DNA from: Thermoleophilia bacterium
GTDB taxonomy: Bacteria > Actinomycetota > Thermoleophilia > Gaiellales > Gaiellaceae
DNA length: 38,392 nt
Assembly: GCA_025930955.1 (NCBI GenBank)
Contig: JAICNY010000004.1
Span: forward strand, 1-38,392
Direction of reading: 5' to 3'
Below the pieces are notes generated by a model, which ran no database searches, was not told the DNA's origin, and saw only the letters and a list, made by a program, of their open reading frames with translations. Positions 1-38,392 of this stretch are shown here, piece by piece. Position 1 is the first letter of the stretch. Every line of letters starts with the position of its first letter. The translations under genes were made by a program, and so were the position numbers.

Positions 1-28
1 TATCCCGCCCGGGACTAGGATCGAGGCC

Positions 29-265
29 ATGGGCAAGGGCTACGCGGAAGGGCCGGCGGCCGAGGAGCGCTTCGCGGCGCTCGAGCGCGGCGACGCGCTG
101 GAACGCTCGACCCCGGTCGTGGAGCGCCGCGCCGTCTACGGCGCGACGGCCGACGACCCGGAGAAGCACTTCCTCGGCTGGGCCGACGAGGTCGACGCGG
201 ACGCGCTCTTCCAGTCCGGCGAGGCGTGGGGCATCTCGATCGTCCGCCGCCGCCCCGGCGACTGA
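29..265 (+). CDS. small hypothetical protein (78 aa)
   Basis: ATG ORF with coherent composition (MGKGYAEGPAAEERFAALERGDALERSTPVVERRAVYGATADDPEKHFLGW...); no family recognised. Confidence 0.5.
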   Translation: MGKGYAEGPAAEERFAALERGDALERSTPVVERRAVYGATADDPEKHFLGWADEVDADALFQSGEAWGISIVRRRPGD

Positions 266-285
266 CCCGACGGACGTCCCCCGAT

Positions 286-327
286 CGAGGGAGCAGGGGT
301 ACCCCGTTCGGGGGAGCAAGTCCCTCG
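286..327. terminator. candidate bidirectional terminator between convergent genes
   Basis: cgaggga (286-292) / tccctcg (321-327) arms enclosing ggggtacccc palindrome (296-305); lies between convergent stops at 265 and 338; no clear T-tract. Confidence 0.3.
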
Positions 328-337
328 AACGAGTGAC

Positions 338-1400
338 TCAGGGCTCGCCGTCGCGGGAACCGACGCCGGTGGCGACCTCGCGCACGCGCGCGGCCCCACC
401 CGTCTCGCGTGAGAGCGGCGGCGTGTCCGCACCGGCCGAGTCCCGCAGCCCGCCGAGCAGGTCGAGGAGCGCGTCGCCGGCGTCCCACCGCGGTTCCCAC
501 CCCAGCCCCTCACGTGCCCGCGACACGTCCATGACGGGCACGCCGAGCGCCAGGTCGAGCCAGCCGGGCGGGGTCGGCTGCAGGTGCGCGCGCCAGCTCA
601 GCGCAGTGAGGCCGCGGGCGAGGCGCGCCGGCACCGGCACCGGCCGCGCGCCGAGCACCCGGCCGAGCACCTGCGGATCCAGGACCGGCTCGGCGGCGAC
701 GTTGAACGCTCCCCGCGCGTCCTCGCGCACGACGGCGAGCCGATAGGCCGCGCCCGCGTCGTCCGAATGGAGCGCCTGGAAGCGCAGCCGCGGCAGGTCG
801 GGAACGAAGGGGATGAGCCCCGGCCGGACGAGCGGGTTCACGAGGAACGGCCCGGCGAAAAGTCGCCGGATCCCGCTCGCCGCCTCCCGCTTGAAGATGA
901 GCCCCGGGCGCATCCGGACGACGCGCGTCTCCGGCCGCTCGCGCTCGAAGCGGTCGAGCAGCCGCTCCACCTCCGCCTTGTGGCGCGAGTAGAAGCTCGA
1001 CTGGATGCCGCCCGTCGCCCAGCGCTCGTCGACCGGACGGTCCTTCGGCCCGACCGAGTACGCGCCGACCGACGACGCGTAGACGAGCGACGGGACGCCC
1101 GCCTCGGCGACCGCCCGGAACACGCGCTCGGACCCGAGCACGTTGACCCGCCGCAGGGCCTCGAGGTCGTGCGACGGCTGGATCGCCCAGGCGAGGTGCA
1201 CGACCGCGTCGGCGCCGCGGAAGAGCGGCACGAGGTCGTCCCCGGCGACGTCCGCCGCCGCCCACTCGGTCTTCGGGACGTCGAGCTCGGGCAGGCGCCG
1301 AGCGACGCCGAGCACCGAGTCCACGGCCGGCTCGCGGGCGAGCTCGGGAAGCAGGCTCGTGCCCGTGTTCCCGGACGCACCGATGACGACGACGCGCATG
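338..1400 (-). CDS. NAD-dependent epimerase/dehydratase (extended SDR)
   Basis: MRVVVIGASGNTGTSLLPELA... Rossmann motif; start chosen at ATG 1400 rather than the longer ORF. Confidence 0.85.
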
Positions 1401-1553
1401 TCCCGCCAGTACCCGCCGGGGTCGCCGCGAACCCGGACGCGAAACGGGCAGCGGACTCCCCGTCTCGCCGCCCGTCTCGCTTGCCCCCCAGGAGGTGATG
1501 CCCCCCGTTCGTCGGCGCGATGCTCCCCGCCGCCGCGCCGCCTCAAACGCGCC

Positions 1554-1853
1554 TCAGTCGTCGTCGTCCCCGCCGCGGCCGCGACCCCGCCCGCGGCCGC
1601 GCGAGTCGTCGTCGTCTTCCTCGGTCGTCGTGCCCTCCGTCGTCGTGCCGTCGGTGGTCGTTCCGTTCGTCGTCGCCCCGGAGGTCGTCGCCGGCCCGGT
1701 CCGCCCGCCCGTATCGGTGATGAGCGCCCGAGGGCTCAGCTTCCCGACCGGGTCGTCGCGGTTCTGCGCGTAGCCGACGAGGAGGAAGTTGACCGCGAGC
1801 GTCGCGATCACGGCGGCCGCCGCGACGAGCGCGAACGGGATGATGCGTGCCAT
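1554..1853 (-). CDS. 99-aa single-TM protein with Thr-rich repeats and an acidic/RG-repeat C-terminus; contains SGAT
   Basis: MARIIPFALVAAAAVIATLAVNFLLVGYAQNRDDPVGKLSPRALITDTGGRTGPATTSGATTNGTTTDGTTTEGTTTEEDDDDSRGRGRGRGRGGDDDD; starts 12 nt after the reductase stop. Confidence 0.7.
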   Translation of the reverse strand: MARIIPFALVAAAAVIATLAVNFLLVGYAQNRDDPVGKLSPRALITDTGGRTGPATTSGATTNGTTTDGTTTEGTTTEEDDDDSRGRGRGRGRGGDDDD

Positions 1854-1864
1854 CCGCCCCAAGG

Positions 1865-3010
1865 TTACGCCGCCTCCCTCCGGGCCGCCCCCGCCAGCTC
1901 GCGCCGGAGGAGACCGACCTCGCGCGGCCGGTTCGCGAGCAGCCCGGCGAGCGGACGGCCCTCTCGGTCGAGGTAGCGCGCTGCGAAGGACGACTCGTCG
2001 CCTTCGAGCTCGACGGCCGCCCACTCGTGCGCGTGACCGACGTGCTGGAGCCGCAGCCCGAACTGATCCGACCAAAAGTACGGGAGGTCGTCGTACGGCC
2101 GCTCGCGGCCGAGGATCGCGTGCGCGACCGCCGCCGCCTGGCCCGCCGCGGACGTCCAGTGCTCGACGCGGAGACGCGCGGCGAGCGACGGCCGCCAGGC
2201 AGCGGCGACGTCCCCGCAGGCGTAGACGCCGGGAAGCGCGGTGCGGCCGCACGCGTCCGTCTCGATCCCGTCGCGCGGGTCGCCGTGAAGGTCGACCTCG
2301 GGCGCGACGCCCACGGCGACGAGCGCCGCGTCGCAGGGAAGCTCCGAGCCGTCCGCGAGCTCGAGCGCCCGCACCCGGCCGTCCGCGCCCGCGACGAAGC
2401 CCGCGAGGCCCGTGCCGAGCCGGAGGTCGACGCCGTACGCGCGGTAGCGGGCGGCGAGTACCTCCCCCACCTCCCGCCCGAGCACGCGCTCGAGCGGGAC
2501 CTCGGCGACGTCGACGACGCTCACCTCGCACCCGAGCGAGCGCGCCGTCGACGCGACCTCGACGCCGACGAAGCCCGCGCCCACGATCGCGAGGCGGCAG
2601 CCCGGGCGAAGCTCCTCCCGGAGCGCCGCCGCGTCCGCGAGCGTGCGCAGGACGTGGACGCCGTCCGGCGTCGGAAGCGGGATGCGCCGCGCCCGCGCTC
2701 CGGTCGCCAGCACGAGCGCGTCCCACGCGAGCGCCGGGCCGGCCGTCCGCCCCTGAACGTCCACGGCCTCGACGCGCTCCCCGAGCCGCAGCTCGATCCC
2801 GCGCTCGGCCCAGAACCCGGGCGCGCGCAGCTCGGCGCTCGTGCGGGTGCCCGCGAGGAGCTCCTTCGAGAGCGCCGGCCGCTCGTACGGCGCGTGCGGC
2901 TCCTCGCCGACCACGACCACGCGTCCGTCGTAGCCCTCGGCGCGAAGCGTCTCGGCGCAGCGAGAGCCGGCGAGGCCCGCGCCGACGATGAGGACGCTGC
3001 GCGCGGTCAC
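1865..3010 (-). CDS. FAD-dependent ferredoxin reductase-type NAD(P)H oxidoreductase
   Basis: (V)TARSVLIVGAGLAGSRCAETLRAEGYDG...; two Rossmann motifs, YACGDVAA; GTG start overlaps the ferredoxin stop region. Confidence 0.85.
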   Translation of the reverse strand: MTARSVLIVGAGLAGSRCAETLRAEGYDGRVVVVGEEPHAPYERPALSKELLAGTRTSAELRAPGFWAERGIELRLGERVEAVDVQGRTAGPALAWDALVLATGARARRIPLPTPDGVHVLRTLADAAALREELRPGCRLAIVGAGFVGVEVASTARSLGCEVSVVDVAEVPLERVLGREVGEVLAARYRAYGVDLRLGTGLAGFVAGADGRVRALELADGSELPCDAALVAVGVAPEVDLHGDPRDGIETDACGRTALPGVYACGDVAAAWRPSLAARLRVEHWTSAAGQAAAVAHAILGRERPYDDLPYFWSDQFGLRLQHVGHAHEWAAVELEGDESSFAARYLDREGRPLAGLLANRPREVGLLRRELAGAARREAA

Positions 3011-3216
3011 GCCGCCTGCTCCCCGGCCTCGTCGAACACGGCGATCGCCCCCATCGGGCACTGGGCCGCCGCGTCGAGCACGGCCGGGTCGTCGGACTCG
3101 CCCACGCGGGCGAGGGCGATCCCGTCCGGCCCGACCTCGAACTGGTCGGGGGCGAGCTCGGCGCAGGTGCCGAAGCCGCTGCAGAGCGAGCCGTCGATCA
3201 CGATGCGGTACGTCAT
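3007..3216 (-). CDS. ferredoxin (69 aa, 3Fe-4S/4Fe-4S type)
   Basis: MTYRIVIDGSLCSGFGTCAELAPDQFEV...AAQCPMGAI; C-x5-C...CP pattern of single-cluster actinobacterial ferredoxins. Confidence 0.85.
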   Translation of the reverse strand: MTYRIVIDGSLCSGFGTCAELAPDQFEVGPDGIALARVGESDDPAVLDAAAQCPMGAIAVFDEAGEQAA

Positions 3217-3812
3217 GCGGGTTCCTCCTTCGGTTGCGGTGCCGGTGCGGATGCGGCCGCCGGGCGGGGCCGCGGCTGCGGCCTGGCCGGCGGGACGAGC
3301 AGCCGCCACGCGAGGGCGGCGGCGACGGCGCCGATCGCGCCGAGGTAGAGCCCGAGGCCCCAGGGCGCTGCCGTGTCCGAGCCCGCGAAGAGCCCGTGCC
3401 CGGCCGCGAGCGCGAAGAGCCCGAACGTCGTCGAGTGGAGCCGGCGCCAGTTCTTCTGGCCGATCCGCCGGCGCAGCGAGAACGACGCGTAGACGAGCAC
3501 CATGAGCTCGAACGCGAGCACGCCTAGGCCGGTCGCGACCGGCCGGTACGGCGAGAGCCCGGGGACGAGCACCGCGCCGAGCCCGATGTTCGCCGCGTCG
3601 TCCACGAGCAGCGTCCCGATGTGGAGCAGAACGGCCGAGAGCGAGAGGAGCGCGAGCGTCCGGTGCAGGTCGGTCGCGGTCGCCGGCTTCAGGCGCGTCC
3701 CGAACGGCCGCGACTTCACGACGAGCCCGGCGAGCACGGACACGGTCAGGAGGACGAAGGCGGCGAGCCCGGTCGCGCGCGCGAGGATCCAGAAGGTCGG
3801 GTCGCTCTTCAC
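3213..3812 (-). CDS. ferric reductase-like transmembrane protein
   Basis: Multiple TM segments with His pairs (DLHRTLALLSLSAVLLHIG; WRRLHSTTFGLFALAAGHGL). Confidence 0.75.
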   Translation of the reverse strand: MKSDPTFWILARATGLAAFVLLTVSVLAGLVVKSRPFGTRLKPATATDLHRTLALLSLSAVLLHIGTLLVDDAANIGLGAVLVPGLSPYRPVATGLGVLAFELMVLVYASFSLRRRIGQKNWRRLHSTTFGLFALAAGHGLFAGSDTAAPWGLGLYLGAIGAVAAALAWRLLVPPARPQPRPRPAAASAPAPQPKEEPA

Positions 3813-4672
3813 GCGAGCCCTCCCGCGTACCGGACGCGTCCGTCCACCGTCACGAGGAGCGCCGGAAGCCCGAGCGCATCGGCCTTCGCGGCGGCGGCCT
3901 GCTCGCCTGCGAGGAAGAGCGTTTTCGCCGCGACCTCGGCTTCGACCGCCGTCGGCGCGGCGACCGTGACCGTCACGAGGTCGGAGTCGGCCGGGCGGCC
4001 CGTGCGCGGATCGATCAGGTGGTGACGCTCCTCGCCTCCCGCGCGCCAGCGGCGGCGATCGGCGCCGGACGTGGCGAGCGCTCCATCGGCGACGCCGAGC
4101 GTGATCCCGCCGAGCGGCGTGTCGAGCCCGACCGGCCAGACTCCGCCCTCAGGGACGCCCGCGACGGCGAGGTCGCCGCCCGCGTTCACGAGGGACGGCC
4201 CCGTCCCGGCGAGCCGCGCGACGGCGCGGTCGACCGCGTAGCCCTTCCCGATCCCGCCGAGGTCGAGCCGGACGCCCGGGTCGAGCTCGATGCGGCGGCC
4301 TCGCACCCGGACGGCGCCGCCCGCCGGAGAGGAGAGCGAGCCGGCGCCGTCCGGGCGGAGCTCGTCGAACGAGCGGTCGTACCCGGCCGCGACGAGCGCG
4401 TCGTGCACGGTCGGGTCGAACCGCCCGCCCGTCCGCTTCCGCGCATCGAGCGCGAGCCGGACGACTGCGAGGAGGTCGTCCCCCGCCTCGAGCGCGCCCG
4501 CCTCGTTCAGGCGCGAGAGCTCGGAGTCCGGCCGGAAGCGGGAGAGGAGCCGCTCCAGCCGCCGGATCTCGCCCTCGGCGGTCGCGAGCGCGAGCACCGC
4601 ATCGGGGCCGGGCTCGACGTCGAGCAGGACCTCGCAGTCCGTGCCCAGCGCGTGGAAGGCGTGGCGTTCCAT
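3809..4672 (-). CDS. apbE: FAD:protein FMN transferase (ApbE family)
   Basis: MERHAFHALGTDCEVLL..., GGIGKGYAVDRAV, NAGGDLAVAG, HHLIDPRTGRPAD. Confidence 0.88.
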   Translation of the reverse strand: MERHAFHALGTDCEVLLDVEPGPDAVLALATAEGEIRRLERLLSRFRPDSELSRLNEAGALEAGDDLLAVVRLALDARKRTGGRFDPTVHDALVAAGYDRSFDELRPDGAGSLSSPAGGAVRVRGRRIELDPGVRLDLGGIGKGYAVDRAVARLAGTGPSLVNAGGDLAVAGVPEGGVWPVGLDTPLGGITLGVADGALATSGADRRRWRAGGEERHHLIDPRTGRPADSDLVTVTVAAPTAVEAEVAAKTLFLAGEQAAAAKADALGLPALLVTVDGRVRYAGGLA

Positions 4673-5022
4673 CACGAGCTCCGCGTCTGCGTCACCGGCG
4701 CGGCCGGGACGGTCGAGACGGACGGGGCCGCGACGGCCGGCGCCGCGACCGGGGTGGGGCTCACCGGGGCGGCGACGCTCAGCGCCTGCCGGCGGGCCAG
4801 CTCCACGCGGTAGGCCTCGAAGCGCCGGTCGAGCCGCCGCTGGACGCGGACCTGCCGCTTCCGGAGCTTCTCGGCGCGCCGGTCGAGCTGCGCGACGCGC
4901 GGGTCGGGCGTCGCGGCCTCGGCCTCGTGCCCCCACGGCTGGGCAGCGACCGCCGCCCACGAGACGAAGAAGACGACGAGCGCGAGTGCCGTCGCGTAGA
5001 GCCGGGCGACGTGATCAGTCAT
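4672..5022 (-). CDS. small exported or membrane-anchored protein with charged coiled-coil-like segment
   Basis: MTDHVARLYATALALVVFFVSWAAVAAQPWGHEAEAATPDPRVAQLDRRAEKLRKRQVRVQRRLDRRFEAYRVEL...; overlaps neighbours by a few nt. Confidence 0.65.
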   Translation of the reverse strand: MTDHVARLYATALALVVFFVSWAAVAAQPWGHEAEAATPDPRVAQLDRRAEKLRKRQVRVQRRLDRRFEAYRVELARRQALSVAAPVSPTPVAAPAVAAPSVSTVPAAPVTQTRSS

Positions 5023-5437
5023 CGTCCTCGTCGTCGTCCTCGTGGTCGTCGTCGTCCCGGTCGTCGTCGTCGTCGTGGCGGTCGTCGTCGTCCCAGTCGT
5101 CGTGGTCGTCGTCCCAGTCGTCGTCGTGCGCGACCGGCACCGCCGGAGCCGGCTGCGCCGCGACGAAGGCGGTGCCGCCGGCCGCCGGGGCGGCGACCGC
5201 GGCGACCGACCCGCCCGCCGAGAGCGGCGGCAGGGCCGGCGGCTTGCGCTTCGCCGCGCGGGCGAGCTTCTTCTCGGCCTTGTCGAGCTTCGCCTGGCGC
5301 TCCGCGATCTCCGCCGCCGAGGACGACGGGCCAGCGGCCTGAGCGCCGACGGAGGTCGTCTGCAGCGCCGCGAACGTCCCGGCGACGGCGGCGACGCCGA
5401 GCGCGAGGGCGATGATGAGTGCGTGAGCCTTGTGCAT
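5015..5437 (-). CDS. secreted protein with Asp-rich C-terminal tail
   Basis: MHKAHALIIALALGVAAVAGTFAALQTTSVGAQA signal-like N-terminus; tail DDDWDDDHDDWDDDDRHDDDDDRDDDDHEDDDEDDD; AAGGAGG SD upstream of ATG. Confidence 0.75.
   Translation of the reverse strand: MHKAHALIIALALGVAAVAGTFAALQTTSVGAQAAGPSSSAAEIAERQAKLDKAEKKLARAAKRKPPALPPLSAGGSVAAVAAPAAGGTAFVAAQPAPAVPVAHDDDWDDDHDDWDDDDRHDDDDDRDDDDHEDDDEDDD
5020..5140. repeat. GTC/GAC-rich low-complexity tract encoding the Asp-rich tail
   Basis: tandem cgtcgtcgtc...gtggtcgtcgtc runs. Confidence 0.8.
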
Positions 5438-5452
5438 GGAGCCTCCTTGACG

Positions 5453-5466
5453 GGTGCGATCGCACC
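5453..5466. promoter_or_regulatory. 14-bp perfect palindrome ggtgcgatcgcacc upstream of the Asp-rich gene
   Basis: self-complementary; 15 nt upstream of the ATG at 5437. Confidence 0.4.
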
Positions 5467-5508
5467 GTAGGAAGGCCCCCGCAAGATCCGGGCTCGGCGA
5501 AGGCGCAC

Positions 5509-5536
5509 GTTCGGTTCAGCCGAGGTAAAGGTTCGG
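5509..5536. promoter_or_regulatory. GTTCGG direct repeats at 22-bp spacing (candidate response-regulator site)
   Basis: gttcgg at 5509-5514 and 5531-5536 in the divergent intergenic region. Confidence 0.35.
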
Positions 5537-5579
5537 AAGGCGGCGGGCGCGCGGCCTGCCCGCATGCCACCATGCGCCC

Positions 5580-6248
5580 GTGAAGATCCTGATCGTCGAG
5601 GACGAGGACGCGATCGCCGTCCCGCTCGCCGAGGGCCTCTCCCGCGAGGGGTTCGAGGTGACGCGCGTGGCGAACGGCACGGACGCGCTGGCCTGCCCGG
5701 AGCCGGATCTCGTGCTCCTCGACCTGCGCCTACCGGACATGGACGGCCTGGACGTCTGCCGCGAGCTGCGCGCCCGCTCGCAGGTGCCGATCATCGTCGT
5801 GACCGCGAAGGGCGAGGAGGTCGACCGCGTCGTCGGGCTCGAGGTCGGGGCGGACGACTACGTCGTGAAGCCGTTCGGCCTCCGCGAGCTCGTCGCGCGG
5901 ATCCGGGCGGTCTCGCGCCGCACCGGCGCACGGGCCGAGGGCGGCGCCGACGAGGACGGCCCGCTGGCGGTCGGCCCGCTCGAGATCGACCTGCGCGCGC
6001 ACCGGGTGACGCTCGAGGGCGACGAGGTCGCGCTGACGGCGAAGGAGTTCGACCTCCTCACGCTTCTCGCGCGCGAGGCGGGCGCGGTCGTGAGCCGCGA
6101 GCGGATCCTCGCCGAGGTCTGGAACACGACTTGGTACGGATCGGCGAAGACGATCGACGTCCACGTCGCGTCGCTTCGCCGCAAGCTCGGCGACCCGAGC
6201 TGGATCGAGACCGTGCGCGGCGTCGGCCTCCGCCTGCGCGACGCGTGA
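5580..6248 (+). CDS. OmpR/PhoB-family response regulator
   Basis: MKILIVEDEDAI...LVLLDLRLPDMDG...VVTAKGEE...GADDYVVKPF plus winged-helix C-terminus; GTG start. Confidence 0.92.
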   Translation: MKILIVEDEDAIAVPLAEGLSREGFEVTRVANGTDALACPEPDLVLLDLRLPDMDGLDVCRELRARSQVPIIVVTAKGEEVDRVVGLEVGADDYVVKPFGLRELVARIRAVSRRTGARAEGGADEDGPLAVGPLEIDLRAHRVTLEGDEVALTAKEFDLLTLLAREAGAVVSRERILAEVWNTTWYGSAKTIDVHVASLRRKLGDPSWIETVRGVGLRLRDA

Positions 6249-7621
6249 CGAACCGGCTGCTCCTCGGCTTCCTCGCCGTCACCGTGGTCGTCCTCGCGGT
6301 GCTCGAGATCCCGCTCGGGATCACGTACGCGCGCAACGAGCGGCAGGATCTGACCCTCAAGGTGGAGCGCGACGCGGTCACGCTCGCGACGCTCGCCGCG
6401 GACGTACTCGAGCCGGACGGGGAGACGCGGCTTCGCGCCCTCGAGCGGCTCGCGGACGGCTACGCGGCGGAGACCGGCGGGCGGGTGGTCGTCGTGAACG
6501 CGCGTGGCCGGGCGGTCGTCGACACGTCGCCCGAGTTCGGCGAGGGCCGCGACTTCTCCACCCGGCCGGAGATGGCGCTCGCCCTCGGCGGGGAGGTCGC
6601 CACCGGCGTCCGCGACTCGGAGACGCTCGGGCAGACGCTGCTCTACGTGGCCGTGCCGGCCGTGTCGGGCGGCACGGTCCTCGGCGCCGTGCGGATCACG
6701 TACCCGACCTCGGCCGTCGACGAGCGGGTGCGCCGCTACTGGCTCATCCTTCTCGCGATCGCCGGGGTGGTCGTCGCCGCGGCCGCGGTCGCCGGACTGC
6801 TCCTGGCCCGCTGGATCACGAGCCCGCTCCGGACGGTCGAGCGCGTCGCCGCCGCGGTCGGCCGGGGCGAGCTCGACGCCCGCGCGCCGGCCGCCGGGCC
6901 GCCCGAGGTGCGCGACCTCGCCCGCGTCTTCAACGAGACGGCGGCGAAGCTCCAGACCCTCCTCCACTCGCAGGAGCAGTTCGTCGCGGACGCGTCGCAC
7001 CAGCTCCGGACGCCGCTGACGGCGCTGCGCCTCCGGCTCGAGAATCTCGAGGCGGACACCGGGCCCGCGACGCGGGAGTCCCTCGCCGGCGCGCTCGCCG
7101 AGGTGGAACGGCTCTCGGCGCTCGTCGAGGGCCTCCTCGCGCTCGCCCGCTCGGACGCGAGCGACGCGCGCGCCGAGCCGATCGACCTCGCGGAGATCGC
7201 CGCCACGCGAGCGGACGCGTGGTCGGCGCTCGCGGACGAGCGCGGCGTCCGGCTCGAGACCGCCTCGGCCGGCGAGACGGTCGCCCGCGCGGCGCCCGAC
7301 CGAGTCGAGCAGGTGCTCGACAACCTCCTCTCGAACGCGCTCGAGGTGAGCCCGCCGGGCTCGACGATCCGGCTCGCCGCGGCGCGCGACGGGAGCCGCG
7401 TCGAGCTCCACGTCGTCGACGAGGGGCCGGGCCTCACGCCCGAGCAGCGCGAGCGCGCGTTCGACCGCTTCTGGCGGGGCGGGTCGAGCGAGGGCGGGTC
7501 CGGGCTCGGCCTCGCGATCGTCGCGCGCCTCGTCGCGGCGGACGGCGGTGACGTCGAGCTCCGGGCCGCCGTCCCGCGCGGGATCGACGCGGTCGTGCGC
7601 CTCCCCGCCGCGCATGCGTGA
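6245..7621 (+). CDS. sensor histidine kinase (HAMP, HisKA, HATPase_c)
   Basis: Two TM segments; FVADASHQLRTPLTALRLRLE; DNLLSNAL; DEGPGLTPEQRERAFDRFWRG; GSGLGLAIV; GTG start overlapping the RR stop. Confidence 0.9.
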   Translation: MTNRLLLGFLAVTVVVLAVLEIPLGITYARNERQDLTLKVERDAVTLATLAADVLEPDGETRLRALERLADGYAAETGGRVVVVNARGRAVVDTSPEFGEGRDFSTRPEMALALGGEVATGVRDSETLGQTLLYVAVPAVSGGTVLGAVRITYPTSAVDERVRRYWLILLAIAGVVVAAAAVAGLLLARWITSPLRTVERVAAAVGRGELDARAPAAGPPEVRDLARVFNETAAKLQTLLHSQEQFVADASHQLRTPLTALRLRLENLEADTGPATRESLAGALAEVERLSALVEGLLALARSDASDARAEPIDLAEIAATRADAWSALADERGVRLETASAGETVARAAPDRVEQVLDNLLSNALEVSPPGSTIRLAAARDGSRVELHVVDEGPGLTPEQRERAFDRFWRGGSSEGGSGLGLAIVARLVAADGGDVELRAAVPRGIDAVVRLPAAHA

Positions 7622-7675
7622 GCACGCGCGGCGGCGGGTACTCGCCGCTTCGGCCACGAAAGGAAGGAGACCTGC

Positions 7676-8182
7676 ATGTCCGAGATCACAAGCCCGCGCG
7701 ACCTGTTCCTGCACGAGCTCGGGGACATCCTCTACGTCGAGCAGAAGCTCGCCGAGGAGGTACTCCCGACCCTCATGGAGGAGGTCACGGACGACGAGCT
7801 CCGCAAGGGTTTCGAGAAGCACCTGCGCGAGACCGAGAAGCACGTCGAGAACCTCGAGAAGGCGTTCCAGAAGCTCGGCGAGCCGGCCGAGGCGGAGGAG
7901 TGCATCGGCTTCGAGGGCCTGAAGAGCGAGCACGACCAGCTCGTCCAGGAGTCCTCGCCGGATCTCATCGACCTCGTGGACGCCGGAGCGGCCGCGCGCA
8001 CCGAGCACTACGAGATCGCCGCGTACGAGAGCCTCATCGCCATGGCGCGCGGCCTCGGCGAGCGCGACGTGATCGAGCTCTTCGAAAAGAACCTGAAGGA
8101 CGAGAAGGAGACGCTCCGCGAGGTCGAATCCGTCGCGAAGCGGCTCGCCAAGGAGCACGCGAAGGCCGGGCAGACCGCCTAA
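7676..8182 (+). CDS. YciE/YciF-type ferritin-like protein (DUF892)
   Basis: ITSPRDLFLHELGDILYVEQKLAEEVLPTLMEEV...RTEHYEIAAYESLIAMA; preceded by aaaggaagga SD. Confidence 0.85.
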   Translation: MSEITSPRDLFLHELGDILYVEQKLAEEVLPTLMEEVTDDELRKGFEKHLRETEKHVENLEKAFQKLGEPAEAEECIGFEGLKSEHDQLVQESSPDLIDLVDAGAAARTEHYEIAAYESLIAMARGLGERDVIELFEKNLKDEKETLREVESVAKRLAKEHAKAGQTA

Positions 8183-8188
8183 CCGGGA

Positions 8189-9136
8189 TCAGCTCAGCGT
8201 GGAGGCGGCGAGCGCCTCGTCCACGGCAGCGAGCGTCGCGTCGTCGAGCTCGATGCCGGAGGCCGAGGCGTTCGCCTCCACCTGCTCCGGCCGCGACGCG
8301 CCCACGATCGCCGACGCAACGTTCTCCTCCCGGAGGATCCAGGCCAGCGAGAGCTGGGCGAGCGTGAGACCGAGGCCGTCGGCGATCGGGCGCAGCCGCT
8401 CGACGCCCTCGAGCACCCGATCGGAGAGGAACTTGCCCATCGCCCAGCCCATCTCGTCCGAAGCGGCGCGCGTGTCGGCGCCCGGCCGCTCGCCCGGCCG
8501 GTACTTCCCGGTCAGCACGCCCTGCGCGAGCGGGGAGTAGACGATCTGCGAGATGCCGTTCCGGCGGCAGAGGTCGAAGATCTCCCGCTCGGGCCGGCGC
8601 CAGAGAAGCGAGTACTGCGGCTGACTCGAGACGAACTTCTCGACTCCCGGCAGATCGAGCGCCGCCTGGATCTGCTCCGCATTCCAGTCGCTGAAGCCGA
8701 TGTAGCGCGCCTTGCCGGCGCGGACGACCTCCGTGAGGGCCTCCATCGTTTCCTCGAGCGGGGTCTCGCGGTCGTAGCGGTGGCACTGGTAGAGGTCGAC
8801 GTAGTCCGTGCGCAAGCGGGCGAGCGAGGCGTCGATCTGCTTCAGCACCTGACCGCGCGAGAGGCCCCGATCCGTGTCGGACATGGGGAAGAAGAGCTTC
8901 GTCGCGAGCACGTACGACGCGCGGTCGCGGCCGGCGAGCTCGGCGCCGAGGAACTCCTCCGCCGCCCCGCGCCCGTAGACGTTCGCGGTGTCGATGAAGT
9001 TGATCCCGAGCTCGAACGCCCGCTCGAGGCAGGCGCGGGAGCGTTCGGTCTCGACGCCCACGCCGTACGTGAGCCACGAGCCGAGCGCGATCTCCGAGAC
9101 GACGAGGTCGCTCGAGCCGAGCTTTCGGTAGCGCAT
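8189..9136 (-). CDS. aldo/keto reductase
   Basis: MRYRKLGSSDLVVSEIALGSWLTYG...FIDTANVYGRGAAEEFLG...DYVDLYQCHRYD. Confidence 0.9.
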   Translation of the reverse strand: MRYRKLGSSDLVVSEIALGSWLTYGVGVETERSRACLERAFELGINFIDTANVYGRGAAEEFLGAELAGRDRASYVLATKLFFPMSDTDRGLSRGQVLKQIDASLARLRTDYVDLYQCHRYDRETPLEETMEALTEVVRAGKARYIGFSDWNAEQIQAALDLPGVEKFVSSQPQYSLLWRRPEREIFDLCRRNGISQIVYSPLAQGVLTGKYRPGERPGADTRAASDEMGWAMGKFLSDRVLEGVERLRPIADGLGLTLAQLSLAWILREENVASAIVGASRPEQVEANASASGIELDDATLAAVDEALAASTLS

Positions 9137-9318
9137 CCCGGCGTTCTACCCGATCCGTCCGAGCGCGCGTCCGGGCAGGCGGGAGCCCCCGTAAGGGGGA
9201 CGGCGATGCGTTCAGGTTCGCTTACTTAAGTCACGAAGCGACGAATTCCGCCGCATGCCAGTCCCCGAGGGCGTCCCACCCTCGAGCGATCGCGGAGAAT
9301 CGTCCACCATCCCGTCCG

Positions 9319-9350
9319 GCGAAGGCCCGCCCCCGCAGGCGGGCCTTCGC
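9319..9350. terminator. 13-bp perfect-stem hairpin
   Basis: gcgaaggcccgcc (9319-9331) cccgca ggcgggccttcgc (9338-9350); no T-tract. Confidence 0.5.
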
Positions 9351-9361
9351 ACGCCTGGACT

Positions 9362-9377
9362 CTCTCGTCGACGAGAG
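9362..9377. repeat. 16-bp perfect palindrome ctctcgtcgacgagag
   Basis: self-complementary, directly after the hairpin at 9319-9350. Confidence 0.5.
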
Positions 9378-9419
9378 TTCGCGCCTACACTTCCCGTCAG
9401 GCGCAAACCGTGTCAAACT

Positions 9420-9495
9420 GAACGAAACGAATGTGCTCTAGGGGCCCCAGTTGGGTCCGACGAACCCCGCTGCGGCGGCGAACGAAGCCAATGTG
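9420..9495. repeat. pair of imperfect 16-nt direct repeats spaced exactly 60 nt
   Basis: gaacgaaacgaatgtg (9420-9435) and gaacgaagccaatgtg (9480-9495). Confidence 0.45.
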
Positions 9496-9619
9496 GCCGA
9501 AAGGATGAGTAGACGAGCCTTCACCTGGACACCGTCCCTTCTGGTGGTGGGCAAGAAACCTGCTAGGCCGGACCGGCGGCGTCGAGTATAACTCGGCCGA
9601 AACAAGGAAGGAACCGAAC

Positions 9620-10921
9620 ATGCCCCGACAGAAGTCCACGCACGTAGACGATCCGAAGGCCGTCGGCGAGCGGCTGCGTACCGCGCGCGAGGCCGCCGGC
9701 CTGAGCCAGCGACAGCTGTCGTTCACCGGCTGCTCGCCCGCGTACATCTCGCGGATCGAGGCCGGAGACCGGATCCCGTCGCTCCAGCTCCTGCGCGAGC
9801 TCGGTCGGCGGCTTGGCGTGACGGAGGACTTTCTGGCGACGGGGAGCGAGGTGCGCCCGCAGGCGATCAACCTGCTCGAGGCCGAGATCGCGCTGCGCCT
9901 GGACGACGTCGAGCGCGCGCGCGAGCTCTACACCCAGTCGCTCGAGAACGCCCGGACGCCGTCCGAGCGCGCACAGGCCGGCGAGGGGCTCGGCCACCTC
10001 GCGCTCCGGGTCGGGGACGCCCGCCAGGCGGTCGCGCTCTTCGAGCAGGCGCTCGTCGACTCCCGGATGGAGGAGTGGCAGGTGCCGACCCTCGCCGAGA
10101 GCCTCGCGCGCGCCTACTCCGTCGTCGGCGAGCTCGAGCCGTCCGTCGCGATCCTGGAGCGGTGCCTCGCGGCGTTCGAGCAGATTGGGGACCGGGTGCA
10201 GGCGATCCGGTTCGCGTGCGTCCTCGGGTACGCGCTCTCCGATTCCGGCCAGTTCGCCCGGGCGGAGCAGGTCGTCTCGAAGGCGCTCGCCGAGGGCCGC
10301 GAGAGCTTCGACCCCTACATGCGCGCGCGGGTCTACTGGGCCCGCGCGAAGCTCCAGCTCGACCAGGGCGACTTCGACGGCGCCTCGCGCTACGCCTACC
10401 AGGCGCTCGCGGCGCTCGAGCTGACGGAGGATCTCCACTACACGGGTCTCGCGCACCAGCTCGTCGCCCGGATCGAGCTCGAGCGCGGGGAGGCGCAGGA
10501 GGCCCTCTCGCACCTCGCCCAGGGCTGGCCGCTCGTCGAACGGACCGGCACGCCGATCGAGCAGGCGCAGTTCCGCCTCGAGGAGGCGCGCGCCCTCGCG
10601 CAGACGGGCGAGCGGGAGCAGGCGACCGCGATCGCGATGGACGTCCTCGGGCTTCTCGGCGACGCCGAGCCGCTCGACGGCGGGCGACTGTACGCGCTGC
10701 TCGCCGAGGTCGCGCTCGACCTCGGCGACGAGGACGAGGCCCTCGAGCTCTACGAGAAGGCGGCCGCGCTCCTCGAGTCGGCGGCCGGCAACAGGGCGCT
10801 CGTCGACGTGTACGCGAAGCTCGGCGAGATCTACGAGCGGCTGGGTCGCACGGACGAGGCGTACGCGTACATGAAGAAGGCCGTCTCGACCCAGCAGACG
10901 CTCTCGGTACCGCGCAAGTAA
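9620..10921 (+). CDS. XRE-family HTH regulator with TPR repeats
   Basis: VGERLRTAREAAGLSQRQLSFTGCSPAYISRIEAGDRIPSLQLLRELGRRLGV followed by helical TPR-like repeats; SD aaggaagga. Confidence 0.88.
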   Translation: MPRQKSTHVDDPKAVGERLRTAREAAGLSQRQLSFTGCSPAYISRIEAGDRIPSLQLLRELGRRLGVTEDFLATGSEVRPQAINLLEAEIALRLDDVERARELYTQSLENARTPSERAQAGEGLGHLALRVGDARQAVALFEQALVDSRMEEWQVPTLAESLARAYSVVGELEPSVAILERCLAAFEQIGDRVQAIRFACVLGYALSDSGQFARAEQVVSKALAEGRESFDPYMRARVYWARAKLQLDQGDFDGASRYAYQALAALELTEDLHYTGLAHQLVARIELERGEAQEALSHLAQGWPLVERTGTPIEQAQFRLEEARALAQTGEREQATAIAMDVLGLLGDAEPLDGGRLYALLAEVALDLGDEDEALELYEKAAALLESAAGNRALVDVYAKLGEIYERLGRTDEAYAYMKKAVSTQQTLSVPRK

Positions 10922-10927
10922 CGAGAC

Positions 10928-10948
10928 GGCCCCCGCACTCCGGGGGCC
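10928..10948 (+). terminator. candidate terminator hairpin after XRE-TPR gene
   Basis: ggcccccg cactc cgggggcc, 7 nt after the stop codon. Confidence 0.5.
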
Positions 10949-10984
10949 GCTCGTATATAGTCCCTGGTAGTCCGGCGCTGGGAG

Positions 10985-13594
10985 TTGCGCCGGCATCTCC
11001 TGAACATGCAGCGCGATCCGAGCGCTGCGTCCATGCAAGAGGCATTCCCGTACCCGACCGACCAGTCGGAGCGAGTGGGCGGCCTGGCGGCCTCCGCGCT
11101 CCGGGCCCAGTCCTGGGCGGGCGAGCCCTTCCTCCAGGAGGACGAGAACCCCGCCGACGTCCTGGCGCCCGGCCGTGCCCGGCGGCGTGCGCTCGACGAC
11201 GCGCTCGCCGAGATGGAGGCGGGCCTGCGCGCCCCGTCGCCCGAGTGGAAGGTGCGCTACGCGCTCATGCTCGGCCTCGAGCGCGTCGTCAACGACCGCC
11301 CGCCGCGGCTCGCGTCGGGGACCGAGCTCCGCCGCCACCAGATCGACGCGCTGGCCGGGATGCTCACCGAGCTCATCTCGAAGCACGAGGAGGGCAAGGA
11401 GAACGGCAACGGCAACGGGCACCACGAGCCCGAGGACGAGGAGCTGCCCGAGGAGCCGGGGCCGGACGAGGACGAGGACGAGGAGCCCGCGCCCGACGAC
11501 CCCGGAGCCGAGCGGCGCTTCCGCTTCCGCCACCCGACGGCGTCGGGAAAGACGATCGCCGCCGCCGGCTTCGTCGAAGGCGCGAGGACGATGGGCGTCC
11601 TCATCCTCACGCACCGCCGGCTGCTCGTGAAGCAGTTCGAGCGCGACCTGACCGCCGAGGGGTACGGCGACCGGTTCCGCGACGCGATCGAGCAGGGGCT
11701 CGAGCCGCTCGTGGGCAACCCGATCACGATCCAGACCTACGCCTGGTTCGCCCGCCACGTCGGCTCGATCTCCCGCAGCGCGTACCAGCTCGTGATCTGC
11801 GACGAGGCCCACACGGCGCTCGGCGAGAAGACGAGCGCCGCGATCCGGTCCTTCACCGAGCCGATCTACGTCGGCATGACCGCGACCGAGCAGCTGATCG
11901 CGAAGCAGGTCTCGGACGTCTTCCCTGCCTCGGTCGACGACCTTCCGCTCGGCGACGCCGCCAGGCGCGGGCTGATCGCGCCGCTGCGCTCGCTCCGCGT
12001 GCCGCCGGCGACGGCGATCTCGTCCGTCCCGATCGTGGGCGGCGACTACGACCAGGAAGCGCTGGCCAAGGTTCTCGACCACGCGCTGATCAACCAGGCG
12101 GCCGCGAGCCTCTACCGCGACCGCTTCGACGCGACCCCGGGGATCGTGTACGCGGCCGGCGTCGAGCACGCCTACAACCTCGCGCGCGAGTTCCGCGCCG
12201 CCGGCCTCAAGGCCGAGGCGGTGAGCGGCCGCACGCCGCCCCTCCAGCTCGCGGAGACGCTCGCGGCGTACGAGCGCGGCGAGATCAACGTCCTCATCAA
12301 TGCGCAGCTCCTCGCCGAGGGATGGAACTCGCCGCGCGCGACGGTCTGCATGCACCTCGCGCCGACCGCCTCGCGGCGCGTCTACCAGCAGCGGATCGGC
12401 CGCGTCATGCGGACGCATCCGCGCAAGGAGGCGGGCGTCGTCGTCGACTTCGTCGACCCGGCCGCGACGCACAACGACCGGACGATCACCATCCACTCGC
12501 TCCTCGACTCGGACTTCTACCGGCCGGGCGCGCGCGTCACGCCCGCGCCGCGCCGCCGCGTGCAGCGCCGGGCCCGCCGCAAGCTTTCCCCGGCGCCGTG
12601 GCTCATCCCCGTCACCCCCGATCCGCGCCGCCGCGTGCTCGTGATCCAGCGCGAGTGGGAGCGGATCGATCCGGGCCGCCTCGCCGAGGACGAGCAGCTC
12701 CTCTGGGCGCGGATCGCCGGGCGGCAGCTCCGCTTCGACGAGCGCCAGCAGTTCGCGGAGAAGCTTGCGAAGGCGAGCCGGGAGTGCCGCGAGGCGTTCC
12801 TCACGAGCTGCGCGGCCGAGAACCCGAACCGGCGCCTCCGGCTCTCGGCGCTCGGCGACCGGGTGACGACGCCCGTCGACCGGGCGAGCTTCGACGACCT
12901 CGTCTCGATGGTCACCTCCGCGCCGACCTGGGAGAAGGATCGGGTGAACGGGATCCGCACGCTCCTCCGCGCCGTCGGCGAGGGCAAGGCGGACGCCCCG
13001 CACGACATCGTCTCGCGCTGGACGTGGCGCCTGGCCCGCGCGACGCGGAAGCTGCAGGACCGGCGCGCGAGCGCGGAGCTCCCGGACGCCAAGCGGCTTC
13101 TCGGCGCGCTCACGAACTCGCGCGGCCATCGGCACGAGGAGAACGCCGCGCGCCTGGTGAACGTCGCGCTCGAGCAGCCGATCCACGTCGGGGCGGCCCT
13201 GCTCGCGTCGGCCGAGGCCTACACGCCGACCGCGCAGCGGCTCGTCGACGGCGCGCGCGAGCGGCTCGGCACGATCGAGGAGGTCGCGAACGCGCTCGCG
13301 GACAACCTCCCGCAGGCGAAGCAGCCGAGCGGGAAGTCGCGCCGCCGTCGGCGCCGCAAGAAGCGCCAGGCCGAGGCGGCGAAGGCCGGGAAGAACGGCG
13401 AGGCGCAGGCGCAGGACGGAGGCGAGCCGCAGCCGACGGACGCGACGGCGCCCGCGGCCGAGGACGGCAAGCCGCCGCGCAGGTCGAGCCGGCGGCGCTC
13501 GCGCAAGAAGCCGGCCGCGAAGAAGGACGCGCCGGCGGTCGAGGACGAGGCGCCGAAGCCGGCCGAGCCGCAGCCCGCGGCCGAGGCCTCCTAG
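10985..13594 (+). CDS. DEAD/DEAH-family SF2 helicase with acidic insertion and basic C-terminal tail
   Basis: RRHQIDALAGM; HPTASGKT (Walker A); ICDEAHTALG; MTAT; AEGWNSPRATVC; QQRIGRVMRTHPRK. Start ambiguous (TTG 10985, ATG 11006 or ATG 11033). Confidence 0.87.
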   Translation: MRRHLLNMQRDPSAASMQEAFPYPTDQSERVGGLAASALRAQSWAGEPFLQEDENPADVLAPGRARRRALDDALAEMEAGLRAPSPEWKVRYALMLGLERVVNDRPPRLASGTELRRHQIDALAGMLTELISKHEEGKENGNGNGHHEPEDEELPEEPGPDEDEDEEPAPDDPGAERRFRFRHPTASGKTIAAAGFVEGARTMGVLILTHRRLLVKQFERDLTAEGYGDRFRDAIEQGLEPLVGNPITIQTYAWFARHVGSISRSAYQLVICDEAHTALGEKTSAAIRSFTEPIYVGMTATEQLIAKQVSDVFPASVDDLPLGDAARRGLIAPLRSLRVPPATAISSVPIVGGDYDQEALAKVLDHALINQAAASLYRDRFDATPGIVYAAGVEHAYNLAREFRAAGLKAEAVSGRTPPLQLAETLAAYERGEINVLINAQLLAEGWNSPRATVCMHLAPTASRRVYQQRIGRVMRTHPRKEAGVVVDFVDPAATHNDRTITIHSLLDSDFYRPGARVTPAPRRRVQRRARRKLSPAPWLIPVTPDPRRRVLVIQREWERIDPGRLAEDEQLLWARIAGRQLRFDERQQFAEKLAKASRECREAFLTSCAAENPNRRLRLSALGDRVTTPVDRASFDDLVSMVTSAPTWEKDRVNGIRTLLRAVGEGKADAPHDIVSRWTWRLARATRKLQDRRASAELPDAKRLLGALTNSRGHRHEENAARLVNVALEQPIHVGAALLASAEAYTPTAQRLVDGARERLGTIEEVANALADNLPQAKQPSGKSRRRRRRKKRQAEAAKAGKNGEAQAQDGGEPQPTDATAPAAEDGKPPRRSSRRRSRKKPAAKKDAPAVEDEAPKPAEPQPAAEAS

Positions 13595-14472
13595 GCCTCC
13601 TCCCCTTCCTCGCGGCGCCGCTCGTGCTCGCGCAGGAAGCGCGTCAGCTCGGCCGCGAGCGTGTCGCCGGACGGCAGGTCGAGCTCGTCGCCGAGCGCGT
13701 CGCGCCGCCGCTCGAGCCCCTCCACGTAGGCCTGGGTCTCCTCGTTCTCGGCGACCGCCTCGCTCACCTGGCGCTCGTACGTCTCGGCGGCCTGCTCGAG
13801 CTCGTGCAGCTCGACGTCGGCGGAGACGAGGTCGGCGAAGCGGCGGCACAGCGCGAGCGCCGCCTTCGGGCTCGCGGCGAGCGAGGCGTAGTGCGGCACC
13901 GCCGCCCAGAGGCTCGCCGAGGGGACGCCGGCAACGCGGCACGCGTCGTGGAGGACGCCGACGATCCCCGTCGGCCCCTCGTACCGCGAGGCGGCGAGCC
14001 CGAGCTCCTCGACGAGCGCCGGATCGGTCGCGGAGCCGGTCACGGGCGCGGGGCGCGTGTGCGGGACGTCGGCGAGGAGCGCCCCGAGGGTCACGACGAG
14101 CTCGACGCCGAGCTCCTGCGCCAGGTCGACGATCTGCGCCGCGAACGTCCGCCAGCGGTTGTTCGGCTCGACCCCGAGCAGGAGCACGACGTCGCGGCCG
14201 CCGCCCGGAACCGCCGCGTGGAAGAACGCGTTCTCCGGCCAGTCGATCCGCCGCGTGACCCCGTCCTCGAGCGCGACGTGCGGGCGCGCGACCTGGAAGT
14301 CGTAGAACTCCTCGGGGTCGATCGCCGCGAAGCGCTCGGCCGCCCAGGCCTGCGCGAGGTATCCGACGGCGAGCGAGGCGCCCTGCGCCCCGTCGTTCCA
14401 GCCGCGAAACGCCGCGACGAGCACCGGGCGCTCGAGCGAGGGGCGCTCGTCCATCAGGAGGTGCTCGCCCAT
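13591..14472 (-). CDS. PAC2 family protein
   Basis: RPVLVAAFRGWNDGAQGASLAVGYLAQ...FYDFQVARPHV...LLLGVEPNNRWRTFA. Confidence 0.85.
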   Translation of the reverse strand: MGEHLLMDERPSLERPVLVAAFRGWNDGAQGASLAVGYLAQAWAAERFAAIDPEEFYDFQVARPHVALEDGVTRRIDWPENAFFHAAVPGGGRDVVLLLGVEPNNRWRTFAAQIVDLAQELGVELVVTLGALLADVPHTRPAPVTGSATDPALVEELGLAASRYEGPTGIVGVLHDACRVAGVPSASLWAAVPHYASLAASPKAALALCRRFADLVSADVELHELEQAAETYERQVSEAVAENEETQAYVEGLERRRDALGDELDLPSGDTLAAELTRFLREHERRREEGEEA

Positions 14473-14481
14473 GGACAGAGT

Positions 14482-15399
14482 CTAGGCGTCCTGCGGCGGC
14501 CGCAGCACGACCGCGAGGGCGACCACGCCCGTCCAGACGAGCGTCGCGAGCGTGACGTGGCCGAGCACGAGCTCCCACGGGAGCTGGTTCCGCCACTGCA
14601 CCTCGCCGACGACCATCTGGACGAGGAGCAGCGCGAGCACGCCGCCGGCGAGGAGCGCCGTCCCGCGCGCGCGGTCGCGGAACCGCTGGAGGGCGGCGAC
14701 GAGCGCGAGAAACGCGATTCCGAAGACGGCGCTCACCCGGACGTGCACCCACATCGCGTTCTCGAGGTCGCCGAGCCGCTCGATGTCCTCCCCGCCCGAG
14801 TGGGGCCCGGCGGCGGTGACGAACGCCCCGGTCACGACGAGCACGGCGGCGAGCGGGAGCAGCGCGAGCGCGAGCGGTCCCAGCCAGCCGGGGAGCGCGA
14901 GCGCCGGGGACGGGCGCGGCCGGTTGAGCCGCTCCGCGCCCACGACGACGACGACCGCGACGCCGATCGAGACGAGCGAGAGGAGGAAGTGCCCCATCAC
15001 GATCAGCGGGTGGAGCTCGAAGAGCACCGTCACCCCGCCGAGGATCCCCTGCGCGAGGACGAGGAGGGGCAGCCCGAGCGTCCAGAGGAGCAGCCGGCGC
15101 GGCACGCGCGCCCGCCAGGCGACGAGCGCCGCGAGAAGCGTCGTGAGCCCGACGACGAACCCGACCACGCGGTTCCCGAACTCGATCAGCGCGTGGTAGC
15201 TCTGCGCGGGCAGGAACGTGTCGCCGCAGCGCGGCCAGTTCTCGCAGCCGAGCCCCGAGCCGGTCAGACGGACGGTCGCGCCGCTCACCGTCACGGCGAA
15301 GAGCGCGACGAGCGCGAGCCACGCGGCCCAGCGGAAGGCGCGCGCGTCGAAGGCGAGCCGCGGCAGCCCGCGGCGCCGCTCGGCGGCCGCCTCCGTCAC
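14482..15399 (-). CDS. ctaA: heme A synthase, COX15/CtaA family
   Basis: GATVRLTGSGLGCENWPRCGDTFLP; multiple TM helices with conserved His; GTG start. Confidence 0.85.
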   Translation of the reverse strand: MTEAAAERRRGLPRLAFDARAFRWAAWLALVALFAVTVSGATVRLTGSGLGCENWPRCGDTFLPAQSYHALIEFGNRVVGFVVGLTTLLAALVAWRARVPRRLLLWTLGLPLLVLAQGILGGVTVLFELHPLIVMGHFLLSLVSIGVAVVVVVGAERLNRPRPSPALALPGWLGPLALALLPLAAVLVVTGAFVTAAGPHSGGEDIERLGDLENAMWVHVRVSAVFGIAFLALVAALQRFRDRARGTALLAGGVLALLLVQMVVGEVQWRNQLPWELVLGHVTLATLVWTGVVALAVVLRPPQDA

Positions 15400-16424
15400 C
15401 GGACGGCGACCCCGCTTCCCTCCTCGACGCGGCCGAGACGGGCGAGGAAGAGCCCGCGCGCGGCGAACTCGGCTGCGAGGAGGGCGCCCCGCTCGGCCGG
15501 GAGGGAGACGAGCAGCCCGCCGGACGTCTGCGGGTCGTAGCCGAGCGCCGCGAGCGGCTCCGGAAGCCCGTCGAGGTCGAGCGTCGGGCCGGCGTAGTCC
15601 CGGTTCCGGCCGTCGCCGCCCGTCCGCACGCCGGCCTCCGCCGCATCTGCGGCGCCCGGGAGCGCCGGGAGGGCGCCGGCGTCGAGGACTAGCCGGACGC
15701 CGCTCCGCTCCGCCATCTCGTGCGCGTGCCCGAAGAGGCCGAAGCCCGTCACGTCGGTGACCGCATGCGGCTCGAACGGGCGCAGCGCGTCCGCGGCCGC
15801 CGCGTTCAGCTCGGTCATGGAGGCGGTCGCGGCGTCGTGTGCGTCGTCCCCGACCATGCCCTTGCGCGCGGCCGTGAGCACGAGCCCCGTGCCGAGCGGC
15901 TTGGTCAGGAAGAGCGCGTCGCCGGGACGGGCGCCGTCCTTGCGCCAGAGCGCGCCCGGGTGGACGGTGCCGACGACCGCGAGCCCGTACTTCGGCTCGT
16001 CGTCGCGGATCGTGTGCCCGCCGGCGAGGAGCGCGCCCGCCTCCTCCGTCTTCGCCGACGCGGCGTCGAGGATGGCGCGGACGGTCTCGATCGGCAGCTC
16101 CTCGGGGAACGCCGCGACGGAGAGGGCCACGAGGGGACGCCCGCCCATGGCGAAGACGTCGTTCAGCGCGTTCGCGGCGGCGATCGCCCCGTAGAGCGCA
16201 GGGTCGTCGAGCATCGGCGGGAAGAAGTCGATCGTGAACACGAGCGCGCGCTCGTCGTCGAGCCGGTAGACCGCCGCGTCGTCGGCCGGGTCGAGGCCGA
16301 CCAGCAGGTCGTCCGCCTCGGCAGGCACGAAGCCGGCGAGGAGCTCGCGGAGCCGCGCGGCCGGGTACTTCGCGGCGCACCCGCCGCCTGCCTCGAGGCC
16401 CCTCAGGCGCGTGGCGCTCTCCAC
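15396..16424 (-). CDS. selD: selenide, water dikinase (Cys form)
   Basis: GGGCAAKYPAARL...DDAAVYRL...TIDFFPPMLDDPALYGAIAAANALNDVFAMGG; GTG start inferred. Confidence 0.87.
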   Translation of the reverse strand: MESATRLRGLEAGGGCAAKYPAARLRELLAGFVPAEADDLLVGLDPADDAAVYRLDDERALVFTIDFFPPMLDDPALYGAIAAANALNDVFAMGGRPLVALSVAAFPEELPIETVRAILDAASAKTEEAGALLAGGHTIRDDEPKYGLAVVGTVHPGALWRKDGARPGDALFLTKPLGTGLVLTAARKGMVGDDAHDAATASMTELNAAAADALRPFEPHAVTDVTGFGLFGHAHEMAERSGVRLVLDAGALPALPGAADAAEAGVRTGGDGRNRDYAGPTLDLDGLPEPLAALGYDPQTSGGLLVSLPAERGALLAAEFAARGLFLARLGRVEEGSGVAVR

Positions 16425-16477
16425 GCGGCTGAGCGTACCAGCGTCCCGGCGGGCCACCCGACGCGTACGATCGCGCC

Positions 16478-17362
16478 ATGACGACGCTCGAGCCCGCCGA
16501 CCGCGTCGCTCTCGGGTACGGGTGCCAGAGCATGACGGCGCCGCTCCGGCGCGTGCTCGTGCGCCCGCCGACGGCCGAGGGCTGTGCAGCCTGGGAGTCG
16601 TTCGCCTGGCGCTCGGAGCCCGATACGGCGAAGATCGTCGAGGAGCACGAGGCCTTCCGAACGCTCCTCGCCGAGGCGGGCGCCGAGGTGATCGTGGCCG
16701 GGACTCCACTCGGCGCCGCGACCGACGCGATCTACACGTACGACCCGGTGCTCGTCACGGACGAGGGCGCGCTCCTCCTCCGGCCCGGCAAGCCCGGGCG
16801 CCGGGTCGAGATCGACGCGATGGCCGCCGACCTCGTCGAGGCGGGCGTCCCGATCCGGGGTCGGCTCGAGGCGCCGGCGACCGCCGAGGGCGGCGACACC
16901 GTCTGGCTCGACGAGCGGACGCTCCTCGTCGGCCGCGGCTACCGCACGAACGACGCCGGCGTCGAGCAGCTTGCCGAGCTCCTCCCGGACGTCGACGTGA
17001 TCGCGTTCGACCTGCCGCACCTCAACGGGCCCGGCGAGGTGCTCCACCTCATGTCGCTCGTCTCGCCACTCGACACGGAGCTCGCGCTCGTGTACCTCCC
17101 GTACATGCCGGTGCGGCTCGTGGAACTGCTCCAGGAGCGCGGCATCGCGCTGGTCGAGGTGCCCGACGAGGAGTTCTGGTCGATGGGCCCGAACGTTCTC
17201 GCCCTCGCACCCCGGGTCGCACTCGCCCTGGAGGGGAACCCGGAGACGCGCCGCCGCATGGAGGCGGCCGGCGTGGACGTCAGGGTCTACTCGGGCGACG
17301 AGCTCTCGAAGAAGGGCGACGGCGGGCCGACGTGCCTCACGCGCCCGATCCTCCGCGCGTAG
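16478..17362 (+). CDS. dimethylarginine dimethylaminohydrolase/amidinotransferase-like protein
   Basis: TYDPVLVTDEGALLLRPGKPGR; EGGDTVWLD; C-terminal GGPTCLTRPI with candidate catalytic Cys. Confidence 0.82.
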   Translation: MTTLEPADRVALGYGCQSMTAPLRRVLVRPPTAEGCAAWESFAWRSEPDTAKIVEEHEAFRTLLAEAGAEVIVAGTPLGAATDAIYTYDPVLVTDEGALLLRPGKPGRRVEIDAMAADLVEAGVPIRGRLEAPATAEGGDTVWLDERTLLVGRGYRTNDAGVEQLAELLPDVDVIAFDLPHLNGPGEVLHLMSLVSPLDTELALVYLPYMPVRLVELLQERGIALVEVPDEEFWSMGPNVLALAPRVALALEGNPETRRRMEAAGVDVRVYSGDELSKKGDGGPTCLTRPILRA

Positions 17363-17372
17363 CGGCGGCCGC

Positions 17373-18230
17373 CTAGCCGGCGCCCTTCTCGATCGGGACG
17401 TCGACGAGGTTGCCCCACTCGGTCCACGATCCGTCGTAGTTGCGCACCTTCTCGAAGCCGAGCAACTCGTGGAGGACGAACCACGTGTGCGCCGAGCGCT
17501 CGCCGATCCGGCAGTAGGCCGTGACCTCCTTGTCGGCGGTCACGCCCTTGCCGGCGTAGAGGTCGCGAAGCTCCTCGGCCGGACGGAACGTCCCGTCGTC
17601 GGCGACCGCGCTCGCCCACGGGATCGACGCGGCGGTCGGGATGTGGCCTGCGCGCTGGGCGCCCTCCTGCTCGTAGCCCGGCGGCGCGACGAGCTCGCCC
17701 GCGTACTCACCCGGCGAGCGGACGTCGACGAGCGCGCGGTCCCCGGCGCCGATCCACTCGCGCACCTGATCGCGGTACGCCCGGATCGACTCGTCGCGCT
17801 CCCCCGCGTGGTACTCGACGGCCTTGGGGCTCGGCGAGTCCGTCGTCAGCTCCCGCCCTTCGTCGATCCACTTCTGGCGCCCGCCGTCGAGGATCCGGAC
17901 GTCCCCGTGCCCGTAAACCTTGAGGTACCAGTACGCGTACGCGGCGAACCAGTTGTTCTTGTCCCCGTAGAGGACGACGGTCGTGTCCGACCCGACGCCG
18001 CGCGAGCCGAGCAGCCGCTCGAAGTCCTCCCGCCCGACCAGGTCGCGCTCGACCGGATCCTGAAGGTCCTCCTGCCAGTGGAGCTTCACCGCCCCGGGGA
18101 TGTGACCCTCGTCGTAGAGCTCGGGCGACTCGTCAACCTCCGCGACGACGACGCCGTCGTCCCCGAGATGCTCGGCGAGCCAGTCCGTGTCGACGAGGAC
18201 GGGCTTCGCGTATGCGTCGATCTTGCCCAT
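17373..18230 (-). CDS. thiosulfate/3-mercaptopyruvate sulfurtransferase (tandem rhodanese)
   Basis: two rhodanese domains; active-site loop [15 protein letters not shown]. Confidence 0.9.
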
Positions 18231-18339
18231 GCGCCCCGGCAGTTTAAACGCGTCCGGCGCCCGCGCGGCAGATCGACCGCAGCGGACGCCGGGGAGAGCG
18301 TGCCGGAGGGGATGTCCGGCAGGCGCGAACGCGACGGGG

Positions 18340-18459
18340 CTAGAAGAGCTGCGCTGCGATCAGGACGCCGACGGCGGCCCAGACGGCTGCGAGCGGTGCT
18401 AGAACCGGCGCGAGGGGGCGGAGAGAAGGACGGTTGTCGAGCGGCGGATGACTTCGCAC
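18340..18459 (-). CDS. possible 39-aa small membrane peptide
   Basis: [45 protein letters not shown]; no good SD seen. Confidence 0.25.
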
Positions 18460-18507
18460 GGCGGGTGACAGATTCGCCGCCAGAGCCTCGCGTCCTTCCC
18501 GCGCGCG

Positions 18508-18609
18508 TTACCCGCCGCGCCGGAACCCCGGGAAGGCCATCCAGGCCTCGCCCACGAACAGCGCCACCGGTACGAGCGCCGTAACCAACATGATCAAACG
18601 ACCCCTCAT
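18508..18609 (-). CDS. 33-aa hydrophobic micropeptide downstream of XRE-TPR gene
   Basis: MRGRLIMLVTALVPVALFVGEAWMAFPGFRRGG; SD agaaaggaggtga (13 nt matching the canonical complement of the 16S 3' end), about 7 nt from ATG, overlapping the stop of the upstream gene; not in the supplied ORF track. Confidence 0.78.
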   Translation of the reverse strand: MRGRLIMLVTALVPVALFVGEAWMAFPGFRRGG

Positions 18610-18624
18610 GCGTTCACCTCCTTT

Positions 18625-19974
18625 CTAGAAGTGGAAGTCCTGGAGCGCCTCGGCCGCGCGCCGGTAGAGATCGGCGGCGCTGCGGTCGTCGCCGCGCTTC
18701 GCCGCGAGGTCGCCCTGCGCGATCCAGGCGGCGGCCCGATGGCTGGCCGAGGAGAGCTGGTCGAAGTTCGCCTCTGCGCGGCGGAACCACTCCTCCGCCT
18801 CGTCGAGCCGGCCCCGCTCCAGGAGCGAGCGGCCGAGCACGAGCTGGACGTTGCCGATCTCGTCCTGCAGGTCGTCCTCGCGCCCCTTGAGGAGCTCGAG
18901 CGCGTGGCGCGCCTGCTCGTCCGCGAGCTCGAGCTCGCCGGTGCGGAGATGCACCTGCGCGAGCGACGAGACGGCATAGCCGGCCTCCATGTCGCTGCCC
19001 ACTTCGAGCGCGACGCGGAACGCGTCCTTCAGGTACGCCTTGGCCTCCTCCGGCTTGCCGAGGAGGAAGTTGAGACCGCCGAGGTTGTTCAGGAGCGCAC
19101 CGACGTTCGCCTGGTGCGCGATCTCCTCGTAGAGGCCCTTCGCCTGCTCCGCGTGCGTGCGCGCGAGGACCCACCGGCCCTGGCGCTCGGCCACGAGCGA
19201 CGCCTGGAAGTGCGCCTGCGCAAGGGCGTAGCGGTCGTCGATCCCGCGGGCGAGCTCGAGCGCGCGCTCGACGTCCTCCCGCGCCGCCTCCCAGTCGCGC
19301 TGCCGCTGGTAGCAGCGGGAACGCCACTCGAGGGCGAGCGCGCGGAGCCGGTCGCTCGGCAGCTCGGAGCGGTCGGCCAGCTCGATCGCCTGGGTGAGGA
19401 GACTGACCGCGGTCGCGATCGAGGAAAGGTTGTAGCGGCATGCGCCGAGCCGGAAGAGCACGTCGGCGCGGTCGACGTCCGTGAAGCTCGGCTCCTCGGT
19501 CAGGACGCGGGCCCGCTCGAGCAGGCGTGCGGCGTCCTTGACGTCGCCGATGTACATGCGCGCCCAGGCCTCGGCCGTGAGCGCGCGAAGCTCGAGATCG
19601 GGCGCCGAGACCTTCGTGAGCGCCTCCGCGATCCCATCGAGGATCGGAAGCGTGCCCTCGTAGTCGTGCGCCTCGAGCGTCGCCTCGGCGCGGGCGATCA
19701 CGCTCTCGACGCGCTCGCGCTCGCCGGAGGAGACCCCGTGGAGCAGGAAGCCGGCGTCGACGCCGAGCCGCTCCGCGAGCCAGGCGATCGTCTCGTCGGT
19801 CGGGCGCGTCTTGCCGCGCTCGATCTGGCTCACGTACTCCTTCGAAAACCGCTCGCCGGCGAGATCCGTCTGCGTGAGCCCTGCGTTGATGCGGAGCTGG
19901 CGCACGCGCTCGCCGAGGCTCGGCCGTGCGGTCGAGCCGGCGCGGGTCTTGAGCAGGAGCGGCGAGTCGGTCAT
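18625..19974 (-). CDS. XRE-family HTH regulator with TPR repeats
   Basis: LGERVRQLRINAGLTQTDLAGERFSKEYVSQIERGKTRPTDETIAWLAERLGV plus multiple TPR-like repeats. Confidence 0.9.
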   Translation of the reverse strand: MTDSPLLLKTRAGSTARPSLGERVRQLRINAGLTQTDLAGERFSKEYVSQIERGKTRPTDETIAWLAERLGVDAGFLLHGVSSGERERVESVIARAEATLEAHDYEGTLPILDGIAEALTKVSAPDLELRALTAEAWARMYIGDVKDAARLLERARVLTEEPSFTDVDRADVLFRLGACRYNLSSIATAVSLLTQAIELADRSELPSDRLRALALEWRSRCYQRQRDWEAAREDVERALELARGIDDRYALAQAHFQASLVAERQGRWVLARTHAEQAKGLYEEIAHQANVGALLNNLGGLNFLLGKPEEAKAYLKDAFRVALEVGSDMEAGYAVSSLAQVHLRTGELELADEQARHALELLKGREDDLQDEIGNVQLVLGRSLLERGRLDEAEEWFRRAEANFDQLSSASHRAAAWIAQGDLAAKRGDDRSAADLYRRAAEALQDFHF

Positions 19975-19988
19975 CGGAGCCTAGGTGA

Positions 19989-20016
19989 ACTATAGGGGCG
20001 GAAATCTGCTTCACAA
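19989..20016 (-). promoter_or_regulatory. candidate sigma70-type promoter for XRE-TPR gene
   Basis: minus strand TTGTGA - 16 nt - TATAGT, 15 nt before the ATG. Confidence 0.45.
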
Positions 20017-20022
20017 CCCCAC

Positions 20023-20050
20023 TTGACTTTTTCGGCCGTGTGCCTATAGT
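20023..20050 (+). promoter_or_regulatory. candidate sigma70-type promoter
   Basis: TTGACT (20023-20028) - 16 nt - TATAGT (20045-20050). Confidence 0.55.
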
Positions 20051-20056
20051 CCGAGT

Positions 20057-20174
20057 TGCTCGCTCCTCGCCACACGCCAGGCAGGTGCGGGCGGCGCGCC
20101 AGAGAGATAGGCGACAAGACGCCCGGAGGCTGGGTGGGCCGCAGACCCGAAGCCTTCGGGCCGTCGCCTTTAAA
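20057..20174 (+). ncRNA. candidate structured small RNA
   Basis: downstream of a sigma70-like promoter; ~21-bp interrupted stem 20110-20168 followed by tttaaa; no same-strand CDS follows before 22528. Confidence 0.45.
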
Positions 20175-20242
20175 GACCTCGAGAGGATGCGGCATACCTC
20201 CACCGTCGCCCATCCGGCTCGCCGCGTGAATCCCTCGTTGGG

Positions 20243-20842
20243 TTAGTCGCGACCTGTGAGCCAGCGGCGGCGCGCCGCAACGATCGCCGGGAAGTCGTCG
20301 TCGACGAGGCCGCCGAGGCGCAGGCTCGCCATCCGGAGCAGGCCGAGGGAGACGAAGAGCCACGCCTCGGCGCGCGGGTCGCGGTCGGCGAGGAAGCCGC
20401 CCTCCTGCTGGCCCCGCTCGATGACGGAGGCGACGTAGGCGTGCACCTCGTGGACGTGGTCGCGCATGTAGCGCTGGATCTCCTCGTCCTCACCCGCCTC
20501 GGCGAGCGCCTGCACCCAGAGCGCGGAGATGACCGGCTCGTCGCGCTCGGCCTCGAAGAACGTGTGGCCGAGGACACGGAGCCACGCGGCGGGGTCCGGC
20601 TCGGCGGCGATCGCCTCGTCCCAGCGCGCCTTGAGCGCCTGCCAGATCTCGTCCAGGCAGGCGAGGTAGAGGTGGCGCTTCGACTCGAAGTGGCGGTAGA
20701 GGATCGGCTCCGTCACGCCGGCGGAGCGGGCGAGCTCGGCGGTCGTCGTCCCGCGGTAGCTGCCCTGCGAAAAGACCTTGCAGGCGCACTCGAGGACGTG
20801 CGCCCGGCGTTCGCGGGCAGGCAGACGCTGTCCCGGGCTCAC
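20243..20842 (-). CDS. TetR family regulator
   Basis: RERRAHVLECACKVFSQGSYRGTTTAELARSAGVTEPILYRHFESKRHLYLACLDE. Confidence 0.92.
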   Translation of the reverse strand: MSPGQRLPARERRAHVLECACKVFSQGSYRGTTTAELARSAGVTEPILYRHFESKRHLYLACLDEIWQALKARWDEAIAAEPDPAAWLRVLGHTFFEAERDEPVISALWVQALAEAGEDEEIQRYMRDHVHEVHAYVASVIERGQQEGGFLADRDPRAEAWLFVSLGLLRMASLRLGGLVDDDFPAIVAARRRWLTGRD

Positions 20843-22275
20843 ACGGCCTCCGGGACGGCGGGCGCCTCGGGCGAGCCGGTGCCCGTCATCTCGTGCGGAC
20901 GCACGAGCGCCGCGGCCACGATCGCGCCGACGAATGCGATCCCGGCGGCGACGAGGAGCGCGAGCGAAAAGCCGTCCATGAACGCGTCCGGCGTGCGCCG
21001 TCCGGCGGCCTCGTGCGCCACGATGGCGCCCATGAGCGCGATCCCGACCGACCCGCCGACCTGGCGGAAGGCGTTCAGGACGGCCGAGCCGACGCCGCTC
21101 TTGTCCACGGGGAGGGCGCGCATCGCGGCCGCCGCGCTCGGCGTCATCGTGAGCGACATGCCGAGCCCGCCGACGAGCATCGCGGGCAGGAGGTTCCAGT
21201 AGGTCGCGTTCGCGCCGAGCTGCGAGAAGTAGAGAAGCTGGATCGAGAGCAGCGTCATCCCGGCGGTCATGAGCCAGCGCGAGCCGATCCGGTCGGACAT
21301 GCGGCCGGCGACCGGAGCGACGAGGATCACGAGGATCGTCATCGGCAGGAACGCCGCGCCGGCCTCCACGGGCGAATAGCCGAGGATGTTCTGCATGTAG
21401 AGCGAGACGAAGAAGAAGACGCCGAACATGGCGAGCGCGACGAGCAGGACGACGAGGTTCGCGCCCGCGAACGTCCCGCTGCGGAAGAGCGTCAGGTCGA
21501 GCATCGGGACGCGCTGGTGCCGCTCGAGCAGGACGAACGCGACGAGCGCGACGACCGCCACCGTGAAGGAGACGAGGATGCGGGTCGACGTCCAGCCGTG
21601 CGTGTTGGCCTCGATGAGGCCGTACGTGAGCGCGAAGAGGCCGATCCCCGAGGTCAGGAGCCCGGGCAGGTCGAGCCGCTGGACCTCCGACTCGTCACGC
21701 GACTCGCGGATGACGAGGAAGCTCGCCGCGATCGCGAGGATGCCGACCGGGACGTTGATGAAGAAGATCCAGTTCCAGTTCACGTGCTCGGTGATGAGGC
21801 CGCCGACGAGCGGGCCGATCGCGAGGGCAAGAGCGGACACGCCCGCCCAGATGCCGATCGCCGTGCCGCGCTGGCGGGGCGGGAAGGTGGCGGCGATGAT
21901 CGAGAGCGTCGCCGGGTTCATGAGCGCCGCGCCCACGCCCTGGACGATCCGCGCGCCGATGAGGACGTCGCCCGAGCCGGCGAGCCCGCAGGCGAGCGAG
22001 GCGAGCGTGAAGATCGCGAGGCCGACGACGAAGACGAGCCGGCGGCCGAAGAGGTCGGCGAGCTTCCCGCCGGTGAGCATGAGCGCCGCGAACGCGAGGG
22101 CGTAGCCGGTCACGATCCACTCGAGCTCCGAGAGCCCGACGCCGAGCTCCCGCTGGATCGACGGCAGCGCGACGTTCACGACCGTGTTGTCGAGCATGAT
22201 CATGAAGAGCCCGAAGGAGACGGCCGCGAGGGTCAGCCACTTCCGGTTCGCCTCGTCGAGCAGCCGCGCGCGCAC
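20839..22275 (-). CDS. MFS transporter, DHA2/EmrB-QacA type
   Basis: GLFMIMLDNTVVNVALPSIQRELG; 14-TM-like hydrophobic profile; stop overlaps TetR start by 4 nt. Confidence 0.9.
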   Translation of the reverse strand: MRARLLDEANRKWLTLAAVSFGLFMIMLDNTVVNVALPSIQRELGVGLSELEWIVTGYALAFAALMLTGGKLADLFGRRLVFVVGLAIFTLASLACGLAGSGDVLIGARIVQGVGAALMNPATLSIIAATFPPRQRGTAIGIWAGVSALALAIGPLVGGLITEHVNWNWIFFINVPVGILAIAASFLVIRESRDESEVQRLDLPGLLTSGIGLFALTYGLIEANTHGWTSTRILVSFTVAVVALVAFVLLERHQRVPMLDLTLFRSGTFAGANLVVLLVALAMFGVFFFVSLYMQNILGYSPVEAGAAFLPMTILVILVAPVAGRMSDRIGSRWLMTAGMTLLSIQLLYFSQLGANATYWNLLPAMLVGGLGMSLTMTPSAAAAMRALPVDKSGVGSAVLNAFRQVGGSVGIALMGAIVAHEAAGRRTPDAFMDGFSLALLVAAGIAFVGAIVAAALVRPHEMTGTGSPEAPAVPEAV

Positions 22276-22330
22276 GGGTCGATGTTAGCAGCCACTATCC
22301 GGATGCCCGCGCGTTCCTTTCGGCCATGGG

Positions 22331-22491
22331 CGAGGGACTGTCCCCTCGTCCGCGGCAACCACGGCCTGTACGGCCGTGATTGCCGTCCTGGACGGCAGCG
22401 GCAAGCGAGGGCAGCCGGCGGGATCCGACAGGTCGTGAAGGGCCGTGACCCGGGGACAGTCCCCGGATCGTGGACGCCGGGGACACGGCCC
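22331..22491. repeat. cluster of inverted repeats (REP/MITE-like)
   Basis: cgagggactgtcccctcg (22331-22348); 14-bp stem 22353-22385; tgccgtc-ctg-gacggca (22381-22397); ccgggga-cag-tccccgg (22450-22466) within gggccgtg...cacggccc (22440-22491). Confidence 0.6.
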
Positions 22492-22527
22492 GCGTTCGCG
22501 GGACGCCCCGCCGGGTACCGTGGCGCA

Positions 22528-23568
22528 GTGCCGCGCAACCCGCTCGACGAGGCAGGACGGGCGCTCCGCCAGCTCGGCGAGCGCCTGCGCGAGACCGGCG
22601 GGCCGGAGGGCGAGTGGATCGCCGAGCAGCTCGACCGGCTCCAGCCCGATGCGCGCCGGCGCGCGCCCGCCGAGCCCGAGAGGACGCTCGAGGAGCTCCA
22701 GGCGGAGCTCGACGCGCTCGTCGGCCTCGACACCGTGAAGGAGCAGGTTCGCGCCCTCGTCGCGTTCCTGCAGGTGCAGGCGCTGCGCAAGGAGAGCGGC
22801 CTCGCGGAGGTGGCGACGAGCCAGCATCTCGTCTTCCTCGGGAACCCGGGCACCGGCAAGACGACGGTCGCGCGCCTGCTCGCGCAGATGTATCGCTCGA
22901 TGGGCCTGCTCCGACGCGGGCACCTCGTGGAGGTCGACCGCGCCGGGCTCGTGGGCCAGTGGGTCGGCTCGACGGCGCTCAAGACGGACCGCGTGATCCG
23001 CCAGGCGCTCGACGGCGTGCTCTTCGTCGACGAGGCCTACGCGCTGACGCCCGAGACGGAGCGGCTCGACTTCGGCGCCGAAGCGGTCGAGACGCTGCTC
23101 AAGCGGATGGAGGACTACCGCCACCGCCTCGTCGTGATCGTCGCCGGCTACCCGCGGCTCATGCACCGCTTCCTCGCCTCGAATCCCGGCCTCCGGTCGC
23201 GCTTCGCGCGGGAGATCTCCGTTCCCGACTACTCGACGGACGAGCTGCTTGCGATCTCGCGCGGGTTCGCGGCCGAGCACGAGTACGCGCTCGGCGAGGG
23301 GGCCGAGGCGACGCTCGCGGCCGTCTTCGACCGCGCCGAGCGCGGCGAGGGGTTCGGCAACGCGCGCTTCGCCCGGACGCTCTTCGAGCAGTCGCTGAAC
23401 GCGCACGCCGTGCGGCTCACGGCGGGCGGGCTCGACACGCCCTCGCTCGACGACCTGCGCACGCTCGCCGAGGAGGATCTCCGCGCCGGCGCCCGGGCGC
23501 TCGGCGAGGAGCCGCCGCCGCTCCGCGCGCCGGTCGGTGGGTTCTTCCGCCGGCGCCGTACGGCCTAG
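22528..23568 (+). CDS. AAA+ ATPase of CbxX/CfqX family
   Basis: LDALVGLDTVKEQVRALVAFLQVQALRK; FLGNPGTGKTTVARLLAQMYRSMGLL; GVLFVDEAYALTPE; NPGLRSRFAREISVPDYS; GTG start. Confidence 0.88.
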   Translation: MPRNPLDEAGRALRQLGERLRETGGPEGEWIAEQLDRLQPDARRRAPAEPERTLEELQAELDALVGLDTVKEQVRALVAFLQVQALRKESGLAEVATSQHLVFLGNPGTGKTTVARLLAQMYRSMGLLRRGHLVEVDRAGLVGQWVGSTALKTDRVIRQALDGVLFVDEAYALTPETERLDFGAEAVETLLKRMEDYRHRLVVIVAGYPRLMHRFLASNPGLRSRFAREISVPDYSTDELLAISRGFAAEHEYALGEGAEATLAAVFDRAERGEGFGNARFARTLFEQSLNAHAVRLTAGGLDTPSLDDLRTLAEEDLRAGARALGEEPPPLRAPVGGFFRRRRTA

Positions 23569-23634
23569 GAGGGATTGGCGAGATGCCGTTCGCCTGCGGT
23601 CCAAGCTGTATTTCGCCCGCCTAGACTGGCGGCG

Positions 23635-25554
23635 ATGGCCGAGATCGTCTGGCGCCCGACCGGCGAGGTGCTCGAGCGCGCGAACGTCGTGCGGCTCATG
23701 CGGCGGCACGGCTTCGACGACTACCGCGAGCTCGTGCGCCGCTCGCAGGACGACCCCGAGTGGTTCTGGCCCGCCGCCGTCGAGGACATGGGGCTCGATT
23801 TCTCGACCCGCTGGGAGCGGGTGGTGGACGACTCGCGCGGCCCCGAGTGGGCGACGTGGTTCGTCGGCGGCCGCCTGAACATCGCGGAGAACTGCGTCCA
23901 TCGCTGGGCGCGCTCGCGCCCTGAGGCCGTCGGCGCGGTGTTCGCGGGCGAGGACGGCACGCGTCGGGAGGTCACGTTCGCCGAGCTCTCCGCCGAGGTG
24001 ACGCGGCTCGCGGAGGGGCTCGCGTCGCTCGGCGTCCGCGCCGGCGATGCGGTCGCGATCTACCTCCCGATGTCGCCGGAGGTCGCGATCGCCTCGCACG
24101 CGTGCGCGCATCTCGGCGCGATCCAGGTGCCGATCTTCTCCGGCTTCGCGGCGCCGGCGGTCGCGGCGCGGCTGCAGGACTCCGAGGCGAAGGTCGTCAT
24201 CACGGCCGACGGGTCGCTCCGCCGCGGTCGCGAGCTCCCGACGAAGGAGGTCGTCGACGAGGCGCTCGCGCAGTCTCCGTCGGTGGAGCATGTCGTCGTC
24301 TGGCGGCGGCTCGGGTGCGACGCGCCGATGACGGAGGGCCGCGACGTCGCATGGGACGAGCTCGTCGCCGCCCAGCCGGTCGAGCTGCCGGCGCTCGAGG
24401 TCGAGAGCGAGCACCCGTATCTCCTCACGTACACGTCCGGGACGACCGGCCGGCCGAAGGGGATCGTCCACGTGCAGGGCGGCTTCCTCGTCTCGATCGC
24501 GCGCGAGGTCGCCTATCAGGCCGACTCGGGGCCGGAGGACACGATCCTCTTCGCCACCGACATGGGCTGGATCATGGGCCCCTGGACGGTCGTGGGCGGC
24601 GGCGCGATGGGCTCGAGGCTCGTCTTCATGGAGGGCGCCCCCGATCGCCCGCCCGACCGGCTCTGGCGGCTCGTCGAGGAGGAGCGGGTGACGGTGCTCG
24701 GCTGCTCGCCGACGCTCGTCCGCGCGCTCATGCAACACGGCGAGCCGGACGCCGACCTCTCCTCGCTCCGCGTGATCGTGACGACCGGCGAGCCGTGGAA
24801 CCCGTCGCCGTACCGCTGGCTCCTCGAGACGATCGGCGGCGGGCGCTGCCCGATCATCAACTGCTCCGGCGGGACGGAGGTCGGCGCGTGCTTCCTCTCG
24901 CCCACGCCTGCGATGCCGATCAAGGAGTGCTCGCTCGGCGGGCCCGCGCTCGGGATGGCGATGGACGTCGTCGACGCCGAGGGCCGGCCCGTGCGCGGCG
25001 AGGTAGGGGAGCTCGTCTGCCGCAGGCCGTTCCCCGGGATGACGCGCGGCTTCTGGCGCGATCCGGAGCGCTACCTCGACACGTACTGGCGCCGTCTGCC
25101 CGGGATCTGGGTGCACGGGGACTGGGCCTCCGTGGACGAGGACGGGTTCTGGTTCCTGCACGGGCGCTCGGACGACACGCTCAACATCGCCGGCAAGCGG
25201 ATCGGGCCGGCCGAGCTCGAGTCCGCGGCGGTGGGGCATCCCGCGGTCGCCGAGGCGGCGGCGGTCGGGATCCCGCACGAGGTCAAGGGTGAGGTGGCGT
25301 GGGTCTTCTGCGTGCCCGCGCCGGGGATCGACGCGTCGGAGGAGCTCGAGTCCGAGGTCGGCGCGGCGGTCGCCGCGGAGCTCGGCAAGGCCTTCTCGCC
25401 AGACCGCGTCCTCTTCGTGCCGGCGCTCCCGAAGACGCGGAGCGCGAAGATCGTGCGCCGCGCGGTTCGCGCGCAGGCGCTCGGGCAGGATCCCGGGGAC
25501 ATGTCGTCCGTCGAGAACCCCGAGTCGCTGGAGGACATCGCCCGTGCCGTCTGA
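23635..25554 (+). CDS. AMP-dependent acyl-CoA synthetase (acetyl-CoA synthetase-like)
   Basis: LLTYTSGTTGRPKGIVHVQGGFL; HGDWASVDEDGFWFLHGRSDDTLNIAGKRIGPAELES; KTRSAKIVRR. Confidence 0.92.
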   Translation: MAEIVWRPTGEVLERANVVRLMRRHGFDDYRELVRRSQDDPEWFWPAAVEDMGLDFSTRWERVVDDSRGPEWATWFVGGRLNIAENCVHRWARSRPEAVGAVFAGEDGTRREVTFAELSAEVTRLAEGLASLGVRAGDAVAIYLPMSPEVAIASHACAHLGAIQVPIFSGFAAPAVAARLQDSEAKVVITADGSLRRGRELPTKEVVDEALAQSPSVEHVVVWRRLGCDAPMTEGRDVAWDELVAAQPVELPALEVESEHPYLLTYTSGTTGRPKGIVHVQGGFLVSIAREVAYQADSGPEDTILFATDMGWIMGPWTVVGGGAMGSRLVFMEGAPDRPPDRLWRLVEEERVTVLGCSPTLVRALMQHGEPDADLSSLRVIVTTGEPWNPSPYRWLLETIGGGRCPIINCSGGTEVGACFLSPTPAMPIKECSLGGPALGMAMDVVDAEGRPVRGEVGELVCRRPFPGMTRGFWRDPERYLDTYWRRLPGIWVHGDWASVDEDGFWFLHGRSDDTLNIAGKRIGPAELESAAVGHPAVAEAAAVGIPHEVKGEVAWVFCVPAPGIDASEELESEVGAAVAAELGKAFSPDRVLFVPALPKTRSAKIVRRAVRAQALGQDPGDMSSVENPESLEDIARAV

Positions 25555-26314
25555 GGACGTGACGGGCCGGGTCGCCCTCGTGACCGGCGGCGGGCGCGGA
25601 ATCGGGCGCAGGATCGCGCTCGAGCTCGCGGGAGCCGGGATGCGCGTCGCCGTCTCCGCGCGCACCGCCTCGCAGGCCGACGAGGTCGCGCGGGAGGCGG
25701 ACGGGCTCGCGATCGAGGCGGACGTCTCGCGGGAGGAGGACGTCGAGCGGATGATCGCCGAGGTCGAGCGCGAGCTCGGGCCCATCGACGTGCTCGTGAA
25801 CAACGCGGGGATCGCGATCTGGGAGAAGTCGGCCTGGGAGACGCCGGTCGAGGACTGGTGGCACGTCCTCGAGGTGAACCTCCTCGGTCCCTATCGCTGC
25901 TGCCGCGCCGTGATCCCGGGGATGATCGAGCGCGGTCGCGGGCGAATCGTCAACACGGGCAGCGGCGCGTCCTACCTGCCCGGGTCGTCGTCGACGGCGT
26001 ACGCGGCGAGCAAGGCGGCGCTCGGGCGCTTCGGCGAGACGCTCGCGAAGCAGCTCGATGGGCACGGGATTCCCGTCTTCACGATCTCCCCCGGGCTCGT
26101 GCGGACCGAGATGACGGAGGAGGCGTTCCCCGACGACGCGCCGTGGACGCCGCCGGAGCTCGCGCCCCGGCTCGTGCTCGCGCTCGCCTCGGGCAGGCTC
26201 GACGCGCTGAGCGGCCGCTACATCCACGCCGAGCACGACGACGTCGACGATCTCGAGCGCCGCGCCGCCCAGATCGTCGCGCAGGACTTGAACGCGATCC
26301 GCCTGCGCCGCTAG
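25544..26314 (+). CDS. short-chain dehydrogenase/reductase
   Basis: RVALVTGGGRGIGRRIALEL; NNAGIAIWEKSAWE; YAASKAALGRF. Confidence 0.92.
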   Translation: MPSEDVTGRVALVTGGGRGIGRRIALELAGAGMRVAVSARTASQADEVAREADGLAIEADVSREEDVERMIAEVERELGPIDVLVNNAGIAIWEKSAWETPVEDWWHVLEVNLLGPYRCCRAVIPGMIERGRGRIVNTGSGASYLPGSSSTAYAASKAALGRFGETLAKQLDGHGIPVFTISPGLVRTEMTEEAFPDDAPWTPPELAPRLVLALASGRLDALSGRYIHAEHDDVDDLERRAAQIVAQDLNAIRLRR

Positions 26315-26365
26315 CTGGTTTTCGCTCTCTAGGCAGAAACCAGGCGCCCTGCAACACTGACGGCG

Positions 26366-28078
26366 ATGAGGATCGCGCTCGCGCAGATGAACTCCGTCGT
26401 CGGCGACCTCGACGGCAACCGCGAGCGGATCCTCGGCCGACTGCACGCGGCGCGCGGCGCGGGGGCCGACCTCGTCCTCTTCCCCGAGCTGGCGGTGACG
26501 GGCTACCCGCCGGAAGACCTGCTGCTCCGTCCCGGCTTCCTCCACGCGGCGCGCCGCAGCCTGGAGCTGATCGCCGCGGAGACGAAGGAGATCGCGGCGC
26601 TCGTCGGCACGCCGCACCTCGACCGCGACCTCTTCAACGCGTGCGCCGTCTGCGCGGACGGCCGGGTGAAGGCGGTGTACCGCAAGCGCTTCCTCCCGAA
26701 CTACGGCGTCTTCGACGAGGACCGCTACTTCCAGCCGGGCCGCGACCTCGTGCTCCTCAGGCTCGGCGACACGCTCGTCGGCCCGACGATCTGCGAGGAC
26801 ATCTGGCAGCCGGGGCCGCCCGCGACCGACCTCGCGCTGGCGGGTGCGCACGTCGTCGCGAACATCTCCGCGTCGCCGTTCCACCTCGGCAAGGGGCGCG
26901 AGCGCGAGGAGATGCTCGCCCAGCGCGCCCGCGACAACGTCGCCTGGGTCGTCTTCGTGAACGCGGTCGGCGGCCAGGACGAGCTGCTCTTCGACGGCCA
27001 CTCGCTCGTCGTGGACGAGGAGGGCGAGGTGGTCGCCCGCGGGCCCGCCTTCGAGGAGACGCTTCTCGTCGTGGACATCGACCCCGCCACCGCGACCGGC
27101 CGCCGGCTCTCCGACGCGCGCCGCCGGTCGCAGGCCCGCGAGCGCGTCGACCTTCCCGACCCGCCCGTCGTCGACCTCGGGAAGCCGCGCCCGCAGAAGA
27201 CGGCGGCGCCGCCCGCGCTCGCCCCGATTCTCCCCGCCCTCGAGGAGATGCGGCTCGCGCTCGAGCTCGCGTTGCGCGACTATCTGGAGAAGAACGGCTT
27301 CCGCGAGGTCGTCCTCGGGATCTCCGGCGGGATCGACTCGGCGCTCACCGCGGCGCTCGCCGCCGAGGCGCTCGGCCCCGACCGCGTCACCGCCGTCTCG
27401 ATGCCGTCGCGCTTCACGTCGAAGGAGACGCGCGCGGACGCGCGCAGCGTCGCCGAGAACCTCGGCGTCCGGTTCCTCGAGCTGCCGATCAACGGGATCG
27501 TGAACGCCGTCGGCAAGACGCTCGCCGAGCCGTTCGCGGGAACCGAGCCGGGCCTCGCGGAGGAGAACATCCAGGCCCGCGCACGCGGGCTCGTCCTCAT
27601 GGCGCTCTCGAACAAGTTCGGCTCGCTCCTCCTCGCGACCGGGAACAAGAGCGAGCTCTCGGTCGGCTACGCGACGCTCTACGGGGACATGGCCGGCGGG
27701 TTCGCCCTCCTGAAGGACGTGTACAAGACGGACGTCTTCCGCCTCGCGCGCCACCTGAACGAGCGCGCCGGCCGCGAGCTCATCCCGCAGACGACGATCG
27801 ACCGCCCGCCGAGCGCCGAGCTTCGCGCGAACCAGCGCGACGAGGACTCGCTGCCGCCCTACGAGGAGCTCGACCGCGTCCTCGAGGCGTACGTCGAGCA
27901 GGACCGCTCGCGCGAGGAGCTCGAGGCGGAGTACGACGCGGAGACCGTCCACCGGGCGCTCGCGCTCATCGACCGGGCCGAGTACAAGCGGCGCCAGGCG
28001 CCGCCCGGCGTGAAGCTCCGCCCCAAGGCGTTCGGCCGCGACCGCCGCACTCCGATCACGAACCGCTGGCGCGGCTGA
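26366..28078 (+). CDS. nadE: glutamine-dependent NAD+ synthetase
   Basis: N-terminal nitrilase domain (MRIALAQMNSVVGDLDGNRERIL) and C-terminal VVLGISGGIDSALTAALA, ATGNKSELSVGYATLYGDMAGGF. Confidence 0.95.
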   Translation: MRIALAQMNSVVGDLDGNRERILGRLHAARGAGADLVLFPELAVTGYPPEDLLLRPGFLHAARRSLELIAAETKEIAALVGTPHLDRDLFNACAVCADGRVKAVYRKRFLPNYGVFDEDRYFQPGRDLVLLRLGDTLVGPTICEDIWQPGPPATDLALAGAHVVANISASPFHLGKGREREEMLAQRARDNVAWVVFVNAVGGQDELLFDGHSLVVDEEGEVVARGPAFEETLLVVDIDPATATGRRLSDARRRSQARERVDLPDPPVVDLGKPRPQKTAAPPALAPILPALEEMRLALELALRDYLEKNGFREVVLGISGGIDSALTAALAAEALGPDRVTAVSMPSRFTSKETRADARSVAENLGVRFLELPINGIVNAVGKTLAEPFAGTEPGLAEENIQARARGLVLMALSNKFGSLLLATGNKSELSVGYATLYGDMAGGFALLKDVYKTDVFRLARHLNERAGRELIPQTTIDRPPSAELRANQRDEDSLPPYEELDRVLEAYVEQDRSREELEAEYDAETVHRALALIDRAEYKRRQAPPGVKLRPKAFGRDRRTPITNRWRG

Positions 28079-28473
28079 TGCCGAAGCGCTTCGAGTACGC
28101 GGCGTCGATCAACCGCGAAGGCGCGCTCTGCGCGGAGGATCGCGACCGGCTCGACCCCGGCGAGACGTGGACGCCGGAGCACCTCGTGCTCGCCGCGCTC
28201 TGCCGCTGCACGCTCTCGAGCCTGCGCTTCCACGCGGAGCGGGACGGCCTGCGCGCCGCGGGCACCGCGGCCGCGAGCGGCGTCGTCACGAAGCGCGAGA
28301 AGGACGGCCGCTACGCCTTCGTCGAGCTCCTCTGCGGGATGGACGTCACAGTCGAGCCGGCGCCGGACGGGCTCGGCGACCTCCTCGCCCGCGCCGAGCG
28401 CGACTGCTTCGTCGGCGCCTCGCTCACCGCGTCGGTCGAGTACGAGTGGCGCGTGAACGGCGAGCTCGTCTAG
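28078..28473 (+). CDS. OsmC family protein
   Basis: TPEHLVLAALCRCTLSSLRFHAERDG; ERDCFVGASLTASVEYEW; ATG overlaps nadE stop. Confidence 0.85.
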   Translation: MPKRFEYAASINREGALCAEDRDRLDPGETWTPEHLVLAALCRCTLSSLRFHAERDGLRAAGTAAASGVVTKREKDGRYAFVELLCGMDVTVEPAPDGLGDLLARAERDCFVGASLTASVEYEWRVNGELV

Positions 28474-30251
28474 CGCCGGAGCGAGACGCGCGCGCCGCCG
28501 ACGACGACGCCGTCGAGCCGCACCCCGCCTAGCAGGCCGCCGCCGCGCCCGATGCCGCGGTTCAGGACGATCCGCAGCTCGTCGTCGCGCGGCATCGAGC
28601 GGAACACGGCGAGCCACTCGTCGAGCGTCACGGCGTCCGAGAAGAAGAACTCGTCGCGCGGGAAGCAGAAGCCGCCGGCGCAGTCGTCGAGCCAGTACTG
28701 CCTGTTCGACAGGAAGCCGATCGAGGCGAACCGCCCGAGGTTCTTCGGCAGGCGGAAGGTGAAGTCGAGGTTGCGCGTCCCGCCTTCGAACTGCCGGAGC
28801 ACGACCCGGAACCGGTACTTCGCGCCCGGCCGCGCCGCGACCGAGCGGCGCGCCTCGAGCGGCCGGTTGCCGCGCGCCATGAGGACCCGTGCGACCCGGT
28901 ACACGCGGACGGCCTTCTCGATCGTCGCGTCGACCTTGACGCTCGTGACCTTGACGTTCTCCTCCGGCAGCCAGATGAGCGCGTCGAGCATGAAGCCGGG
29001 GTTGAACGAGGCCGACACCGCGGCGGCCGACCGCGACGCGAAGCGGTTCCCGCGCGCGAGCCTCCACGGCGTGCCGTCCGCACGCTCGCCCTCGAACGTC
29101 CACCAGACGCGCGCCGTCCCGCGCCCGGCGGTGTCGAACCCGCCGCCGACCGCGTCGAACGCGGTGCCGAACACGCTCAGCATGCTCGCGAAAGTGAGGA
29201 ACCCCGCCTGGTCGTTCGCGACGAGGTCGGTGGTCGCCGTCTGGTCGACTCCGAGCTCCGGCACGTGGACGGTCGTCTCGATCGGGATCGTCTCGGGCAG
29301 GACTCCGAGGCTCGCCCGCACGCCGGCGAGCCGGTCCTGGTCGACGACGCCGACGGGCTCCGCCGCCTGGCCGAACTTGAAGGGGCCATAGACCGGGTCG
29401 GGAACGACGGCGAAGGCGTCGGCCGCGTTCGCGCCGAGGTGCGCCGGCCCGCCGTGGAGGAACGGATGCCCGAAGGCGAGCGCCTGCCCGCCGCAGACGT
29501 ACGTCGTCGTCCCCATCGCGGTCATGCTCACGTTCCCGTACGCGAGCGCCGCGGCGAAGTTCTCGCCGGCGGCCGGCGGGAAGCCGAGGGGGGAACTCGC
29601 GGACGTCGAGCCGGCGACGAACGGAACGAGCCCGTCCGCCCGGCGGTGCGCGAAGTTCCGCGTGAGGAGGCCGAGCCCGACGGAGTCGAGGCCGGAGACC
29701 GCGAGCGGCACGCGCAGGCGGGCGAGCGTCGAGGCCTCCGCGACGGTGACGCCGGCCGTGCGCGCCACCGTCCGGGCGAGCTCACGGTCGAGCTCCACCG
29801 TCTTCGGGACCGGCCGCGCGAGCGCGCGCGAGGAGGGGAGCCCGAGGAGGTTCACCATGTCCTGCGCGGGCGTGACGCCGCCGATCTTCGACCCGGCGAA
29901 CGAGAACCCGTACCCGACGGCCCCGATCAGCTCGCCGCCGGGCGCGTAGACGGGCGAGCCGGACATGCCCGCCCAGATCCCGCCCGCGGCGTCGACCTCG
30001 GGGCTCGCCACCTCGACCACGATGAGGTCGCGCCCCGGGCCGAGCCCGTCGGTCGCGACGCCGAGCACCTCGACGTCGAACGGGACCGGCGTCCGGCCCC
30101 GCGCGACCGTCCAGCCGGTCGCGGTCATCCCGGTCGTCACGTCGGCGACCGGGAGCACGGGCTCGCAGTCGGCGGCGGCGATTCCGGGGAGCGTGACGGC
30201 GACGAGGCCGGCGGCGACCGCGGCGGTCAGGAATCGACGGGCGCGCGCCAT
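28470..30251 (-). CDS. exported SpoIVB-like (peptidase S55) protein
   Basis: signal peptide MARARRFLTAAVAAGLVAVTLPGIAAA; GIWAGMSGSPVYAPGGELIGAVGYGF; later ALAFGHPFLHGGP. Confidence 0.78.
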   Translation of the reverse strand: MARARRFLTAAVAAGLVAVTLPGIAAADCEPVLPVADVTTGMTATGWTVARGRTPVPFDVEVLGVATDGLGPGRDLIVVEVASPEVDAAGGIWAGMSGSPVYAPGGELIGAVGYGFSFAGSKIGGVTPAQDMVNLLGLPSSRALARPVPKTVELDRELARTVARTAGVTVAEASTLARLRVPLAVSGLDSVGLGLLTRNFAHRRADGLVPFVAGSTSASSPLGFPPAAGENFAAALAYGNVSMTAMGTTTYVCGGQALAFGHPFLHGGPAHLGANAADAFAVVPDPVYGPFKFGQAAEPVGVVDQDRLAGVRASLGVLPETIPIETTVHVPELGVDQTATTDLVANDQAGFLTFASMLSVFGTAFDAVGGGFDTAGRGTARVWWTFEGERADGTPWRLARGNRFASRSAAAVSASFNPGFMLDALIWLPEENVKVTSVKVDATIEKAVRVYRVARVLMARGNRPLEARRSVAARPGAKYRFRVVLRQFEGGTRNLDFTFRLPKNLGRFASIGFLSNRQYWLDDCAGGFCFPRDEFFFSDAVTLDEWLAVFRSMPRDDELRIVLNRGIGRGGGLLGGVRLDGVVVGGARVSLRR

Positions 30252-30304
30252 GGATGTCCGATGATGACCGATCGCCGGACGGAAGACAATGCCGTCCTCT
30301 CCGG

Positions 30305-30829
30305 TCAGCGCCGGCCGGCGAGCTCGGCGAGCGCGCGGAACCAGCGCAGGCGCTCGGCGTACGGGACGGCCGCGTTCGCGGGCGACGTGGACGGCAGGAC
30401 GAACAGGCGCGTTGCGCCGAGCGTCCGCTTCTGGAGGCCGAGCGCGGGCTTCTCACGGAACGCGCCCTCGTAGCCGGCCTTGCCGACGAACGCGACGATC
30501 GCGGGCCGCAGGTCGCGAGCGATTCGCTCCAGGCGCTCGGCCGAGCCCTCGAAGTCGGCTCGCCGGAGGTCGGAGGAGCCCTTTGTCGTGCGGTACGCCG
30601 CGTTGGTGAGGCCGTAGCCGAGCTCGAGCAGCGCGTGCTGCTCGCCCGGCTCGAGCCGGCGAGGCGTGAGGCCGGCGTCGTGGAGAAGCCGCCAGAAGTC
30701 GTTGCGCGGGTTCGCGAAGTGCGCCCCGGCGGCGGCCGAGCGCCGGCCCGGGTTGATGCCGCAGAAGAGAATCCGGAGCCCGGGCCCGAGGACGTCCGGG
30801 ACGGCGGAGTCGATACGAACCTGCCTCAA
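30305..30829 (-). CDS. mug: mismatch-specific uracil/thymine DNA glycosylase (MUG/TDG family)
   Basis: ILFCGINPGRRSAAAGAHFANPRNDFWRLLHDAGLT; VLPSTSPANA; likely TTG start. Confidence 0.88.
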   Translation of the reverse strand: MRQVRIDSAVPDVLGPGLRILFCGINPGRRSAAAGAHFANPRNDFWRLLHDAGLTPRRLEPGEQHALLELGYGLTNAAYRTTKGSSDLRRADFEGSAERLERIARDLRPAIVAFVGKAGYEGAFREKPALGLQKRTLGATRLFVLPSTSPANAAVPYAERLRWFRALAELAGRR

Positions 30830-30870
30830 GACGAAGCCTTGAGCCGTCGCGTCATTTCGAGACAGGTTCG
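30816..30870. repeat. inverted repeats around the mug start
   Basis: cgaacctg (30816-30823) / caggttcg (30863-30870) with inner ctcaag/cttgag hairpin. Confidence 0.4.
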
Positions 30871-30871
30871 G

Positions 30872-31195
30872 TCACGCGCCCGGGTCGCCCCAGGCGATCG
30901 GGCCGCACTCCGGACAGGAGAGCTCGAACGCCTCGAGCGCGGTCAGGACGTCGGCGACGGGCGGGCGCTCGCCCTCGAGCCCGACCGTGCCGAACCGGTC
31001 GGCGACGACGACCGCCGGCCGCCCGACGACCGCCGAGAGCGGGCCCGGCTCGCGCTCGACGACGAGCTCGGCGCGGAGCTCGTCGAGCTCGTGCCGCACG
31101 GCCTCGTACTCCGCCGGGTCGTCCAGGCACGCGAGCACGACGTGGCGCCGCTGGCGGAGCGGCCAGAGGCTCTCGATCCCGCGCACGTCGCGCAC
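30872..31195 (-). CDS. small thioredoxin/peroxiredoxin-like or zinc-ribbon-type protein
   Basis: RQRRHVVLACLDDPAEYEAVRHELDELRAELVVEREPG...C-terminal SCPECGPIAWGDPGA; GTG start inferred. Confidence 0.55.
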   Translation of the reverse strand: MRDVRGIESLWPLRQRRHVVLACLDDPAEYEAVRHELDELRAELVVEREPGPLSAVVGRPAVVVADRFGTVGLEGERPPVADVLTALEAFELSCPECGPIAWGDPGA

Positions 31196-31219
31196 GACCC
31201 GGACTGTACTGTCAGCCGC

Positions 31220-32245
31220 ATGCGCGTCCTCGTCCTCGGCGGCACGGTCTTCGTCGGGCGCCACGTCGTCGAGGTGGCGCTCGCGCGCGGCGACGAGGTG
31301 ACGCTCTTCCACCGCGGCCGCCACGGCGCCGAGCTATTCCCGGACGTCGAGCGGCTGACCGGCGACCGAAACGGCGACCTCTCCGCGCTCGCGGGCCGCC
31401 AGTGGGACGCGGCCGTCGACACGTCCGGCTACTTCCCGCGCCAGGTGCGCGCGTCCGCGGAGGCGCTCGCCGGGCGCGTCGGCCACTACGCGTTCGTCTC
31501 GAGCGCCTCGGTCTACGCCGACCACTCCCGCGTCGGGACGCGCGAGGAGGCGCCGGTGAACGAGGTGCCCGACGGCGCGCAGGAGGAGCTCTCGACGCCC
31601 GAGCTCTACGGCGGCTTCAAGGCGCTCTCGGAGCGCGCCGCGGAGGAGGTGCTCCCCGGGCGCGTGCTCGCGGTTCGCGCGGGCCTGATCGTCGGCCCGT
31701 ATGACCCGACGAACCGGTTCACGTACTGGGTCACGCGGCTTGCCCGCGGCGGCGAGACGCTTGCGCCGGAGCCGCGCACGCAGCCGGTGCAGCTCGTGGA
31801 CGCGCGCGACCTCGCCGCCTGGATCCTCCGCTGCGCCGAGACCGGGACGACCGGGACGTTCAACGCGACCGGGCCCGTGGAGCCCCTCACCCTCGGCGAG
31901 CTCCTCGCGCGGGTGCGCGACGCTGTCGGCGGACGCGCCGACCTCGTCTGGGCGGAGGAGCGCTTCCTCCTCGACGCGGGCGTCGAGCCGTTCACCGACG
32001 TGCCTTTCTGGCTCGCGCCGACGCTCGACCCCGGGTGGGCGGGGTTCCTCGGCCTCGACGTTTCGCGTGCGCTCGCCGCGGGCCTGACCTTCCGCCCGCT
32101 CGAGGAGACGGCCCGTGACACGCTCGCCTGGGCCGAGCGCGAGGCGGCGCCGACGAAGGACGTCGGCGTCGCGACGGCGCCCGCCGGCCTCACGCCGGAG
32201 CGCGAGCGCGAGCTGCTCGCCGCCTGGCGGAAGGAGGCCGCGTGA
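31220..32245 (+). CDS. NAD-dependent epimerase/dehydratase
   Basis: MRVLVLGGTVFVGRHVVEVALARGDEVTLFHRGRHG; FVSSASVYAD. Confidence 0.88.
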   Translation: MRVLVLGGTVFVGRHVVEVALARGDEVTLFHRGRHGAELFPDVERLTGDRNGDLSALAGRQWDAAVDTSGYFPRQVRASAEALAGRVGHYAFVSSASVYADHSRVGTREEAPVNEVPDGAQEELSTPELYGGFKALSERAAEEVLPGRVLAVRAGLIVGPYDPTNRFTYWVTRLARGGETLAPEPRTQPVQLVDARDLAAWILRCAETGTTGTFNATGPVEPLTLGELLARVRDAVGGRADLVWAEERFLLDAGVEPFTDVPFWLAPTLDPGWAGFLGLDVSRALAAGLTFRPLEETARDTLAWAEREAAPTKDVGVATAPAGLTPERERELLAAWRKEAA

Positions 32246-33405
32246 GCGTCGCCGCGCTCGACGTCGCCGCGGTGCGCGCGCGCTTCTCGGCGCTCGACCG
32301 GCCCACCGCGTTCCTCGACGGCCCCGGGGGCACCCAGACGCCCGACTCCGTGATCGAGGCGATCGCCGACTACCTCCGGCGCGACAACGCGAACCTCGGC
32401 GGGCCGTTCCCCACCAGCCGGGCGAGCGACGAGCTCGTGGTCCGCGCGCACGAGGTCGCGGCGCGCTTCCTCGGCGGCCGAGCAGAGGAGGTCGGGTTCG
32501 GGCAGAACATGACGACGCTCAACTTCGCGCTGACACGCGCGCTCGGGCGCGAGCTCGCCGCGGGCGACGAGATCGTCGTCACGCGGATCGACCACGACGC
32601 GAACGTCGCACCGTGGCTCCACCTGGCGCAGGACCTCGACCTCGTCGTCCGCTTCTGCGACGTGCGCGAGGACACGACGCTCGACCTCGCCGACCTCGAG
32701 CGGCAGCTCGGCGCGCGCACGCGCGTCGTCGCCTACCCGTGGGCGTCGACCGGCGTCGGGACGATCAGCGACGTCCGCCGGGTCGCGGATCTCGCGCACG
32801 ACGCGGGCGCGCTCGCCTGGGTGGACGCCGTCCACTACGCGCCGCACGGGCCGATCGACGTGCGCGAGGCGGGCGCCGACCTGCTCCTCTGCTCGCCGTA
32901 CAAGTTCTACGGGCCGCATCTCGGGCTCTTCTGGGGCCGCGAGGAGCTGCTCGAGCGGCTGCGCCCGTACAAGGTCCGCCCCGCGCCGGACCACCCGGCC
33001 GGCGCGCGCTTCGAGACGGGGACGCTCCCGCACGAGGCGCTCGCCGGCCTCGTCGCCGCGGTCGAGTACGTGGAGGAGCTCGGCTGGCAGGCGATCACGG
33101 AGCACGAGCGGGCGCTCACGGAGCGGTTCCTCGCCGGCCTTCCGGACGGGCTCGTCCTGCACGGGCTTCCGACCGGGGAGGGCCGAACGCCGACCTTCGC
33201 GCTCTCCGTCCCGGGCCACACGCCCCATGAGGCGGCCGCTCGGCTCGCGGAGCGCGAGATCGCCGTCTGGTCGGGCGACTACTACGCCTTCGAGATCATG
33301 AACCGGCTCGGGCTCCCCGACGGCGCGGTCCGTGTGGGCTTCGTCCACTACAACACCGAGGACGAGGTCGACCGCGTGCTCGATGGGCTCTCGGCGCTGC
33401 TCTAG
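32242..33405 (+). CDS. class V aminotransferase, cysteine desulfurase-like
   Basis: AFLDGPGGTQTPDSVIEAIADYL; IDHDANVAPW; LLLCSPYKFYGPHLGLFWG (PLP-lysine region). Confidence 0.88.
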   Translation: MSVAALDVAAVRARFSALDRPTAFLDGPGGTQTPDSVIEAIADYLRRDNANLGGPFPTSRASDELVVRAHEVAARFLGGRAEEVGFGQNMTTLNFALTRALGRELAAGDEIVVTRIDHDANVAPWLHLAQDLDLVVRFCDVREDTTLDLADLERQLGARTRVVAYPWASTGVGTISDVRRVADLAHDAGALAWVDAVHYAPHGPIDVREAGADLLLCSPYKFYGPHLGLFWGREELLERLRPYKVRPAPDHPAGARFETGTLPHEALAGLVAAVEYVEELGWQAITEHERALTERFLAGLPDGLVLHGLPTGEGRTPTFALSVPGHTPHEAAARLAEREIAVWSGDYYAFEIMNRLGLPDGAVRVGFVHYNTEDEVDRVLDGLSALL

Positions 33406-33485
33406 GCCGTGCGCGGCACGAGCCGCCCGCCCGCGTGGAGGACGCGGCCGGCGGCGAGCACGATCGTGTAGACGAGGATCCGCAT
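33402..33485 (-). CDS. possible 27-aa micropeptide
   Basis: MRILVYTIVLAAGRVLHAGGRLVPRTA; SD gaaggag 6 nt upstream, in the loop of an 8-bp inverted repeat. Confidence 0.35.
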   Translation of the reverse strand: MRILVYTIVLAAGRVLHAGGRLVPRTA

Positions 33486-33588
33486 GTGAAGCTCCTTCTC
33501 GTTGACTCCCAGAGCTTCACGCCTCGCGGGCGAGGACGCGCTCGTGCCGGCGCGAGACCTGCGGTACGGCTGCCTCCCGGATCGCCGG

Positions 33589-33990
33589 TCAGCGCAGCGG
33601 CACGTCGAGCAGGTCGGGACGCACGAGGACGCTCTCCTGCTCGTTCGGATCGGTCCGCGCGATCACCGCGACGACGGGCTCGGACTCGGACGCGTTCGCC
33701 GGCAGGTGCGGCACGCCGGCCGGGATGTAGACGAAGTCACCGGCTCGGATCTCCATCCGCTGCTCGAGGCGCTCCCCGTGCCACATGACCGCCTCGCCGC
33801 TCAGGACGTACACCGCCGACTCGTGCCCCTCATGCAGGTGCGGCTCCGCGCGGGCGCCGGGCGGGAGGACGAGCCGGTGGAGGCAGAGCCCCGTCGCGCC
33901 GGCGCTCTCCACCGACACGCCCTCGAAGTACTCGAGCCCCTGCTTGCCCGGGTAGGCGCCGCGTCCGCGCACGAGCCGGCACTCGCCCAT
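33589..33990 (-). CDS. cupin-domain protein
   Basis: LPPGARAEPHLHEGHESAVYVLSGEAVMWHGERLEQRMEIRAGDFVYIPAGVPHLPANAS. Confidence 0.88.
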   Translation of the reverse strand: MGECRLVRGRGAYPGKQGLEYFEGVSVESAGATGLCLHRLVLPPGARAEPHLHEGHESAVYVLSGEAVMWHGERLEQRMEIRAGDFVYIPAGVPHLPANASESEPVVAVIARTDPNEQESVLVRPDLLDVPLR

Positions 33991-33992
33991 CG

Positions 33993-34883
33993 TCACCCCT
34001 TGTGCCGGGCGGCGGCGCGCTTCCAGCGCTCGTCGTCGCGGTGGATCCAATCGGGATCGATCCCCTTCGCGTCCGCGAGGGCGAGCGTGAGCGCCTGGAA
34101 GCGGACGATGTCCGCGACCGGATGGAAGGTGGGGACGAGGGTGACGTCGCAGCCGAGCTCGTCGAGCGCCGCGGCCGCCTGCCGCGCCCGGTCGGCGGCG
34201 CGCCCCGAGCCCTCGAGGACGAAGCAGCGCACGGTCTCGTCGACCGCGGCGAGATGCCCGTGGAGGAGCTGCTCGGTCTGGTGCGCCTCCGCCGCGACGA
34301 ACGAGCCCTCGCGGAGCTTCAGCACCGCCTCCTGCGCGGTCGGCCAGTCGCGGCCCGCGCCCGCGACGAGCCAGCGCTCGTGCTCGGAGAGCGGGAACGG
34401 ATCGGCGATCGCCGCCTCGACGGCGCCCGGCACGCCGCCCACGTCCTCCCCGTGCAGCACGGCGAGCGCCGCGACCGCGCACGTGTACGAGGCCGTGTGG
34501 CACCAGGACTTCTCGACCTCGGGCGTGACGACGAGCACCTCGTCCGCGAGCTCCGCGTGCGGCGACTCGGGCTTGCCCGTCACGAGCCACGAGGGGCCGC
34601 CGAACGCGCGCGCCGCCTCGAGCGTGAGCTCCGTCTCGCCCTCGTGCGAGATGCAGACCATGACGTCCGCCTCGGGCGGCGAGAGCACGGCCTCGAGCGC
34701 CTGCACGGCCCACCCGCCCGTCTGCGCCGCGTGGAACGACGTCCCACAGCCGACGAAGACGACACGTCCCTCGGGAAGCCGCAGCGACCCCACCCGCTCG
34801 GGCACCGCGCGAAGCCACGCCGGCTGCGCCGCGATCGCGCGCCGCATGTGCTCCCCGGCAGCCATCCGGCGCGAAGCTACCAT
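33993..34883 (-). CDS. SIS-domain sugar isomerase-like protein (GlmS isomerase-domain type)
   Basis: VVFVGCGTSFHAAQTGGWAVQAL; ISHEGETELTLEAARAFGG; no glutaminase domain. Confidence 0.85.
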   Translation of the reverse strand: MVASRRMAAGEHMRRAIAAQPAWLRAVPERVGSLRLPEGRVVFVGCGTSFHAAQTGGWAVQALEAVLSPPEADVMVCISHEGETELTLEAARAFGGPSWLVTGKPESPHAELADEVLVVTPEVEKSWCHTASYTCAVAALAVLHGEDVGGVPGAVEAAIADPFPLSEHERWLVAGAGRDWPTAQEAVLKLREGSFVAAEAHQTEQLLHGHLAAVDETVRCFVLEGSGRAADRARQAAAALDELGCDVTLVPTFHPVADIVRFQALTLALADAKGIDPDWIHRDDERWKRAAARHKG

Positions 34884-34891
34884 CCAGCGCG

Positions 34892-35311
34892 ATGGACGGG
34901 TTCCGCATCGTGCACGCCCAGCCGGTCGAGTTCCGCGACCTCGACGGGCTCGGCCACGTGAACAACGCCGTCTACCTGAACTACCTCGAGAACGGGAAGA
35001 TCGCGTACTTCCGCGACGTCGTCGGCGCGGCGGATCTTCAGCATCTCGGGATCGTCGCCGATGTGAAGATCGCCTACCGCTCGCCGGCCTTCCTCGGGGA
35101 GGAGCTCGCGGTCGGCGTGCGCGTCGGCCGGCTGGGGACGAAGAGCATGGAGTTCGAGTTCGAGATTCGAGGCCGCGACGGCCGGCTCGTCGCCGAGGGG
35201 ACGAGCGCGCACGTCACGTTCGACTACGATCGGCGTGAGCCCATTCCCGTTCCGGACGAGTGGCGCCGCAGGATCGAGAGCCACGAGTCCGAATCACTCG
35301 CCGCGACATGA
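34892..35311 (+). CDS. acyl-CoA thioesterase, hotdog fold (YbgC/4HBT type)
   Basis: QPVEFRDLDGLGHVNNAVYLNYLENGKIAYFRDV. Confidence 0.9.
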   Translation: MDGFRIVHAQPVEFRDLDGLGHVNNAVYLNYLENGKIAYFRDVVGAADLQHLGIVADVKIAYRSPAFLGEELAVGVRVGRLGTKSMEFEFEIRGRDGRLVAEGTSAHVTFDYDRREPIPVPDEWRRRIESHESESLAAT

Positions 35312-36585
35312 GCCAGCCCGTCTTCGAGAAGAACGTCCTGTCCAACGGCCTGCGCGTCGTCACCGCCGACATGCCGCAGGCGAAGTCCGTCGCGTGCTTC
35401 GTCATGCTCGCAGCCGGCTCGCGCTACGAGACGAAGGACACGAACGGGATCGCGCATTTCGCCGAGCACATGTTCTTCAAGGGCACGGAGCGGCGCCCAA
35501 ACGCACGCGACATCGCGGGCGAGATCGACTCGATCGGCGGCGAGTTCAACGCGTTCACCGGCAAGGAGTACACGGGCTACTACGTCAAGTGCGCCGCGGA
35601 GCACCGCGACGTCGCGCTCGACGTCCTCGTCGACATGCTGCGCAACTCGAGGTTCGATCCCGAGGAGATCGAGCGCGAGAAGGGCGTGATCGTCGAGGAG
35701 ATGAACATGTACTACGACACGCCCCGCGACTACCTCGAGGGCGTGTACGACGAGCTCCTCTACGGCGACCAGCCGCTCGGGTGGGACATCATCGGCACGA
35801 AGGAGACGGTGCGCGCCGCGACGCGCGAGACGTTCCTCGGGTACCTCGACCGCTGGTACCGCTCGAGCCGCATGGTGGCGGGCGTCGCGGGTGCGCTCGG
35901 CGGTGACGTCCTCGAGCGAGTCGAGAGCCTGCTCGGCGACGTCCCGGACGGCGAGACCGGATCGCCCGAGCCCGCCTCCCCGCTCCCGAACGGCCGCCGG
36001 GTGAAGATCCACCACAAGCCCTCCGACCAGGCGCACATCCGCCTCGGCGTGCCGAGCTACCCGATCGACCATCCCGACCGCTACGCGCTGAACGTCCTCG
36101 CGACCGTGCTCGGGGGCGGGATGTCTTCGCGCCTCTTCAGCGAGGTCCGGGAGCGGCGCGGGCTCGCGTACTACATCTACGGCTACAACCAGGGCTACAC
36201 GGACACGGGCACGCTCTTCGCCCAGGGCGGCGTCGACATCGCGCGGATCGACGAGGCAATCTCGACGGTCGTGACGGAGTTCGGCCGGATCGCGGCGGAG
36301 CCGGTGTCGGACGACGAGCTCCAGAAGGCGCGCAACTTCGCCAAGGGCCGGCTCGTGCTGTCGCTCGAGGACCCGCGCGGGACGATCCTCTTCGGCCTGC
36401 GGAGCGAGGTGCTCGAGGGGAAGATCCGCGAGCCGGACGAGGTGCTCGCCGGCCTCGACGCGGTGACCGTCGAGGACGTTCAGCGCGTCGCGCAGGAGCT
36501 CATCGCCGAGGACCGGCTGAACCTCGCGCTCATCGGCCCCTTCGAGGACGAGAGCCGCTTCGAACCGCTGCTCACGGGCTCCTAA
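35308..36585 (+). CDS. M16 family zinc metallopeptidase
   Basis: NGLRVVTADMPQAKSVACFVMLAAGSRYE; HFAEHMFFKGT (HxxEH); RRGLAYYIYGYNQGY. Confidence 0.93.
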   Translation: MSQPVFEKNVLSNGLRVVTADMPQAKSVACFVMLAAGSRYETKDTNGIAHFAEHMFFKGTERRPNARDIAGEIDSIGGEFNAFTGKEYTGYYVKCAAEHRDVALDVLVDMLRNSRFDPEEIEREKGVIVEEMNMYYDTPRDYLEGVYDELLYGDQPLGWDIIGTKETVRAATRETFLGYLDRWYRSSRMVAGVAGALGGDVLERVESLLGDVPDGETGSPEPASPLPNGRRVKIHHKPSDQAHIRLGVPSYPIDHPDRYALNVLATVLGGGMSSRLFSEVRERRGLAYYIYGYNQGYTDTGTLFAQGGVDIARIDEAISTVVTEFGRIAAEPVSDDELQKARNFAKGRLVLSLEDPRGTILFGLRSEVLEGKIREPDEVLAGLDAVTVEDVQRVAQELIAEDRLNLALIGPFEDESRFEPLLTGS

Positions 36586-36926
36586 GGCAGGACGGCGACC
36601 GCCTCGGCGGCGCCCTGCATGGGGCACGACTCGGCGATCGGGCCGGGGATCCAGAGCTCGACCGACTCGCCGGTTCGCAGGTCGGCCCAGCCGATCTCCT
36701 CGACGCTTCCGTCGCCGGTCGTGCGGTAGACGCGCGCACCTTCCTGGGGCGCCGTCCAGATGCCGCACGCGTCCTCCTCCGCGCGGACGAGCAGGCGGCC
36801 CTCGCCGTCCGTCTCCTCGAGAAGACCCGCGTACTCGGGCGGGCGCTCGGGCGGGCCCGCGGCCTCCTCGGCGCCGCCGCACCCGGCGACGACGAGCAGC
36901 GCGACGACAAGCGCGATCCGGGTCAT
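36582..36926 (-). CDS. small lipoprotein
   Basis: MTRIALVVALLVVAGCGGAEEAAG lipobox; 114 aa. Confidence 0.75.
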   Translation of the reverse strand: MTRIALVVALLVVAGCGGAEEAAGPPERPPEYAGLLEETDGEGRLLVRAEEDACGIWTAPQEGARVYRTTGDGSVEEIGWADLRTGESVELWIPGPIAESCPMQGAAEAVAVLP

Positions 36927-36961
36927 CGTCCCTTCAGACGCCCGCCCGAGCTCGGAAGTTC

Positions 36962-38065
36962 CTAGACGGCGAGGTCGTACGGAAAGGTCGTGAGCCGCTC
37001 GGCGCCGTCCTCGGTCACCAAGACGAGATCCTCGAGGCGGCAGCCGCCGAACCCGGGGCGGTAGCAGCCGGGCTCGATCGCGATGACGTCGCCGGCGACG
37101 AGATCCTCGCCGACGCGGCCGAGCGAGGGCGCCTCGTGCACCTCGAGCCCGACGCCGTGCCCGAGCGAGTGGAAGAAGCCGCGGTCGAGCGGGACGCCCG
37201 GCTCCTTCGTGAGCTGGGTCGGCTGGCCGGCGTCCGCGAACGTCTCGGCGGCGATCCGGTAGAGCTCGCGCCCGCTCACGCCCGCGCGCACCTCGGCGAG
37301 GACGCGCTCGAGGGCCGTACGGCAGAGCTCCCAGTACTCGGCAAGCTCGGCGGGCGGCTCGCCGACGCAGAACGTCCGCGTCATGTCGGAGTAGCAGCCG
37401 GACTCCGGGTCGAGCGGGTAGAGATCGCACACGACCGGCTCGCCCGCGAGGATCTCGCCGTGGCCCGGCTCGTGCCCGATCGCGGTCTGGGCGCCGTGCG
37501 AGATCATCGGCGGATCGGGCGACGCGACCCCTTCCTCGGTGAAGACGCGCAGCACCTCGGTCCGAAGGCCCTCGCTCGTCTGCGGCTCGCCGCTCCCGAG
37601 CAGCTCGCGGACGCGCCCGAGGGCGAGCTCGGACGCCCGGACGGCGGCGCGGGTCCCGGCGAGCTCCGTCTCGCTCTTCGCGCGCCGGCGCGTGTCGAAG
37701 AGGTCTCCGTCGGGCTCCAGCTCGACCCCGTGCGCGCGCAGGTGGTCTGCGACCGCGAGGGGGAAGCCGGCCGGTACGCGCGCGCGCTCGATTCCGACGA
37801 GCCGGCAGGCGCGCAGGACGATCTCCGTCTCCCGCTCGCGCGCCGACAGGCCGGCCGCGACGAGCTCGTCGCTCCCGAGCTCCTCGAACGGCCGCGCCAC
37901 GAGCCCGTCCGCACCCGCGAGCAGCGGGACGTCGAGCGAACCGAGGAAGACCTCTCGCGCGCCGTTCCGCTCGACGTAGACGACCGGGTCCGGCGAGCCG
38001 AGCGGGACCTCGTGACGGATCTCCGGCGAACGGAGCGGGTCGCCGTACATGAGGACGTCGGCCAC
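36962..38065 (-). CDS. M24 family aminopeptidase (Xaa-Pro peptidase-like)
   Basis: CDLYPLDPESGCYSDMTRTF; FFHSLGHGVGLEVHEAPSLG; IAIEPGCYRPGFGGCRLEDLVLV; GTG start inferred. Confidence 0.88.
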   Translation of the reverse strand: MADVLMYGDPLRSPEIRHEVPLGSPDPVVYVERNGAREVFLGSLDVPLLAGADGLVARPFEELGSDELVAAGLSARERETEIVLRACRLVGIERARVPAGFPLAVADHLRAHGVELEPDGDLFDTRRRAKSETELAGTRAAVRASELALGRVRELLGSGEPQTSEGLRTEVLRVFTEEGVASPDPPMISHGAQTAIGHEPGHGEILAGEPVVCDLYPLDPESGCYSDMTRTFCVGEPPAELAEYWELCRTALERVLAEVRAGVSGRELYRIAAETFADAGQPTQLTKEPGVPLDRGFFHSLGHGVGLEVHEAPSLGRVGEDLVAGDVIAIEPGCYRPGFGGCRLEDLVLVTEDGAERLTTFPYDLAV

Positions 38066-38140
38066 GCGAGCGATGGTAGCTGCACGCCGCCACCCCGCCG
38101 GGGGATGCGCGTTCGCGGGCGGCGCGCCGATCCACGCCGG

Positions 38141-38392
38141 ATGCCGGCGCGCCTCCTCCTCGCCCTGCTCGCGGCCCTCGCCTGCGCGGGCGCCCTCGCC
38201 CTGCCGGCGGCGGCCGAGCGGGACGCCCTCCACCGTGCGGTCGTGTCCGGGCGGATCTCGCAGGCCGCGTACGCGCTCGAGCGGGCGCGCTCGCTCACCG
38301 ACCTCGGCGCCGTGCGCCGGCGCTGGCCGGGCACGGCCCGGCCCGACGGGCACGACGTGACCGGCATCCTCCGGGATCTCCGCGCCGCCACA
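38141..38392 (+). CDS. exported protein, N-terminal part (runs off window)
   Basis: MPARLLLALLAALACAGALALPAAAERDALHRAVVSGRISQAAYALERARSLTDLG...; signal peptide, open to window end. Confidence 0.65.
   Translation, partial: MPARLLLALLAALACAGALALPAAAERDALHRAVVSGRISQAAYALERARSLTDLGAVRRRWPGTARPDGHDVTGILRDLRAAT

Follow-up and report, generated by a model that had tools for sequence, protein, structure and literature searches.

A probable RRNPP-like peptide-receptor signalling locus with a divergent structured RNA in Gaiellaceae (Thermoleophilia)

The window, by which we mean the whole 38 392-nucleotide stretch of DNA that was analysed, belongs to a 2.7 Mb draft genome (95% complete) of a soil actinobacterium of the family Gaiellaceae; the named loci nearest to it lie in Thermoleophilia/Gaiellaceae metagenome-assembled genomes. 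It carries a compact locus that consists of an XRE-TPR regulator, a tiny conserved peptide with the appearance of an exported product and a divergent structured RNA. The neighbours of the locus are housekeeping genes (among them selD, a rhodanese, an MFS transporter and an AMP-ligase), with no phage genes noted among them, and the chromosomal synteny is stable across loci.

The regulator gene, referred to below as the receptor gene (18625–19974, minus strand, stop codon included), encodes a protein of 449 residues and was defined from its open reading frame, Pfam, AlphaFold2 and Foldseek. Pfam places an XRE-type HTH domain (HTH_31/HTH_3) at residues 20–76 (approximately 20–80), with TPRs over the rest of the chain beyond about residue 125, and the AlphaFold2 model displays a confident TPR superhelix with a pLDDT of 91.9. 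A TPR superhelix, with or without an N-terminal HTH, in a cytosolic chain of 250–500 residues is the receptor architecture of the RRNPPA group, and the present protein falls within this description. A Foldseek search with the model matched RapJ (PDB entry 4gyo, E = 2.1e-7), Rap phi3T (8rsv, 3.7e-7) and PlcR (3u3w, 4.9e-7), ranked below eukaryotic TPR peptide-binding proteins and designed consensus TPRs; TPR proteins whose crystal structures contain peptides (LGN/Pins) are among the best matches. Sequence profiles matched RapJ, RapH and the ComR HTH together with many generic TPR proteins, and the sequence similarity to Bacillota RRNPPA receptors is limited to generic TPR and HTH similarity. 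The label RRNPP-like is used here in a functional sense and says nothing about descent from the Bacillota RRNPPA family. Receptor homologues are present in 87 of the 151 genomes searched (counting that of the window), and 67 of the 69 loci on named genome contigs are close homologues, the other two being distant Bacteroidota TPR matches. A phylum-level search gave no strong homologue outside Thermoleophilia, so a wider spread is not claimed. One receptor copy (L130, G076:C155) has an in-frame TAG near the HTH and is likely to be a pseudogene.

The receptor gene ends in TAG (18625–18627, minus strand) and is followed directly by the Shine–Dalgarno sequence AAAGGAGGTGA (18614–18624, minus strand), the tetranucleotide ACGC and an ATG at 18609. 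The intervening stretch, AAAGGAGGTGAACGC, separates the receptor stop from the propeptide start by 15 nt and contains a contiguous ten-base match to AAGGAGGTGA. The propeptide ORF (18508–18609, minus strand) has 33 codons plus a stop; its product, MRGRLIMLVTALVPVALFVGEAWMAFPGFRRGG, occurs once in the genome. The original prediction of an XRE-TPR gene followed by an extended Shine–Dalgarno sequence, an ATG and a 33-codon ORF is accurate in both sequence and coordinates. The short gap and the strong Shine–Dalgarno sequence suggest that receptor and propeptide may be translationally coupled. In RRNPPA systems the adjacent propeptide gene encodes 10–100 residues, lies −60 to 400 bp from the receptor gene and has a good Shine–Dalgarno sequence, all of which hold here. 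The interval from the propeptide to the rhodanese gene holds a further small ORF (18340–18459, minus strand; 39 residues, GTG start) whose C-terminal half is hydrophobic.

To assess conservation of the ORF, the 3′ end was read for every homologue that extends that far, in Gaiellaceae and in a sister family; 109 distinct ends were left once duplicates had been removed. A short downstream ORF with a Shine–Dalgarno sequence follows about 98 of the 109. Under a strict rule (at least seven contiguous Shine–Dalgarno bases and a closed ORF of 20–75 codons), 83 of the 109 receptor stops qualify compared with none of 233 control genes, which were other genes from the same contigs in the flanks of related loci. 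The 33-codon ORF is not a chance occurrence, and its linkage to the receptor holds across homologues whose receptors are 42–82% identical. No peptide follows the receptor in L143, L166 and the distant class-level homologues L173, L174 and L205; in L098 the peptide is on the opposite strand, and in L159 and L214 the receptor ORF continues into the propeptide. In L214 (1246–2587) this stop-free reading is apparently either a natural fusion or a sequencing error. The L158 locus begins before the gene, and the true end, in L215, carries a peptide. The pN/pS ratio over independent close pairs is 0.46, indicating purifying selection on the propeptide ORF. Loss or frameshifting of the ORF in close relatives had been named in the original prediction as grounds for abandoning it; the ORF is instead kept after nearly every homologue. 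Being very short, such propeptides would easily be missed by routine annotation.

The propeptides share a common plan: a basic N-terminus precedes a hydrophobic segment, after which a linker that varies leads to a C-terminal motif that is conserved. Lysine or arginine is found within residues 2–8 in 105 of 106 peptides, and a strongly hydrophobic 12-residue stretch is likewise present in 105 of 106. In the window, charge and hydropathy place the hydrophobic segment at residues 5–22 (18544–18597, minus strand), behind the basic N-terminus, and this region is predicted to be signal-sequence-like. The mean net charge is +3.15 on the N-terminal side of the core and −0.22 on the C-terminal side (N-side higher in 95 of 98 peptides), from which the C-terminus is predicted to lie outside. 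RRNPPA propeptides carry a Sec signal or some other signal for export. A clear AxA site is missing from many of the short propeptides. The peptide ends in xx[DSE]G in 88 of 106 cases, with the consensus [GS]-[MFWL]-x-[DS]-G-[GHPRN]. The window peptide is without the D-G of the family motif and ends instead in PGFRRGG (18511–18531, minus strand). These seven C-terminal residues are assigned as the putative pheromone region from constraint and from their likeness to the nearest relative, L003 (82%), which has PGFHRGG and otherwise differs from the window peptide in its middle part and by 17 residues in length. It is this stretch that appears to be relevant, not EAWMAFPGF, the C-terminal peptide put forward originally. 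The last eight residues are under the tightest constraint: over 30 pairs, pN/pS is 0.30 for these residues, 0.63 for the middle (linker) and 0.41 for the N-terminal 20. Several propeptides (L021, L024, L030, L031, L078 and L171) contain 3–5 tandem copies of the motif, those of L021 being SMFDGGSAFDGGSMFDGG, with five copies in L024, four of GM(H/Q)DGHG in L078 and three of DGFADGGD in L171. The L171 precursor is a secreted-looking product of 153 residues whose start overlaps the receptor stop (TGATG). RRNPPA pheromones consist of about 5–10 C-terminal residues, sometimes in multiple copies. Multi-copy precursors have been reported among AimR, NprR, Rap and PlcR propeptides (PMC9765709).

With a hydrophobic segment almost always present, the ORF might instead encode a small, constitutive membrane protein with a single span that is never released, either unrelated to the regulator or acting as its tether and sensor, with the tail making contacts outside and the receptor controlled by sequestration. 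The shortest members (28–35 residues) have a tail of only 5–10 residues beyond the segment, and the AlphaFold model of the tethered propeptide described below has a single helix with a loose tail. We nevertheless consider this reading improbable. The C-terminus is more constrained than the hydrophobic part, the tail is duplicated in tandem, and some members have long variable linkers past AxA-type sites; the 15-residue version in L085, MKARLILHRSWTDGH, retains the tail but little of the hydrophobic core. The original prediction had itself offered a constitutive tiny membrane protein as the alternative, which leaves the C-terminal motif, the repeats and the variable linkers unexplained. A toxin–antitoxin or bacteriocin/RiPP module, with the XRE protein repressing a hydrophobic peptide that is either a toxin or a product of modification, appears very improbable. 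XRE repressors paired with small hydrophobic toxins do exist, and the receptor weakly matches HaaT, a TPR protein of a RiPP pathway, at a level far below the cut-off. Against such a module, the housekeeping neighbours include neither a dedicated exporter nor any recurring modification enzyme, signalling is the better match for the repeated short motifs and for the stable synteny on the chromosome, and a membrane toxin is hard to see in the L085 form. The toxin–antitoxin, RiPP and plain membrane-protein readings are all ranked below peptide signalling. The simplest explanation to take in the receptor fold together with the C-terminal motif, its repeats and the variability of the linker is a receptor–pheromone pair, and the regulator/peptide pairing proposed originally gains support from conservation, selection and the tandem copies of the motif.

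In the RRNPPA group the pheromone is bound on the concave TPR surface, with a change in receptor activity, and in the proposed pair the TPR superhelix would be the peptide-binding element. Once overall receptor distance is removed, in an analysis uncorrected for phylogeny, the C-terminal motif diverges in step with receptor helix-A positions 328–344 and 370–386; helix B gives a weaker correlation than helix A (p = 0.024), and no such correlation with the helix-A columns is seen for the signal part of the peptide. This covariation is at most suggestive of peptide recognition. A receptor–propeptide chain was also modelled with AlphaFold2 as an in-frame read-through, with the TAG read as Gln purely as a tether. 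Structure prediction of the TPR domain with the peptide had been proposed at the outset; the tethered model leaves the C-terminal peptide disordered and undocked, with a pLDDT of ∼28, and so lends binding no support from structure.

Several variants of the locus occur among relatives. HTH-less, TPR-only Rap-like paralogues are found in L206, L207, L208 and L214–L218, most with their own propeptide ending in GF[SY][ST]G[GNAL]. In L214, L215, L217 and L218 the next gene encodes a secreted trypsin-like protease, which is a plausible maturation enzyme. Second-copy receptors (L055, L065, L080, L103, L110 and L144) have LRK-type propeptides ending in GFSDGR and are without the upstream tandem operator described below; they probably form a separate signalling channel. 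In one genus (L151, L153, L154, L155 and L172) the propeptide linkers are Thr/Pro-rich and the C-terminus is KGHGGGxM.., and the propeptides of the sister family f2 (L156, L157, L162, L163 and L165) end in GFH[EQ]W.

The 2 kb searched for promoters contains just two of σ70-like type, arranged back to back. The receptor promoter, TTGTGA-16-TATAGT (19989–20016, minus strand), is opposed by the promoter of the divergent RNA, TTGACT-16-TATAGT (20023–20050, plus strand), which is conserved in homologous loci. Both −35 boxes are covered by the tandem half-sites GTCAAGT-N6-GTGAAGC (20008–20027, minus strand), a putative operator. The pattern GTSAAGY-N6-GTSAAGY has one match in the window compared with 0.00 expected and is also unique in the genome. 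It occurs once per genome, 5′ of the receptor, in G000, G018, G029, G030 and G043; these include four of the five genomes tested besides that of the window, the exception being G014, where the sole match lies elsewhere. The tandem arrangement is present in 68 of 109 upstream regions (62%) and in 0% of controls. It is absent from two second-copy families and from f2, though receptor and peptide are present there. A genome-unique repeat of this kind suggests a small regulon centred on the receptor's own bidirectional promoter and the RNA, both of which the regulator probably controls.

The plus-strand promoter reads into a previously undescribed structured RNA (20057–20175, plus strand, ends approximate), which was delineated by its fold z-score (−2.88 for the single sequence), covariation and an alignment of 51 loci in which the structure is conserved. 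The RNA is apparently non-coding and comprises a 5′ hairpin with a loop around ACGCCAG and a long 3′ hairpin, GGCGAC..GTCGCC, whose loop, GGGCCGCAGA (20136–20145, plus strand), was found by alignment and pattern search to be nearly invariant. In the distal hairpin 96.9% of the aligned cells are paired, compared with 18–46% when the stem is slid, and two-sided changes occur in four of the five pairs; when given the full RNA alignment, RNAalifold retrieved the distal stem alone. In most relatives the RNA is followed by a hairpin that resembles a terminator and again has the GCCGCAG loop, but the search for terminators found none in the window. Rfam gave no match at the gathering score for the window and four relatives. 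Neither the RNA nor the shared operator figured in the original prediction.

It is possible that the tandem GTCAAGT is a duplicated −35 box of the RNA promoter and that the RNA has an unrelated housekeeping role and merely shares the promoter region, a reading compatible with peptide signalling. The sequence ACTTGAC includes the consensus −35 (TTGAC), and the receptors of f2 and of the second-copy paralogues work without the repeat. A duplicated box would not account for the roughly ninefold enrichment of GTSAAG half-sites throughout the region upstream of the receptor (2.79 compared with 0.30 per 300 nt), nor for a repeat spacing that is constant at 13 nt across loci whose receptors share only 46% identity. 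An unrelated RNA is at odds with the distribution of the RNA pattern, which is found in receptor-bearing Gaiellaceae genomes and adjoins the receptor in nearly every case; the one in G001 departs from this and seems to be a chance match, other families match no more often than the control pattern does, and f2 is without the pattern. We regard this explanation as unlikely.

Taken as a whole, the locus is probably an RRNPP-like peptide-receptor signalling system. The 33-residue product would be exported as a propeptide, and its C-terminal residues (approximately PGFRRGG here and usually G-[MF]-x-D-G-x in relatives) would be released as a short pheromone. Re-import would proceed through an oligopeptide permease, the route used in the RRNPPA group; the genome encodes four SBP_bac_5 oligopeptide-binding-type proteins, none of them linked to the locus, so that import would be possible. 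The XRE regulator, whose gene immediately precedes the propeptide, would then bind the imported pheromone in its TPR superhelix, and it would bind DNA at the tandem GTSAAGY half-sites over both −35 boxes. The leftward output would be the regulator's own gene and the propeptide and the rightward output a dedicated structured RNA, with activation and repression alike possible. Export, cleavage, import, peptide binding, the identity of the operator, the direction of regulation and the function of the RNA are the inferred elements of this scheme. That the imported peptide switches the regulator at a single genome-unique bidirectional operator, setting receptor and pheromone against the GCCGCAG-loop hairpin RNA as dedicated output, in an actinobacterial class that branches deeply, is put forward tentatively, at somewhat less than even confidence.

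The RRNPP_detector survey, a large one, covered only Firmicutes and viruses, and its authors describe quorum sensing in actinobacteria as typically based on small molecules (PMC10075063). In the open-access literature searched, RRNPP peptide signalling is described only in Bacillota and their mobile elements, and no RRNPP-like system was found for Actinomycetota or Thermoleophilia. The receptor–propeptide pair, with its clear pheromone-precursor anatomy, is carried by the majority of genomes in a common family of soil bacteria; if the present reading is correct, this mode of signalling extends to another phylum, and testable peptide signals become available for mostly uncultured bacteria. With the linked RNA, the circuit has an output that can be tested directly.

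The RRNPP/RRNPPA systems of Bacillota (PlcR-PapR, NprR-NprX, Rap-Phr, Rgg-SHP and PrgX-cCF10) have the same HTH+TPR or TPR-only receptor of 250–500 residues, with a fold that Foldseek matches to Rap and PlcR, and likewise an adjacent short propeptide with a Shine–Dalgarno sequence, a signal-like N-terminus, a (here putative) C-terminal pheromone motif and multi-copy forms. The present system differs in its host, a member of the Gaiellales (Thermoleophilia, Actinomycetota), and in the linked structured RNA; to our knowledge, G-[MF]-x-D-G-x is also unlike the motifs of the RRNPP group. PrgX-PrgQ of enterococcal plasmids likewise couples a regulator with divergent promoters and a pheromone system, but serves plasmid conjugation control, with an operon leader as the regulated transcript, and no matching RNA structure or family is found at the present locus. 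Rap proteins have no HTH, and the TPR-only paralogues of relatives (L206–L208 and L214–L218) resemble Rap-Phr in having their own propeptides; they differ in that several stand ahead of a gene for a secreted trypsin-like protease. Arbitrium (AimR-AimP-AimX) of Bacillus phages has the same tandem of TPR receptor and propeptide, and its receptor is reported to control one dedicated element, aimX (PMC6458997, PMC9232636), the product of which binds MazF (PMC10769878). The corresponding element here is structured, divergent in orientation and apparently without coding function, and the setting is not a phage but the chromosome, within conserved housekeeping synteny.
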